From: Sulfurimonas sp.
GTDB lineage: Bacteria; Campylobacterota; Campylobacteria; Campylobacterales; Sulfurimonadaceae
DNA: 54,107 nucleotides
Reading direction: 5' to 3'
NCBI GenBank assembly: GCA_028684815.1
Contig: JAQUFE010000012.1
Span: 1 to 54,107 of the forward strand
Under the pieces are notes generated by a model. The model worked only from the letters and a program-made list of their open reading frames with translations. It searched no databases and was not told where the DNA came from. Positions within the stretch are counted from its first letter, which is position 1. Every line of letters begins with the position of its first letter. This document shows, piece by piece, positions 1-54,107 of the stretch. The translations under genes and the position numbers were made by a program.

Positions 1-131
1 TGTGAGACAACTCCATCAGGATGAGCGAAGATATTTTTTATCTTGTTTTGTTTTACATCTACATTGGCAGCGATATCGCAACCAACGCCACAATAAGTAC
101 AAACGCTATCTATTGTCTCTATATTTTCCAT
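1..131 (-). CDS. Molybdopterin oxidoreductase, N-terminal fragment (formate dehydrogenase / nitrate reductase-like)
   Basis: Only the first 43 codons are in the window; the gene runs off the left edge. The peptide begins MENIETIDSV and carries C11-x2-C14-x3-C18 (VCTYCGVGCDI), the start of the N-terminal [4Fe-4S] site of the DMSO-reductase superfamily (FdhA, NapA, NasA types). No twin-arginine signal precedes the motif, so a cytoplasmic enzyme is more likely than an exported one. The ATG lies 13 bases after the homoserine dehydrogenase stop and has a GGAAA ribosome site, so the two are probably co-transcribed. Substrate cannot be decided from this fragment. moeA and moaA, which build its cofactor, are a few kilobases away. 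Confidence 0.8.
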   Translation of the reverse strand, partial: MENIETIDSVCTYCGVGCDIAANVDVKQNKIKNIFAHPDGVVS

Positions 132-144
132 CAGTTTTCCAGTT

Positions 145-1404
145 TTAGACTATCCTAATCATTACAGGAGTCGCATTTACAAAGTCTAGCTCTTTTATCT
201 CTTTTATCATGTTTTGAATATCTTTTTCTAGGGCTATATGAGTAGATATTAGCAAGTTTGCAGAGTTTGCTTGTGATGGACGCTGAAGCATAGTCTCTAT
301 TGAGATATTGTGCTTTTCAAATATTTTAGCTAACTTTGCTAGTACTCCAGTTCGGTCTGAGACATTTATACGAAGATAGTATTTTGAGTTTATATCCGCA
401 GTTGCTTTTAGTGTAAGTTTGCCCTCTAGTGGCTTATCAAAGCCTAGCATCGGCGCAGATTTTCCACTTCTTGCAATATCAATAATATTTGCAATTACAG
501 CACTAGCGGTTGCATCTCCACCAGCCCCAGGTCCATAGTAGAGTGTCTCGCCCACTTTATCGCCAACCACAGAGATAGCGTTCATCACGCCATCTATCTT
601 TGCTATCATCTCTTCTTGCTTGATTAAAGCGGCGTGAACTCTAAGCTCTACCTCATTTGCATCTTTTTTTGCGATGCCAAGTAGTTTTATCACATATCCA
701 AACTCTTTAGCAAAAGCGATATCATCTTGAGCGATATTTTCAATTCCCTCAATTAGAATATCTTCAGGTTTTGCATCGATGCCATAAGCGATGGAAGCTA
801 AGATAAGAAGCTTATGAGCAGCATCATAACCACCAACATCAAAGGTAGGATCAGCCTCAGCATAACCCAAATCTTGCGCCTCTTTTAAGATAGCATCATA
901 AGAGACTCCATCATCACGCATCTTTGTAAGCATATAGTTTGAAGTGCCGTTCATAATGCCCATGATGGACTCTATATGATTTGCAGAGAGACCATCACGA
1001 AGAGCGTTTATGATAGGAATCCCACCAGCAACTGAAGCTTCATACTCAAAAGCTATATCTTTAGCCATATCTTGAAGTTCGTAGCGATGATAAGCTAAAA
1101 GAGCTTTGTTTGCAGTCACAACAGCTTTTCCTCTTTTTAATGCGCCCTTTACTACTTCAAAAGCCTCTTCCACTCCGCCCATAAGCTCAACAACAATATC
1201 AATCTCATCATCATCTAAAACATCATTAACATTGTCGCTTAGTTTTATATCTAAGCCTCTGTCTTTGCTTAAGTCTTTTACAATTCCGCACTTAACAACT
1301 ATATCAACACCTGCTCTTGCAGAAATAACATCAGCGTTATCTTTTAAGATTTGAGCTACGCTTGTTCCAACTGTCCCAACGCCTATTATTCCTACTTTTA
1401 CCAT
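145..1404 (-). CDS. hom: Homoserine dehydrogenase
   Basis: NAD(P)-dependent reduction of aspartate semialdehyde to homoserine, the branch point to threonine and methionine. The 419-residue protein opens with a Rossmann motif (GIIGVGTVG, residues 5-13). It has the ANKALLA segment near residue 100, the NGTSNYMLTKM and AEADPTFDVGGYDAAHK catalytic-domain motifs, and a C-terminal ACT domain (about 345-419) for feedback control. Length and domain order are normal for the ACT-containing form. It follows an aminotransferase gene on the same strand, with a 182-base gap that holds a family B structured element. The order hom, aminotransferase, two envelope proteins, rRNA methyltransferases, L31 matches what I recall around Cj0149c-Cj0156c of Campylobacter jejuni. 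Confidence 0.96.
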   Translation of the reverse strand: MVKVGIIGVGTVGTSVAQILKDNADVISARAGVDIVVKCGIVKDLSKDRGLDIKLSDNVNDVLDDDEIDIVVELMGGVEEAFEVVKGALKRGKAVVTANKALLAYHRYELQDMAKDIAFEYEASVAGGIPIINALRDGLSANHIESIMGIMNGTSNYMLTKMRDDGVSYDAILKEAQDLGYAEADPTFDVGGYDAAHKLLILASIAYGIDAKPEDILIEGIENIAQDDIAFAKEFGYVIKLLGIAKKDANEVELRVHAALIKQEEMIAKIDGVMNAISVVGDKVGETLYYGPGAGGDATASAVIANIIDIARSGKSAPMLGFDKPLEGKLTLKATADINSKYYLRINVSDRTGVLAKLAKIFEKHNISIETMLQRPSQANSANLLISTHIALEKDIQNMIKEIKELDFVNATPVMIRIV

Positions 1405-1440
1405 GATATATTTTGTCCTTTAATTTATTTCATAAATTTA

Positions 1441-1572
1441 AGGGAATCTTTTCCCTATTCATTTATCACGCCAAAGGAACAAGTCCCTTTGACTACGCTA
1501 ATACCCCAAGGGTACTCCGTCGTGCGCACTGAGTTTTCTTCGGCGGGAAGCCCATCACACTAGTGTGATTTG
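1441..1572 (-). repeat. Family B structured repeat, copy B1, upstream of hom
   Basis: A 132-base insert flanked by a 13-base direct repeat (TTTCATAAATTTA at 1428-1440 and 1573-1585), which looks like a target duplication. Inside are a short hairpin AGGGAA/TTCCCT, a block shared with 26369-26450 and 26456-26640 (TCACGC, then AAAGGAACAAGTCCCTTT, which folds on itself), a conserved CTTCGG loop inside a TTTTC/GGGAAG stem, and a perfect 16-base palindrome ATCACACTAGTGTGAT. It sits 37 bases before the hom start codon, so it would be in the transcript between the aminotransferase and hom. Function is unknown; it could be a mobile repeat, an RNA element, or both. Confidence 0.7.
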
Positions 1573-1586
1573 TTTCATAAATTTAT

Positions 1587-2807
1587 TTATTTTTTCTCTT
1601 CTTCAAATTGTTTTAAAAATTCTTTTATATTTCTTGCTGCTTGGCGGATTCTGTTGTCATTTTCAATGAGTGCTATACGAACATAATTCTCACCATAAGC
1701 ACCAAAACCAATACCTGGAGCTACTGCAACTGCAGCCTCTTTTAGAAGTCTTTTTGAAAATTCTAAACTTCCTAAATGTCGAGCTCCTTCAGGGATTTCT
1801 GCCCAAACAAACATACTTGCGCGATTTTTGCGAATCTTCCAACCAGCTCTCTCAAATGCACGAAGCAAAATATCTTGACGGTGATTATATTTGTCTGTTA
1901 TATCTTGAACACACTGCTGATCGCCATTAAGAGCTACTGTAGCTGCAACTTGAATCGGCGTAAACATTCCATAATCAAGCCATGATTTAATCTTTTGAAG
2001 TGCGCCTATGAGTTTTTTGTTTCCTACAAAGAAGCCAACTCTCCAGCCAGCCATATTGTAAGATTTTGAAAGTGTAAAACTCTCAACTGCCACATCTTTT
2101 GCGCCTGGCACACTCATGATAGATGGAGTTGTATATCCGCAGAAAGTTATGTCTCCATAAGCAATATCAGAGATGATATAAAATCTTTTCTCTTTTGCCA
2201 TCTTTACAAGACGCACATAAAACTCCTGAGTCACCGTTGCAGTTGTAGGATTGTGAGGAAAGTTAACTAAAACATACTTTGGCTTTGGTGAACTCTCTTT
2301 AAAGACACGCTCTAAGTCATGAAAAAACTTATCTTCATCAAGCTTATAATCTTCATCAAACTCTATACCAAACTTGACTACATTTCCACCTGCTAAGATA
2401 AAAGAGTACTCATGTATAGGGTAGGTAGGATCTGGGATTACCGCTACATCACCAGGGTTTGTAATAGCGTAAGTAAGATGCGCATAACCCTCTTTTGAGC
2501 CCATTGTGGCTACACACTCTGTCATCGGGTCTAAGTCACATCCATATCTAGTTTTATACCAATCAGCTATAGCAACTAAAAGTTTTGGAATACCCTTTGA
2601 AGTTGAATAACCGTGAGTCTTAGTCTTATTGGCTGACTCTATAAGTTTTTCTCTTATGTGTTCTGGGGTATCACCATCTGGGTTTCCCATAGAAAAGTCG
2701 ATAACGTCTGCACCTGCACGTCTTTCAGCCATTTTAAGTTCATTAACCTCAGCAAAAACATACTTCGGTAGTCTCTTCATTCTGTCAAATTCTATTTCGT
2801 CAAACAT
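1587..2807 (-). CDS. Class I/II PLP aminotransferase (AlaC / DapL-like)
   Basis: PLP-dependent aminotransferase of 406 residues. The Schiff-base lysine is K248 in SFTLSKSYNMAGWRVGF, a segment nearly identical to the E. coli glutamate-pyruvate aminotransferase AlaC. NFPHNPT (around 182-188) and SDIAYGD (213-219) are the usual cofactor and substrate contacts. Relatives are annotated variously as alanine, aspartate or LL-diaminopimelate aminotransferase, and the sequence alone does not decide which. Its place directly upstream of hom suggests a role in aspartate-family or alanine synthesis. This order is conserved in Campylobacter as far as I recall. Confidence 0.88.
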   Translation of the reverse strand: MFDEIEFDRMKRLPKYVFAEVNELKMAERRAGADVIDFSMGNPDGDTPEHIREKLIESANKTKTHGYSTSKGIPKLLVAIADWYKTRYGCDLDPMTECVATMGSKEGYAHLTYAITNPGDVAVIPDPTYPIHEYSFILAGGNVVKFGIEFDEDYKLDEDKFFHDLERVFKESSPKPKYVLVNFPHNPTTATVTQEFYVRLVKMAKEKRFYIISDIAYGDITFCGYTTPSIMSVPGAKDVAVESFTLSKSYNMAGWRVGFFVGNKKLIGALQKIKSWLDYGMFTPIQVAATVALNGDQQCVQDITDKYNHRQDILLRAFERAGWKIRKNRASMFVWAEIPEGARHLGSLEFSKRLLKEAAVAVAPGIGFGAYGENYVRIALIENDNRIRQAARNIKEFLKQFEEEKK

Positions 2808-2876
2808 CCATTATTCCTGAGTAAATTATTGTCGTAATTCTAGCAAAATTATCTCTACTTTGCTATCAATCTTTTT

Positions 2877-3713
2877 TTATCTTGCACCTGTAGGCATTAA
2901 AGTCAAATCATCTCTTATATTTTTTAGAGAGTAGATATCTGAAATCTTTATGTAGTGAGTGTTCTCATTTAGCTCTAAAGTAAGGCTCGCACTTTTACTA
3001 TCATGCTTTTGAACCTTTAGTAGATGCAAAGAGGCATCGTAGTAGGCGATGTATGGATACCAGCTATTTCTTCTTGATGAAGAGATTTTGATTTTTTTGA
3101 CCTGTGAGACATCTATCCACTTAGAGTACAAAGAGCGCTTTAGACTAAGTCCTATGCCCTCTTGTAGAGACTCCACATTTAGCCTTCCATCTCTCATATC
3201 CACAACATAGGTCCAGTCAGTTGCTGAGTCTCTTCTGATATCAATTATTCGCGAACCACTTTTTCTAAGCTCTTGTTGGAGTATTAGTGGGTCTGTTGCA
3301 TATTCTGAAGTCAAGTTTATAGTCCAAGTAAATTCCGAGTTGTTTAGATTTGACTCTTGCGTTACATATCTGTAATAGCCTATACTTCTAAGAGTATCGC
3401 CCATGATTTTAACAAAAAACAGAGGAGAACCACTTGTTTTAAATCGCAATGTTAGCTCGCTAGGTTTTGCAAAAAAAAGATTTAAAAGTCCATTTTCTTT
3501 TAAGGTCTGTATAACTTTTACAGCATCTACACTGTCATTTGCAAAGTAGTCAGATTTTGGAGAAAAAAGAATATCTATATATGCTCTATTTTGATCATAC
3601 GTTTTAGAGTTTATAAAGGATTTTATTTTTTGTGTTAAAAGAGCGCTATTTTGAGCGGCATCTGCAAAAGAGAGTGAGCTCAAAAATAAAATAGCAAAAA
3701 TTATTTTTACCAT
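2877..3713 (-). CDS. Exported protein of unknown function
   Basis: A 278-residue protein with a clear signal peptide (hydrophobic residues 3-15, probable cleavage after SFADA). The mature part is a mixed sequence without motifs I can name; it has no cysteines, lipobox or further membrane segment, so it is probably periplasmic. It overlaps the end of the upstream gene by seven bases, so the two are likely translated together and may work together. The position matches a periplasmic protein gene between the aminotransferase and the rRNA methyltransferase in Campylobacter (recalled). I do not assign a function. Confidence 0.8.
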   Translation of the reverse strand: MVKIIFAILFLSSLSFADAAQNSALLTQKIKSFINSKTYDQNRAYIDILFSPKSDYFANDSVDAVKVIQTLKENGLLNLFFAKPSELTLRFKTSGSPLFFVKIMGDTLRSIGYYRYVTQESNLNNSEFTWTINLTSEYATDPLILQQELRKSGSRIIDIRRDSATDWTYVVDMRDGRLNVESLQEGIGLSLKRSLYSKWIDVSQVKKIKISSSRRNSWYPYIAYYDASLHLLKVQKHDSKSASLTLELNENTHYIKISDIYSLKNIRDDLTLMPTGAR

Positions 3714-4540
3714 TTTTGCCCTTTATTTAGCTCTTTAAACTCTGTAAAACTTATCTTTGAGATGTTAGAGTCTTTATATAAAAGTCTAAGATTAGATCTT
3801 TCATTAAACTCTCTTATCTCTCCATCTATCTCTATCTTTACATAGCCATGGCCAAGTGAGAGCAGCCACTCTTTCTTAGGGTCTAATTCTAGTTCACCTG
3901 AGAAGGTTTTTTGATACTTTTTATAGTTTGAACGGTCGATATAACCTATCCATAACTCTGAGGTTGGCATTATTTTAAAAGACTTTACAACATCAACAGC
4001 CTTAGACTCTACAGTTTTTTCTTCTTCTTTGATTTTTTCTTCTTTAGTTTCTTCTTCTATTGTTTCATTTTCATCTTCTATCTCTTGTTTGCTTAGTGCT
4101 TCTAGCTTGTCGCTTTTAAGCATACTTTCTTGGGCATTTTGTATAGCACTGTTATCGATATTATGGTTATCAGTTTTCTCACTGCTTTGGTTTATCTCCT
4201 CTAGGGTAAAAAATATAGCTACTGCAAACACTGCTATAGCTATCAAGACATAAACATAGGTATATTTTTTCTTTCTTGTTGGTGAGACAAAAAACCTAGT
4301 CTCTCCATCATCTATCTCTGGAGCATTTAGAAGATAATACTCATCGACCTTAGCTTTAAACTCGCTCAAATCAACACTATACTCTCTTTGTAAGATAGAT
4401 ATAAAGCCCTGCATCTGAATCTTTGTCATATCTTCAAAAGCTTCGTGCAAAAGGGCTTGGACATGGTGTCTTGCTATATGTGTTTGTTCATGTATCTTTT
4501 GTGCACCTATGTTTTTTAATCTATCAAGCCCATCACTCAT
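3707..4540 (-). CDS. Single-pass membrane protein, RodZ-like topology
   Basis: A 277-residue protein of unknown function. Residues 1-75 are helical and soluble. A basic patch (RKKKY) precedes one transmembrane helix at about 92-113. Then comes a low-complexity Glu/Lys-rich stretch (about 120-190) and a small compact C-terminal domain (about 195-277) rich in aromatic and charged residues. A cytoplasmic head, single helix, charged linker and periplasmic domain is the plan of RodZ, but I do not see a convincing helix-turn-helix, so this is only a topology comparison. ATGA start-stop overlap with the upstream methyltransferase gene and a seven-base overlap with the exported protein downstream show tight co-expression. 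Confidence 0.8.
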   Translation of the reverse strand: MSDGLDRLKNIGAQKIHEQTHIARHHVQALLHEAFEDMTKIQMQGFISILQREYSVDLSEFKAKVDEYYLLNAPEIDDGETRFFVSPTRKKKYTYVYVLIAIAVFAVAIFFTLEEINQSSEKTDNHNIDNSAIQNAQESMLKSDKLEALSKQEIEDENETIEEETKEEKIKEEEKTVESKAVDVVKSFKIMPTSELWIGYIDRSNYKKYQKTFSGELELDPKKEWLLSLGHGYVKIEIDGEIREFNERSNLRLLYKDSNISKISFTEFKELNKGQKW

Positions 4541-5217
4541 ACTCTCATCCTATCCATTAAAATAGCCCCTGCCACACTGACATTTAAAGAGTCAAATTTA
4601 TGTGACATTTTTATGCTTATAACTTCATCTAATTTTGAAATTATGCGAGAACTTAAACCTTCGCCCTCATTACCTAAAATCAAAGCTCTTTTTTGCTTTA
4701 GCTTAACATCTCTAATGTCAACTCCGCCCATATCAGCGCCATACAAGCAAAAGCCAGATGTTTTTAAGTCATTCATCACATCAAGAATATTGTGCTCTAG
4801 CACAAAAGGAATGTCAAAGAGAGCACCAGTACTTGTTCTTACTATTGGTGCTAACTTTAAGTTTTTAACTCCGCATGCCACAATAGCATCTACGCCCATC
4901 GCATAAGCAGTTCTAACAATAGCTCCGATATTTCCAACATCAGTCAGACCAGATAAAACTAGTATAAAATCTTTATCTAAAGTGGATTTAAAAGGGTGTA
5001 GTTCATACTCATCAACTTCGGCCAAGATGCCTTGATGGTTTGCATTTTTGCACATCACTCCAGCAGCATCTGGTGGGATGCGCTTTACTTCAAAGTTCAT
5101 CTTCATCAAACGAGCATACTCTTTTTTATCTACCTCTTTTGCTAAGTAGAGAGTTTTTATCTTATTTGGATGGTTTTGTATTAGGTATTGTATTGGTTGT
5201 TTTGCATAAATTAACAT
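4537..5217 (-). CDS. TrmH-family (SPOUT) RNA 2'-O-ribose methyltransferase
   Basis: A 226-residue SpoU/TrmH-class methyltransferase using S-adenosylmethionine. The three class motifs are present: the LSGLTDVGNIGAIVRTA segment near residue 90, ALILGNEGEGLSS near 178-190, and the C-terminal SLNVSVAGAILMDRM, which forms the knotted cofactor pocket. RlmB, which methylates G2251 of 23S rRNA, is the closest named possibility, but the N-terminal substrate domain (1-80) is short and the target is not certain. It overlaps the next gene by ATGA and follows rsmI after 50 bases. Confidence 0.88.
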   Translation of the reverse strand: MLIYAKQPIQYLIQNHPNKIKTLYLAKEVDKKEYARLMKMNFEVKRIPPDAAGVMCKNANHQGILAEVDEYELHPFKSTLDKDFILVLSGLTDVGNIGAIVRTAYAMGVDAIVACGVKNLKLAPIVRTSTGALFDIPFVLEHNILDVMNDLKTSGFCLYGADMGGVDIRDVKLKQKRALILGNEGEGLSSRIISKLDEVISIKMSHKFDSLNVSVAGAILMDRMRV

Positions 5218-5267
5218 GGAGACATTCTAGCAAAAAAAAGTGATAATGCAGTCATTTTGCTATATTT

Positions 5268-6083
5268 TTATAGCTTAAATAGTCTTTCGTAGCAAGATTT
5301 AGTATTTTCTTGTGTTATTTTGCAGATGAGCTTTGCTTGTATTTTTTTTGGTAAGTCTAGCTCTAAAATGTCATTTTCGCTTATAGCGCTGGCATTTTGT
5401 CTCTCGCTCTGGCTTATCACGACTACCCATTCGCCTCGAAAATTGTCATTTATCTTATCTAATAACTCTATAGCAGTTCCACTAAAATATGTTTGATATT
5501 TTTTACTTATCTCTTTAGCTAAAAACAATTCTCTTTTGGGTTGCTCTTTTACTATCTCTTGGAGAAGTTTTTTAAGTCTGTGTGGCGATTCATAAAGAAC
5601 CGTTGTAAACCCACTAAAGAGGGCACCATTAAGAGATGCTGCTCTATCGCTTCCCTTATGTGGTAAAAATCCCCAAAATAGTAGCTTAGTCTCTATAAAG
5701 CCACTTGCCACAAAAGCAGTAAGCAGAGCGTTTGCACCTGGCAAAACATCATACTCTACGCCATTTTCTTGTGCATACTTTACAAGAGCTTGCCCAGGGT
5801 CACTGATGCCTGGCATCCCAGCATCGCTAACATAGACTACTTCTTTATCAAAAAAAGAACTATCTAGCTCTTCTACAAAGTTTTTTTCATTGTGTGAGTG
5901 AAGTGGGATAAAGCGCTGGTCTTCTTTAAAAGAAGTGTTATATCGCTCTTTTAAAATGTGTATGAGTTTTTTTGTGACGCGGGTATCTTCGCAAAGCAGG
6001 ATGTCAGCTTCTCTTAGAGCTTCAATAGCTCTAAGAGATATATCGCCTATGTTTCCAATGGGAGTCGGAACAAATTTTAGCAC
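5268..6083 (-). CDS. rsmI: 16S rRNA (cytidine1402-2'-O)-methyltransferase RsmI
   Basis: A tetrapyrrole-methylase-fold enzyme of 271 residues that modifies C1402 in the decoding centre. The N-terminal signature is complete (FVPTPIGNIGDISLRAIEAL, then ADILLCEDTR), followed by YVSDAGMPGISDPG near residue 90 and the VLPGANA segment near residue 118, which form the cofactor site. Length is near the family norm. The gene lies between rpmE and the TrmH-type gene, an arrangement I recall in Campylobacter and Helicobacter. Confidence 0.95.
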   Translation of the reverse strand: MLKFVPTPIGNIGDISLRAIEALREADILLCEDTRVTKKLIHILKERYNTSFKEDQRFIPLHSHNEKNFVEELDSSFFDKEVVYVSDAGMPGISDPGQALVKYAQENGVEYDVLPGANALLTAFVASGFIETKLLFWGFLPHKGSDRAASLNGALFSGFTTVLYESPHRLKKLLQEIVKEQPKRELFLAKEISKKYQTYFSGTAIELLDKINDNFRGEWVVVISQSERQNASAISENDILELDLPKKIQAKLICKITQENTKSCYERLFKL

Positions 6084-6141
6084 TATTAAATCTCACACAA
6101 ATTTGAAACTAGTCCTTGGATGAGAAAAAACATTTAAGATT

Positions 6142-6342
6142 CTAGTTTTTAGCGTAACGCTTGTTAAACTTCTCGATTCTTCCAGCTGTATCTACCATTC
6201 TCTCAGAACCTGTAAAAAATGGATGACACTCGTTACAGATATCTATACGAAGCTCATCATTTGCACTTTTTGTCTCAAAGCTGTTTCCACAAGCGCAAGT
6301 TACTGTACATACTACTAGTTTAGGGTGAAGATCTTTTTTCAT
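6142..6342 (-). CDS. rpmE: Large ribosomal subunit protein bL31, zinc-binding form
   Basis: A 66-residue L31 starting [11 protein letters not shown]. Cys16, Cys18, Cys36 and Cys39 are present, so this is the zinc-binding type rather than the zinc-independent paralogue. That means it can act as a zinc store. The gene is 58 bases upstream of rsmI on the same strand. Upstream is a 418-base gap containing two family A elements. Confidence 0.97.
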
Positions 6343-6390
6343 GTTTTGCCTTTTGATACTCGTTAATGTGCGAATATCTATATATTTTTT

Positions 6391-6416
6391 AAATCCGTAT
6401 GGGGGCGGATTTTTAG
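6391..6416. other. Hairpin upstream of rpmE
   Basis: AAATCCG (6391-6397) and CGGATTT (6406-6412) form a seven-pair stem with a G-rich loop, followed on the plus strand by a T run. Read on the plus strand it resembles a terminator, but no plus-strand gene feeds it. On the minus strand it lies in the leader of rpmE about 50 bases before the start. It could be a terminator for antisense transcription or a leader hairpin. Confidence 0.4.
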
Positions 6417-6524
6417 AGTCGCAATTGTACCTAAACTTATCTTAATTTAGCATATAGTTAATTTCGCCCGCCTCAGCTTTCCTAAGTGAGGCTTCAGCCT
6501 CGCCCTGCATGACTTAAAAGTTAA

Positions 6525-6610
6525 CTAGTTCCCACGCTCTGCGTGGGAACTTATATATCTCTAAATTTAGTATATATATAGACTCCCACGCAGAGCGTAG
6601 GAGCCAGAGA
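6525..6610 (+). repeat. Family A double-hairpin (REPIN-like) element A1
   Basis: This and A2 occupy most of the 418-base gap between rsmE and rpmE. The first arm TCCCACGC-TCT-GCGTGGGA is a palindrome with a three-base loop. An AT-rich linker follows, then a second arm that is the reverse complement of the first with one stem mismatch (CTCCCACGC / GCGTAGGAG). The edges read CTAGTT and GAGCCAGAGA. The arrangement of two inverted REP-type hairpins fits a REPIN. The remaining part of the gap also contains a small palindrome GAGGCTTCAGCCTC at 6488-6501 and no open frame I accept. Confidence 0.88.
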
Positions 6611-6644
6611 AGAAAAATGAGACTGCAAAGAAGAAGTTCTTTAT

Positions 6645-6730
6645 CTAGTTCCCACGCTCTGCGTGGGAACTCATATATCTCTGAATTTAGTATATATATA
6701 GACTCCCACGCAGAGCGTAGGAGCCAGAGA
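6645..6730 (+). repeat. Family A element A2
   Basis: Second copy in the same gap, 34 bases after A1 and in the same orientation. It differs from A1 at only two linker positions and shares its mismatched second arm (GCGTAGGAG), so A1 and A2 are a recent duplication or have been homogenised. It ends 30 bases before the rsmE stop codon, where the first arm or second arm could act as a 3' hairpin on the rsmE message. Confidence 0.88.
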
Positions 6731-6760
6731 GTTTTTACTCTCAAAAAGTATATTAAAAAC

Positions 6761-7444
6761 TTACAGCATCAACTTACTTGCAATAGCCACAACCGCACTC
6801 TCAGAACGAAGTACCATCGGAGTATCTAGCATAAAATTCTTTTGAGAGACTAGCATCTCTCTCTCACTTTGAGAAAATCCGCCCTCACAACCTACAAGTA
6901 CTCTTGCAAAATCAGCATCAGATGCTAGAGTGTTTTCACAAAAGTCAAAAACAACTACATCACTAAATTCATGCAAAAACTCTTTAATATTTTTATACTC
7001 ATCAAATTGCAGCATATCACTTCGTCCACACTGCTGCATAGAAGCTTCCAAAATCCTCTCAAATCTTGCAAAATCAAGCTTTATATTTCTCTGACTTCTA
7101 TCACAGTAAACAAATGAAACTCTACTAACTCCAAGCTCATTTAACATAGGAAGTACTTTTTCTATAGACTTTGCATCTATCACACACCATGCCACGTGAA
7201 GATACTTTTTGCTCTTTACTTCAAGCATCTGCGATGATATTAGCAGGAGTTCTAAACTCTTTGCATCTAGACTTGAAATTTTATAAGTATAAAGCATTGA
7301 GAGCTTATCTTTTGCCCTTAGTTCCAGCTCATCACCAACTTTATGCCTGCGGACTTTTACAAGATATTTGTGGAGTTCACCTTTGATAGTTATGCTATCT
7401 TTTGATGCCTCCTCACAAAGTATAAACTTCAAAGCCACATCCAA
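6761..7444 (-). CDS. rsmE: 16S rRNA (uracil1498-N3)-methyltransferase RsmE
   Basis: A 227-residue SPOUT methyltransferase of the RsmE family. It has an N-terminal PUA-like RNA-binding domain (about 1-70, with HKVGDELELRAKD). The methyltransferase domain ends in the diagnostic LVGCEGGFSQSERE (around 183-196) and LRSESAVVAIASKLML. It overlaps the upstream membrane-protein gene by 16 bases. With the TrmH-type gene and rsmI it makes this segment a small rRNA-modification cluster. Confidence 0.95.
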   Translation of the reverse strand: MDVALKFILCEEASKDSITIKGELHKYLVKVRRHKVGDELELRAKDKLSMLYTYKISSLDAKSLELLLISSQMLEVKSKKYLHVAWCVIDAKSIEKVLPMLNELGVSRVSFVYCDRSQRNIKLDFARFERILEASMQQCGRSDMLQFDEYKNIKEFLHEFSDVVVFDFCENTLASDADFARVLVGCEGGFSQSEREMLVSQKNFMLDTPMVLRSESAVVAIASKLML

Positions 7445-7836
7445 ATAGAGATGCCTAAAACCATAATAACTTCAATAGCAAAGATTTTATAAGCCTCTTT
7501 CTTGTGAGAAAGGAGAGCATCTTTGTGCTTTTTATCTACTCTTTGTAATTTTTTAGACCTCGCATTTTCTAAACCTATCAACACAACTCCAAAGAGTATC
7601 ATCACGATATTCTCTACAGTAAACTCCAGATGCTTAGCAGCCATCATAACCACGCCAGTAAAGATAACCGCACCAATAACCGTCATCACAATAGGCATAA
7701 AAAGATTCATAAACCTAGCATAAGTTTTTATCTCATCAGCTCTTGCTAGCATCAAAAAGTTAAGCAAAATCACCGCCAAAATCCCATAAACACTATAGTT
7801 GTGCATAACTATAGACATATCATACATTTCATTCAT
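7429..7836 (-). CDS. Small integral membrane protein of unknown function
   Basis: A 135-residue protein with four predicted membrane helices (about 13-32, 45-68, 74-90 and 115-134). Between helices 3 and 4 is a strongly basic cytoplasmic loop (ARSKKLQRVDKKHKD). No motif is recognised. The gene overlaps rsmE by 16 bases and begins the operon, which runs leftwards towards rpmE. Divergent moeA starts 118 bases away. Confidence 0.82.
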   Translation of the reverse strand: MNEMYDMSIVMHNYSVYGILAVILLNFLMLARADEIKTYARFMNLFMPIVMTVIGAVIFTGVVMMAAKHLEFTVENIVMILFGVVLIGLENARSKKLQRVDKKHKDALLSHKKEAYKIFAIEVIMVLGISIWMWL

Positions 7837-7911
7837 GGTGCAATTCTACTATAAATTTCACTCAAATAGCCATGAGTTTGTATATTAGAAGTTTGAAAAT
7901 CCATACTATGC

Positions 7912-7917
7912 TACAAT
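7912..7917 (+). promoter_or_regulatory. Candidate -10 box of moeA
   Basis: TACAAT lies 37 bases upstream of the moeA ATG after an AT-rich stretch, as is usual for housekeeping promoters in this phylum, where a clear -35 box is often missing. GAGGA provides the ribosome site. Confidence 0.5.
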
Positions 7918-7954
7918 ACTAAAACATTTCTAAACTATTAAAAAAGAGGACTTT

Positions 7955-9166
7955 ATGAGCGTTACTATACTTCAAGCACTTGATCTCATCTACAAAAACA
8001 CAAAAACAAAAGCACTTAAAATCTTACCAATAGAGCAAGCTCTTGGCTTCATCCTAGCAGAAGATATTTACGCAACTCACAATCTTCCACCCTTTGATAA
8101 CTCGGCTATGGATGGTTATGCAGTAAAAGTTTTGGATGCAGGAAAATGTGTGAAAGTCAAACACACTATCTTCGCAGGTGATAACTCTAGTGAAGTTTTA
8201 GCATCAAACTACGCTATAAAAATCATGACAGGTGCTAGGATTCCAGAGGGTTGTGAGTCTATCGTTGCTCAAGAAGATACAAAAGATTGTGCAGAGGGAG
8301 TTATACTTCCACAAAATCTCTCAGAAGGCAGACACATCAGACTTTGCGGAGAAGATATCAAAAAAGGAAACCTTCTTTTACAAAAAGGACAGAAGCTTCA
8401 AGCCCACCAAATAACACTGCTAGCATCTCAAGGCATAAGCCATATAAAAGTACATAAAAAGCCACGTCTAGCACTATTTGCATCTGGAAATGAGCTTAAG
8501 ATGCACTTTGAGCAAGTAAAAGCCCATCAACTCTACAATACAAACACACCTACTCTCTTAGCTCGCGCACAAGAGTTAGGATGCGAGGTTGAGTTTATCG
8601 GCACAGCTGAGGACACACTAGATGACTTAAAAGAGCATATTAAAAGTGCCCTAAACTGTGATCTTGTCGTAACTTCAGGCGGAGTGAGCGTTGGAGATGC
8701 AGACTTTACAAGAGAGGCTTTTAGCTCCTTTGGGATGGAGACTTTTTTTGACAAGGTAGAGATAAAGCCAGGAAAGCCAACAGCTTTTGGTAAGATAAAC
8801 AACACGCTCATTCTAAACCTGCCAGGAAATCCGCTTGCATGTGCACTAAATTTTGAACTCTTTGGGCAAAGTATCATTTTAGCGCTAAGTGGTGCGAGTG
8901 AGAAATACGTAAAAGGCATAGACTCAAAGATGAAAAATGAGTACAGGCTCAAAAAAAGTTCTATCTCTTTAGTGCCAGGAATATTTGATGGAAGTAGTTT
9001 TGAGCCTTGCGAAAAATTTGCCCCAGGAATGGTCTCACCTCTTGGCATCTCAAACTCTTATATCATGATAGATGCAGGTGTTGACGTGCTACAAAAAGAT
9101 GAAAAAGTAAAAGTTGTACCCATTAGATTTAGCTTTACAACAGATAAGCAAGAGAGCCTTTTATAA
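7955..9166 (+). CDS. moeA: Molybdopterin molybdenumtransferase MoeA
   Basis: Inserts molybdate into adenylylated molybdopterin, the last common step of molybdenum cofactor synthesis. The 403-residue protein carries the MoeA signature PPFDNSAMDGYAV (about 47-59), the MTGARIPEG segment near 92, the TSGGVSVGDADF cofactor-binding loop (about 240-251), and KPGKPTAFG plus LPGNPLAC in the MoCF domain. The C-terminal domain IV is present. It is monocistronic, and the convergent thioesterase gene follows across two solo REP units. moaA is 2.3 kb away on the other strand. Confidence 0.96.
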   Translation: MSVTILQALDLIYKNTKTKALKILPIEQALGFILAEDIYATHNLPPFDNSAMDGYAVKVLDAGKCVKVKHTIFAGDNSSEVLASNYAIKIMTGARIPEGCESIVAQEDTKDCAEGVILPQNLSEGRHIRLCGEDIKKGNLLLQKGQKLQAHQITLLASQGISHIKVHKKPRLALFASGNELKMHFEQVKAHQLYNTNTPTLLARAQELGCEVEFIGTAEDTLDDLKEHIKSALNCDLVVTSGGVSVGDADFTREAFSSFGMETFFDKVEIKPGKPTAFGKINNTLILNLPGNPLACALNFELFGQSIILALSGASEKYVKGIDSKMKNEYRLKKSSISLVPGIFDGSSFEPCEKFAPGMVSPLGISNSYIMIDAGVDVLQKDEKVKVVPIRFSFTTDKQESLL

Positions 9167-9180
9167 CTTGCTCAAGCACC

Positions 9181-9294
9181 CTCGTTCCCACGCTCCTCGT
9201 GGGAACGCATATCACTCACCACTCACCTTAAAAGACTCTCGTTCCCATGCTCTGCGTGGGAATGCATATCGCTTACCACTCACTTTAAAAGCTT
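9181..9294 (+). repeat. Two tandem solo REP units of family A
   Basis: A 57-base unit is repeated twice (9181-9237 and 9238-9294). Each unit begins with a single family A arm (GTTCCCACGCTCCTCGTGGG in the first, GTTCCCATGCTCTGCGTGGG in the second) followed by a GCATATC tail and a conserved spacer. There is no inverted partner arm, so these are REP singlets rather than REPINs. They fill the space between the convergent ends of moeA and the thioesterase gene, where they could act as a bidirectional 3' hairpin. Confidence 0.8.
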
Positions 9295-9691
9295 AAATAA
9301 TATTAATCCCTTTTCTATATACAGTGCCTATAAAAGTTGCAACTGTATTGTCTTTTTCATCGCTTATACATACCTCATAGGTTGCTATTTTTTTACCATC
9401 ACTTAGCTCTCTCGCTTTAGCAAAGAGTTTACCACCAGATTTTGCTTTTTGAAAAATTATATTTGCGCTAATACCTAAAGAGAGATTATTTTTAGAGTTT
9501 GAAGCGATAGCGAAAGCAAAATCAGCCAACGAAAATAAAAAACCACCATGAACGACATCTGCCCCGTTGAGATGCTCTTCTTTTATAGTAGTGCTTACCG
9601 TTGAACTTCCTTCTTCTATACTCTCTATATGAAAACCTAAAAGCTTTGCAAATCTATCTTGTTTTGCAAAAAATTCTTTTATTTCTTCCAT
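9293..9691 (-). CDS. Hotdog-fold thioesterase, PaaI-like
   Basis: A 132-residue single hotdog domain. The signature NGADVVHGGFLFSLADFAFAIASNS (about residues 42-66, with the HGG turn and the catalytic-region Asp) is typical of PaaI/YdiI-like acyl-CoA thioesterases. The natural substrate cannot be read from the sequence. The gene is isolated, with REP-like repeats on both sides. Confidence 0.85.
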   Translation of the reverse strand: MEEIKEFFAKQDRFAKLLGFHIESIEEGSSTVSTTIKEEHLNGADVVHGGFLFSLADFAFAIASNSKNNLSLGISANIIFQKAKSGGKLFAKARELSDGKKIATYEVCISDEKDNTVATFIGTVYRKGINII

Positions 9692-9714
9692 TTTAGTCCT
9701 TTGTGTAGTAGTTT

Positions 9715-9802
9715 CTCGTTCCTATGCTCCGCGTGGAAATGCATATATGTCTGAGTTGTAGTATATATATAGACTCCCACGCAGAGCGTGGGAGTCAGAG
9801 AG
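9715..9802 (+). repeat. Family A element A4
   Basis: A double-hairpin element in the 282-base gap upstream of the thioesterase gene. The first arm is decayed (CCTATGC / GCGTGGAAA) while the second arm is a perfect TCCCACGC-AGA-GCGTGGGA. The linker carries the standard GAGTTGTAGTATATATATAG core. Confidence 0.85.
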
Positions 9803-9812
9803 TTCTATTCCC

Positions 9813-9899
9813 CTCGCTCCCAAGTTTCACTTGGGAGTGTATATATCAATAACAATAGAAACTAAAATATGAATTCCCAAGTGAAACTTGGGAACTAGA
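9813..9899 (-). repeat. Family A element A5 with replaced stems
   Basis: Same outer layout as family A (CTCCCA...TGGGAG, AT-rich linker, TTCCCA...TGGGAACTAG), but the inner stem of both arms is different. Arm one (9816-9838) contains CCCAAGTTTCACTTGGG and arm two (9873-9895) contains CCCAAGTGAAACTTGGG. The change is coordinated, so each arm is still a hairpin and the arms are still reverse complements of one another. It sits between A4 and a solo REP (A6). Confidence 0.85.
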
Positions 9900-9905
9900 A
9901 AAACT

Positions 9906-9940
9906 CTCGTTCCCACGCTCCAGCGTGGGAATGCATATAT
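9906..9940 (+). repeat. Solo REP unit A6
   Basis: A single family A arm, TCCCACGCTCCAGCGTGGGA, with the GCATATAT tail and no inverted partner before the queD stop at 9974. It is the third element in this gap and resembles the tandem solo units at 9181-9294. Confidence 0.75.
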
Positions 9941-9973
9941 ACACATCACCCCAAACCAAAAAAGACAACTCCA

Positions 9974-10555
9974 TTAAACCGTTGTTGGATTTGTAAAGCT
10001 TTCTCCCCTTTTTACTCTCTCCCACAGCTCTCTATCACTAAAACCATCTAGCACAGCCTGAGAAAAAACAATACTATCAAGCTCGATAACACCCATCTCT
10101 TTTGAGTAAGCATCATTACTAAAAGCTTGTGCATAACCGGTTGCTGTCTCATGAACTATAACACTATGGAGTTTTACTTCTTTTTCGCCATTTACACTGT
10201 TTGTAAGTTGTAAGAGTCTATCTATCATCACAAAAAATACACGACTAAACTGCTCACACGAAGGAGAAATTGGAAGCTCTATCCATCTCTGTGAGTGCTT
10301 TTTCATATCTTTTATATACTCTGCCTCATCCTTATTCCAGATGCTAACTCCATGATCAAAAGCATCTATTAACTCTTTCATATTTTGCTTCATTAGTCCA
10401 AAGTCATAAACCATCTGACCACTGTCCAAAAAGTTGGATTCAAAAAGAAGCTCCACTTTGTAAGAGTGTCCATGCAGAGAACTTCTACATTTCAGAGTTG
10501 AGCATCCCCTAACTATATGAGCATTTTCAAACTTAAACATTTTTCTTATTATCAT
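9974..10555 (-). CDS. queD: 6-carboxy-5,6,7,8-tetrahydropterin synthase (QueD-like)
   Basis: Converts dihydroneopterin triphosphate to 6-carboxytetrahydropterin in queuosine synthesis. The 193-residue protein has the QueD/PTPS zinc site: FENAH at about 8-12 and SLHGHSYKVELLFE at about 26-39, with a Cys just before it (TLKC). HETATGYA near 153 corresponds to the family's catalytic Glu region. It is longer than E. coli QueD (about 120 residues), mainly through a middle insertion and C-terminal extension. Only three bases separate it from queE, so the pair forms a queuosine operon. Confidence 0.9.
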   Translation of the reverse strand: MIIRKMFKFENAHIVRGCSTLKCRSSLHGHSYKVELLFESNFLDSGQMVYDFGLMKQNMKELIDAFDHGVSIWNKDEAEYIKDMKKHSQRWIELPISPSCEQFSRVFFVMIDRLLQLTNSVNGEKEVKLHSVIVHETATGYAQAFSNDAYSKEMGVIELDSIVFSQAVLDGFSDRELWERVKRGESFTNPTTV

Positions 10556-10558
10556 AGC

Positions 10559-11320
10559 TTAGACTCCTTTGTTTGCATCCCAGATTCTTATGTGAAGTCT
10601 ATCTGAGAAGTTATATCCCTTAGCTTTACAAAACTCCACTAACATTGGAGTATTTGCTTCTACGGTTTTTTTATCTCCGCCTAGTGGCATACAAAATACA
10701 TCACAACTCGGTGCGTATGAAGTTATATCAAATATCTCTTCTTCTAAGCCTAAATCTATAGACTCAGCATCTACACTAAACTTAAAGTAAGCATCTTTTG
10801 CATTTATGGCTATAGAGTTTATAACATCGCCTCTTACTCTTTTTTTATATGTTTCATTTGAGTTTGAAAGCTTAACGGAGAGGGCAAAAATACACTCTCT
10901 ATAAATCTCAAATTTTTCAAAATTAACTGCTATAGTCGCATTTGTCTCAAAGCAAATTCTATGACCTCTTGCGTGTAATTCTTCTAAAAACTCAACAAAA
11001 GTCTCATCATTTGCATACAAAAGAGGCTCACCACCAGTCAGTACTATATCTACGCTTTTTTGTGGAAGTTCATAGAGTTCTAAGACATTTAAAAGCTCTT
11101 TAGCCTTTGTTATCTTGCTCCACATATGTGAGAAGTGCTCTTTATTTACCGCGTAGACAGTATCGCAGCCAACGACTTCTACGCCATCAGGAGCTATTTC
11201 ACTACAAGCGAAACCTTCGCACTTTAAATTACAAGCGCCAAAGCGAAAAAAAAGCGATGGTGTCCCAATGTAGCGCCCCTCACCTTGGATGCTGTAAAAA
11301 TGCTCAACTAGGTATATCAT
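10559..11320 (-). CDS. queE: 7-carboxy-7-deazaguanine synthase (radical SAM, QueE)
   Basis: Radical SAM enzyme that rearranges 6-carboxytetrahydropterin to 7-carboxy-7-deazaguanine. The N-terminus reads YSIQGEGRYIGTPSLFFRFGACNLKC, typical of QueE. The cluster loop is unusual: Cys32 and Cys36 are followed by an extra Cys41, and the expected third ligand, in the GCDT context, comes at Cys54. That gives C-x3-C-x17-C instead of the normal C-x3-C-x2-C. LTGGEPLLY (near 94-102) is the SAM-binding GGEP motif. The 253-residue length is near the family norm. It is transcribed just ahead of queD. Confidence 0.9.
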   Translation of the reverse strand: MIYLVEHFYSIQGEGRYIGTPSLFFRFGACNLKCEGFACSEIAPDGVEVVGCDTVYAVNKEHFSHMWSKITKAKELLNVLELYELPQKSVDIVLTGGEPLLYANDETFVEFLEELHARGHRICFETNATIAVNFEKFEIYRECIFALSVKLSNSNETYKKRVRGDVINSIAINAKDAYFKFSVDAESIDLGLEEEIFDITSYAPSCDVFCMPLGGDKKTVEANTPMLVEFCKAKGYNFSDRLHIRIWDANKGV

Positions 11321-11356
11321 CTATTTCCAATTTTTATTTTCTTCTCTGGCTTTTTC

Positions 11357-11443
11357 TCTCTGGCTCCCACGCTCTGCGTGGGAGTCTATATATATACTAC
11401 AACTCAGATATATATGCATTCCCACGCAGAGCGTGGGAACGAG
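11357..11443 (-). repeat. Family A element A7
   Basis: A well-preserved double hairpin in the 140-base gap between queE and moaA. Both arms are intact (TCCCACGC-TCT-GCGTGGGA and TCCCACGC-AGA-GCGTGGGA), with the linker TATATATACTACAACTCAGA. Orientation is opposite to A1. Both flanking genes are on the minus strand, so the element lies in the space between the moaA stop and the queE start. Confidence 0.88.
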
Positions 11444-11460
11444 GGATTCAACTCCCTTAT

Positions 11461-12426
11461 TTACCCACCAGTCTCATAAAAAGCTCTTGAAGAGATTTCG
11501 CCCTCTTCTCCACCCCAGCGATTTTTCTCTGGCTTTGTTCTTACAACTTCTCTTAAAACTTCAGCAGCTGCTTTTATATCTCCAGCTTTTATAGCTTTTG
11601 ATATACTCATAGCCTCATCAAAATAGAGACATGGGATAAGGTTTCCCTCTGCTGTTAGTCTGATGCGGTTGCACTGCTTACAGAAGTCATCTCCATAAGG
11701 CTCTATGATGCCAAACCTATAACCATCACTCATGGTATAGTAATGAGAAGGAGATGAGCCATCGAAGCCATCATCACTAAATTCATATTTAGTTCTTAGT
11801 ATTTCTAAAAGTTCGGCAGATTTTAGTCCCTCTATCTCTTTAGATGCAAAAGCATTTTGCATATACTCTATAAATCTAACGCTGATATTTCTCTCTTTAC
11901 AATACTCTAGTACATCTACAATCTCATCAGCATTAAGACTCTTCATAGGTACCATGTTAGCTTTTACTTTAAGTCCAACTCTAAGCGCTTCATCAATTCC
12001 CTCAAGTACATTTTTGAGTACATCTTTTTGAGCTATCTTCTGCGCGATTTCTGGCTTTAGTGTGTCGATGCTAACATTTATGCGCTTAAGTCCTGCATCT
12101 TTTAACCTCTGAGCTGTTCCTTTTAAAAGGTAAGCATTTGTGGTCATTGCTAAGTCTATAGTAGGCTCATAATCATAGATCATCTTTATAAACTTATCTA
12201 AGTCTTCTCGCAAGAGCGGTTCTCCACCTGTTATGCGAATCTTTTTAACACCCTCATCTATTGCTATCTTCATAAACAAAAACAGCTCTTCAAAGCTAAG
12301 TAAATTCTCTTTTGGCACCCACGAAAAAGGCTTCTCTGGCATACAGTATTGGCATCTAAAGTTACATCTCTCTGTTACAGAGACTCTTAAGTAGTCAACG
12401 ACTCTATCATAAGTGTCTATTAGCAT
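11461..12426 (-). CDS. moaA: GTP 3',8-cyclase MoaA
   Basis: Radical SAM enzyme for the first step of molybdenum cofactor synthesis. The 321-residue protein has the N-terminal [4Fe-4S] motif C21-x3-C25-x2-C28 ([12 protein letters not shown]) and the GGEPLLR SAM motif near 68. The C-terminal second cluster is present ([14 protein letters not shown] then PC). It ends in the conserved Gly-Gly needed for activity. It abuts the lipoprotein gene (one base between stop and start). moeA nearby supplies a later step. Confidence 0.96.
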
Positions 12427-12427
12427 C

Positions 12428-13117
12428 TTATTTCTTATTTAGTATATTTGTTTTTAGCGATTTAAACTCTTGCTCGTCTATAATGCCTTTTTCTTTTAGT
12501 TCATACGCTTTTAGGATTTCATCTGTTTTTGACATCGGCGCTACTTGTATAGGCGTTTGTTGAACTACAGGAGCTTGAGAATTTACTGGAACTATGACTG
12601 GTACTACAGCTGTTTTTACCTCCATAGATTCATCGCTTGTTTTAGGATTTACAAACTCTGTTATTATGTTTTCTATTGATTCTTCGTATGAACCTGCTAG
12701 TCCAGTTAACGCTATCTCAGCTTTTGCTTCAGAATTTTTCATCTTTACAAAATCAAAGGCTCTTCCATCGTGGGAGTCTATTATCTTTAAGTAGTATGTT
12801 TGCCCCTCTTTTAAGTCAAGATCAAGCACCACCTCTTGTATCTGATTTTTTGTAGCTGATAGCGTCATAGCCTCTGGCTTTAGATTTAGGACCATATATT
12901 CGCCATCTTTTATTCTTTGCATAATCGGCTTGTTGTTGATACGAAGTGAATACTCTCCACGAGATGTACTATCATCCGTACTTAGATTCATTTTTGCGTA
13001 CACGTAAACCAGAGCAGCGTTTTGAAGTGGTTCTTGAAGTTTAAATGCTGTTTTATTTCCACATGCACTAAAGAGTAGCAGAGTAGCAGTTAGTAGGAGT
13101 GTTTTTACTATGTTCAT
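12428..13117 (-). CDS. Lipoprotein with DUF2846-like domain and C-terminal SHOCT motif
   Basis: A 229-residue protein with a lipoprotein signal peptide: a hydrophobic stretch and the lipobox LFSAC, so the lipidated residue is Cys19. Residues about 30-135 (ALVYVYAK...[25 protein letters not shown]) resemble the DUF2846 family of small beta-rich lipoproteins. A Pro/Val/Gln-rich linker follows, and the last 30 residues ([22 protein letters not shown]) match the SHOCT motif, often found at protein ends and linked to oligomer formation. Role unknown. It sits one base upstream of moaA and is probably co-transcribed with it. Confidence 0.8.
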
Positions 13118-13189
13118 TTGATTTCTCTCTTAGTTTAAAGTCAAGAGATTATATCATAAAGTTTTTGATTGGAGATTGATTTTGAAGAA

Positions 13190-13214
13190 TTCCTACGCTT
13201 TAAAAGCGTAGGAA
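13190..13214 (-). terminator. Hairpin after the porin gene
   Basis: An 11-pair perfect stem (TTCCTACGCTT with AAGCGTAGGAA, three-base loop) 33 bases after the porin stop. The T tract after it on the minus strand is weak (AATTCTTC), so it is either a poor intrinsic terminator or a 3' stabilising hairpin. Its CCTACGC/GCGTAGG core resembles a family A arm. Confidence 0.5.
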
Positions 13215-13247
13215 AGTTTCACAAGTAGATTTTAAGCTAAGAGCTTA

Positions 13248-14543
13248 TTAGAAATTGTAACGAGCCCAAACACGAAGTCTGTGATCATCTTCAGCACCAC
13301 CCATATTACTAGGTCCATACATATCTGCCTTATCTACATTTCTATAGATGTATGCAGCAAAGTACTGAACACCAGCAGCTTTGATTGAATAAATTAGGTC
13401 AAGTTCATTATAATCTTTTTTATAACCCATTAGGTTAGACTTGCCAGATTTAGTCATAGCACCTTGTAGCGTTACTGTACCATAGTCACCAGTGTTGTAA
13501 GCAGCTTTAAGCATGAAAGTATCTGAATCTAGAGAAATCGCATCTTGGTTATATATCATTTGAGTATATAGTGGAGATTTGATACCTGTACCAAAGTTCT
13601 TGATAGCTACGTTAGCTTTGTTATTGCTTCCATCTACTGATGTAAATGCAGCACATAGAGTAAGAGCTTCTATTGGAGCCATACCAACTCTAACACCGTA
13701 TGCAGTAGTATCAGCTAAAAGTGAACTATCAGTCATAATTGTTCCACCTTGAACACCAAACTTAAGTCCCATTGGTAGGTCTTTTCCAGCAACATCTATA
13801 TCACCCCATAGAGCGTCAGCACCTTCAAGTGCTACAGGAACAACTGTATTTTGTATTTTTGCAACTCTGTAATATGTAGCAGTAACAGTAGTCATTGGAA
13901 TAGATTTGTTTTGAACAGTAGCCATATAAGCTGTGCCATCAACTGTTGTTACACCAGGAACGTTAGCTTTTGGAGTTAAATCACTAGTAGTACTTAAGTC
14001 CATACCCGTTCCGCCTGAAACATAAGCACCAACTAGAGTAGTATCTGGAATATCAGTATTTACAACTAAAACTGCATCAAAAGTGTTTTTGAATACATTC
14101 CAACCCTCTGAGTATGCAAAAGGTGATAGTGATTTTGGAAGTTCTTGACGACCAATCTTCACTGTAGTGTTACCTATTTTTTTAGCTATGAAGATTTGAG
14201 TTAAAGCAATTTGACTAGTTGTATCATTTCTAAGACTTAAGCCTCCATCTTGCTTAACACCAGTAACAAGATTTTTCTCTAAACCAGCTGTACCTAAGTA
14301 AGAAAGTTGTGAACCAAAAGTGAAGTTGTTTTTAAGATCAGCATCTAAGTTTAGTTGAAGACCAACGTTAGCAGAAGATGTATCTTTATGGAACATATCC
14401 TCTGAACCTTTAGCATCATCATCATGAGTTTCATAATAAATAACTGCTTGACCAGTTGTTACGATATCTATACCTTTGTCTGCTGCCATTGCAGTTGTTG
14501 CGATTAGCGACGCTGCCGCTAAAGAAACCATTGTTTTTTTCAT
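13248..14543 (-). CDS. Outer membrane porin
   Basis: A 431-residue outer membrane beta-barrel protein. The start at 14543 is chosen because AGGAG lies just upstream and the protein then opens with a standard signal peptide (MKKTMVSLAAAS...TAMA); an upstream in-frame codon lacks both. The mature part has alternating strands, a KIGRQELPKSLSPFAYSEGW segment typical of epsilonproteobacterial OprD-like porins, and ends in WARYNF with a terminal Phe, the BamA recognition pattern. It stands alone with its own leader and terminator hairpins, consistent with a highly expressed major porin. Substrate is unknown. Confidence 0.88.
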   Translation of the reverse strand: MKKTMVSLAAASLIATTAMAADKGIDIVTTGQAVIYYETHDDDAKGSEDMFHKDTSSANVGLQLNLDADLKNNFTFGSQLSYLGTAGLEKNLVTGVKQDGGLSLRNDTTSQIALTQIFIAKKIGNTTVKIGRQELPKSLSPFAYSEGWNVFKNTFDAVLVVNTDIPDTTLVGAYVSGGTGMDLSTTSDLTPKANVPGVTTVDGTAYMATVQNKSIPMTTVTATYYRVAKIQNTVVPVALEGADALWGDIDVAGKDLPMGLKFGVQGGTIMTDSSLLADTTAYGVRVGMAPIEALTLCAAFTSVDGSNNKANVAIKNFGTGIKSPLYTQMIYNQDAISLDSDTFMLKAAYNTGDYGTVTLQGAMTKSGKSNLMGYKKDYNELDLIYSIKAAGVQYFAAYIYRNVDKADMYGPSNMGGAEDDHRLRVWARYNF

Positions 14544-14583
14544 TCTAATTCTCCTGTTTTTTTTAAAAGTTACCACATTTTAG

Positions 14584-14626
14584 AAGTGATAGCAGAGTAA
14601 CAGCAAGTGTTATTCCACTATCACTT
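14584..14626 (-). promoter_or_regulatory. Stem-loop in the porin 5' leader
   Basis: AAGTGATAG (14584-14592) pairs perfectly with CTATCACTT (14618-14626). Inside there is a further AACA/TGTT pairing. It lies 41-83 bases before the porin start and after the candidate promoter, so it would be in the messenger leader. Such hairpins often protect porin messages or are targets of small RNAs; neither is shown here. Confidence 0.6.
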
Positions 14627-14655
14627 CCCTTTTGTGATACATTTTGAGACTACAT

Positions 14656-14661
14656 ATTGTA
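14656..14661 (-). promoter_or_regulatory. Candidate -10 box of the porin gene
   Basis: On the minus strand TACAAT follows an AT-rich tract (TTTAAACTTAATTTAAAAA). It would give a leader of about 105 bases that includes the perfect stem-loop at 14584-14626. Confidence 0.45.
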
Positions 14662-14788
14662 CATGGGTAATTTTTAAATTAAGTTTAAATCATAGGTTTT
14701 ATTAGTTATTAGTTTACTTTCTGGTATAAACAGCCGTTTATTGGCACTTTTAACTAATTTATTTGTTTAATCTTTCATCTTTTTTTGC

Positions 14789-14794
14789 TATAAT
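14789..14794 (+). promoter_or_regulatory. Consensus -10 box almost touching the RDD start codon
   Basis: A perfect TATAAT preceded by GC, eight bases before the ATG at 14802. If it is used, transcription would begin at or next to the start codon, giving a leaderless message. No ribosome site is visible before this ATG. Confidence 0.45.
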
Positions 14795-14801
14795 TCACTT
14801 T

Positions 14802-15260
14802 ATGAGATTCAGAAACTTAAAAAAAACCCAAAATAAAACATTACAAAAGCCTAAGTATATCTATGCTAAGTATACAAGCAGAATAAAAGCATTTATAACA
14901 GATATGTTTATGATATATGCTCCCATACTATATGTAACTGCTTACATTATAATGGATGGCAAAGATGACTTTCAGGCATCTCAACTAGCTCCATTTTTAA
15001 GCACAGCTATATATGGACTTATTTATGCGTTACTTCTTAGTAAGTTTGGGCAAACTCCTGGGAAAAAAGCTTATGAGCTTAAAGTTGTAGATAGTAAAAA
15101 TGGGGAGTATGTAGGATTTTTCAGAGCCCTTGTCAGATTTGTTGCTTTTTTATTTACAGCAGCAACACTTCTAGGACTTCTTCTACCACTCTACAGAAAA
15201 GACAAAAAAGCCCTGCACGATATTTTAGCCAACACTCTTGTTGTTATAGAGAAAAAGTAA
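14802..15260 (+). CDS. RDD-family integral membrane protein
   Basis: A 152-residue membrane protein. RDD features are visible: KYTSRIKAFITDMFMIYAP (with the Arg and Asp of the family), a second helix pair with KFGQTPGKKAYELKVVD, and RALVRFVAFLF near the C-terminus before a last helix and DKKALHDILANTLVV, where the LHD is typical. Transport or lipid-related roles are suggested for relatives, but none is proven here. The start at 14802 is preferred over an upstream in-frame codon because a TATAAT box lies inside the longer version. It appears monocistronic. Confidence 0.82.
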   Translation: MRFRNLKKTQNKTLQKPKYIYAKYTSRIKAFITDMFMIYAPILYVTAYIIMDGKDDFQASQLAPFLSTAIYGLIYALLLSKFGQTPGKKAYELKVVDSKNGEYVGFFRALVRFVAFLFTAATLLGLLLPLYRKDKKALHDILANTLVVIEKK

Positions 15261-15330
15261 CGCACCACTTCCAAAATCCATGCGAACTTCAAAACCGTAC
15301 AGTACGAAGCTCATCGTGGAGTATGCCATT

Positions 15331-15419
15331 TCTGACTCCCATGCTCTGCGTGGGAGTCTATATGTGTACTACAGCTTAGATATATATATGAATTCCCACG
15401 CCAGAGCGTGGGAACTAGT
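15331..15419 (-). repeat. Family A element A8
   Basis: Opposite orientation to A1, in the gap between the RDD gene and the small cytochrome gene. Arm one is TCCCATGC-TCT-GCGTGGGA (one T-G pair) and arm two has an extra C in the loop (CCCACGCCAGAGCGTGGG). The linker is TATATGTGTACTACAGCTTA. Confidence 0.86.
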
Positions 15420-15452
15420 GAGGTATGAAAGCGAGAGCTTCTAAAGCTAAAG

Positions 15453-15480
15453 AACAATTTATATTTAACTATAAATTGTT
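15453..15480. promoter_or_regulatory. Perfect 11-base inverted repeat, candidate operator
   Basis: AACAATTTATA and TATAAATTGTT are perfect inverted copies separated by six bases. They end four bases before a TACAAT -10 box (15485-15490) of the cytochrome gene, so they cover the -35 region. The spacing fits a dimeric repressor or activator site. It does not match the FNR/CRP or Fur consensus that I know. Confidence 0.55.
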
Positions 15481-15484
15481 ATGC

Positions 15485-15490
15485 TACAAT
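15485..15490 (+). promoter_or_regulatory. Candidate -10 box of the cytochrome gene
   Basis: TACAAT in the context GCTACAATAAAAC, 29 bases before the ATG at 15519, with AAGGAG as ribosome site. The inverted repeat immediately upstream occupies the -35 area. Confidence 0.5.
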
Positions 15491-15518
15491 AAAACACAAA
15501 AAAATAAGGAGTTCTGCT

Positions 15519-15944
15519 ATGTTAAAAAAAACTCTCGTAGGTAGTCTAATATTTCTACTCTATTCACCGCTTAGCGCATACGACCTTAGGTCAAATATGT
15601 TACAACTAGGTGCTGAGCTTGCTGAAGTTCAAAGGTCTTTTATCGCCAGCGACCAACAAGGCGTTGAAGACTCGATAAAACGCTTTGCTGAGCATTCTCA
15701 AGCTCTTTTAGGAGATAAAGACATTTTTGCCAAGATGCTTCCAGCTGGTAAAAAACGCAAAGCGCATGAGGCTGAAATGAGTGCCAAAATTATTAGCCAT
15801 AATGTTCAGATAATTCTTGATGCTATTGATAATAAGCACAACCAATCTGGCATAGTCCGTCGAGAAGAGGCTCAAAGAGCTTATACTTACATAGAACACG
15901 CTTGTTTTCGCTGTCATAATCTTCTACGAGATGAATATAAGTAA
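15519..15944 (+). CDS. Periplasmic cytochrome c, class II-like (C-terminal heme)
   Basis: A 141-residue exported protein with signal peptide (cleavage after about PLSA, residue 20). The mature part is helical, and the single heme-binding site C129-x2-C132-H133 (CFRCH) lies near the C-terminus. A four-helix bundle with a C-terminal CxxCH is the plan of cytochrome c' and the related c556 group. It is likely a soluble electron carrier or a gas-binding cytochrome. It has its own promoter with a striking inverted repeat and a terminator. Confidence 0.82.
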   Translation: MLKKTLVGSLIFLLYSPLSAYDLRSNMLQLGAELAEVQRSFIASDQQGVEDSIKRFAEHSQALLGDKDIFAKMLPAGKKRKAHEAEMSAKIISHNVQIILDAIDNKHNQSGIVRREEAQRAYTYIEHACFRCHNLLRDEYK

Positions 15945-15970
15945 CAATAGTTAAAAATCTTCTCTCTTAC

Positions 15971-15999
15971 AAACCCGCTTCTTTGCGAGGCGGTTTTAT
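15971..15999 (+). terminator. Terminator of the cytochrome gene
   Basis: AAACC(C)GC pairs with GCGGTTT across a ten-base loop with one bulged C, followed by TTTTATAT. It lies 27 bases after the stop codon at 15944. Confidence 0.55.
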
Positions 16000-16075
16000 A
16001 TAGAGTTAACTTTCTTTTTTTACCCACCTTATGTGAAGCTATTTATGAATTGAATGCTCTAAAGAATTATTAAAT

Positions 16076-16103
16076 TGGATTCTGAATCAAGTTCAGGATG
16101 ACG
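16076..16103 (+). repeat. Short palindromic repeat (ATTCTGAATCAAGTTCAGGA type)
   Basis: ATTCTGAA pairs with TTCAGGAT around TCAAG. I recognise this motif as a widespread intergenic palindrome in many bacterial genomes (recall only). It lies in the 516-base gap between the convergent cytochrome gene and petC, beside a cluster of family A fragments. Confidence 0.5.
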
Positions 16104-16115
16104 ATTTGTTTGTTT

Positions 16116-16260
16116 TCTGGCTCCCATGCTCTGCGTGGGTGTCTATATGTGTACTTTCTGGCTCCCATGCTCTTTCTGGCTCCCATGCTCTGCGTGGGAG
16201 TCTATATGTGTACTAGAGCTTATATATATATAAATTCCCACGCAGAGCATGGGAACTAGT
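16116..16260 (-). repeat. Family A element A9 with two truncated leading copies
   Basis: A full element (16174-16260) is preceded by two partial copies of its own left end. 16116-16154 contains arm one and the start of the linker, and 16155-16172 contains only the first half of arm one. All three begin CTGGCTCCCATGCTCT. The stepwise truncation looks like slippage or abortive re-insertion at a hairpin. A further arm fragment, AGTTCCCATGCTGCAGCAT, is at 16331-16349. Together these occupy most of the 516-base gap before petC. Confidence 0.82.
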
Positions 16261-16370
16261 AAGAGATGCACTTTAAAGATTTATATATAGATTTTTATGT
16301 AGGAGGAAGATTGGGAATGATTTTATTTCTAGTTCCCATGCTGCAGCATAAGAAGAGGTGAAAAAATAGA

Positions 16371-16405
16371 CAAAAAAAAAGGCTAAGACAATATGCCTTA
16401 GCCTT
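16371..16405 (-). terminator. Intrinsic terminator of petABC
   Basis: On the minus strand AAGGCTAAG (from 16405) pairs perfectly with CTTAGCCTT (to 16379) across a nine-base loop and is followed directly by a run of at least eight T. It is 56 bases beyond the petC stop. Confidence 0.9.
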
Positions 16406-16460
16406 AAAAGAGTTCTTTACACAAAATGACTCTGACTCCAAAGGAGCCAAAGCTTTTAGT

Positions 16461-17405
16461 TTAGTGTAGGTCTCTCCAAACTTGTTTTTTCCATAGGAAT
16501 GCGAAGATAGCAAAGATAACAATGTATATCATTACAACTTTACCTATAGACTCTCTCTCGTGACGCTTAGTATCACCTGCATCTCTCATATACTCTAAAA
16601 CTTTTTCAGCTGTATCAGCAGTTACACCAACACGAGGCATAGCAGTTCCAGCTAAGTGATTTTGAGGATTTTCGATAAAAGTAATTAAGAAGTCTTCACT
16701 ACGAGAGCGAATATAGCTACTCAAATCTGGAGGTAATTTACCCATATACTTTTTAAGTGAGTCTTCATATTCTAAAACTTGTATATCAAATGCTAATGAA
16801 TCTTTTTCATGTTTAAATGATGGCTTTGTGCCTATCTGAGTCCAATTTTCATACTCAACTGCATGACATCTACCACAAGCATTTTCAAAAGCCATAGCAG
16901 GAGTTACATCAGAAGGACTAACTGCTAGATTTTTTAAGTAAGCAACCATATCAGCTACTTCTTGATCTATGTCTCCGCCCATTCCATAAAATGGAACCAT
17001 TGGATGCATCTCACCCTTTGAAGCATCAAATTTGTGCTCTACTTTTAATGCATGTGCAGGATTCTTGATAAGATCCGCTAAGAATTTATCATCGTAAAGA
17101 GCACCTACTTCACTTAAATCTGGTGGATTTACACCATAACTTTGAGCAGCAGTTACTGCATCCATAGGCGCTGGCATACCTGCTTTTTCCATAGAGTGAC
17201 AACCAGTACAACCTGCATTTATTATCAACTCTTCACCATTTGCAACATTACCACTCTTAGTAAGAGCTGGTAAGTCTGCATATTGAAAATTTTCACTATC
17301 TACATGCTTGTGCATTACACCATGAGCAAAAGGCTCAACTAAGTAGTAAGTTACAAGCGAAAAGAAGATGACAACTATTAAAATTATTGGTTCTTTGTTT
17401 TTCAT
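16461..17405 (-). CDS. petC: Cytochrome bc1 complex, diheme cytochrome c1 subunit
   Basis: A 314-residue membrane-anchored diheme cytochrome c. Heme sites are C66-x2-C69-H70 (CTGCH) and C177-x2-C180-H181 (CGRCH), with Met-rich segments after each as axial ligand candidates. There is an N-terminal hydrophobic helix (about 6-24) and a C-terminal helix (about 288-308). The two-heme c1 is characteristic of epsilonproteobacteria, unlike the monoheme c1 of most proteobacteria. It passes electrons from the Rieske protein towards the cbb3 oxidase, whose operon is also in this window. It ends the petABC operon, ten bases after petB. Confidence 0.93.
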   Translation of the reverse strand: MKNKEPIILIVVIFFSLVTYYLVEPFAHGVMHKHVDSENFQYADLPALTKSGNVANGEELIINAGCTGCHSMEKAGMPAPMDAVTAAQSYGVNPPDLSEVGALYDDKFLADLIKNPAHALKVEHKFDASKGEMHPMVPFYGMGGDIDQEVADMVAYLKNLAVSPSDVTPAMAFENACGRCHAVEYENWTQIGTKPSFKHEKDSLAFDIQVLEYEDSLKKYMGKLPPDLSSYIRSRSEDFLITFIENPQNHLAGTAMPRVGVTADTAEKVLEYMRDAGDTKRHERESIGKVVMIYIVIFAIFAFLWKKQVWRDLH

Positions 17406-17415
17406 ATCTTTATCC

Positions 17416-18633
17416 TTATACCTTTTTTTCCCTAGATGTTATAAATGGAAGCGCTATCCACTGTACAACAAAAACTATAGCCGCAACAAGTCCAATGGTA
17501 CTAAATATACCCTCTGGAGGTAGTTTACCCATAGCAGTCAGCACTATCATATTTGAGAGCATCAACCAAAACCAAACTTTAAACATAGTTCCACGGCGAT
17601 TTGCTGGGCATGTGTTTGGACTTCTATCTAGAAACGGTAAGAAAACAAAGATAACTTGAGCAAAACCAAATAGTACTAGCCCTAAGTCAATGTTAAACGG
17701 ACGAAGAATCTCATACGACCACAAGAAATACCACTCTGGGTAGATATGTTCAGGTGTTTTTAGTCCATCAGCTGGATCAAAGTTTACAGGATCAAGTGCA
17801 AAACTATAATTCCAAAATACTAGATAAAATAGGAAGATTAGGAAAATTCCAACAACCATCATATCTTTAGACATAAAGTCATTTGCAAATCTCATAACTT
17901 TACTTCCAGCTTTGTCGCCATCAAGATATTTTTTAGACTCAGCGTTAAAATCTATCTCTTCTCCATCTTGGTTGTTAACATGCGGAATACGAAGTGCTGC
18001 AAAGTGAAGACCAATAAGTCCTACAATAGCAAGTGGTATAAGAAGCACGTGTAACATAAAGAAACGGCCTAAAAATGCTTGAGCAGGAACATAATCTCCA
18101 CGTATCCACTCAACTAAAGCATCTGCATGAAGTGAACCACCGCTAAATAGGTTAGTAATAACCATACCAGCCCAGTAACTCATCTGTCCCCATGGTAGCA
18201 TGTAACCTGAAAATGCTTCAGCTGAAAAAGCTACAAAAAGAAGCATACCAGATATCCAAATCATCTCGCGACCCTTTTTATAAGAACCGTAGTAGATACC
18301 TGTAAACATGTGAATATAGATAACTAAAAAGACAACAGATGCAGCTACACCGTGAATATGTCTCCATAGCCAACCAAAGTCAACTTCTCTCATTATCGTA
18401 TAGTTTACACTATAAAACGCCTCATCAACAGTTGGTACATAGTACATAAGTAAAAATATACCTGAAACCAATAGTAGTACAAATGTGACTACTAAAACCA
18501 TCCCCATCGCCCATAGAAAGTTGATATTTTTCGGAATCCAATACTCCGACATCATCACCTTTTCTACCGTCTCAATTGCTAATCTTTGGTTTAACCAATC
18601 TTTAACACTTGTTGCCTTCGTAAAATGTGCCAT
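17416..18633 (-). CDS. petB: Cytochrome bc1 complex, cytochrome b subunit
   Basis: A 405-residue polytopic membrane protein. The b-heme histidines appear in WRHIHGVAASVVFLVIYIHMF (near 92-112) and in the fourth-helix region FMLHVLLIPLAIVGLIGLHF (near 190-210). The quinol-site PEWYFLWSYEILRP (PEWY near 300) is intact. It has about eight or nine helices and is a complete b subunit rather than a split b6/subunit IV. It forms an operon with the Rieske gene upstream (16 bases) and petC downstream. Confidence 0.96.
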   Translation of the reverse strand: MAHFTKATSVKDWLNQRLAIETVEKVMMSEYWIPKNINFLWAMGMVLVVTFVLLLVSGIFLLMYYVPTVDEAFYSVNYTIMREVDFGWLWRHIHGVAASVVFLVIYIHMFTGIYYGSYKKGREMIWISGMLLFVAFSAEAFSGYMLPWGQMSYWAGMVITNLFSGGSLHADALVEWIRGDYVPAQAFLGRFFMLHVLLIPLAIVGLIGLHFAALRIPHVNNQDGEEIDFNAESKKYLDGDKAGSKVMRFANDFMSKDMMVVGIFLIFLFYLVFWNYSFALDPVNFDPADGLKTPEHIYPEWYFLWSYEILRPFNIDLGLVLFGFAQVIFVFLPFLDRSPNTCPANRRGTMFKVWFWLMLSNMIVLTAMGKLPPEGIFSTIGLVAAIVFVVQWIALPFITSREKKV

Positions 18634-18649
18634 TTATTTTCCCCCTATT

Positions 18650-19180
18650 TTATAGCGTAACGCCATTATCTTTCATCGATTGCCACTCAGGGCCTACTTC
18701 ACCTAAAATCAAATTTGTACCATCAATCTTAAATGGAGGAATATCAAAACCTCGTGGAGGTGGTACTTTAGTAACTAAGCCAGACGCATCAAACATACCA
18801 CCATGACATGCACATAAAAAATCATTTTCAGCTGGTCTAAACGCTGGAATACAGCCTAAATGTGTACATAGTCCAATGGCAACCATAAAGTTGTCATCCC
18901 CTATTTTAATGTTTCTAGCTTCAGCTGCTGGATTTCCCTTCTCGTTTTCCATAACTTCTGCTGATTTTTTCAAAACGAAGATAGGCTTACCTCTCCATTT
19001 TTCTGTAACCATAACACCCTCTTGATATACTGTCATATCTAGAGTTGTAAATCCTGCTGCTTTTACACTTGGGAGCGGATCCCAAGTTTTCTTCATTGCA
19101 ACTAGTGAGCCTACAGCACCTACTGCCGCAACAGCACCAAACGCTTTACCCATAAAACCTCTACGGCTATTATTTTCCAT
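18650..19180 (-). CDS. petA: Cytochrome bc1 complex, Rieske iron-sulfur subunit
   Basis: A 176-residue Rieske protein. It opens with a twin-arginine motif (SRRGFMGK) and one hydrophobic segment (about 12-29), so it is exported folded and anchored. The [2Fe-2S] ligands are C105-T-H107-L-G-C110 and C123-x-C125-H126 (CTHLGC, CACHGG); Cys110 and Cys125 form the usual disulfide. First gene of petABC, with a good -10 box 32 bases upstream of the start. Confidence 0.96.
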   Translation of the reverse strand: MENNSRRGFMGKAFGAVAAVGAVGSLVAMKKTWDPLPSVKAAGFTTLDMTVYQEGVMVTEKWRGKPIFVLKKSAEVMENEKGNPAAEARNIKIGDDNFMVAIGLCTHLGCIPAFRPAENDFLCACHGGMFDASGLVTKVPPPRGFDIPPFKIDGTNLILGEVGPEWQSMKDNGVTL

Positions 19181-19211
19181 ATTTGCTACTTTTGTGTGAA
19201 TTTTAGCCCTG

Positions 19212-19217
19212 ATTATA
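19212..19217 (-). promoter_or_regulatory. Candidate -10 box of petABC
   Basis: Perfect TATAAT on the minus strand, preceded by GTG and an AT-rich tract (AAACTAATTTAG). The predicted leader before petA is about 25 bases. Confidence 0.6.
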
Positions 19218-19238
19218 CACTAAATTAGTTTTAATTAT

Positions 19239-20114
19239 TTATAAATTTAAGCTACTTTTTAGAAAACCAATCAATTTTTCATTATTATGTTCCACTTTGT
19301 AATACTCGCGCATTTTGTGGGCTTTCAATATTGTCAGGAGCTGACTATTTTGGTAGTTTTTGACTACTGGAATGTTTAGTTTCTTAAAAATTTCTAAATA
19401 ATCCTCTGGGTAATCTCTTCTTTGAATAAAGATAGGTTTTCCTCCGGATGCAAGATTTTCTAAAACTGCTTGATGTGAAGAAGTTATGAGAATTTTTGAC
19501 TTTTGAATGACATCATCATAATCTTCAAGTTCAAAATGTCTCTTAAACTTCTCTTTTAACATATCTTCATAATCAAAAAAGTAGTAAAAACCTAGAAGTA
19601 AATCAGCATCTACACCATCAAGTAAAGAGAGGTTTTTTTCAAGCTGTTTATCATAATCATCATCTCCAAAGAAAAAAGAGATATCAATCGTTTTTTCTTT
19701 ATTTTCAAAATACTTATCATCAATAACCAAACTATTTAAGATGCCATCGCCTTGTAAATATGGAGATATCAAAAACTCGCCATCCTCTTTTTTATCATTT
19801 GGACTATCGCCAATGCGGACAAACTTTGAAAAATAGTTTCGCATATCTTGTAGCATAATAGGATTTGCTTCTTGCGAGTCAAATATAAGTTTGTCACCAT
19901 GATTTGCAATCTGAGGTATGTTTCTCACAACATCAACTCCCACGCTCTTTTCTACGCCAAACTCATGGGCAATCTGTGCGATACGATAATCAGAGCACAG
20001 AAGTGTGATATCAACGTCCTTTAAAAGTCTGATAATCGTACAAGCTCGTCTAAATCTATCCAAACCGATACGATGGCCTGTATGAACGTAGTAGTAAGTT
20101 TTAGGGTTTAGCAT
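19239..20114 (-). CDS. Protein of unknown function, possibly GT-B glycosyltransferase-like
   Basis: A 291-residue soluble protein. The N-terminal YYYVHTGHRIGLDRFRRA and the C-terminal segment KILITSSHQAVLENLASGGKPIFIQR (about 218-243), where a conserved Gly/Ser loop is followed by a beta strand, resemble the UDP-sugar half of GT-B enzymes such as PseG and MurG. The sugar-binding Glu is not clear, so this is a fold suggestion only. The gene is isolated between petA and mnmG, with two repeats behind it. Confidence 0.65.
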   Translation of the reverse strand: MLNPKTYYYVHTGHRIGLDRFRRACTIIRLLKDVDITLLCSDYRIAQIAHEFGVEKSVGVDVVRNIPQIANHGDKLIFDSQEANPIMLQDMRNYFSKFVRIGDSPNDKKEDGEFLISPYLQGDGILNSLVIDDKYFENKEKTIDISFFFGDDDYDKQLEKNLSLLDGVDADLLLGFYYFFDYEDMLKEKFKRHFELEDYDDVIQKSKILITSSHQAVLENLASGGKPIFIQRRDYPEDYLEIFKKLNIPVVKNYQNSQLLTILKAHKMREYYKVEHNNEKLIGFLKSSLNL

Positions 20115-20174
20115 ATTTTCTCCTGATTGGTGTTTATAGTCACCATTTTATATTTTTTAAGGTAATATTTCAAT

Positions 20175-20412
20175 CTCACTAGTTCCCGCGTTCTACGTGG
20201 GAACTCATATATATCTAAGTTGTAGTACATATATAGACTTCCACGCGGAGCATGGGAGCCAAAAAACTTTGCATTATATGGCTTCAGAGCCTCACTACTT
20301 CCCGCGTTCTACGTGGGAACTCATATATATCTAAGTTGTAGTACACATATAGACTCCCACGCAGAGCATGGAAGCCAGAAAAAAAAACTTCGCATTATGT
20401 GGCTTCAGAGCC
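20175..20412 (+). repeat. Tandem pair of family A elements (A10, A11) with duplicated flank
   Basis: This fills the 305-base gap between the GT-B-like gene and mnmG. Unit one starts at 20175 and unit two at 20291, a period of 116 bases. The unit includes not only the double hairpin but also a shared tail ending GGCTTCAGAGCCT, so a larger block was duplicated. The first arm of both copies reads TCCCGCGT-TCT-ACGTGGGA. Compared with the family this has a C-G to T-A exchange on both sides of the stem and an A to G that still pairs as a wobble. Confidence 0.85.
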
Positions 20413-20419
20413 TAATATT

Positions 20420-22297
20420 TCACTTATTTTTCGCGGCTATTCTTATATAGATATGAAGTATCTCTATAGCGGCTGGTGTTATTCCGCTTATATTCATCGC
20501 AGCTTGCAGTGTTGGCGGATTGAAAGTTTCTAGTTTTTCTATTATCTCGCTTGAGAGCCCGCTAACTCTTTTAAAATCAAAACTCTCTGGGATAGCAACT
20601 TTTAGGTACTTTTTCATTCGCTGTATCTCTAAAGTTTGTTTCTCTACATATCTTGCGTATTTTGCTTCTACAAAAATCTCTTCTTTTATATAGTCATCAT
20701 ACTTCTCTAATTCAGGAGCAATTTTTAACATCTTTTCTACGTTAAAACTCTTTCTTGCTACGAGTTGAGCTGCCGTTGTTATATCTTTAATTGGTGCTTC
20801 ATCAATAGACTCTAAAAAGGCTATAAACTCTTTGTTTGGAGTAAATTTTCTCTCTTCTAAAGCTAAAGCACCCTCTTTTATCTGCTTATCTTTAAGCTTA
20901 ACACTCTCGTAAAACTCATCACTTAGAAGTCCTAGAGCGTGTCCATAGTGACTAAGTCTTGTATCTGCTGACTCCTCACGTAGTAGAAGTCTATACTCCG
21001 CACGAGAGGTAAACATTCTGTAAGGCTCGTTTGTTCCTTTTGTAACTAAGTCATCGATCAAAACACCAATATAGGCCTCATCTCGTCTTAAAATAAGTGG
21101 CTCTTTATCTTCTAGTGAAAGAGACGCGTTGATGCCAGCCATAATACCCTGTGCTGCTGCTTCTTCATAACCTGTAGTTCCATTTATCTGCCCAGCCAAA
21201 TATAGTCCGCTCACCTTTTTTGTCTCAAGCGAGTGTTTTAGTTCTCTTGGATCTACAAAGTCATACTCTATAGCGTATCCATAACGGACTATTTTTGCAT
21301 TTTCAAGCCCTTTTACCGACTTTACCATTTCTCGTTGAACTTCTGGAGGAAGAGAGGTGGAGAGACCATTTATATAGCACTCTGTGTTGTCTATAGTTTG
21401 TGGTTCTATAAAAATATGATGTCTATCTTTATCTGTAAATTTACTTACCTTATCTTCTATGCTTGGACAATATCTTGGGCTTTTTCCTGCTATTTGACCA
21501 GTAAAAAGTGGTGCTCTGTAGAAATTTGAAGAGATTATTTCATGAGTTTTCTCATTTGTATAGGCTATAAAACAAGGAAGTTGTTTTTTTGTAGCTCTAA
21601 ACTCTTCTCTGTTTGTACGAAAACTAAAAGGATTTGGAAGCGCGTCTCCACCTTGTTCTTCCATGTTAGAAAAATCTATAGTTGAGCTATCTATTCTCGC
21701 ACAAGTTCCTGTTTTTAGACGTGCAATGGTTAAAGCACAATCATCTCTAAGAGAAGCGCTTAAACTCTCACTTCTCTCTTCTCCATAACGCCCACCTTTT
21801 TTTTGAACTTCGCCTACATGAATAATTCCATTTAAAAATGTTCCTGAAGTTACAATCACTTTTTTAGCTTTATACTCATTTAATAGATCAGTTCTTACGC
21901 CTTTAACAGTTCTTTCTTCAACGATTAAGGAGTCTGCCGTCTCTTGTGCTAAATGTAAGTTTGGAGTGTTAAGCACTACATTTCTAGCAATAATTTTATA
22001 CCTATCCATATCGATTTGAGCTCTAGTTCCACGAACTGCTGGACCTTTTGTATGGTTAAGGATGCGAAACTGTATCCCTGCTTCATCTGTGATAAGCCCC
22101 ATCTCTCCACCAAGTGCGTCTATCTCGCGAACTAAGTGCCCTTTTGCAAGTCCACCAATAGCAGGATTACAGCTTGTTGCTCCTACATTCTCTGCTAACA
22201 TCGATATCATAAGAGTTTTTTTGCCCATTCTAGCACTCACAAGTGCCGCTTCTACGCCGGCATGTCCGCCACCGATAACTATTACATCATAATTCAT
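20420..22297 (-). CDS. mnmG: tRNA uridine 5-carboxymethylaminomethyl modification enzyme, large subunit MnmG (GidA)
   Basis: FAD-dependent partner of MnmE that modifies U34 of several tRNAs. The 625-residue protein begins [18 protein letters not shown], a dinucleotide-binding motif. It contains [22 protein letters not shown] (about 44-65), DGLxxGTxAR-type [11 protein letters not shown], and [17 protein letters not shown], all diagnostic. The start at 22297 is preferred to an in-frame ATG 18 bases upstream because GGAAA precedes it at proper spacing. It is divergent from the small gene at 22397. A MnmC1-like gene, acting on the same modification, is 2 kb away. Confidence 0.97.
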
Positions 22298-22396
22298 CAA
22301 AATTTTTCCTATCACTTTTGCATCGTAAGCGCAATTTTAGCATTTTTGAGTATTATTTGCATACTAAATATATAGAATTCCTTAAGGCATTTTAAA

Positions 22397-22600
22397 ATGA
22401 GCAAAGATACAAAAGAAATGTTTAAAAATTATGTTCCTGAGATTTTAGAGTTTGATGAAGAGATCGATGGATGCGATGAGCATAAGATTAGAGATGAGCT
22501 TCTAAGTGCTAAAGAGAAGATTTTAAAAGATTTTCAAGAAAAACAAGCAAACAAAAGGGTCTATAGACACCCTATCCGAACAGAAAATGAGAAAACATGA
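22397..22600 (+). CDS. Small acidic protein of unknown function
   Basis: A 67-residue soluble helical protein with many Glu, Lys and Asp residues (for example LEFDEEIDGCDEHKIRDELL) and a basic tail (KRVYRHPIRTENEK). The sequence is too short and plain for assignment. It overlaps the Sel1 protein gene by ATGA, so the two are translationally coupled. A TATAGAAT box lies just upstream. Confidence 0.7.
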   Translation: MSKDTKEMFKNYVPEILEFDEEIDGCDEHKIRDELLSAKEKILKDFQEKQANKRVYRHPIRTENEKT

Positions 22601-23283
22601 TACAAAAAGCACATGAAGCTTACAACAGTGGAGACTTCACAACCGCATTTGAACTCTATGGTGAATTAGCCGAGCAAAAAAATGCTGAGGCTATGACATC
22701 TTTGGGTTTTATGTACCAAAACGCACATGGCTGCGAACAAGACGAGGCAAAAGCATTAGAACTTTATGAGGGAGCAAGTCTCCTTGAGCATCCATTAGCT
22801 TTTTTTAATCTTGCTATTTTATATATGAATGGCTTAGGCGGTGTTGCGCATGACCAGTTTAAGGCGCATGATTTATATATGCAAGCTGCCATCAGAGAGG
22901 TTATTCCTGCAATGTATGAGGTGGCTTTGATGCTTGAACGTGGGCTTGGATGTCTGCAAAATTTCTCAGAAGCTGCTTTTTGGTATGAAGAGGGAGCGAA
23001 AAGAGGACATCTGGAATCTTTTAATAATCTTGGCGTTTTATATAAAGATGGTCATGGAGTTGTGCAAGATGAGGCAAGATGCTTTATCTGCTTTTCTCGT
23101 GCGGCTGAGGGCGGTTTAGCTGAAGGACTCTACAATTTAGGACAACTTTATGACCAAGGTATAGGGTGTGAAATAGACCACGATAAAGCGCTAGAGCTTT
23201 GCAGACAAGCGGCTTACAAGGGTCATGAAAAAGCAAAAGATATTATTAAAAATCTACAAGAAGATGGACAAATAGTCTTTTAA
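22597..23283 (+). CDS. Sel1-like repeat protein, cytoplasmic
   Basis: A 228-residue protein made of about five or six Sel1-like repeats of roughly 36 residues. The recurring pattern is A-x2-LG-x-(M/L)Y-x(4)-G...D-x2-KA-x2-LY; examples are TSLGFMYQNAHGCEQDEAKA, NNLGVLYKDGHGVVQDEARC and YNLGQLYDQGIGCEIDHDKA. There is no signal peptide, unlike the secreted Hcp proteins of Helicobacter. It is probably a protein-interaction scaffold. It follows a 67-residue gene with ATGA overlap and precedes riboflavin synthase by 14 bases. Confidence 0.85.
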   Translation: MIQKAHEAYNSGDFTTAFELYGELAEQKNAEAMTSLGFMYQNAHGCEQDEAKALELYEGASLLEHPLAFFNLAILYMNGLGGVAHDQFKAHDLYMQAAIREVIPAMYEVALMLERGLGCLQNFSEAAFWYEEGAKRGHLESFNNLGVLYKDGHGVVQDEARCFICFSRAAEGGLAEGLYNLGQLYDQGIGCEIDHDKALELCRQAAYKGHEKAKDIIKNLQEDGQIVF

Positions 23284-23297
23284 TAAAGGGGAAGTAA

Positions 23298-23918
23298 ATG
23301 TTTACAGGACTCATAAGAGAGATAGCAAGAGTTAAAAGTTTTACAGGGGAGAAGCTCTGCATCTCTTCAAAATACAAAGCAAAACTAGGCGACTCTATAG
23401 CCATAAACGGAGCTTGCTTGAGTGTTGTAGAGCTTTTGGCTGATGGTTTTTGCGTTGAGCTCTCAAGAGAGTCACAAAAGGTTTTAGCTACACAAAACTA
23501 CAAAAATGAAGTTCATATAGAACCAGCTATGATGATGGGCGATAGGTTTGAGGGTCATGTGGTTCAAGGTCATGTAGATGCTATAGGCACTATAAAAGAG
23601 ATAAAACAAAATGGAAACTCTTATGATGTTTTTATAGAAATAGACAGAGAGTTTATCCCCTTTATCGTGCCAAAAGGCTCCATAACCATCGACGGAGTGA
23701 GCTTGACTGTAAATGATGTAAGTGAAGATAGTTTTAGACTCACAATAATCCCAATAACCATGAGAGAGACTCTTTTTAAGAACTACAAAAAGGGCACAAA
23801 GGTAAATATCGAGACCGATATGTTTGCAAGATATATCTCACACATAATCTCTCATCAATCAAAAGCTAAATCCTCTGTTTCTTGGAGCGAAATAGACTCT
23901 ATCTCTGCTAGGTACTAA
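23298..23918 (+). CDS. ribE: Riboflavin synthase, alpha chain
   Basis: Dismutates two 6,7-dimethyl-8-ribityllumazine molecules to riboflavin. The 206-residue protein shows the two homologous lumazine-binding halves. The first begins MFTGLIREIARV and contains DSIAINGACLSVVEL. The second begins with GHVVQGHVDAIGTI (about 93-106) and contains SITIDGVSLTVNDV. Length is normal. It is the last gene of a three-gene plus-strand set and is convergent with the MnmC1-like gene. Confidence 0.95.
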   Translation: MFTGLIREIARVKSFTGEKLCISSKYKAKLGDSIAINGACLSVVELLADGFCVELSRESQKVLATQNYKNEVHIEPAMMMGDRFEGHVVQGHVDAIGTIKEIKQNGNSYDVFIEIDREFIPFIVPKGSITIDGVSLTVNDVSEDSFRLTIIPITMRETLFKNYKKGTKVNIETDMFARYISHIISHQSKAKSSVSWSEIDSISARY

Positions 23919-23931
23919 TCTCTCAAAAGCC

Positions 23932-23976
23932 TCTCACGCAGAGCATAAAAACTAATAAAATTTTCTACGAGGCTCA
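23932..23976 (+). repeat. Decayed family A arm and a GAGGCT palindrome after ribE
   Basis: CTCACGCAGAGCATAAAAAC at about 23935 looks like the last arm and edge of a family A element with the pairing lost. Then CGAGGCT-CA-AGCCTCG (23961-23976) forms a tight hairpin and could help end ribE transcription. A related GAGGCT palindrome occurs at 6488-6501. Confidence 0.5.
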
Positions 23977-24003
23977 AGCCTCGCTTCCGAAAAGGATGTT
24001 AAG

Positions 24004-24096
24004 CTTTCTCTGGCTCCAACGCTCCGCGTAGGAGTCTATATATGTACTACAACTTAGATATATATGAATTCCCACGCAGAGCATGGGAACTAGTAA
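24004..24096 (-). repeat. Family A element A12
   Basis: This and A13 fill most of the 397-base gap between the convergent ribE and MnmC1-like genes. Arm one is CTCCAACGC-TCC-GCGTAGGAG with an A-A mismatch in the stem; arm two is CCCACGC-AGA-GCATGGG. The 93 bases are identical, base for base, to A13 at 24216-24308. The 119 bases between them have no frame or motif I can name. Confidence 0.87.
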
Positions 24097-24215
24097 AATA
24101 AGACAATTATTTCTAAATCTATATATGAGATATTTTTTGAAAATAAAGATCGTATATTGCATATTATTGGTGAGATAAAGAGCTATTTCCTCTCTTATAT
24201 CTTGTAGGTTTCCAT

Positions 24216-24308
24216 CTTTCTCTGGCTCCAACGCTCCGCGTAGGAGTCTATATATGTACTACAACTTAGATATATATGAATTCCCACGCAGAGCATGGGA
24301 ACTAGTAA
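24216..24308 (-). repeat. Family A element A13, identical to A12
   Basis: A direct copy of A12 with no base change over 93 positions, ending eight bases before the stop codon of the MnmC1-like gene at 24316. Perfect identity, including the shared stem mismatch, argues for a very recent duplication or gene conversion. Confidence 0.87.
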
Positions 24309-24315
24309 GCTTCCC

Positions 24316-25068
24316 CTAATCCCTCAAGGACTTTGCATCAGGATTGCATCTAATTTTATGCTCCATATCTAGTAGCTCAAACTCTTTAAGGTTTTGTTTA
24401 GATGCTATAGTCGCATCTCTTATGCCATCTTGTTTGTTAAGATAGAGATTAAAACCATTTTCATAGAGTGCTAGTCTTGTAGCTAGTGCAGTTGAGTATG
24501 TGCTTAAGATGCCACCTTCTTTCATAGAAGATGCGACATCTCTAAAATACTCTTTTGTCCAAAGTGCATGGTTTACTTTTGGAGAAAAAGCGTCTTGGTA
24601 AACTATGTCAAACTTATCTCTAAATCTCTTAATATACTCTCTTGCATCTCCTGCAAATATCTCTATATGAAAATTATTATCGCTATAAATTTTATTTGTT
24701 GAGAGCTCCTCTATAATGTGTCTAAACTCATCAAAAATTTCTGGGTAACTAAACTCTTTTAGTGACTCTATAAGCTTTGCATCTAGCTCTGGAGAGTAGA
24801 TATTTAATCGCTGATTTGAGGAGTGTTTCTTATGATAATGAAGCGAGGCAAGAGTATTAAAACCAAGTCCAAAACAGATATCTAAAATATTTATCTCATC
24901 TTTATCTCGCATCTCATTCATAGTTGGAACAACATGCTTTAAAAGAGATTCCTTTAAAGCTCCATCTTTAGTGGAGTGATAGTGTTCATCATACTCTTTT
25001 GAGTAGGCGGTAAATGAGCCATCGTCACTTAAAGTGATTTCGTGCAGAGGGTTGTTAAATTTGTGCAT
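24316..25068 (-). CDS. MnmC1-like SAM-dependent tRNA methyltransferase (DUF752)
   Basis: A 250-residue protein matching the methyltransferase half of MnmC, which methylates the wobble-uridine side chain made by MnmEG. The N-terminus has the typical SDDGSFTAYSKEYDEHYHS. DICFGLGFNTLASLHY (about 64-79) is the SAM loop, and VYQDAFSPKVNHALWTKEYF (about 155-174) is the diagnostic family segment. There is no FAD oxidase half, so it is the stand-alone type. It ends the luxS operon, 22 bases after the preceding gene. Confidence 0.85.
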   Translation of the reverse strand: MHKFNNPLHEITLSDDGSFTAYSKEYDEHYHSTKDGALKESLLKHVVPTMNEMRDKDEINILDICFGLGFNTLASLHYHKKHSSNQRLNIYSPELDAKLIESLKEFSYPEIFDEFRHIIEELSTNKIYSDNNFHIEIFAGDAREYIKRFRDKFDIVYQDAFSPKVNHALWTKEYFRDVASSMKEGGILSTYSTALATRLALYENGFNLYLNKQDGIRDATIASKQNLKEFELLDMEHKIRCNPDAKSLRD

Positions 25069-25090
25069 TATTAAATTTTATCTTTTAAAT

Positions 25091-25537
25091 TTATAAACCA
25101 TTACCCCACATGTGCATCTTTTTTGCCATGATTAGGTCGTAGTCTTTTAGTATATCTATCTCATTAGCTGAGCGAAATTCTAACTCTTCTAGTAGGATTT
25201 TTGTGCTGGCTATATCTGTTGTGCCTTTTTTTTCTAAAATGATTATATTTGCACTGTTGGCTAGAGTTTGGTATGCTAACTTTAGAATCATTTTAGGGTT
25301 TTCATGTCTGCTTAGTACGTCTTGGATGATGACTTTGTCATGATCTCTTGGGCTAGCTCTAAAGAGTTGTGAGAAGTTTAGATTTTGCTCATTAAAGAGA
25401 GCTAGGTTTAGCTTTCCATCAACTGCATCTAAAAGTATTTTTAACTCTTTTGTTATCTCATCTTCTTGTGTACTTATTTGTAAATAACGGTTTCCTGGGT
25501 ATGGATTAAAGAGTTGTAAAAACTTATCTAAATTCAT
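25091..25537 (-). CDS. Protein of unknown function, possibly a degenerate methyltransferase fold
   Basis: A 148-residue soluble protein. It has alternating strands and helices (YLQISTQ, KLNLALFN, KVIIQDVL, ANIIILEKKGT, YDLIMAKKMH) in the order of a Rossmann-like SAM methyltransferase. The glycine-rich SAM loop is absent, so it is probably not an active methyltransferase. It lies between the small NifX-like gene (two bases) and the MnmC1-like gene (22 bases), and it may be a partner of the latter. No confident family match. Confidence 0.6.
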   Translation of the reverse strand: MNLDKFLQLFNPYPGNRYLQISTQEDEITKELKILLDAVDGKLNLALFNEQNLNFSQLFRASPRDHDKVIIQDVLSRHENPKMILKLAYQTLANSANIIILEKKGTTDIASTKILLEELEFRSANEIDILKDYDLIMAKKMHMWGNGL

Positions 25538-25539
25538 CT

Positions 25540-25842
25540 CTAGTAAGCTAACTCGTGGAGTTCTTTAAAGAGATAAGCTTCTACTATATCTTCTATACTT
25601 CTCTGTGTATGAGCTACTAAAACCATCATATTTTGCTCCATAAATGGCCATACATATTCATTGTCATCTATCACAACTGCACATTCACTAAGACTTTCAA
25701 AGCTATCTTTATCATTAGAATGATTTGTCTCAACAAGCTCTCCATTTTCCACTAAAATCTGAGTCCAAACCTTAGCATCTGCTATTTTACATAGTGATGA
25801 TGAGCTTACATCATCACTACTCATAGGTAAGAGGATATACAT
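25540..25842 (-). CDS. Small protein, possibly NifX/NifB-associated-domain-like
   Basis: A 100-residue protein starting MYILLPMSSDDVSSSSLCKI. The opening strand followed by a polar Asp/Ser loop, the central strand with acidic residues (CAVVIDD), and the C-terminal helix loosely recall the dinitrogenase iron-molybdenum-cofactor-binding fold. The resemblance is weak. Its ATG follows the luxS stop codon directly, with no gap, so it is translationally coupled to luxS. Confidence 0.55.
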   Translation of the reverse strand: MYILLPMSSDDVSSSSLCKIADAKVWTQILVENGELVETNHSNDKDSFESLSECAVVIDDNEYVWPFMEQNMMVLVAHTQRSIEDIVEAYLFKELHELAY

Positions 25843-26349
25843 CTAATCTTCTACCTTTGATAGGTCAAGTGCAAGCGCATCATTATCCATAATGTCTATA
25901 TCTTTTCGTAAAACTGCCTTTGCAATCTCTTTTGCATCGCTAAGTGAGTGCATCTTATATGTTCCACATTGGTAAATATTTAACTCTGGGATATCTTTTT
26001 GCTCTTTTACTTCTAAAACATCCCTCATAGAGTCTTCCCACGCTTTTACAACTACCTCTTCATCTGGCTGGCCAATTACGCTCATATAAAACCCTGTTCT
26101 GCATCCCATAGGAGAGATATCTATAATCTCAGTTTTATCAGAATTTAAGTGGTCCCTCATAAAGCCTGCAAAAAGGTGCTCCAATGTATGTATACCTTCT
26201 GATGATAGAGTCTCTTCATTTGGCTTTACAAAACGCAAATCAAAAACTGTAATATCGTCTCCATTTGGAGTCTTCATCCCCTTAGCCTTGCGAACTGCTG
26301 GAGCTGGCATAATTGTGTGATCTACTGTGAATGAGTCTAATAATGGCAT
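25843..26349 (-). CDS. luxS: S-ribosylhomocysteine lyase LuxS
   Basis: Cleaves S-ribosylhomocysteine to homocysteine and the autoinducer-2 precursor in the activated methyl cycle. The 168-residue form starts [12 protein letters not shown]; the ATG at 26349 has AAGGA before it, and a longer in-frame version would run into repeat sequence. The metal site HTLEH (about 53-57), the catalytic-Cys loop [11 protein letters not shown] (about 77-87) and the metal ligand in [11 protein letters not shown] (Cys near 122) are intact. It leads a four-gene operon. Its leader contains two family B elements, one of them interrupted by a family A element. Confidence 0.97.
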
Positions 26350-26368
26350 CTTGTATTCCTTAATTTTA

Positions 26369-26450
26369 TTTGTCACGCTAAAGGAACAAGTCCCTTTAAC
26401 TGCGCTAACGCTTAGTTTCCTTCGGCAGAAAGCCCTCGGCACTAGTGCTT
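26369..26450 (-). repeat. Family B element, copy B2, in the luxS leader
   Basis: This starts 20 bases before the luxS ATG. It shares with B1 (upstream of hom) the TCACGCTAAAGGAACAAGTC block, the CTTCGG loop within TTTC/GAAA, and a CACTAGTG palindrome core (here GCACTAGTGC). The outer bases of the palindrome differ between copies but stay self-complementary. Confidence 0.7.
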
Positions 26451-26455
26451 CTTAT

Positions 26456-26640
26456 TTTGTCACGCTAATACCCCAAGGGCGCTTCCTACCTAGTTCCTAC
26501 GCTCTGCGTTGGAACTCATATATATCCGAGTTCAAGTCTATATATAAACTCCCACGCAGAGCATGGGAGTTAGATGCAAGGAAGTATGCGCTAACGCTTA
26601 GTTTCCTTCGGCAGGAAGCCCATTGCACTAGCGCAATTTA
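26456..26640 (-). repeat. Family B element, copy B3/B4, split by a family A element
   Basis: 26456-26489 carries the start of a B element (TCACGCTAATACCCCAAGGG, the second block also seen in B1) and 26586-26640 carries its end (GCGCTAACGCTTAGTTTCC, the CTTCGG loop, and a CACTAGCG palindrome). Between them lies family A element A14. The halves on either side of A14 (GCGCTTCC and GGAAGTATGCGC) can still pair. This is most simply an A element inserted into a B element, giving two tandem B copies in the luxS leader. Confidence 0.65.
26490..26576 (+). repeat. Family A element A14, nested in a family B copy
   Basis: Arm one is TTCCTACGC-TCT-GCGTTGGAA with a T-T mismatch; arm two is TCCCACGC-AGA-GCATGGGA; the linker is ATATATCCGAGTTCAAGTC. 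It belongs to the same subfamily as A15, 355 bases away in the same 609-base gap. Confidence 0.85.
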
Positions 26641-26648
26641 TTAGTAGT

Positions 26649-26654
26649 ATTCTA
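26649..26654 (-). promoter_or_regulatory. Candidate -10 box of luxS
   Basis: On the minus strand TAGAAT follows a T/A-rich stretch (ATATAAATAAATCTAAAAAT). It would start the transcript at about 26642, just at the edge of the B3/B4 element, and place all B elements inside a leader of almost 300 bases. Confidence 0.4.
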
Positions 26655-26704
26655 TCATTTTTAGATTTATTTATATTGAAGTTGCTTAACTAAGTTGTAA
26701 AGTA

Positions 26705-26840
26705 GGTTTGAGTACTTGTTATGCGTTACCCCTCAGGAGAGGTACAACGAGAGAGATTTGGAGAAGATTGTTTTTATCTCGGGCTAAGGCTAGGCTATAA
26801 GCCTGCCGTGTCTGAGATGGAAGATGCGCCGAAGCTAGAA
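26705..26840. other. Structured intergenic segment, candidate non-coding RNA
   Basis: GC-rich compared with its surroundings and with no open frame I accept. CTTGTT (26715-26720) pairs with AACGAG (26746-26751) around an inner TACCCCT/AGAGGTA hairpin. ATCTC (26776-26780) pairs with GAGAT (26814-26818) around a perfect AGGCT-ATA-AGCCT hairpin extended by GGC/GCC. The strand is undecided and there is no clear terminator. It matches no RNA family I can recall. It lies between porB and luxS. Confidence 0.35.
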
Positions 26841-26844
26841 TCTC

Positions 26845-26932
26845 CCTAGTTCCTATGCTCTGCGTTGGAACTTATATATAACCGAGTTCAAGTCTATATA
26901 TAAACTCCCACGCAGAGCATGGGAGCTAGATG
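26845..26932 (+). repeat. Family A element A15
   Basis: This lies at the porB side of the 609-base gap. Arm one has the same T-T mismatch as A14 and the same linker (ACCGAGTTCAAGTCTATAT), so A14 and A15 are sister copies. It ends 27 bases before the porB stop and could form the 3' hairpin of the por message. Confidence 0.85.
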
Positions 26933-26958
26933 AGCTTTAGCCTCGCCCTGTGTGGCCT

Positions 26959-27915
26959 TTAAACTTTTGCTTCTTCTCTTCTTTGTAGATATGCCCAGTT
27001 ATCGTCAATTCTCTCTTGCCACTCTTTTATAAGATACTTATATTGATCCTTAAAAAGGTGCTTAAAACGACCTTGTGCAGCTAGATAGTCTTCTACTGGA
27101 ACTATATTTTTAGGTCTATATGTGATATTTAACTCTCTACCATCTATAATTTCATATAGTGGGAAAACCAATGAATCAGTTGCTAGGTCAGCTATAGTCA
27201 TAGTGTCTTTAGGGTCAAATTTCCACTCAGTTGTACATGGAGATGCAGCGTTTATAAATACTGGACCATCTACTGCAAAACCGTGCTGGATTTTTTTAAC
27301 CATATCTTTCCATTTGTTTGGAGAGACTTGTGCAGAGTATGGAATATGGTGTGATGCCATGATAGATACCATGTCTTTTTTGTTTCTCTTCTCACCATAA
27401 CTTATACGGCCAGCTGGTGAAGTAGTAGCACTTGCACCTATTGGAGTTGAAGATGATCTTTGTCCACCAGTATTAGCATAAACTTCATTATCAAGTACGA
27501 TATGCATCATATTGTGACCACGTTCCATACATCCAGAAATCCACTGAAAACCAATATCATAAGAAGCACCATCGCCTGCAAAAGATACAAATTTAGGGTT
27601 ACGATCTGGTTGCTTTAGACGACCTTTTGTCTTAAGAGCTTTATACATTGCTTCAGCGCCTGCAACTGCAGTAGAGCCATTTTCAAAACCAATGTGAATC
27701 CATGAAGCATCCCAAGATGTATATGGATAAACTGCGGTACAAACTTCTAAACAACCTGTAGAAGCAGATAGAACTAAGTCATCATTTGTCGCATTTAAAA
27801 CTTCACGAACAATGATAGAGTGCGCACAACCAGGGCATAAAAGGTTAGCACCTTCAAAGCGATCTGCTGATGTTGAGAACTCTTTTAAGTTTTTTATTTT
27901 TTTCATTTCACTCAT
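26959..27915 (-). CDS. porB: Pyruvate:ferredoxin (flavodoxin) oxidoreductase, beta subunit
   Basis: The thiamine-pyrophosphate-binding subunit, 318 residues. Cluster cysteines appear as LCPGCAHS (about 26-33) and STGCLEVC (about 53-60). The TPP motif is GDGASYDIGFQW (about 114-125), with the divalent-metal segment DNEVYANTGGQRS. The enzyme interconverts pyruvate and acetyl-CoA plus CO2 with a low-potential carrier. In autotrophic members of this group it works in the carboxylating direction with the reductive TCA cycle (family knowledge). It is the last gene of the gamma-delta-alpha-beta operon. Confidence 0.94.
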   Translation of the reverse strand: MSEMKKIKNLKEFSTSADRFEGANLLCPGCAHSIIVREVLNATNDDLVLSASTGCLEVCTAVYPYTSWDASWIHIGFENGSTAVAGAEAMYKALKTKGRLKQPDRNPKFVSFAGDGASYDIGFQWISGCMERGHNMMHIVLDNEVYANTGGQRSSSTPIGASATTSPAGRISYGEKRNKKDMVSIMASHHIPYSAQVSPNKWKDMVKKIQHGFAVDGPVFINAASPCTTEWKFDPKDTMTIADLATDSLVFPLYEIIDGRELNITYRPKNIVPVEDYLAAQGRFKHLFKDQYKYLIKEWQERIDDNWAYLQRREEAKV

Positions 27916-27924
27916 AGTATTCTC

Positions 27925-29148
27925 CTATAAATATGATAGTTTCGGTCCACGAACACCGATAAACTGTTGTAATGGAGTTGTTACTTTACCAGCATCAACA
28001 TTTGCCTGAAGCTCTTTAAAGAGATCTACTAAATGTGCCTTAGTTAAATCACGGCCACCTAAACCATAAACATATCCTGATAGGAGTGCTTTTGTGTCAG
28101 TGTTAAATAGTGCTCCTGCAATTTCATTAAATAGCATTCCTGCTGCACCGTTTGGAGATGATCTATCAAGTGCCGCAATAGATTTAATATCTTTTAAAGC
28201 ATCTCTTACTTGCTCAAAAGGAAATGGTCTTATAACGCGTATTCCTACTACACCAGCTTTTATGCCTTTTGCTCTCATCTCAAGCGCTACTTCACGGGCA
28301 GTCTCAACTGAAGAACCAAGACAAACTACACATACATCTGCATCTTTAGTGTCATACTCTTCTACGATGTTATATTTGCGACCTGATAGTTTTTCAAAGT
28401 CATCAAACGCTTCTTGAATTTTTGGTAAAACTTTTGTCATAAGGTCATTATGTTGGCGAGCTTTATGCTCAAAATGCCAATCTTCTTCTGTTTGAACACC
28501 ATGAGTTACTGGATGTTCGAAGTCAAGCATATCGTTCATTGGTTTGTAGTTTCCAACAAAGTTGTAAGCAACATCATCAGATAGTGTGTGAACACCTTGA
28601 GCTGTATGAGAAGTCATAAACCCATCTTGATGAACCATTGCAGGAAGTCTTATATCGTGATCTTCACTGACTTTAAATGCTATAAAGTTTAAATCATAAG
28701 CATCTTGAGGACAATAAGCATCGATTTGAATCCAACCACTATCACGGCCTAGATACATATCTGAATGATCGCCATTTACATTTAGTGGAGATGCTAATGC
28801 GCGATTTACCACATTTAAAACTATTGGAAGACGCATACCAGATGCTTGGTAGAGTGTTTCAACCATAAGAGCGAAACCCTGTGAAGATGTAGCAGTTGCC
28901 ACACGACCACCAGCAGCAGCTGCACCGATACAGCCAGACATTGCAGCGTGTTCGGATTCAACCATAACAAATTCACCCTCTATATAGTTATCAGATAAAA
29001 ATTTTGCATAACCTTCAACGATAGGAGTTGATGGAGTAATTGGGTAAGCAGCAACCACATCAATTTGGCACTGTCTTAAAGCTTGAGCAGCTGCAAAGTT
29101 GCCATCCCATACTTCAATATCTTTTAATTCCATTTTATCAAATGCCAT
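27925..29148 (-). CDS. porA: Pyruvate:ferredoxin (flavodoxin) oxidoreductase, alpha subunit
   Basis: A 407-residue alpha subunit. It contains YPITPSTPIVEGYAKF (about 36-51) and VESEHAAMSGCIGAAAAGGR (about 63-82), typical of the pyrimidine-binding domain, and the SSQGFALMVETLYQASG stretch. The C-terminal domain has VVCLGSSVETARE and GIRVIRPFP. Pyruvate rather than 2-oxoglutarate specificity is favoured by the length and by the four-subunit gene order, which is like the Helicobacter por operon. It lies between the ferredoxin-like delta and the beta subunit genes. Confidence 0.93.
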   Translation of the reverse strand: MAFDKMELKDIEVWDGNFAAAQALRQCQIDVVAAYPITPSTPIVEGYAKFLSDNYIEGEFVMVESEHAAMSGCIGAAAAGGRVATATSSQGFALMVETLYQASGMRLPIVLNVVNRALASPLNVNGDHSDMYLGRDSGWIQIDAYCPQDAYDLNFIAFKVSEDHDIRLPAMVHQDGFMTSHTAQGVHTLSDDVAYNFVGNYKPMNDMLDFEHPVTHGVQTEEDWHFEHKARQHNDLMTKVLPKIQEAFDDFEKLSGRKYNIVEEYDTKDADVCVVCLGSSVETAREVALEMRAKGIKAGVVGIRVIRPFPFEQVRDALKDIKSIAALDRSSPNGAAGMLFNEIAGALFNTDTKALLSGYVYGLGGRDLTKAHLVDLFKELQANVDAGKVTTPLQQFIGVRGPKLSYL

Positions 29149-29150
29149 TA

Positions 29151-29546
29151 TTACTTCTCCTCATTTTTTGCAGGCCATGATGCTATCGCTGCCTCTTCTT
29201 CTTCTTGCTCTGGAAACATTAGCAGTGATTTAGGGTTTGTAGGACAAACCTCAACACAGATTCCACAGCCTTTACAGTGATCCATATCTATACCTATCAT
29301 TTTCTTATCTCTTGATATTATAGAAACATCTGGACAGTAAACCCAACAAAATTGACAGTCAATACAGTAATCTTTGTTAAATACTGGCTTAATTAGTCTC
29401 CAATCAGCAACACTAGCCGTATAAGAACTATTTTCTGAATAATCACGATCTTCTTGTCTAGTTCCTGCAATATCATCAATCTTACCATCAAACGAGCGAA
29501 GCATAGCCCCTATTTCAAATTCGTCCCAGCCTTTTTTTGCCATCAT
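29151..29546 (-). CDS. porD: Pyruvate:ferredoxin (flavodoxin) oxidoreductase, delta (ferredoxin-like) subunit
   Basis: A 131-residue subunit with two [4Fe-4S] motifs, C-x2-C-x2-C-x3-C, in CIDCQFCWVYCP (about 61-72) and CKGCGICVEVCP (about 91-102). It carries electrons from the TPP site to the external carrier. The acidic C-terminus (EQEEEEAA) is common in this subunit. Two bases separate it from porA. Confidence 0.93.
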   Translation of the reverse strand: MMAKKGWDEFEIGAMLRSFDGKIDDIAGTRQEDRDYSENSSYTASVADWRLIKPVFNKDYCIDCQFCWVYCPDVSIISRDKKMIGIDMDHCKGCGICVEVCPTNPKSLLMFPEQEEEEAAIASWPAKNEEK

Positions 29547-29553
29547 AAGCTCC

Positions 29554-30111
29554 TTATTTCACTTCATCATAAGCTCGTTGTATTGCAACCATATTTGCAT
29601 CAACGATCTTTTGTGGTAGTTTTGCAAGAATTCTCTTCATACTCTCTTTAAAAAATTCTATATCATACATCTCTGAGACTTTCATAAATGCACCTAGCAT
29701 TGGCGTGTTTGGGATAGGACGACCAATAGTTTCATTTGCTATAGTGATACAATCAACAGTATATACTTCTTTACCCTCAAGTTTAGGTTGTGCTTTTACA
29801 AGCTCTTCTTTAGTTAAGTGAGTAGTTATAATATATTTTGTATTGTCTTTATGATTTATAGTAACATCAGTTGTAAATGCTAATGCAGGGTCGATGACAA
29901 ATACAAAATCTGGCTTCATGTACTTTTCATGATTCATAATCACTTTATCATCAACACGATTGTAAGCAGTCATTGCTGCTCCACGCTTAGCAGATCCATA
30001 AAATGCAAACGCTTGTACATGTTTACCAGTTGTAGAAATCACATCTGCTAAACCTTTCGCCCCCGTAACAGCGCCTTGTCCAGCACGACTATGCCATCTA
30101 ATTTCTAGCAT
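29554..30111 (-). CDS. porG: Pyruvate:ferredoxin (flavodoxin) oxidoreductase, gamma subunit
   Basis: A 185-residue gamma subunit with the family opening EIRWHSRAGQGAVTGAKGLA and the FAFYGSAKRGAAMTAYNRV segment that contacts the CoA region. It is first in the operon and is preceded by AGGAG and a leader with a perfect 11-pair stem-loop. It is also called porC in some genomes. Confidence 0.92.
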   Translation of the reverse strand: MLEIRWHSRAGQGAVTGAKGLADVISTTGKHVQAFAFYGSAKRGAAMTAYNRVDDKVIMNHEKYMKPDFVFVIDPALAFTTDVTINHKDNTKYIITTHLTKEELVKAQPKLEGKEVYTVDCITIANETIGRPIPNTPMLGAFMKVSEMYDIEFFKESMKRILAKLPQKIVDANMVAIQRAYDEVK

Positions 30112-30156
30112 AAGTTCTCCTTCTTTTAAATATAGTAAGATTTTTTTAGTTCTATT

Positions 30157-30194
30157 AAGCTGTATTTTAGAGAAGTTGCTCTTAAATACAGCTT
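30157..30194 (-). promoter_or_regulatory. Perfect 11-pair stem-loop in the por operon leader
   Basis: AAGCTGTATTT (30157-30167) and AAATACAGCTT (30184-30194) are perfect inverted copies with a 16-base loop, 45-83 bases before the porG start. No T run follows on the minus strand, so it does not look like a terminator for an upstream gene. It could be an operator or a leader hairpin. Confidence 0.5.
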
Positions 30195-30237
30195 GAGTCT
30201 ATAAACTTTTTTAACAACTAACACAAATATTTCTATT

Positions 30238-30882
30238 TTACTTATTTTTAAGGTACTCAACTGCCCCTAAAGCATCACTAAATATCACATTTGTATGCTC
30301 TTTTAAAGCGTCAAAATCATCATACCCACTCAAAACGCCGATGGAGTTAACATTCGCAGCTTTTGCACTTATGAGGTCTAGTTTTGTATCCCCAATCATC
30401 CAAATATCTTTATCACTGCTTTGAAGTACTTCAAGAGCTTTAATAATAGGCTCGGCATCTGGTTTTGGACGCTCTACATCCTCACGACCAATAAGCACCT
30501 CAAAGTAATGCATAAGTTCAAAATGCTCCATCAAAACCTTAGAAAACTTTCCTGTTTTAGTGGTAACTATTCCTAAAGTTGCAAACTCACTTGCAAGGAG
30601 CACTGCCTCCTTAGCATTTTGCAAAAGTATGGTTTTTTGAGTAGATATCTCTCTATAATTATCTCTATATGTATCTACAAAGTCCCAGACACGACTCTTA
30701 TCTACTCCTAATTCGCCAAACATTATGTCCAATGGATAGCCTATAAGCGCAGTGATTTGTTCATCTTTTGGATGAGAATAATTGTATGTTTTAAAAGAGT
30801 GGTGAAAACTCTCAACTATAGCCTCGGTTGAGTCTATAAGTGTCCCATCTAAATCAAAAAGTATTATCAATTTTTCTCCCAT
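30238..30882 (-). CDS. HAD-superfamily phosphatase (phosphoglycolate phosphatase-like)
   Basis: A 214-residue HAD hydrolase. Motif I is FDLDGTLIDS (nucleophile Asp10, acid Asp12), motif II is LGIVTTKT near 104-111, and motif III/IV is KPDAEPI with IGDTKLDLISAKAA (about 164-177). A helical cap follows motif I. Gph and PpaX are the nearest named types. The substrate is open; phosphoglycolate removal is plausible in an autotroph. It overlaps the end of the upstream binding-protein gene by 16 bases. Confidence 0.85.
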   Translation of the reverse strand: MGEKLIILFDLDGTLIDSTEAIVESFHHSFKTYNYSHPKDEQITALIGYPLDIMFGELGVDKSRVWDFVDTYRDNYREISTQKTILLQNAKEAVLLASEFATLGIVTTKTGKFSKVLMEHFELMHYFEVLIGREDVERPKPDAEPIIKALEVLQSSDKDIWMIGDTKLDLISAKAANVNSIGVLSGYDDFDALKEHTNVIFSDALGAVEYLKNK

Positions 30883-32366
30883 TCTATGTAGTTGTGCCAG
30901 ATGCCGCTTTGGCTTGGCACTATATTTTTTATATTTTTATTTACTGTCGTTATTGAGTTTGGTATGTATAAAAACAGGTATGGATTATCTTTTACTATCA
31001 TAGCAAACATCTCTTGCCATAACTTTGCTAACTCATCTCTATCTATCATACTTTGCGAAGCTTCTATCATTTTGTCTAATCTTTCATTTTTATAACCTGT
31101 TAGATTAAAACCACTCTTTCTATCATTATCGCTATGCCAAAAAACATAAGGGTCAGGTGTTGGAGAGAGTCCCCAGCCTAAGAGGACACTATCAAACTTA
31201 TTTGGAAAAACCACCATATTTAAAAAAGCTTGCCACTCCATCACTCTTAAGCTTACCACAACTCCAGCCCTCTTTAGCTGATGCTGAATTATCTGCGCTG
31301 CGTATGGTCTAACAGCACTTGCATTCGATGTGGCAATCTCAAACGTAAAAGGGTTGCTCTCATCGTATCCAGCTTCTTTTAAAAGCTCTTTTGCTTTTTT
31401 TATATCTGGTTCTGGGGCTTTTACATCTGGATTGAAAGCTTTAGTTTTTGGCAAAAAAGGGCCTGTACAAACCTTAGCATGGCTAAAAAATAGAATATCG
31501 ACTATCTCCTCTCTATCAATGGCTAAAGAGAGAGCCTCTCTAACTCTTGCATCTTGAAATTTTTCTAGCCTTAGATTAAAACCTAGGTAGGTGTAAGAGC
31601 GTGAGATATTTTCATAGATATTAAACTTCTGGAAAAATTCAGGGTTTAATTGTCTCTCAAACTGCATTGGCTCTATACTTCCCACATCAAGAGCTGATGA
31701 TTTTAACATTAAAAAACGTGTCATAGGATCAGCTATGATACTAAATGAAATCTTATCTATCTTCGCCCTTCCCTCAAAATACTCATCAAAAGCTACAAGT
31801 ATGATGCTTTTAGAATGCTCAAGCTGATGGAGTTTGTATGCTCCTGTGCCTATTGGAGAGGTGTTGAATTTTGAGTTCATCAGATTCTCTTCACCTTTTA
31901 AAATATGCTCAGGAAGTATCCCCATCATCCACACTTCAAGAGCTTTAAAGTAAGGCTCGTGATAAGTTACTCTAATCGTATAATCATCTAGCATCTCAAC
32001 ACTCTTTACAAATCTAAAATCTGAACTATAGGGAGACACTACTTGTGGTGAGATAAGAATTTTATAGGTAAATACGACATCTTTTGCGCTAAAGTTTTTA
32101 CCATCATGCCATTTAACATTTTTACGGAGCTTAAAGATAAGTGTCGTCTCATCAAGAAAGTAAAACTCCTCTGCTAAATCCCCGATTATCGCGGTAGCAT
32201 CTTTGTCAAATTTCACAAGCCCATTAAATAAAAAAGATGCTATCTCTGATGAGCTAGAATCAGTAGCAAGAAGCGGATTTAACCTTGATGGATTTGTTGA
32301 CGTAGCTAGTTGCAAGGTTGATGCAAAAATATTTATAGATAAAAAAACAAATATTAAAAACTTCAT
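30867..32366 (-). CDS. Peptide/nickel-type ABC transporter substrate-binding protein (SBP_bac_5)
   Basis: A 499-residue exported protein (signal peptide about 1-15, IFVFLSINIFA). It has the family 5 layout: SRLNPLLATDSSSSEIASFLFNGLVKFD near the start, LRKNVKWHDGKNFSAKDVVFTYK near 79-101, and ALSLAIDREEIVDILFF near 279-295. It binds oligopeptides or similar ligands in the periplasm. No permease or ATPase genes are in the neighbourhood, so it either serves a transporter encoded elsewhere or has another role. It starts five bases after the DUF945 gene. Confidence 0.88.
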   Translation of the reverse strand: MKFLIFVFLSINIFASTLQLATSTNPSRLNPLLATDSSSSEIASFLFNGLVKFDKDATAIIGDLAEEFYFLDETTLIFKLRKNVKWHDGKNFSAKDVVFTYKILISPQVVSPYSSDFRFVKSVEMLDDYTIRVTYHEPYFKALEVWMMGILPEHILKGEENLMNSKFNTSPIGTGAYKLHQLEHSKSIILVAFDEYFEGRAKIDKISFSIIADPMTRFLMLKSSALDVGSIEPMQFERQLNPEFFQKFNIYENISRSYTYLGFNLRLEKFQDARVREALSLAIDREEIVDILFFSHAKVCTGPFLPKTKAFNPDVKAPEPDIKKAKELLKEAGYDESNPFTFEIATSNASAVRPYAAQIIQHQLKRAGVVVSLRVMEWQAFLNMVVFPNKFDSVLLGWGLSPTPDPYVFWHSDNDRKSGFNLTGYKNERLDKMIEASQSMIDRDELAKLWQEMFAMIVKDNPYLFLYIPNSITTVNKNIKNIVPSQSGIWHNYIEWEKN

Positions 32367-32371
32367 CTCTT

Positions 32372-33754
32372 TTAGTTCATCGCTTTATCGTTGATGCTAA
32401 GGACTCCAGCATTTAGTTTAACCTCAAAAACAAGCTTATCATTTTCCTTTTTTGCAAACGAGCCTGCTAAACCTACTAATGGTGCATTTTTCTTTATAAA
32501 GGCAAAAAAGCCCTTTGAGAGCTTTAGAGTTGATGCTAGGTTTATATGTTCAAGTACCTCTTTAGGTGATGATTTTAGATTTTGTTCTAGATTTGGATTT
32601 TCGCTTAGTGTCATTCTCGCCATAAACTTGAAGCCATCTATTGGCTCTTCATTATCAACTCTAATCTCCTTTATAGACAGATCAGGGATGCTTAAAGATA
32701 GTCCTTTAGAGAATATTCTCGTAACTACTTTTTGAAGTTTTTGCTCAAAATCTGGTGAGTTTGTAGCATTTGCATGTGAAGTTAAGACCCTAAACTCTTC
32801 AAATGAATCTTTATCAACTCCATCTAACGAGATATCGTAGTTGGCTTCACTTACCTTGATGCTTTGCACATCTTTACTATTTATCTCCATCTCTTTAAAC
32901 GACATTTTTGTGTAAAATTCTCCTGCATTTGCTTGAACATTTGATGAGATATTTACTTTAAACTCTTCTAAAAATAGACCTAGCTTTTTCTCTCGCTGCT
33001 CTTTTAAAAGAAACGAAAAACTCTCTAAAGAAGCGCTAGATGCGTATGTGCTTTGTGATTCAAATGTTGACGCAGATTTTAAATCTTTTGCCCTAAAGGC
33101 TATTGTTTGATTGTCTGCTTTAACATCTAGAGTAATTTCTGAAATGTTTGTATGAATACCCTTTGGAGCGATGATGGGGCCCTCTCCATAGTAAGTTGCA
33201 TCAAGGAGCTTAAATACCAACTCGTTTCCATTATCAAAAACATACTTCTCATCTATATTCTTAATAAATCCATCAAAAATATTCTTAGAGATATAGTAAT
33301 TCATATGGTAGAGCACACCTTTTGCTTGAAGAAGCTTATCTATATAGTTATAAAAATTTATGCTCTCTTGTTTTAGCTCTTGCTCTAACTCTTCAGGAAG
33401 TGTTATAGGATAAATATCAAGGATTATTTTAGAGCCAATCGGAAAATTACTATACTCTATATCTACACCAATCGTTACACCACCAATAGCCGCTTCAACA
33501 TAAGGAGGTAGTTGTGCATCTGAGTATTGGTTTATAAATTTTACAAACTTTGGTGCATCTCTTAGTATAAATTCATAATGATTTTTTGTATTTAGGTAGC
33601 TATTTTCTGTGGTTTCGTTCTGTATATCTATTCCATTTGCACAAAAGAGGTCAATGTTTTCTTTTAATGTTTTTTGAACCATGCTATTGCCTACAACAGG
33701 CAGAAGGACTACGACTCCTACAACTAAAATTAAAACTATAAGAAATTTTTTCAT
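32372..33754 (-). CDS. DUF945 (YdgA-like) family protein
   Basis: A 460-residue protein with an N-terminal signal or anchor helix (MKKFLIVLILVVGVVVLLPVVG) followed by a long beta-rich periplasmic part, including the N-terminal FILRDAPKFVKFINQ and repeated Asp/Ser-rich strands. The layout fits the DUF945 family, related to E. coli YdgA, whose role is poorly known. It begins a three-gene run with the binding protein and HAD phosphatase. Confidence 0.72.
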   Translation of the reverse strand: MKKFLIVLILVVGVVVLLPVVGNSMVQKTLKENIDLFCANGIDIQNETTENSYLNTKNHYEFILRDAPKFVKFINQYSDAQLPPYVEAAIGGVTIGVDIEYSNFPIGSKIILDIYPITLPEELEQELKQESINFYNYIDKLLQAKGVLYHMNYYISKNIFDGFIKNIDEKYVFDNGNELVFKLLDATYYGEGPIIAPKGIHTNISEITLDVKADNQTIAFRAKDLKSASTFESQSTYASSASLESFSFLLKEQREKKLGLFLEEFKVNISSNVQANAGEFYTKMSFKEMEINSKDVQSIKVSEANYDISLDGVDKDSFEEFRVLTSHANATNSPDFEQKLQKVVTRIFSKGLSLSIPDLSIKEIRVDNEEPIDGFKFMARMTLSENPNLEQNLKSSPKEVLEHINLASTLKLSKGFFAFIKKNAPLVGLAGSFAKKENDKLVFEVKLNAGVLSINDKAMN

Positions 33755-33893
33755 AAACTACCTTTTTTAAAATTGAGAGTATTATATATGAAATATTATT
33801 AATCGCTAGTGAGAAGAGTTTGTAGCTGGGGTTTAGGTTTGTAAGAGGATTGAGGGATATTTAAGAATCGTAAAGTTTATTGGTAATTGTAAG

Positions 33894-33931
33894 TTTTTTT
33901 ACAACCACAAACAAGTTCGCAGTTGTAAAAG
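33894..33931. other. Inverted repeat downstream of rpsI
   Basis: TTTACAAC and GTTGTAAA are inverted around a 20-base spacer. T runs flank it on the wrong side for either strand, so it is not a typical intrinsic terminator. It lies 40-80 bases beyond the rpsI stop. The rest of this 216-base gap shows nothing else. Confidence 0.35.
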
Positions 33932-33970
33932 AGTGACCCAAATAAATTCGGGACACCAAAGGGGTATTGA

Positions 33971-34360
33971 TTAACGCTTAGAGAATTGGCGAGAACGACG
34001 AGCTTTACGCTTACCTGGCTTCTTACGCTCAACAACTCTTGAATCACGAGTCATCATACCAGCTGGTTTTAAAATAGCTTTAATTTCAGGGTTAAAAGAT
34101 ACTAATGCACGAGAAATAGCGTGACGAAGAGCATCTGCTTGACCACCAAAACCACCACCTAAAGTAGTAGCAACGATATCAACTGATGTCTCTTGCTTTG
34201 ATAAAGCAAGTGGCTGTTTAACACGAAGTTTCTTAGCTTCAAGTCCACCTAACCATGCGTCTAGTGAAAGACCATTGATAGTGATGTTACCTGTTCCTGG
34301 AGTTAACCATACTTTTGCGATTGACGCTTTACGGCGTCCTGTTGCATAAATTTTTGCCAT
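33971..34360 (-). CDS. rpsI: Small ribosomal subunit protein uS9
   Basis: A 129-residue S9. It opens [18 protein letters not shown] and ends in the basic tail [17 protein letters not shown], whose last Arg reaches the P-site tRNA. It is in the usual operon after rplM (ten bases). Confidence 0.98.
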
Positions 34361-34370
34361 CTGCTTGTCC

Positions 34371-34793
34371 TTACTTTGCTATTTGTGCAGTGTGTGGATG
34401 AGTATCACCTGCATAAATTTTTAATTTTTTAAGCATTTTAGCGCCAAGCTTAGTTTTAGGAAGCATACCACGAGTAGCTAATTTATATAGTTTCTCTGGA
34501 TTTTTTGCTAAAAGCTCAGTCATTTTAACGCTCTTTGTGCTACCAAAGTAACCTGAGTGAGAAAAATACTCTTTGTTTGCCACTTTACCAAGTCCGTTGA
34601 ACTTAGCTTTAGAAGCGTTGATGATAACTACGAAGTCACCACAATCAATATTTGGAGTATAACAAGGCTTATTCTTACCACGAAGTATAGTAGCTACTTC
34701 TGTAATCATACGACCGAAAGTTTTACCCTCTGCATCAATCAAAACCCATTTTTGATCGATTTGTTCAGAAGTTGCAATTTTTGTAAATTTCAT
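34371..34793 (-). CDS. rplM: Large ribosomal subunit protein uL13
   Basis: A 140-residue L13 with the typical [25 protein letters not shown] near the start, [11 protein letters not shown] in the centre, and the MLPKTKLG segment near 110. First gene of the rplM-rpsI operon. The addBA-rplM-rpsI neighbourhood is similar to Campylobacter (Cj1479c-Cj1482c, recalled), except that two further genes and repeats are inserted here. Confidence 0.98.
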
Positions 34794-34915
34794 GACCTTA
34801 GAACCTTTCTTTTTATTTTCTTGGCGGAAGTATAACCATATAAGCTTAAATATGGCTTTATTTATGTTTATTTTAAGCTTCTAAAAGTGTGACTTTAAAG
34901 TGGGTAATGCTTTCC

Positions 34916-35000
34916 CTAGTTCCCACGCTCTGCGTAGGAACTCATATGTATCTGAGCTAAATATATATAGGCTCCCACGCAGAGCGTGGGAGCCAGAGAG
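34916..35000 (+). repeat. Family A element A16
   Basis: Located between the rplM start and the LysE-family gene stop. Arm one is TCCCACGC-TCT-GCGTAGGA (one mismatch) and arm two is a perfect TCCCACGC-AGA-GCGTGGGA. The linker is shorter by a few bases than in the other copies. It ends 16 bases before the LysE-family stop. Confidence 0.86.
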
Positions 35001-35015
35001 AGATTTATGGTTATC

Positions 35016-35627
35016 TTAAGTTTGTAAATTGCTTAGTAAATTTACAAACATTGCCAGTCCAAAACTTAGCAAAATCATCGCTGAGAAGATGTTTATCCAG
35101 TAAGAGACTCTAGGCGATATCCTATGTTTAGATCTATGAACTAGGTATGGCATGATGGTTATCCAAAGCGCTATGGCACTAAGCATCCCAAAGAGAGTGC
35201 TAAACATTTCTAGCTCTTTAGATACTACAAAGCCTGAAACACTTAACCAAAAACCTATAGTATATGGATTTATAAAAGTTAGAGTCAACCCTTTTATATA
35301 GAGTTTTGAATAACTGTTTTTTTTAGATACTTGACCCACTGCTTGCTTATTATTTCTGCTTTTAAAAATACCATACGCTAGGTAAATAAGAAAAATAGCT
35401 CCAAAAAAAGAGAGAGAGTTTAAAATATAAGGTTGTTTGAAAAAAGCCACAAGTCCAAGCATGATTAAAAAGAGATAGATAATATCAGAACTCATCGCTC
35501 CAAGACCTATCATTACCGCACTTTTGTACTCTTTTATAGCTTCATTCATTATAAGAATATTTATCGGACCTAGTGGGACAGCCGCACCAAGTCCGAGTAA
35601 AAATCCCTCAAAAAACGAGAGAATCAA
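35016..35627 (-). CDS. LysE/RhtB-family amino-acid exporter
   Basis: A 203-residue membrane protein with about six helices. The family signature GLGAAVPLGPINILIMNEAI is at about 11-30, and FINPYTIGFWLSVSGF is at about 113-128. Transported substrate unknown. The start is a TTG that immediately follows the rubredoxin TAA stop (TAATTG), with GGAG four or five bases upstream inside the rubredoxin gene. No ATG fits the N-terminus better, so translation appears coupled to rubredoxin. Confidence 0.83.
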   Translation of the reverse strand: MILSFFEGFLLGLGAAVPLGPINILIMNEAIKEYKSAVMIGLGAMSSDIIYLFLIMLGLVAFFKQPYILNSLSFFGAIFLIYLAYGIFKSRNNKQAVGQVSKKNSYSKLYIKGLTLTFINPYTIGFWLSVSGFVVSKELEMFSTLFGMLSAIALWITIMPYLVHRSKHRISPRVSYWINIFSAMILLSFGLAMFVNLLSNLQT

Positions 35628-35795
35628 TTACTCTCCATCATAGGGAGAAAAGTCCTCTTTTGATACTCCACACTCAGGACAAACCCAATCATCAGGAATA
35701 TCAAGAAATGCGGTCCCAGGAGCTATATCTCCATCAGGGTCGCCAATCTCAGGATCGTAAATCCAACCACAAACATCGCAAATATACTTCTTCAT
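35628..35795 (-). CDS. Rubredoxin
   Basis: A 55-residue one-iron electron carrier. All four iron ligands are present: C6-x2-C9-G (YICDVCGW) and C39-P-x-C42-G (WVCPECGV). The aromatic and Gly/Asp pattern [17 protein letters not shown] between them is typical. Small rubredoxins serve oxygen or peroxide reduction systems and other redox partners (family knowledge); the partner is unknown here. It has GGAAAG before the ATG and a TATAAT box upstream, and the LysE-type gene starts directly after its stop. Confidence 0.95.
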
Positions 35796-35824
35796 CGTCT
35801 TTCCTTATGTTAATCTAGGCAATG

Positions 35825-35830
35825 ATTATA
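35825..35830 (-). promoter_or_regulatory. Candidate -10 box of the rubredoxin gene
   Basis: Perfect TATAAT on the minus strand in the context TTTTGATATAATCATTG, 30 bases before the rubredoxin ATG and between it and the addA stop. Confidence 0.55.
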
Positions 35831-35906
35831 TCAAAATTAACATCTCTTTAAAAGCAAAATTCTCATCCCCTAGCTTTGTGGCATGCAATGCTTATAACAC
35901 CTTGTT

Positions 35907-38639
35907 TTAAAGGACTTCTCTGAGTATAGTATCCAAAGTAGAGTCTTGTAAATAAACTATACACCCACTTACTTTTTGTTTCGTTATCTCTCTTATCGCT
36001 TCCATATAGTTTCTTACTTGGGCTTCATGATTTTGGGCGTGGTTTTGGCTTGATTTGTAGTCTATGACTGTAAAACTTCCATCTCTGTGTTTTATCAGCA
36101 AGTCTATATATCTAAGATTGTTTTTATAGCGAAGCGCTTGCTCTTTATAGATTTCGCCATTGAGTTTTAAGGTAAATTTCTCATTTTCAAGTAGTTTTAT
36201 AACTCTACTCTCTATCTCATCTATCTCATCTACTTCTAGTGTATATCCATATCTGTTTAGCATCATATTTTTTGCATTTGTTATGCTATTTATTGAAAAA
36301 TCTGCCAGCATCTCAAGCATATAGTGAAGGGCTATACCAAAATTCATAGCCTTTAAATCCTCTTCTTGTGGCTCTTCTAGCTTTAAGATATCACTTTGAG
36401 TTCCATAATATAGCTCTTCGTAGCTAAACTCATAAAGCATCTCATTTGTCTGCTCGTCTCTTTTTTGCAACACATTTGGGCTTGGTTTTTCCCCTAGAGT
36501 TTGGGCTTTTAACTCTAAGATATCAAAGCTAGAATCTTTTAGTTTTGCTACAACGCAAAGACTCTCTTTTGCCCTTGTAAATGCGACATAGAGAGCATTT
36601 AGAGTGTCTTCCTTTGCTAAGATTTTCTCTTTTGCTAGTGCCTCGGCGTACCCCTCATCTAACTCATCTCGCCCCTTTACTCTTAAGTAAACATCTCTTA
36701 GCTTGATGCCATCGTATTCATAAACTATGGCATCTCTAGCTGGTGGGGCTTTTTTGAGCCTATCCATAACTATGACATGCTCGTATTCTAGTCCTTTTGA
36801 CTTGTGAATAGTCAGAACTCTTACTCCACTTATGTCAGATGCAGCAGCACTAATGTCAAGTCTCTCATACTCAAAAAGTAGAGCTTCTATATCATCATAA
36901 GCGCTGATGGCATCTAAAAAGCGGATAAGGTGAAAGTCATCACTAAATAGTCTGTACTTATCTATGGCGCCTTTTATGAGCTGTGAGAGTTTTGCTTTTT
37001 TCAAATCTACTTTTGCGATAATCTCTGCATCTCTTTGGATGAGTGCAAAAAAGTTGTACCTATAGATATCTTCATCAAAGTACAGATACTTCAGGTACTC
37101 CAAAACCGCTTTTACACTTCTTTGGTTTATAAGTTTTGTTGTTGTCTCTGTGACTACTTCAATATTTTTCTCTTCTAAAAGCTCTTTTATAACTTCGCCA
37201 TCTCCGTTTGTAGCACAGAGTATAGCTATCTCGTTTATGTCTGCGTTTAAGCTTATGAGCTCTTTTGTTTTAGCAAGTGTAGCATCTAGGATGTCCTCGC
37301 TCTCTCTTACTTCAACATATCCGCCATCAGCATCTAACCTTGTCTTTTGTGGTGCATAGTTTTTTATCTTATCTTTAAATGTCTCATTTACAAACTCTAT
37401 GATATTTTTTTGAGATCTGTAGTTTGTAAGAAGAGCTTCAACTTCTGTATGACACTCACGCACAACCTCTCCAAAGAGTGCGCTCACACCACCACGAAAT
37501 CTATATATAGACTGTTTCACATCTCCAACAAAAAAGAAACTCGCTTCCTCTTTTACTCCGCTACCTGAGACTATCTCACTAATGAGCGGTTTTAGTATCT
37601 CATACTGCAAGATGCTAGTGTCCTGAAACTCATCTAAAAGAATGTGTTCAATGTTGGCATCTAGTCTAAAGTACAAAAATTCACTATCAATCTGCTCTTT
37701 TAAAATCTTATATACTAAGAGTGTGACATCGTTAAAACTTAGCTCACTATCTTCCATATATAGTGCTTTTTTTGCCTTTTCATAGATGTGAGTGAGCTCA
37801 CTTAGTGCGTAAAAGAAGTTCTGCTCTTTTGCTCTTGTGTGCGCTTTAATGGCATCTTGAATCTCTCTTAGATGCACATCCATCTCTGGAGTAAAACACT
37901 TTGAAAATGTTCTATAGTCAAGACTCTCACGACCTAGCCAACTCTTTTCTAGCAAGCCTGTAAAAGTCGTGGCATCTACTGAGTTTATAACAGTAGAAGA
38001 AGCCGCTTTGCATCTACTCACTATCTCTCTCAGGCTCTCTAAATGGGTTAGCGCTATATCTTCATAGTGCAAGAACTCCTCTTTTTTAAACTCTAAGTGT
38101 AATAGTTCTTGTTGCTTGATATAAAACTCATCTAAAAGTGTAAAAATATCTGTAAGTCTCTTGTTTGATTGAAGCGAGAGCGTGATGAGTGTATCTTTTT
38201 TTCTTGCAATTTCCACCTCTTTTAAAAAGCGTGAGAGGAGTTTTAACTCATGTTGAGAGCCCATAGTTGTGAAGTCTGGCATGAGTGAAGCGTAGAGTGA
38301 GAACTTTCGTAGGATGTGTGAGAAAAACTTATCTATGGTCATGATTTTAGAGTTTGAGTTTAGAAACTTCTCTAAAATCTCATCTCTGTTTTTGAGTAGC
38401 TCTGCCTTTTTTAGACCAGTAACCTCTACTATCTCATCTAATTCGCCCCTACTCTCTAACTCCTCTAAAGTCTGAACTATCCTCTCTTGCATCTCATAGG
38501 CTGCTTTGTTTGTAAAAGTGAGTGCTAAGATTTTTGAAGGAGATGCACCAAAAAAAAGCAAAGAGAGATAACGAACTACAAGCATAAAAGTCTTACCACT
38601 TCCAGCACTCGCTTCATAAGCTAGGTTTTGTTTAAACAT
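35907..38639 (-). CDS. addA: AddA-like helicase-nuclease (UvrD/RecB type)
   Basis: A 910-residue superfamily 1 helicase with a C-terminal RecB-type nuclease. Walker A is EASAGSGKTFML near the N-terminus; motif Ia, LALTFTNKAAYEM; Walker B, ILLDEFQDTSILQYE; motif III region, GDVKQSIYRFRGG; motif VI, LYVAFTRAKESL. The nuclease motif is FTVIDYKSSQ near the end. It acts with AddB in double-strand break repair and recombination. The ATG at 38639 has AGGCAG upstream; an in-frame TTG at 38666 is the alternative and would place the ribosome site in the adjacent repeat. Family A element A17 separates it from addB. Confidence 0.88.
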   Translation of the reverse strand: MFKQNLAYEASAGSGKTFMLVVRYLSLLFFGASPSKILALTFTNKAAYEMQERIVQTLEELESRGELDEIVEVTGLKKAELLKNRDEILEKFLNSNSKIMTIDKFFSHILRKFSLYASLMPDFTTMGSQHELKLLSRFLKEVEIARKKDTLITLSLQSNKRLTDIFTLLDEFYIKQQELLHLEFKKEEFLHYEDIALTHLESLREIVSRCKAASSTVINSVDATTFTGLLEKSWLGRESLDYRTFSKCFTPEMDVHLREIQDAIKAHTRAKEQNFFYALSELTHIYEKAKKALYMEDSELSFNDVTLLVYKILKEQIDSEFLYFRLDANIEHILLDEFQDTSILQYEILKPLISEIVSGSGVKEEASFFFVGDVKQSIYRFRGGVSALFGEVVRECHTEVEALLTNYRSQKNIIEFVNETFKDKIKNYAPQKTRLDADGGYVEVRESEDILDATLAKTKELISLNADINEIAILCATNGDGEVIKELLEEKNIEVVTETTTKLINQRSVKAVLEYLKYLYFDEDIYRYNFFALIQRDAEIIAKVDLKKAKLSQLIKGAIDKYRLFSDDFHLIRFLDAISAYDDIEALLFEYERLDISAAASDISGVRVLTIHKSKGLEYEHVIVMDRLKKAPPARDAIVYEYDGIKLRDVYLRVKGRDELDEGYAEALAKEKILAKEDTLNALYVAFTRAKESLCVVAKLKDSSFDILELKAQTLGEKPSPNVLQKRDEQTNEMLYEFSYEELYYGTQSDILKLEEPQEEDLKAMNFGIALHYMLEMLADFSINSITNAKNMMLNRYGYTLEVDEIDEIESRVIKLLENEKFTLKLNGEIYKEQALRYKNNLRYIDLLIKHRDGSFTVIDYKSSQNHAQNHEAQVRNYMEAIREITKQKVSGCIVYLQDSTLDTILREVL

Positions 38640-38671
38640 GTTTACTGCCTTTTTTTTATCACTCAAGTCTA

Positions 38672-38757
38672 TCTGGCTCCCATGCTCCGCGTGGGAGTCT
38701 ATATATATAACTGTAACTCAGATATATATGAGTTCCAACGCAGAGCATTGGAACTAG
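38672..38757 (-). repeat. Family A element A17 between addB and addA
   Basis: Arm one is TCCCATGC-TCC-GCGTGGGA and arm two is TTCCAACGC-AGA-GCATTGGAA with an A-T exchange in the stem that is compensated on both sides. It occupies almost the entire 137-base space between the two subunit genes, with its end about 30 bases before the addA ATG and its other end 20 bases after the addB stop. Confidence 0.87.
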
Positions 38758-38776
38758 AAAAGTTTTTACTAGCTAC

Positions 38777-41131
38777 TCACTCTCTGCCACACATGATTTT
38801 ATATTCACAATATTGGCAATGCTTTATATCTTCACACAGCTCAAAATTTACCTCTTCTATCATGAGTAAATCTTTTATATGTGAGGCTAAAATCTCTAGT
38901 TTCTCTTGTAAAAAACTCTCATTTGCTATCTTTGTCTCTTTTAAATCATAATATCCGCAGGAGCTAACTTCTTTAAGCTGTGAAGCTAAAAGATAGTAAA
39001 ACTCCAGCTGAAAATCTGTCGCTTCGCTAAAGTTTTTTGCTGTAAATGTTGGGTATGAGCCTGTTTTGTAGTCAAGAACTTCTAAGATATTATCTTTGAT
39101 ATCTATCCTGTCTATTGTCCCCATAAGCTTCATCCCAGCATAGGTACTCTTTAGCTCTTTCTCGCAAGCAAAGACTCTATAGCTATTACTAAATCTCTCT
39201 ATCTCAAAAATACAAAATGCCTCTAGTCTTCTCTTTTGTAGCTCGATGAGATACTTATCTAGCTCACTCTTACCACGAACTGCATCTAACTCTGTGTGCA
39301 AATCCTTTTTTAGCTCTTCTTTATCTCTGTAAAAACTTTTTTTCGTATATAGATTTTTCAAAGCTTCATGAACAGCTGTTCCTATCTCATGCTCAGCTGG
39401 CATATCTTTTGGGATTTCATGGTTTTTTATGGCTTTTATATATTTGTAGTAGTATCTTCTTTTGCAGGTTAGAAATATTTTTAACTTTGTTGCTGAGAGC
39501 GTTACATCTTTAAAACTATAGGCGAGTCTTATCTCATCCTCTTTTGGTGCAATTTGTTCTCTAGACTCACAAAAGAGTATCTCTGCGTAGTCTTGCTCTG
39601 CGAAATTGTTTTGCTCTTTAATGCCTAGATGCTTTAAAAACCTAGATGGACTGCTCTCTTGTGAGCTTACATAGGAGATGGCTACCTCTTTTGCTGAGTT
39701 TATTAGCATCTCGTAGTAGTATTTTTGTAAGTTTTCTCTGTCACTCATAGTTGGCAAGCTTGCCATCTCTCTTATGTTTGTGTTTAAAAACATATCTTTA
39801 TCACTTCGCTTTGGAACATTTGCGTCGCTAAAGTCAAGAATGATAACCCCGTCAAAGCTGATGGCTCTAGTCTCTAGTAATCCCATGACGGTAACTTCAC
39901 CACCTCTTACATCATCTAAGGCTGTGCTATTTAATCTTTGTAAAAACATTGATATGAGAGATTTTACACTCATCTCTTTCATGCTTGGGAGTATATTTTT
40001 TAGCAGATATACCTGTTCATTATATATCTTCTTCTGCTCAGATGTAACTTCGCATAACTCTAAAAAGGAGTTTAGAAGTTTAGTAGCATCTATCTCATGA
40101 GTTTTTTTATAGTAGATGCCAAAGAGCTCTTTGTATATCTCATCGCCAAATCTTTGAAGTCTTGCGAAGTTTTCTTGTGATGCGTTCTCTATCGCCATTG
40201 TTGAAGCGTTTATCTTTTGGTAGATGAGTGATGTGTTAAATGGCTCGCCCATGGCAAAGTTAAAGTTACCTAGCTTATCAAAATCTCTTAGATGCTTTGC
40301 CGTACTCTCATCTGGTAAAACAATAGCGATGTTTTTTGCCTCATAACCCATTTTTATAAAATCGTAAATCTTTTTCTTCGCAAACGCGACTTGTAGTAGA
40401 TTTTGGCTAAAAGATTCACAGCTTATACTTTTGTTCTGTTTTATCGGCTCTTTTTCTAGCACTTCTTTAGTGTTTAGTGATATTTTATATCTAAATCCCA
40501 CTTCAAACTCTATCTCTGCAATATGTGCCAATCTCTCTTGCATCTTAGAGTTAAACTTCGTTGCATCAAAGATAATAGTGATGTTTGAATAGGCACAGCA
40601 CTTCTCTAGAAGTTCAAACTCAAAGTTTGTAATGTGACCAACTGCTCTTAGTTCTATCTCTTTATGCTCATTTATATAGGAGCTGTTAAACTCATAAAGC
40701 TTTGATAAAAAGATTCTGTCTAGTATTTTTCTCTCATTGCAGAGATTTTCAAATCGTTTATACAACTCTTGGAGTATGCTAATGTGCTCTTCATACTCTG
40801 CATATATATCAGAAGTATCAAGCTCATTTATATCATACATCTCAGCACTAAGCTCTTGAAAAAACTTGAAAATATATGAAGAGTTTTTTGTAAAAGTAAA
40901 GAAGTTTCTCTCGATGCGAAGCGAGGAAAATGAGTTAAAGTCTGAAGCTTCTAAAAGAAGTAAAACCCTACTATCTTCATCTACCATCTTCATATCTTTT
41001 ACGATGCACAGCTTTGAGAGAAACTCGCTCATACTTATGTAGTTTGGTAAAAAAAGTGTTTGATCTTTAAACTGAAGTAGCTCGTGGCGAATCGCACGAG
41101 CTGTTGGGAGGATAATTGTTTTGTTTTGCAT
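38777..41131 (-). CDS. addB: AddB-like subunit (inactivated helicase fold with PD-(D/E)XK nuclease)
   Basis: A 784-residue protein. The N-terminal half lacks a Walker A motif but keeps UvrD-like segments. The C-terminal quarter is a RecB-type nuclease: ATKLKIFLTCKRRYYYKYIKAI, EIGTAVHEALKNLY, and the catalytic ILEVLDYKTGSYP. One Cys of a probable iron-sulfur staple is in FLTCKRR and the others are in CQYCEYKIMCGRE at the C-terminus, as in AddB. It is shorter than Bacillus AddB, as usual for epsilonproteobacteria. It precedes addA, and the cbb3 accessory genes lie just upstream, an order I recall from Campylobacter. Confidence 0.87.
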   Translation of the reverse strand: MQNKTIILPTARAIRHELLQFKDQTLFLPNYISMSEFLSKLCIVKDMKMVDEDSRVLLLLEASDFNSFSSLRIERNFFTFTKNSSYIFKFFQELSAEMYDINELDTSDIYAEYEEHISILQELYKRFENLCNERKILDRIFLSKLYEFNSSYINEHKEIELRAVGHITNFEFELLEKCCAYSNITIIFDATKFNSKMQERLAHIAEIEFEVGFRYKISLNTKEVLEKEPIKQNKSISCESFSQNLLQVAFAKKKIYDFIKMGYEAKNIAIVLPDESTAKHLRDFDKLGNFNFAMGEPFNTSLIYQKINASTMAIENASQENFARLQRFGDEIYKELFGIYYKKTHEIDATKLLNSFLELCEVTSEQKKIYNEQVYLLKNILPSMKEMSVKSLISMFLQRLNSTALDDVRGGEVTVMGLLETRAISFDGVIILDFSDANVPKRSDKDMFLNTNIREMASLPTMSDRENLQKYYYEMLINSAKEVAISYVSSQESSPSRFLKHLGIKEQNNFAEQDYAEILFCESREQIAPKEDEIRLAYSFKDVTLSATKLKIFLTCKRRYYYKYIKAIKNHEIPKDMPAEHEIGTAVHEALKNLYTKKSFYRDKEELKKDLHTELDAVRGKSELDKYLIELQKRRLEAFCIFEIERFSNSYRVFACEKELKSTYAGMKLMGTIDRIDIKDNILEVLDYKTGSYPTFTAKNFSEATDFQLEFYYLLASQLKEVSSCGYYDLKETKIANESFLQEKLEILASHIKDLLMIEEVNFELCEDIKHCQYCEYKIMCGRE

Positions 41132-41146
41132 AAGGAATATTATAGT

Positions 41147-41653
41147 CTAATATTCTAAAATCTCATCTTTTCTTGTATCTGCTTTTATGTTGTAGTATCT
41201 TTCAAGTTCGCCAACATTTACCTTAGCCATAATATCCCATCTACCCTCTACTGGTATCTTTATAGACTCAAAACTGTAGATGCCATCATTGACATTAAAA
41301 GTCTCTAGTGTCTGATCATATTTATGGTTATTTGGTCTTGTTATGATTATTTTTAATTTCGCATCGTTTATAGGGTTGCTTGACTTGTCTGTAACTTTAT
41401 ACTTTATGATGCTATCATCAAGGTGTAAACCCTCATTTATATACTCTATGGTGTACTCTTTATCAAAAGCTATGCGAGCTTCTATGATTTCATTTGCTGC
41501 CGCATCAGCCTCTTGATATCCTCTCATATAGGTATCACTATCTTCAACTGGAAGTTTATTAGTTATAACAACTGTTGCAACACAGGCACCAAAAACTAAA
41601 ATTATGGCTATACTAATTGCGTATGGCCAAATTATTCCACTATTTTTTTTCAT
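41147..41653 (-). CDS. FixH-family protein (cbb3 oxidase accessory)
   Basis: A 168-residue protein with a hydrophobic N-terminal helix (about 9-30) and a beta-rich periplasmic domain (NDAKLKIIITRPNNHKYDQTL, then EGRWDIMAKVNVGELERYYNIK) resembling FixH/CcoH, which helps assemble cbb3 oxidase. Its position downstream of ccoNOQP supports that role. It overlaps the preceding gene by 14 bases. Confidence 0.78.
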   Translation of the reverse strand: MKKNSGIIWPYAISIAIILVFGACVATVVITNKLPVEDSDTYMRGYQEADAAANEIIEARIAFDKEYTIEYINEGLHLDDSIIKYKVTDKSSNPINDAKLKIIITRPNNHKYDQTLETFNVNDGIYSFESIKIPVEGRWDIMAKVNVGELERYYNIKADTRKDEILEY

Positions 41654-42329
41654 GACTTTGCCTCTTTGAATATATTTTTCTCTTTATGTATAAAATAATT
41701 GCGTATAGTATCACGCCATAAAACAATACTTTTACAACTAAGATACTAGTTTGATTAGCACTCCCTACTGCATTTTGCAAAACCACATTTTTACTCTTTG
41801 CAACTTGCTCAGCAATATCTGCGTAGCCATTAAACATGGAGCCAGAATACTTACCTTTTTGTTCACCGTCTTTGGCTTTTTGTGAGAGCAGTGGTAGGAT
41901 TGTGCCTCCACTACTCATATCACTAAAGTTCATATTTAAAAGCGCTACAACAAAGGCTTGAACTGGAGAGGATATGGGACTTAGGACTTGCTTTTTATCA
42001 AAATATTCATATAAAGATGCAGGGTTTGCTAAAATGTCTACTCTCATATCTAACTCTGAAAAAGTTAGAAGTATTGTAGGTTCACTAAAGTTTTGCATCA
42101 GCTCTTTTTCATACTCAACTATATTCTTGTCTTTTGGGAGTTCTCTTAGCATTAGTAGCTTTAGGGATATTCCTGTTTTTTCATATAGTTCAGCACCTAT
42201 TTTATTAACCTCTTGATTAAATGCTGGGTTAAAGATAACTTCATCTTTATATAAATACTCTTTGGATTGCAGTAGACTTGTACAAAAAATGAGAGTGAGG
42301 GCTAAAAGCCCTCTGTTAAGAAATTTCAA
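41640..42329 (-). CDS. Exported TPM-like domain protein with C-terminal membrane anchor
   Basis: A 229-residue protein if translation starts at the TTG at 42329. That start has AGGA seven bases upstream and gives a clean signal peptide (FLNRGLLALTLIFCTSLLQS); longer in-frame versions would read through the microprotein gene in another frame. The mature part NKIGAELYEKTGISLKLLML...PTILLTFSELDMRVDI resembles the N-terminal half of TPM-domain proteins. A single helix follows near the C-terminus (about 200-218) and then a basic tail. In the cbb3 operon it may serve assembly, which is inferred from position only. Confidence 0.7.
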   Translation of the reverse strand: MKFLNRGLLALTLIFCTSLLQSKEYLYKDEVIFNPAFNQEVNKIGAELYEKTGISLKLLMLRELPKDKNIVEYEKELMQNFSEPTILLTFSELDMRVDILANPASLYEYFDKKQVLSPISSPVQAFVVALLNMNFSDMSSGGTILPLLSQKAKDGEQKGKYSGSMFNGYADIAEQVAKSKNVVLQNAVGSANQTSILVVKVLFYGVILYAIILYIKRKIYSKRQSHEKK

Positions 42330-42337
42330 GAAAATTC

Positions 42338-42427
42338 CTAACCAACAAAAAGATGATTTGGTGTTACAACCGCGTAAATTGTGTAAATGGCCATGATAAC
42401 AAGACCCCATGAAATTATTTTTTCCAT
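42338..42427 (-). CDS. 29-residue membrane microprotein in the cbb3 operon
   Basis: An intact small frame beginning MEKIISWGLVIMAIYTIY and ending in a short polar tail (PNHLFVG). One hydrophobic helix spans residues 5-22. GGAG precedes the ATG at good spacing, and the gene sits between the DUF4006 gene and the TPM-like gene, with 12 bases on one side and 8 on the other to the TTG start. Small single-helix subunits are known in cbb3 oxidases (CcoQ, CcoM in Pseudomonas), so this may be a further subunit or assembly factor. Homology was not tested. Confidence 0.72.
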   Translation of the reverse strand: MEKIISWGLVIMAIYTIYAVVTPNHLFVG

Positions 42428-42439
42428 TATTTACTCCCT

Positions 42440-42649
42440 TTACTTTACATCAACTATATGCTTAGCGTTTTCTGTGCTAATCATTCTAATTGACTGTTCA
42501 TCTTTGATTTGGTAAAAATTTGACATGTTAGCATTTTGTACACTAAGACCCCACACTGTTAAAACAGCAAGGATGCTTAGTAGTAAAACAGTAGCTATTA
42601 ACATACCTGTTATGCCATCGAGAGCAAATACGCTTCTATTTTCATTCAT
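42440..42649 (-). CDS. DUF4006-type small membrane protein
   Basis: A 69-residue protein starting MNENRSVFALDGITGMLIAT, one membrane helix (about 15-36), and a polar periplasmic tail. The FALDGITGMLIA opening matches the DUF4006 family that follows ccoP in Campylobacter and relatives (recalled). It probably belongs to the cbb3 oxidase as a small accessory protein. It is ten bases from ccoP. Confidence 0.78.
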   Translation of the reverse strand: MNENRSVFALDGITGMLIATVLLLSILAVLTVWGLSVQNANMSNFYQIKDEQSIRMISTENAKHIVDVK

Positions 42650-42659
42650 ACCTGACTCC

Positions 42660-43607
42660 TTATTTGCTTAAATCTGTGACATAAGCGCCAACAGCTTCTT
42701 TTTGCTTAGCATTAAGTCTTTCAAATGCCGGCATTTGACCTATGCTACCTTTTTTACCATGGTTTAAGATGTTAGTAACAAGTTCAGGAGTAAACGTAGC
42801 AACGCTTGGAGCTACATATTCCATACCCTTACCATCTTCACCATGACAAGCTGCACAAGTGCCCATAAAAACATCTTCACCAGCTCCACTCATACCATTT
42901 GCTACATACTTAGACACAATGTCTATCTCTGCATCTGTTATAAGTGCGCCTGTGTTAGAGTTAAAAAGACCATTACGATCTGGCATTGGCATCTCAGAGC
43001 CTAGTAGGTGGTTGTTTGAACCATTTTCAATAGCAAATTTAACAGTTTTTTCTTCAATTCTTACATTAAGATCTGCTGCTTTGCCATCGATACCATCAGC
43101 ATTTAAACCGTGACATACCTTACACTCTGCCAAAAACACTGATTTACCCATATCAACGAGTCTATCGCCAGTAATAGCAGAATATTTAGATTCAAATTTA
43201 GCATTGTGTACAGCTGAATCTTCATTATACTCACCAATTTGTGAATATGCATTTAGTGGATAACCTATTGTAAAGTACCACATACCCCAAACCATAGTAA
43301 GGATAAATGCAATTCCCCAGCCTTTTGGAATCTCATTTAAGTACTCACCAATTCCATCCCACTGCTCATCGATCAACTGACCTTGTGCAGTATCAGTTTG
43401 CATTTGACGAACATACTTAATTACAACAAAAACTGTAATTATTACAAGTGTTATTGCACCTGCTATTGCCAAAGAGTTAATAATATCATTACTTAATATT
43501 TCTGATAATCCTTTACCAGAATCGCCAGCTGTAATTACTAATGTATAGAATGTAGCTGCGAACATAATTATAGTTATGATAATTCCCCAAAGATAAAGCT
43601 TGTTCAT
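42660..43607 (-). CDS. ccoP: Cytochrome cbb3 oxidase, diheme cytochrome c subunit
   Basis: A 315-residue subunit with two N-terminal helices (about 5-27 and 47-65), a third near 98-115, and two c-type heme sites: C162-x2-C165-H166 (CKVCHGL) and C251-x2-C254-H255 (CAACHGE). Met-containing loops after each supply the sixth ligands. It brings electrons from the bc1 side to CcoO and CcoN. It has the same order and spacing as in other epsilonproteobacteria. Confidence 0.96.
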   Translation of the reverse strand: MNKLYLWGIIITIIMFAATFYTLVITAGDSGKGLSEILSNDIINSLAIAGAITLVIITVFVVIKYVRQMQTDTAQGQLIDEQWDGIGEYLNEIPKGWGIAFILTMVWGMWYFTIGYPLNAYSQIGEYNEDSAVHNAKFESKYSAITGDRLVDMGKSVFLAECKVCHGLNADGIDGKAADLNVRIEEKTVKFAIENGSNNHLLGSEMPMPDRNGLFNSNTGALITDAEIDIVSKYVANGMSGAGEDVFMGTCAACHGEDGKGMEYVAPSVATFTPELVTNILNHGKKGSIGQMPAFERLNAKQKEAVGAYVTDLSK

Positions 43608-43618
43608 ATATCTCTCTC

Positions 43619-43822
43619 CTATTTCTTTTTATCGTCTCTTATAGATGCTACAGGAGTATCATCTATATCGTCGTGTAGTGCCATATTACTATACTGTTCA
43701 TAGTCAATTCCATCAGCGTTTTTCTTCTTTGAATATAAATGATATATATATGCATAGAGAACTACCACTAAAAAAAGTGTTGATGCGAAGTAACCATAAG
43801 CTTGAAATTCTGCAATATCCAC
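43619..43822 (-). CDS. ccoQ: Cytochrome cbb3 oxidase, small subunit CcoQ
   Basis: A 67-residue protein with one helix (about 9-28, YFASTLFLVVVLYAYIYHLY), a basic stop-transfer KKKN and an acidic cytoplasmic tail. It lies between ccoO (12 bases) and ccoP (11 bases), which fixes its identity better than the sequence does. Confidence 0.88.
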   Translation of the reverse strand: MDIAEFQAYGYFASTLFLVVVLYAYIYHLYSKKKNADGIDYEQYSNMALHDDIDDTPVASIRDDKKK

Positions 43823-43834
43823 TATAAACCCTTT

Positions 43835-44527
43835 TTACTTAAGACTGTTAAGATATGCGATTAGAGCTACTATCTCAGGTATCTCACCACGAGCTACCGC
43901 ATCTTTAACATTTTGATCTTTCATATCAGCAGCAATCTCTTTCGCTTCAGCTAAAGCCATTGCATGCGCTTGAGTTACATTATTCCCCATTTTAACAACT
44001 TCTGTAGTTCCATCTTTCATAGGAATAGGTTCGTTATAAGGAACTGAAAAGAACTGCGCATTTGTTAATTGCTCAGCATATGCTGTTGGAATATCCGCTA
44101 TATTAGTATACATCCAACGATACGCAGGCATAACAGATCCTGGAACAACGCCAGCTGGATCTTTCATATGATTTTCGTGCCAGTCTGTAGTACGGTAGTT
44201 ACCTACACGCATGAGATCTGGTCCAGTTCTTTTTGAACCCCAAAGAAAAGGTCTATCATACGCATATTCGCCACTTAAAGAGTAGTGACCATAACGATCA
44301 GTCTCTGATTTAAATGGACGAATCAGCTGTGAGTGACAAGCATTACAGCTATTTTTTATATATATTTGGCGACCAGTAGTCTCCAAAATTGAATATGGCT
44401 TAGTTCCAATCACAGGACGAGAAGCTTGGGCAAAACTTGGAAGAATTTCAACCAATCCTGCAAAAGCAATTACTAAGAACACACCTACCGAGAAAAAGAA
44501 CGGATGCTTTTCTAACCAATGAAACAT
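43835..44527 (-). CDS. ccoO: Cytochrome cbb3 oxidase, monoheme cytochrome c subunit
   Basis: A 230-residue subunit with an N-terminal anchor (about 9-30) and one heme site C61-x2-C64-H65 (NSCNACHSQLIRPF). The downstream YGHYSLSGEYAYDRPFLWGSKRTGPDL is the standard CcoO stretch, with later Met residues (GSVMPAY) for the axial ligand. It is 17 bases after ccoN. Confidence 0.96.
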   Translation of the reverse strand: MFHWLEKHPFFFSVGVFLVIAFAGLVEILPSFAQASRPVIGTKPYSILETTGRQIYIKNSCNACHSQLIRPFKSETDRYGHYSLSGEYAYDRPFLWGSKRTGPDLMRVGNYRTTDWHENHMKDPAGVVPGSVMPAYRWMYTNIADIPTAYAEQLTNAQFFSVPYNEPIPMKDGTTEVVKMGNNVTQAHAMALAEAKEIAADMKDQNVKDAVARGEIPEIVALIAYLNSLK

Positions 44528-44544
44528 AATATAATCCTCCCTTT

Positions 44545-46038
44545 CTATGCGCCCATAGGCGATGCAGATTGTAGCTCAGATTCTTCAACAGGACGAGCAG
44601 ACATAGTTTTGTATATGTTATAAGCAAACATTAAAAAACCAACTAGGTATAACAATCCACCAACACCACGAATAGTGTAATAAGGATGTAATACAGTAAC
44701 AGTATCGATAAATGAGTAAGCTAAGTTACCAAATTCATCGTGAGCACGCCACATCATACCTTGAGTAATACCAGCGATCCACATTGAAGTGAAGTATAAA
44801 ACAACACCTAGTGTTTGAATCCAGAACTGTGTAGTCATAAGGCTTTTTGAGTAGATCTCACGCTTAAATACACGAGGAGCCATATGAAATAGCGCAGCCA
44901 TAATCATAAAACCAACCCATCCTAAAACACCGTCATGAACGTGTCCAACAATCCAGTCTGTAAAGTGCGCAATTGCATTTACTGATTTGATAGCTTGGAT
45001 AGGACCTTCTAATGTAGAGAACATATAGAATGTTGAAGCTAGAATCATAAACTTAATAAGTGGAGATGCTGCAACTTGTTGCCATTCGCCCTTCATTGTA
45101 AGAAGCATATTTATAGCTGAACCCCATGATGGTAAAATCAGAATAACAGAGAAAATAGACCCCATAGTCTGAACCCAGTCTGGAACAGTAGAATAAAGCA
45201 AGTGGTGTCCGCCAGCCCATAGATAAAGAAACATTAATCCCCAAAAAGATAGTAATGATAGTTTATATGAGTAGATAGCCTGACCAGACTCTTTTGGTAA
45301 GAAGTAGTAAATCATCGCAACTATAGGAACAGTAAAACCAAATGCAACTGCATTGTGACCATACCACCATTGAACTAGTGCATCATTTGTACCTGCATAC
45401 ATAGAGATAGAGTGATACCAATTACCGCCTACATGACTTCCATCAGGTGCGCTAGCAAGCATTGTTGGTATTTCCATGTTGTTAAATAGATAAAGCATTG
45501 CAATACCAAGAAAAGTCGCTATATAGTACCAAACAGAAATATATAGTGATTTTTCACGGCGAATACCGATAAGACCAAATATACCAAGACCAAAAAGTAC
45601 CCATACTACAACGATTGCAATATCAATAGGCCACTCGAACTCAGCATACTCTTTTGAAGTAGTAACACCTGCGAAAAGTGAAACAACTACCGCGGCAACA
45701 GTTACTAAGTATAACCAAAAGTGTAGCTTTCCTAAAAACATCAACAGTTTTGACTCTGCCATTGATACTTTTAATACACGCTGACCAACATAATACCAAG
45801 TAGCAAAAATACCACTAAGTGTAAACCCGAAAATAACTGCATCAGTATGCAGCGGACGAAGACGACTGAAGTTTGTATATTCTGCAAGTCCCTCACCTAG
45901 AAACAGGTTTACACCTGGGAAAGCAAGTTGAAATGCTAAAATTACACCGATGAGCATGCCCACAATCCCCAACAGAATTGTTGTGAACATAAACATCTTC
46001 GTAACTGTATAGTCGTACTCTAATGGACGATTCTCCAT
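44545..46038 (-). CDS. ccoN: Cytochrome cbb3 oxidase, catalytic subunit
   Basis: A 497-residue heme-copper oxidase subunit with about 12 helices. The low-spin heme His is in RPLHTDAVIFGF. The CuB and high-spin sites include QWWYGHNAVAFGFTVPIVAMIYYFLP and GGHHLLYSTVPDW. The proximal pair is in DWIVGHVHDGVLGW. The start at 46038 has a perfect AGGAGG seven bases upstream. It is the high-affinity terminal oxidase for microaerobic respiration. A 245-base leader region precedes it after the carA terminator. Confidence 0.97.
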   Translation of the reverse strand: MENRPLEYDYTVTKMFMFTTILLGIVGMLIGVILAFQLAFPGVNLFLGEGLAEYTNFSRLRPLHTDAVIFGFTLSGIFATWYYVGQRVLKVSMAESKLLMFLGKLHFWLYLVTVAAVVVSLFAGVTTSKEYAEFEWPIDIAIVVVWVLFGLGIFGLIGIRREKSLYISVWYYIATFLGIAMLYLFNNMEIPTMLASAPDGSHVGGNWYHSISMYAGTNDALVQWWYGHNAVAFGFTVPIVAMIYYFLPKESGQAIYSYKLSLLSFWGLMFLYLWAGGHHLLYSTVPDWVQTMGSIFSVILILPSWGSAINMLLTMKGEWQQVAASPLIKFMILASTFYMFSTLEGPIQAIKSVNAIAHFTDWIVGHVHDGVLGWVGFMIMAALFHMAPRVFKREIYSKSLMTTQFWIQTLGVVLYFTSMWIAGITQGMMWRAHDEFGNLAYSFIDTVTVLHPYYTIRGVGGLLYLVGFLMFAYNIYKTMSARPVEESELQSASPMGA

Positions 46039-46076
46039 ATATAGCCTCCTTAAAGATTCAAAGCAATTATGTCTAA

Positions 46077-46127
46077 TTAGATATATGACCATATAACTAG
46101 ACCAATTAACAGTGCTACTATAACCAT
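46077..46127 (-). CDS. Possible 16-residue hydrophobic peptide upstream of ccoN
   Basis: A short frame MVIVALLIGLVIWSYI ends 38 bases before the ccoN ATG. Every residue fits a single membrane segment. There is no clear ribosome site before its ATG, so translation is uncertain. It could be a leader peptide, a microprotein, or chance. Confidence 0.25.
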   Translation of the reverse strand: MVIVALLIGLVIWSYI

Positions 46128-46248
46128 AGAAATGTTTAAAGTATCTTAAAAAATGACTATTTTATGACAAATTTGAATAATATAAGTTTTTTGTTTACTT
46201 TTGTAATTTTATATATCTTTAAGGAAGTCTTGTCTGTTTAATGCGGCT

Positions 46249-46281
46249 TAAAAAGTTACTTAGATGCTAAAGGCATCTAAG
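46249..46281 (-). terminator. Intrinsic terminator of carA
   Basis: On the minus strand CTTAGATGC and GCATCTAAG form a nine-pair stem with a five-base loop, followed by TAACTTTTT. It starts three bases after the carA stop, so carA ends its transcript and ccoN has its own promoter. Confidence 0.85.
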
Positions 46282-46283
46282 CT

Positions 46284-47408
46284 TTATCTTTTTATAAGTG
46301 AGAGAAAATCACTAAATATATATCTACTCTCTTTTGATCTACTGCTTGCTTCTGGATGATGCTGTACAGAAACAATTGGAGAGTCTTTGTACTTCAAGCC
46401 TTCTATTGTGCCATCAAAAAGACTTGAGTGAGTCACCTCGGCAACTTCTTCTACATTTTTCGTAACATTGTAGTTATGATTTTGCGCTGTAATCTCTACA
46501 ATTCCAGTCGCAAGATTTTTAACAGGATGATTTCCACCATGATGTCCAAACTTTAGCTTGTAAGTTTCGTATCCATGAGAGATAGAGAGTAGTTGATGAC
46601 CTAAAGAGATGCCAAACATAGGAATTTTTGCGTCTATGAGCTTTTTAATCTGCTCTTGCTCTTTTTTTAACACCATAGGATTACCAGGACCGCTTGACAA
46701 AAAAACTCCATCAATACTCTTTGCCTTATATCTCTCTACCAAATCATCCGCATTAAAACTATTTGGAACAACTTCAACATCTAGCGCTGCACTTCTTAGT
46801 TCATCTAATATGTTTCTTTTTACCCCAAAGTCAATTACTACAATATTTGCTTTAGATGCTGGAGGAGTATCATATTTAAACTCTCTCTGTGAGTAAGTAG
46901 AGCTTTCATGTTTATAAGCTTTTTTAGTACTTACCTCTTCTACATAGTTGATATCTTCTATGCGTGGCGAGTTTTCTAAGATTTTCTTTAACTCTGCTTT
47001 ATCGCTAATACTCGTAGATGCTACCATCATCATAGCACCCTCTTTTCTTATTGTCTTAGCCAAAAATCTTGTGTCAATGTCACAAATACCCATAACATTG
47101 TGCTTAACTAAAAGCTCATCAAGAGTAGTCTCAGCTCTAAAATTTGAGTATCTTTTTTGGTACTTTCTAACTATCATACCCTTTACTTGTACTTTTGAGC
47201 TTTGCATATCTTGCTCATTTACACCTACATTTCCAATCTCTGGCATTGTAAATGTAACAAATTGTCCTGCACTAGCTGGATCAGTGATGAGTTCTTGATA
47301 ACCACCCATAGATGTATTGAAAATGATTTCGCCAACAACTGTGCCCTCTGCGCCAAAACTATTTGCTTCTAACATAGTTCCGTTTTGAAGATATATATAT
47401 ACTTTCAT
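46284..47408 (-). CDS. carA: Carbamoyl-phosphate synthase small subunit, nucleophile Cys replaced by Ser
   Basis: The glutaminase subunit that feeds ammonia to CarB for arginine and pyrimidine synthesis, 374 residues. The N-terminal domain (FGAEGTVVGEIIFNTSMGGYQE, TDPASAGQFVTFT) and the class I amidotransferase domain are complete. The catalytic loop, normally GICLGHQLL, reads FGISLGHQLL: residue 268, codon TCT, is Ser where the nucleophilic Cys is expected (Cys269 in E. coli). The partner His and Glu remain in QHHPEAS near the end, and KFGHHGGNHPV is intact. If real, the enzyme should not use glutamine. carB is not in the window. Confidence 0.93.
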   Translation of the reverse strand: MKVYIYLQNGTMLEANSFGAEGTVVGEIIFNTSMGGYQELITDPASAGQFVTFTMPEIGNVGVNEQDMQSSKVQVKGMIVRKYQKRYSNFRAETTLDELLVKHNVMGICDIDTRFLAKTIRKEGAMMMVASTSISDKAELKKILENSPRIEDINYVEEVSTKKAYKHESSTYSQREFKYDTPPASKANIVVIDFGVKRNILDELRSAALDVEVVPNSFNADDLVERYKAKSIDGVFLSSGPGNPMVLKKEQEQIKKLIDAKIPMFGISLGHQLLSISHGYETYKLKFGHHGGNHPVKNLATGIVEITAQNHNYNVTKNVEEVAEVTHSSLFDGTIEGLKYKDSPIVSVQHHPEASSRSKESRYIFSDFLSLIKR

Positions 47409-47445
47409 TTAGCTCTCCTGTGTTTTAAAAGAAAATTTTTACTCA

Positions 47446-47997
47446 TTACTCCATACCTCTTTTCATAAGCTCTTCTTTGTATATCTTTTCATATAAAATA
47501 TCAAACTCATCTGTCCCTGGAATATATCTTTTTTTATAAGACCTAATCTTATCCATAACAGCATCTTCCATTTGAGATGCATCTGCTATAAATGAAGTTA
47601 TCGCATTATATATAATATTTTTTATGCGGTTCTCTGTTACCTCAAAGTGAATCAAATCTTCTTCGTAAAGTTCATCTAAAATCTTGTGAGAGATATCAGA
47701 GTATCTCTCTTCATAGTTTAGTATTACTCCAAACTCTGGAGCTAGTTTTTTCTTTATCATATAAAAAAGTTGTCTCTCATCTGCGAGCATAAACTCAATC
47801 TCTTCTTCATTCTCATCGCAGATTTCACCTGCTTTTTCTTCTAGTGCCATCTCTTGTTTTACACTATGAGCAAGGATTTTTTCGGCCTCTTTAGCTACTG
47901 GTTCGAGTCCTTTTGTCATCGTGACAACACCACTTTTGTTTAAGTCAATTGCAACCCTACTTGATATGTGAGGTATAGTTTTTAGTGATATTTTCAT
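47446..47997 (-). CDS. DUF507 family protein
   Basis: A 183-residue soluble, mainly helical acidic protein. Two similar halves begin with a hydrophobic helix and carry HISSRVAIDLNKSG and HKILDELYEEDLIHFE; this doubled layout is typical of DUF507. No catalytic motif is seen. It lies 37 bases upstream of carA. The order carA, DUF507, MotE-like, FliJ-like, purA matches Cj1494c-Cj1498c as I recall. Function is unknown. Confidence 0.78.
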   Translation of the reverse strand: MKISLKTIPHISSRVAIDLNKSGVVTMTKGLEPVAKEAEKILAHSVKQEMALEEKAGEICDENEEEIEFMLADERQLFYMIKKKLAPEFGVILNYEERYSDISHKILDELYEEDLIHFEVTENRIKNIIYNAITSFIADASQMEDAVMDKIRSYKKRYIPGTDEFDILYEKIYKEELMKRGME

Positions 47998-48058
47998 CGC
48001 GTGACCCTACTTGTTAAAATAATTTATGAATTTTACAATAATTATGATTAGATTTTGA

Positions 48059-48568
48059 TTATTTTACCAACAAGAGTGTCAGATCAGATGCTTTTTTGGC
48101 ATCCATTTTAGATAATATTTTTCCTACATTTTTAGGATTTAGTGAGCTTAGGATAGTAGCTGCTGAGTCATTATCCATATCTGAAAGAATTGCTGCTGCG
48201 GCTGCATCCTTCATCTTTGCAAATGTCTGAGCTACTTTATCCATTTTTATACTCTTTAACTCTTCTAAAATCTCTTCATTTTTTGCAAGCATTTTTTTAA
48301 CGCTCTCTTCCTTCTCTTTTATCTCTAAGAGTTTATTATCAACTATTGCTTCTTTTTCATTAAGTCTTGATTCTTTTTTCCTAAGAAGTTCTTCTGTTGC
48401 GATTTGCAAGGCGCTTAGTGCTTGTTTTTGTTCATCAATTCGCTCAAGCTCAACAAGGAGTTCACTCTTTCTTTCTTTAAAAATTTCTGTACATTCAAAA
48501 AGTTTATCACTTGTCTCTAGTGATAGAAGTGATGCTAAAAGGAGATGTAGGAGTATAAATATTTTCAA
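48059..48568 (-). CDS. MotE/FlgY-like exported protein with MgtE-N-type C-terminus
   Basis: A 169-residue protein with a signal peptide (about 1-16), a long coiled coil (about 25-110, heptad-like ERIDEQKQALSALQIATEE and KEKEESVKKMLAKNEEILEE), and a small C-terminal helical domain (DMDNDSAATILSSLNPKNVG) of the MgtE N type. This plan fits the MotE chaperone and related flagellar-motor proteins of Campylobacterota. It overlaps the FliJ-like gene by four bases, which supports a flagellar role. Confidence 0.75.
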   Translation of the reverse strand: MKIFILLHLLLASLLSLETSDKLFECTEIFKERKSELLVELERIDEQKQALSALQIATEELLRKKESRLNEKEAIVDNKLLEIKEKEESVKKMLAKNEEILEELKSIKMDKVAQTFAKMKDAAAAAILSDMDNDSAATILSSLNPKNVGKILSKMDAKKASDLTLLLVK

Positions 48569-48987
48569 TTTTTTTCCTTTTTATTATGGGTCATAAGGGC
48601 TACCTCATCGAGGTCTTTCATCTCTTGAATTTTAAGTCTTTTTAACTCTTTTTCTATCTCTTGAAGTTCTAGGTACTTAAATTTTTCATGTTCAATAATA
48701 TCTAGTTTTAGTTTTTCTTTTGCTTGATTTACCTGTTTTTGAGCATATATAATCCACTCTTGGTTATGTTTAACAAAATTTCTTGCGGAGTTAATAAGCT
48801 CACGCGAGGCAAGAAAATCTTTCATATTTCCTTGTAGTGGGCTTATAATATCATTTAATGTTTGGTAAGACTTATCTAGTGCAACTCTTGCTGAGTTTAA
48901 ATCCACATTTGCTCTTTGCACAAGACCCTCGCTCTTATCCATAGCAGTTTTTTTTAACTTGACTAAGGGAGTGAAGCGAGTTTTCAT
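48565..48987 (-). CDS. FliJ-like flagellar export coiled-coil protein
   Basis: A 140-residue protein that is almost entirely one or two long alpha helices (MDKSEGLVQRANVDLNSARV ... QEIEKELKRLKIQEMKDLDE). It has the size and charge pattern of FliJ, the stalk-like component of the flagellar export ATPase. Sequence conservation in this family is low, so the call rests on the coiled coil and on its place between purA and the MotE-like gene, which I recall also from Helicobacter (HP0255-HP0257). Confidence 0.65.
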   Translation of the reverse strand: MKTRFTPLVKLKKTAMDKSEGLVQRANVDLNSARVALDKSYQTLNDIISPLQGNMKDFLASRELINSARNFVKHNQEWIIYAQKQVNQAKEKLKLDIIEHEKFKYLELQEIEKELKRLKIQEMKDLDEVALMTHNKKEKN

Positions 48988-49002
48988 AAAAAATAATCCT
49001 TA

Positions 49003-50250
49003 TTAAAGTATTATCGTATCCTCTCTATCTGGAGAAGTTGAGATGATGCCTACTTTTGTTTTTGAGATTTCTTCGATGATTTTAACATACTCTTGTGCAG
49101 ATGCTGGTAGATCTTCAAATTTTCTAACTCCAACTGAATTATCCCACCCTTTAAAAGTCTTATAAATCGGTTTTACATCTTCTAGGTTTGATGGAAGATA
49201 GTCTATCTCTTTGCCATCAAGCTCATAAGCTACACAAACTTTCACCTCATCAAAACCATCAAGAACATCAAGTTTCATAAGTGCAAGTTCATCACAACCA
49301 TTTAGACGGCTTGCGTATCTTGTTGCAACTGCATCAAACCAGCCACATCTTCTTGCACGGCCTGTTGTAGTGCCAAATTCATGACCTCTCTCGCCTAAGA
49401 GTTTACCCTGTTCGCCCAAATCTTCACTAGGAAAAGGGCCATTGCCCACGCGAGTACAATATGCTTTAACTATCCCGATAACCTTGCCAATATCTTTAGG
49501 ACTGATGCCAAGACCTGTACAAGCCCCAGCACTTACAGTTGCAGATGAAGTGACATAAGGATATGTGCCATGGTCGATGTCAAGCATAGTCCCCTGTGCA
49601 CCTTCAAGTAAGATTTTTTTCTTCTCATCAAGAGCCTTCCAAACCATCTGAGTTGTATCTGTGATAAAAGGTGCTAACTTCGCTTTGTAGCCCTCTAGCT
49701 CAGCTAAAAGTTCATTCTCTTTTGGTGTAGCAATATCTAAAACATCAAAAATAGCTCTATTTTGCTCAAAATGCTCTAATATAGATGCGCAAAGCTTTTT
49801 AGGATCTAGTAGCTCTGCTACTCTAAAGCCATTTCTGTTTATCTTATCAGCATAAGCAGGCCCTATCCCTTTTCCTGTTGTTCCTATGGCTTTATCACCT
49901 TTTAGCTTCTCTTTTGCTTGATCAATAAGTGCATGATAAGGGAGATTAAGATGTGCTTTATCTGAGATAAAGAAACGACCTTCTAAGCCCTCAAACTGCT
50001 CCATCTCTTTTATAATAGACTCAGGAGATAAAACAACACCATTTCCTACAACATTTATAGCTTTAGGGTTTAGAACTCCTGATGGGATAAGATGAAGCGC
50101 ATATTTTACGCCCTCTACCCAGATAGTGTGTCCAGCATTGTGACCACCTTGACTTCTACAAACCATATCATAGTCAGATGCAAGTCTATCTACTATCTTA
50201 CCTTTTCCCTCGTCTCCCCATTGTATACCTACTATCAAATCAGCTTTCAT
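49003..50250 (-). CDS. purA: Adenylosuccinate synthetase
   Basis: Joins IMP and aspartate with GTP to adenylosuccinate, the first committed step to AMP. The 415-residue protein has the P-loop-like start [15 protein letters not shown] (catalytic Asp and Lys), GGHNAGHT near 35-42, [38 protein letters not shown] and the C-terminal [13 protein letters not shown]. Length is normal. The FliJ-like gene follows after 15 bases. Confidence 0.97.
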
Positions 50251-50281
50251 TAAAATTTCCTCTTTTATTATTACTTTTTTC

Positions 50282-50344
50282 TACCTCTATAACAAGAGGT
50301 AAGCTTTAGCGTCTAGCGTAGATATATGAGCAAACTCATATATC
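50282..50344. other. Two perfect hairpins between hisZ-like gene and purA
   Basis: TACCTCT / AGAGGTA (50282-50301, six-base loop) and GATATATGAG / CTCATATATC (50321-50344, four-base loop). The second overlaps the stop codon of the HisZ-like gene. Neither has a T run on the minus strand, so they look like intercistronic message hairpins or operators rather than terminators. Confidence 0.45.
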
Positions 50345-51193
50345 GTTTAAAACTATTTTTTCGCAAAGTGCATCTGTATATATTGCAAATCCAACAGAGT
50401 TTACATCTGAACTTGTATATCTTCCACCTCTTGCATAGACTTCATTTTTATCTATCATTCTAAAAAACACTTCATCATAGTAGAGCATCTGTGCATAGTA
50501 CATCGGTGCTAAAACTATATTTTTCGATGATGCCTCTTGTGCTAACTCTTGCATCTTTACTAGTTCTATCTTTATAGATTCAGGAACAAGGCTCAAGAGT
50601 TCTTCTGCTTGATGTGTATATTGAAGATATACAAGTTTTTTTAGCCACTCAACATCAAGATTTAAAAACTTGTCTATATTTGTATGTTTAAAGTCATCTA
50701 AACTTAACTCATCAAACATCTCTACTAGAAGTTTTGGAATTCTAATATTTGATATCTGAACAAGTGGCTCAACCTCAAGTTTATGTAAAATCTCAATCGC
50801 TATCTTCATAACAGATGAGAGTTTTTTCTCTCCCATAAACTCAGCGCCTATCTGGTTCTGTTCGGTTGTAGGATATGTAAAAATTGGCTGGATGTAGAAC
50901 CATTTTCTATGTTGAGTATTTCTTCCTAGTCTCTTCTCAATGATGCGAACCACATCTATAGTTGAGTCCGCACGCAAAGAGATTGGATTGTTTCTTTCAT
51001 CATTTGCTTTGATGAGTCTCTTCTCATCTGCAATGCTAAGATGCTGATGATAAGAAAAAACAGGTGTTACTATCTCTTGGAATCCATTGGCATCTAAGAT
51101 AGTACTAGCAACATTTTCAATCTCTCGCTTTACTCTAGCACTCTTACCAAAATAGAGCTTTGAGCCATTTGGAATCTCATGTTCAAGTATCAT
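50336..51193 (-). CDS. HisZ-like ATP phosphoribosyltransferase regulatory subunit / histidyl-tRNA synthetase paralogue
   Basis: A 285-residue class II synthetase-like core. Motif 1-like IENVASTILDANGFQEIVTPVFSY (about 26-49) and motif 2-like LRADSTIDVVRI and KWFYIQPIFTY are visible, and YARGGRYTS is near the end. There is no anticodon domain, so it is not a functional HisRS; HisZ, which activates short HisG, is the usual annotation. No his genes are near. It follows the aminotransferase by two bases and precedes purA by 85. Confidence 0.75.
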   Translation of the reverse strand: MILEHEIPNGSKLYFGKSARVKREIENVASTILDANGFQEIVTPVFSYHQHLSIADEKRLIKANDERNNPISLRADSTIDVVRIIEKRLGRNTQHRKWFYIQPIFTYPTTEQNQIGAEFMGEKKLSSVMKIAIEILHKLEVEPLVQISNIRIPKLLVEMFDELSLDDFKHTNIDKFLNLDVEWLKKLVYLQYTHQAEELLSLVPESIKIELVKMQELAQEASSKNIVLAPMYYAQMLYYDEVFFRMIDKNEVYARGGRYTSSDVNSVGFAIYTDALCEKIVLNDI

Positions 51194-51195
51194 AT

Positions 51196-52308
51196 CTACG
51201 CTTTTGTTGCAAAATAAGTCTCGTTAAAGACTCTGTTTGCCGTTCCATCATAAGCTCTTCGTCCTAGTTTTGCAAGTGTTAGCTCCACCGCATTTACAAC
51301 CCAAGCCATCTCATAGACTGGGATTAGACCCATTTGATTTATGCGAAATATCTTTCCATTTAGATGGTCTTGTCCACCTGCTACATTTACTAAAAACTCA
51401 TTTTTAAGAATCTTTCTTATCTCTGAAGCATCTGCATCATCTATAGTAGTCATAGAGATTGCTGGAGTTTTTGGATAGATGTGAAGACCGATAGCGTTTA
51501 GTGCATCTGTGACTGCACTAGCTCTAAGTTTTGTATCACTATAAAGTTTCTCTATACCGCCATCTCTCTTTATAGTCTCTAAAACTTCTAAAAGCCCAAT
51601 AGTCAGAGTTGTAGCTGCCGTCCAAGCTGTAGTGTTTTTTCTTTGGTTTTTTATCTCTGTAGCAAGATTAAAGTAGTAGCCTTTTCCAGCTCCAATTTTC
51701 TCTATTGCCCCGTTGCTAAGCCCAAGTATTGCTAATCCTGGTGGTAACATCAAAGCTTTTTGACTTCCTGCAATTAGACAATCGATATTAGTAACATCGA
51801 TTGATTCAACGCCAACTGCTGTAATGCCATCAGCGATAATCATAATCTTTGGATTTATCTCTTTAGCTGCCTTTGCTAGCTCTTCTACAGGGTGACGAAG
51901 CCCACCCGCTGATTCACTTATTTGAACTGCTATTGCATCTACATCAGGATTTGCTTTTAGTGTTTGGACTATCTCTATAACACTAACAGGCGTATCCCAC
52001 TCATTTTTTACTTCAATACTTTGAAGTCCATGAGCTTGTGCAATTTTTCCAAATCTTTCACCAAATTTTCCTGAGTTTACATTTAAAAGCTTAGTATGGC
52101 AAAGGTTTACAACTGCTGCTTCCATAGCACCTGTTCCACTCGATGAGAGCATAACAACCTCATCACTCTTAAAAAGCTCAAAAAGATGCTTTCGTGTTTT
52201 TTCAAAAATAGCTTCAAATTCTGGTGTGCGGTGATGCATAGTCTCATCGCTCATGGCATTACGAACATTTTGAGGAACTGGAGTTGGTCCTGGAGTAAAA
52301 AGTAACAT
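51196..52308 (-). CDS. Class V PLP aminotransferase (alanine/serine-glyoxylate type)
   Basis: A 370-residue aminotransferase starting MLLFTPGPTPVPQNVRNAM. The ATG at 52308 is preferred, as the family always begins at this point, and AGGA lies upstream. The PLP lysine is in DCLIAGSQKALMLPPGLA. LSSSGTGAMEAAVVNL and ADGITAVGVESID complete the cofactor site. Related enzymes act as serine-pyruvate, alanine-glyoxylate or serine-glyoxylate aminotransferases. It is divergent from uppP. Confidence 0.87.
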   Translation of the reverse strand: MLLFTPGPTPVPQNVRNAMSDETMHHRTPEFEAIFEKTRKHLFELFKSDEVVMLSSSGTGAMEAAVVNLCHTKLLNVNSGKFGERFGKIAQAHGLQSIEVKNEWDTPVSVIEIVQTLKANPDVDAIAVQISESAGGLRHPVEELAKAAKEINPKIMIIADGITAVGVESIDVTNIDCLIAGSQKALMLPPGLAILGLSNGAIEKIGAGKGYYFNLATEIKNQRKNTTAWTAATTLTIGLLEVLETIKRDGGIEKLYSDTKLRASAVTDALNAIGLHIYPKTPAISMTTIDDADASEIRKILKNEFLVNVAGGQDHLNGKIFRINQMGLIPVYEMAWVVNAVELTLAKLGRRAYDGTANRVFNETYFATKA

Positions 52309-52406
52309 TATATAAGTCCTAGTCAAGATTATTTGATGTAAAAAACCTCGTATTATATCCAAATAAGCTAAAGTTTTGATTATTTGGACTTTTTGTACAC
52401 TCTTGA

Positions 52407-52426
52407 AGTCAAAGATTTCTTTGACT
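52407..52426. promoter_or_regulatory. Inverted repeat in the uppP promoter region
   Basis: AGTCAAAG and CTTTGACT are perfect inverted copies with a four-base loop, between the divergent aminotransferase and uppP genes. It contains TTGACT, which could also serve as a -35 box for uppP. Operator or hairpin; not decided. Confidence 0.4.
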
Positions 52427-52485
52427 CTTAATATGCTAATATTCCAACATTAAACATGCTGATTTTTACATGAAAGGTAGCTATA

Positions 52486-53253
52486 GTGACAATATTTGAC
52501 TCAGTAATTTTAGGAATTATAGAGGGCTTTACAGAATTTTTACCCATCTCTTCTACTGGGCATCTCATAGTTGCAAGCGAGTTTTTAGGGATTGATCAGA
52601 GTGAAGCTACAAAAGCTTATCAAGTTATTATCCAATTTGCTGCAATTTTAGCAGTAGTATTTAACTATAAAGATAAATTTACTCTCAAAAAGATTGACTT
52701 ATGGAAAAAAGTTTTTTTAGCTTTTATACCTATTGGCATAGTTGGATTTATTTTCGCATCCAAGATAAAGATGCTCTTTAGCGTTGAAGTAGTCGCTATT
52801 ATGTTTATAGTTGGCGGTGTTATCTTTTTAATAGTTGAGAAGTTTTTTATATCAGATGAAGCGATACTTATAGATGATGTTGAGCAAGTTACTCTAAAGC
52901 AGTCTATGTTTATAGGTTTTGCTCAAATCTTTGCTCTTATACCTGGGACGAGTAGAGCTGGAGCTACCATCATAGGAGCTTTACTTGTTGGACTTAGCAG
53001 AAAAGCTAGTGCGGAGTTTAGTTTCTTACTTGCTTTTCCTGTTATGTGCGCAGTTAGTGTTTATGATTTACTAAAGCACTATCATGAGTTTAGCAACGAT
53101 AATCTAGTCACTTTAGCAGTGGGTTTTGTAGTATCTTTTTTTGTGGCATATTTAACCATAAAACTATTTTTAGTCTTTTTAGAGAGATTTACCTTTGTCT
53201 CTTTTGGAATATATAGAATAATCTTTGGAGTTTTGCTCTTAATTTTACTTTGA
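52486..53253 (+). CDS. uppP: Undecaprenyl-diphosphatase UppP (BacA)
   Basis: Recycles the lipid carrier of peptidoglycan synthesis; overproduction gives bacitracin resistance. The 255-residue membrane protein has the two active-site motifs: [16 protein letters not shown] (about 13-28) and [15 protein letters not shown] (about 162-176). It has about eight helices. It starts with GTG at 52486, with AAAGG upstream, and no ATG suits the conserved N-terminus. Confidence 0.95.
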
Positions 53254-53597
53254 CCCCTTATAAACATCGTAAACATTGAAAAAGCCACTATCTTATTTGT
53301 TTTCTTTGTAAAGTCACGAATAAGAGGAATAGTACTTGCTTTGTCTCCTCAACACTATAGGAGGTTATTATGCAAAGCAATTACAGCAACCGCTTACATG
53401 ACTTTATAGATAGGATTGAGAAGTCCTTTTATAATCTCAGTCAAAGGTTTCTATAACATAACACTAGTGTAGTTCTTTAATCAAATAGATGCCATGGATG
53501 TAGCATCGAATTTAGAACTTTAACTTCCAAGGATGGATTTATAAACTCCACAAGATAATTGTAAAAACAAATTTATTTTTACTAACAGAGTATCCTT
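53254..53597. other. Intergenic region after uppP with a microprotein candidate
   Basis: A 344-base gap between the convergent uppP and GlcG/HbpS genes. It contains a 28-codon frame with perfect AGGAGG (next entry), a palindrome ACACTAGTGT at about 53462, a GATGC/GCATC hairpin near 53495, and an AT-rich GTAAAAA/TTTTTAC hairpin at 53561-53582 that might end the HbpS transcript. No family A or B repeat is present. Confidence 0.5.
53370..53456 (+). CDS. 28-residue polar microprotein candidate with masked ribosome site
   Basis: A complete small frame starting MQSNYSNRLHDFIDRI and ending in FYNLSQRFL, amphipathic and positively charged. A perfect AGGAGG ends six bases before the ATG. CTCCT (53345-53349) can pair with this AGGAG, forming a hairpin that would mask the site. 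No homology is known to me. Its own promoter is unclear, and it may be transcribed with uppP. Confidence 0.45.
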   Translation: MQSNYSNRLHDFIDRIEKSFYNLSQRFL

Positions 53598-54101
53598 TTA
53601 CTCATCATCGGACATGGCAGCAAAAGCAAGCCTTTCACTGAGTGATTTGAGCGCTTCATTTGCGCAAGCAGCATCTATATCTCCACCAGGAGCACCACTA
53701 ACACCAACTGCTCCAAGTAGTATATCTCCTGATTTAACAGCAACTCCACCACTCATCATTATCAAGCCATTTATATTGTTTAGCTCATTTCGAATATCGC
53801 TACGAGCAGCAATAAATTCAGAGCTATTAGTGCCCGACATAATAACAAGATTTGCTTTTTGCTCAGCAATATCCATAGTAAAACGAGCTGCATGAGTATC
53901 ACGCATAACTACTTGGATATTTGCACTTCTATCAACCACAACAGCACTAACCCAGTAACCTTTTTTACGACAACTCTCTACTGACTTTTTAGCAACTTCT
54001 GTCGCTAACTCCATACTCATACGCTCAATCATCACGACATCTGCACTAAAAAGAGCAGATGCACTCAAGAGTAAAATCAAGGCTATTTTTTGAATTTTCA
54101 T
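53598..54101 (-). CDS. Exported GlcG/HbpS-family protein
   Basis: A 167-residue protein with signal peptide (about 1-20, LLLSASALFSA). The mature domain has the GlcG/HbpS pattern: VVVDRSANIQVVMRDTHAARFTMDIAEQKA (about 55-84), GLIMMSGGVAVKSGDILLGAVGVSGAPGGDIDAACANEAL (about 116-155). Relatives bind heme or small ligands or act as sensors; the exact role is unknown. Its start is six bases from the right edge, so upstream context is missing. Confidence 0.85.
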   Translation of the reverse strand: MKIQKIALILLLSASALFSADVVMIERMSMELATEVAKKSVESCRKKGYWVSAVVVDRSANIQVVMRDTHAARFTMDIAEQKANLVIMSGTNSSEFIAARSDIRNELNNINGLIMMSGGVAVKSGDILLGAVGVSGAPGGDIDAACANEALKSLSERLAFAAMSDDE

Positions 54102-54107
54102 TTTTTT

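Follow-up and report, generated by a model that had tools for sequence, protein, structure and literature searches.

A 29-residue orthologue of CcoY in the cbb3 oxidase operon of a Sulfurimonas-type bacterium, with a conserved hairpin at the ccoY-ccoZ junction

The cbb3 oxidase operon of a Sulfurimonas sp. harbors, between ccoX and ccoZ, a 29-codon frame that is identified from its sequence and position as the orthologue of C. jejuni ccoY (Cj1485). The frame lies in the window, i.e., the whole 54,107-nucleotide stretch analysed (contig JAQUFE010000012.1 of assembly GCA_028684815.1). The gene is conserved, codes for a single-helix protein, and is linked to the cbb3 oxidase by its co-occurrence with ccoN and ccoX. 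Although originally predicted as an unannotated microprotein, it belongs to a known kind: the name ccoY was given in C. jejuni in 2021 (passages of PMC8267372), and the gene is here recognised in a Sulfurimonas-type lineage. What is new is that CcoY is near-universal in cbb3-bearing Campylobacterota, that it shrinks to 29 residues, and that a widely conserved hairpin, with stem sequences differing among families, covers the first ccoZ codons. Taken as a whole, the explanation in which we place considerable confidence is that this ccoY orthologue encodes a small accessory oxidase subunit, presumably oriented N-in/C-out and lying on CcoNOQP/CcoX, that its translation is probably coupled to that of ccoZ, and that the hairpin may set ccoZ-ccoH apart.

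The genes follow each other in the order ccoN, ccoO, ccoQ, ccoP, DUF4006 (ccoX), the ccoY frame, a TPM-like gene (ccoZ), and a FixH-type ccoH (Table 1). The frame encodes the peptide MEKIISWGLVIMAIYTIYAVVTPNHLFVG (29 residues, ATG start). It begins just downstream of the ccoX stop (42442-42440) and closes with a TAG (42340-42338, minus strand), eight bases before the ccoZ TTG at 42329. Every element of the original prediction, a single-helix frame with its own ATG, ribosome site, and stop between the DUF4006 and TPM-like genes, is thus present, as is the TTG that it placed eight bases past the stop; relatives carry ribosome sites of the AGGAG or AAGG type at the equivalent position. The 19-residue Kyte-Doolittle mean of the window peptide peaks at 2.02, indicating one helix, and a maximum of at least 1.6, our mark of one central helix, is found in 86 of 87 CcoY sequences. 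The peptide matches no Pfam or NCBIfam family above the curated cut-offs. Searching 53 members of alignment A2 singly against the same libraries returned scattered weak matches only (best E 0.004), among which one member against NCBIfam CydP (0.0066) is not meaningful, and a profile comparison between CcoY and CcoH gave no match. In the window, ccoH is immediately followed, without a change of strand, by UvrD-type helicase and PD-(D/E)XK nuclease genes (35907-41131), AddAB-like by domain content; at the C. jejuni locus a possible helicase gene, cj1482c, likewise adjoins ccoH.

Table 1. Features of the ccoNOQPXYZH region of the window, in order of transcription
Feature	Position	Strand	Evidence
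ccoN (true start possibly inside the ORF)	44545..46092	-	PF00115, 1.6e-106; one TIGR00780 match in the genome
ccoO	43835..44527	-	PF02433, 1.1e-82
ccoQ	43619..43822	-	TIGR02736 over cut-off; PF05545
ccoP	42660..43607	-	PF14715 and PF13442
ccoX orthologue (DUF4006, 69 aa)	42440..42649	-	PF13179, 6.4e-30
Ribosome site AGGGAG, 6 bases before the ccoY ATG	42434..42439	-	Read from sequence
ccoY orthologue, 29 aa, one membrane helix	42338..42427	-	Sequence, conservation, orthology, selection
Weaker stem, ccoZ TTG in or beside the loop	42319..42339	-	At or below -4 kcal/mol in 30/59 genus loci
Hairpin GAGGGCT-TTT-AGCCCTC in first ccoZ codons	42297..42313	-	Folding, conservation across loci
ccoZ orthologue (TPM-like), TTG start, 229 aa	41640..42329	-	Homology to the L094 ccoZ-position protein
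ccoH (FixH family)	41147..41653	-	PF05751, 2.8e-09

In C. jejuni, the ccoP-ccoH interval is described as containing ccoX (Cj1486, DUF4006), ccoY (Cj1485), and ccoZ (Cj1484); CcoY has 33 residues with a central helix and CcoZ 200 residues with a DUF5130/TPM domain (passages of PMC8267372). A C. jejuni-type locus, L094, was recognised by two published cj1485c primers, both of which it contains without mismatch. The first of these is found exactly in 3 of 397 genomes and with two mismatches in four more, all from one genus. L094 reads ccoX-like gene, 33-residue ORF, 200-residue ORF. Its 33-residue ORF aligns with the window peptide over the full 29 residues with 13 identities (45%; E 8e-07 as a single comparison), and the window ccoZ product is orthologous to the L094 ccoZ-position protein (31% identity, E 7e-28; 0.065 against PF04536, under the family cut-off). 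It is because of this full-length alignment, together with the orthologous ccoZ neighbour, that the window frame is assigned to ccoY. Both forms share the position between ccoX and ccoZ, a single central helix, and an NHL.(I/V)G tail; they differ in length (29 versus 33 residues) and in the TTG with which the window ccoZ begins. For the window lineage, the oxidase role is a prediction drawn from C. jejuni. Cj1485 and CcoY go unmentioned in the main text of the C. jejuni small-protein census, and a literature search found no paper joining Sulfurimonas, cbb3, and a small protein.

Among 99 relatives, DUF4006 was found in 91, and ccoY is present in all 91 loci, each of which was examined. A single-helix ORF of 29-37 residues directly follows DUF4006 in 87 of them. 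In the remaining four (L160-L163, from genomes G062, G076, G093, and G097, two families), absence of ccoY was considered and rejected, the profile search having located it ~1.5-1.6 kb further on, behind a gene inserted between ccoX and ccoY. The inserted gene examined by domain, in one of the four loci, has FixG_C and ferredoxin domains and is hence ccoG-like, and those of the other three look alike. The first helix of this ccoG-like protein ends in INGNHFFLL, loosely resembling the CcoY tail TPNHLFVG. The CcoY profile also matches 80/80 loci under named taxa (Sulfurimonas, Sulfuricurvum, and more broadly named metagenome bins), which are the best 80 of 209, picked by similarity to the window DUF4006 protein and hence close to the window.

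Of 200 genomes sampled from the phylum, 190 have ccoN, 191 have DUF4006, and 146 match the CcoY profile. The nine genomes devoid of DUF4006 are also devoid of ccoN and CcoY (0/9), and one genome with DUF4006 and CcoY gives no ccoN match. Outside one family, f14, CcoY accompanies DUF4006 in 128 of 128 genomes; within f14, presumably a Helicobacter-like family, the profile matches 18 of 63. Thirty-three f14 loci were examined, i.e., 31 of the 45 non-matching ones plus two with weak matches, and all show a single-helix ORF in the ccoY slot, followed by a ccoZ-like gene where the reading is clear. Loss of CcoY in f14 was therefore rejected, a divergent ORF of 33-41 residues filling the slot in 31/31 of the loci examined from the 45 non-matching genomes. 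These 31 ORFs are assigned to ccoY by position and by a loose (I/V)PN..L.. tail, their profile match not being significant. The ccoN products of f14, the family with the most divergent CcoY and DUF4006, score higher against TIGR00780, at ~724-850 bits, the others listed reaching ~724. The divergence of ccoN, CcoY, and DUF4006 in f14 may thus be linked.

Functionally, the available evidence comes from C. jejuni. Deletion of ccoX abolishes cytochrome c oxidase activity, while deletion of ccoY or ccoZ lowers it, loss of ccoY not abolishing it; copper rescues none of the three deletions, and terminator-less cassettes were used to limit polar effects (passages of PMC8267372). Genetic complementation of the ccoY mutant was not found in those passages. 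They also name CcoN, CcoO, CcoP, CcoH, CcoZ, and CcoX, and not CcoY, among the proteins identified by mass spectrometry in the oxidase bands; a 33-residue membrane peptide is easily missed in such an experiment.

CcoY, the sixth product of ccoNOQPXYZH, is predicted to be a single-helix inner-membrane protein. A lysine near the N-terminus and a tail devoid of lysine and arginine point to an N-in/C-out orientation. The helix would pack stably on the CcoNOQP/CcoX core, and the short periplasmic tail (..TPNHLFVG) may help to keep the complex active, as thought for CydX, CioY, and CcoM. The C-terminal ..NHL.(V/I)G is kept in most families. Variation in the NH motif of the tail nevertheless makes it improbable that CcoY acts in catalysis or as a heme ligand; the tail histidine, considered as a heme ligand, was rejected since it is missing from several members. 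CydX and CioY, of bd-type oxidases, are single-helix peptides of 34-37 residues encoded with their oxidase, as CcoY is with cbb3, but they belong to another oxidase family, and their likeness to CcoY was gauged through family libraries only. CioY binds CioA in C. jejuni (passages of PMC11955535). The original prediction offered a cbb3 subunit like CcoM or an assembly factor. The oxidase role fits the C. jejuni genetics, whereas the likeness to CcoM of the Pseudomonas stutzeri cbb3 oxidase is an analogy only: searched against the PDB, the CcoY profile found no chain up to E 10, known cbb3 accessory chains included. A CcoM chain is present in the PDB.

The second half of that prediction is the best surviving alternative, albeit a rather unlikely one: CcoY would act transiently with CcoX, CcoZ, and CcoH in maturation and leave the finished oxidase. 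The location of ccoY between ccoX and ccoZ-ccoH, and not among ccoNOQP, would suit such a factor, as would the ccoG-like assembly gene directly before ccoY in four loci, the partial activity remaining in the C. jejuni mutant, and the absence of CcoY from the proteins named in the complex. Yet CcoX, CcoZ, and CcoH were themselves found in the complex bands (all three C. jejuni points from passages of PMC8267372), and ccoY precedes the conserved hairpin, falling on the side of the structural genes.

This hairpin was delineated by folding 40-base sliding windows across 120 loci, which gave one sharp minimum 10-20 bases past the ccoY stop, with a mean of ~-10.9 kcal/mol versus -1.6 to -5.9 in non-overlapping windows. 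Simple stems below -8 kcal/mol occur there in 56/59 genus, 27/28 other-family, and 19/33 f14 loci, versus 11/531, 8/252, and 11/297 control windows of the same loci and 23/1180, 13/560, and 41/660 shuffles, respectively. The genus stem, GAGGGC-N5-GCCCTC, is present in 55/59 loci and in 79/80 of the named loci (again the best 80 of 209). It is coding (RGLxAL of ccoZ) and draws on codons seldom used in the window (GGG 8.1%, GCC 7.6%, CTC 9.3%). In other families the stem at this position has a different sequence, which by comparison suggests that pairing is under selection. The window's own fold at this point is only moderately exceptional (z -2.3). Most of L001-L091 and roughly half of L127-L159 carry a hairpin at this position, and the H. 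pylori-like loci L141-L145 show no strong stem. Rfam gave no match over 40000-45000 at the gathering threshold. A pattern scanner lists the window stem as terminator-like; a plain terminator was rejected, no clean T run following the stem in the window genus.

The weaker stem lies upstream of the hairpin, its left arm overlapping both the ccoY stop and the ribosome site TAGGA. Since ccoZ has, as its first start, a TTG near the ccoY stop in 57/59 genus loci, translation of ccoY and ccoZ is likely to be coupled, and the hairpin may separate the output of ccoZ-ccoH from that of ccoNOQPXY. A broader reading, tentative and with somewhat less than even chances, is that of a phylum-wide RNA element: the ccoZ hairpin, kept by compensating change, would together with coupling set the ratio of ccoNOQPXY to ccoZ/ccoH, which we take to be supercomplex or assembly proteins, with CcoY as the final structural subunit ahead of the switch.

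Coupling could also be the main purpose of ccoY, its translation opening the hairpin region for ribosomes at the ccoZ start and the peptide itself doing little. The TTG lies mostly 5-11 bases past the stop, the ccoZ ribosome site overlaps the ccoY stop, and hairpins surround the ccoZ start, as such a regulatory device would have it. This reading is nonetheless very improbable, given that CcoY persists despite the gene inserted upstream and that its amino acids are conserved, both in the tail of most families and in the substitution pattern. Among 59 gapless 29-codon sequences, the pairwise pN/pS is 0.29, with pN below pS in 1707 of 1711 pairs, versus 1.18 and 1.64 when these bases are read in the two alternative frames; mean pairwise differences at codon positions 1, 2, and 3 are 0.216, 0.122, and 0.459. 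The conserved small frame with synonymous substitutions that had been sought in relatives is thus found, and by this measure ccoY is under purifying selection at the protein level.

As a lone ORF, the frame has only a modestly unlikely chance origin, and conservation decides: of 5000 shuffled versions of the 105-base junction, 2.0% contain a closed ATG ORF of at least 29 residues (4.4% when ATG, GTG, and TTG starts are allowed), but position, length, frame, and sequence are conserved in every locus examined, so that a chance open frame was rejected and is left with practically no probability.

With these results, a gene studied in one species becomes a near-universal companion of the cbb3 oxidase in Campylobacterota. 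It is short enough for gene finders to miss and has no entry in the family libraries; a profile such as that of alignment A2 would let annotation pipelines detect it. The 29-residue Sulfurimonas-type form brings the structure of a minimal accessory subunit within practical reach, and the hairpin offers a testable idea on how subunit ratios are set.
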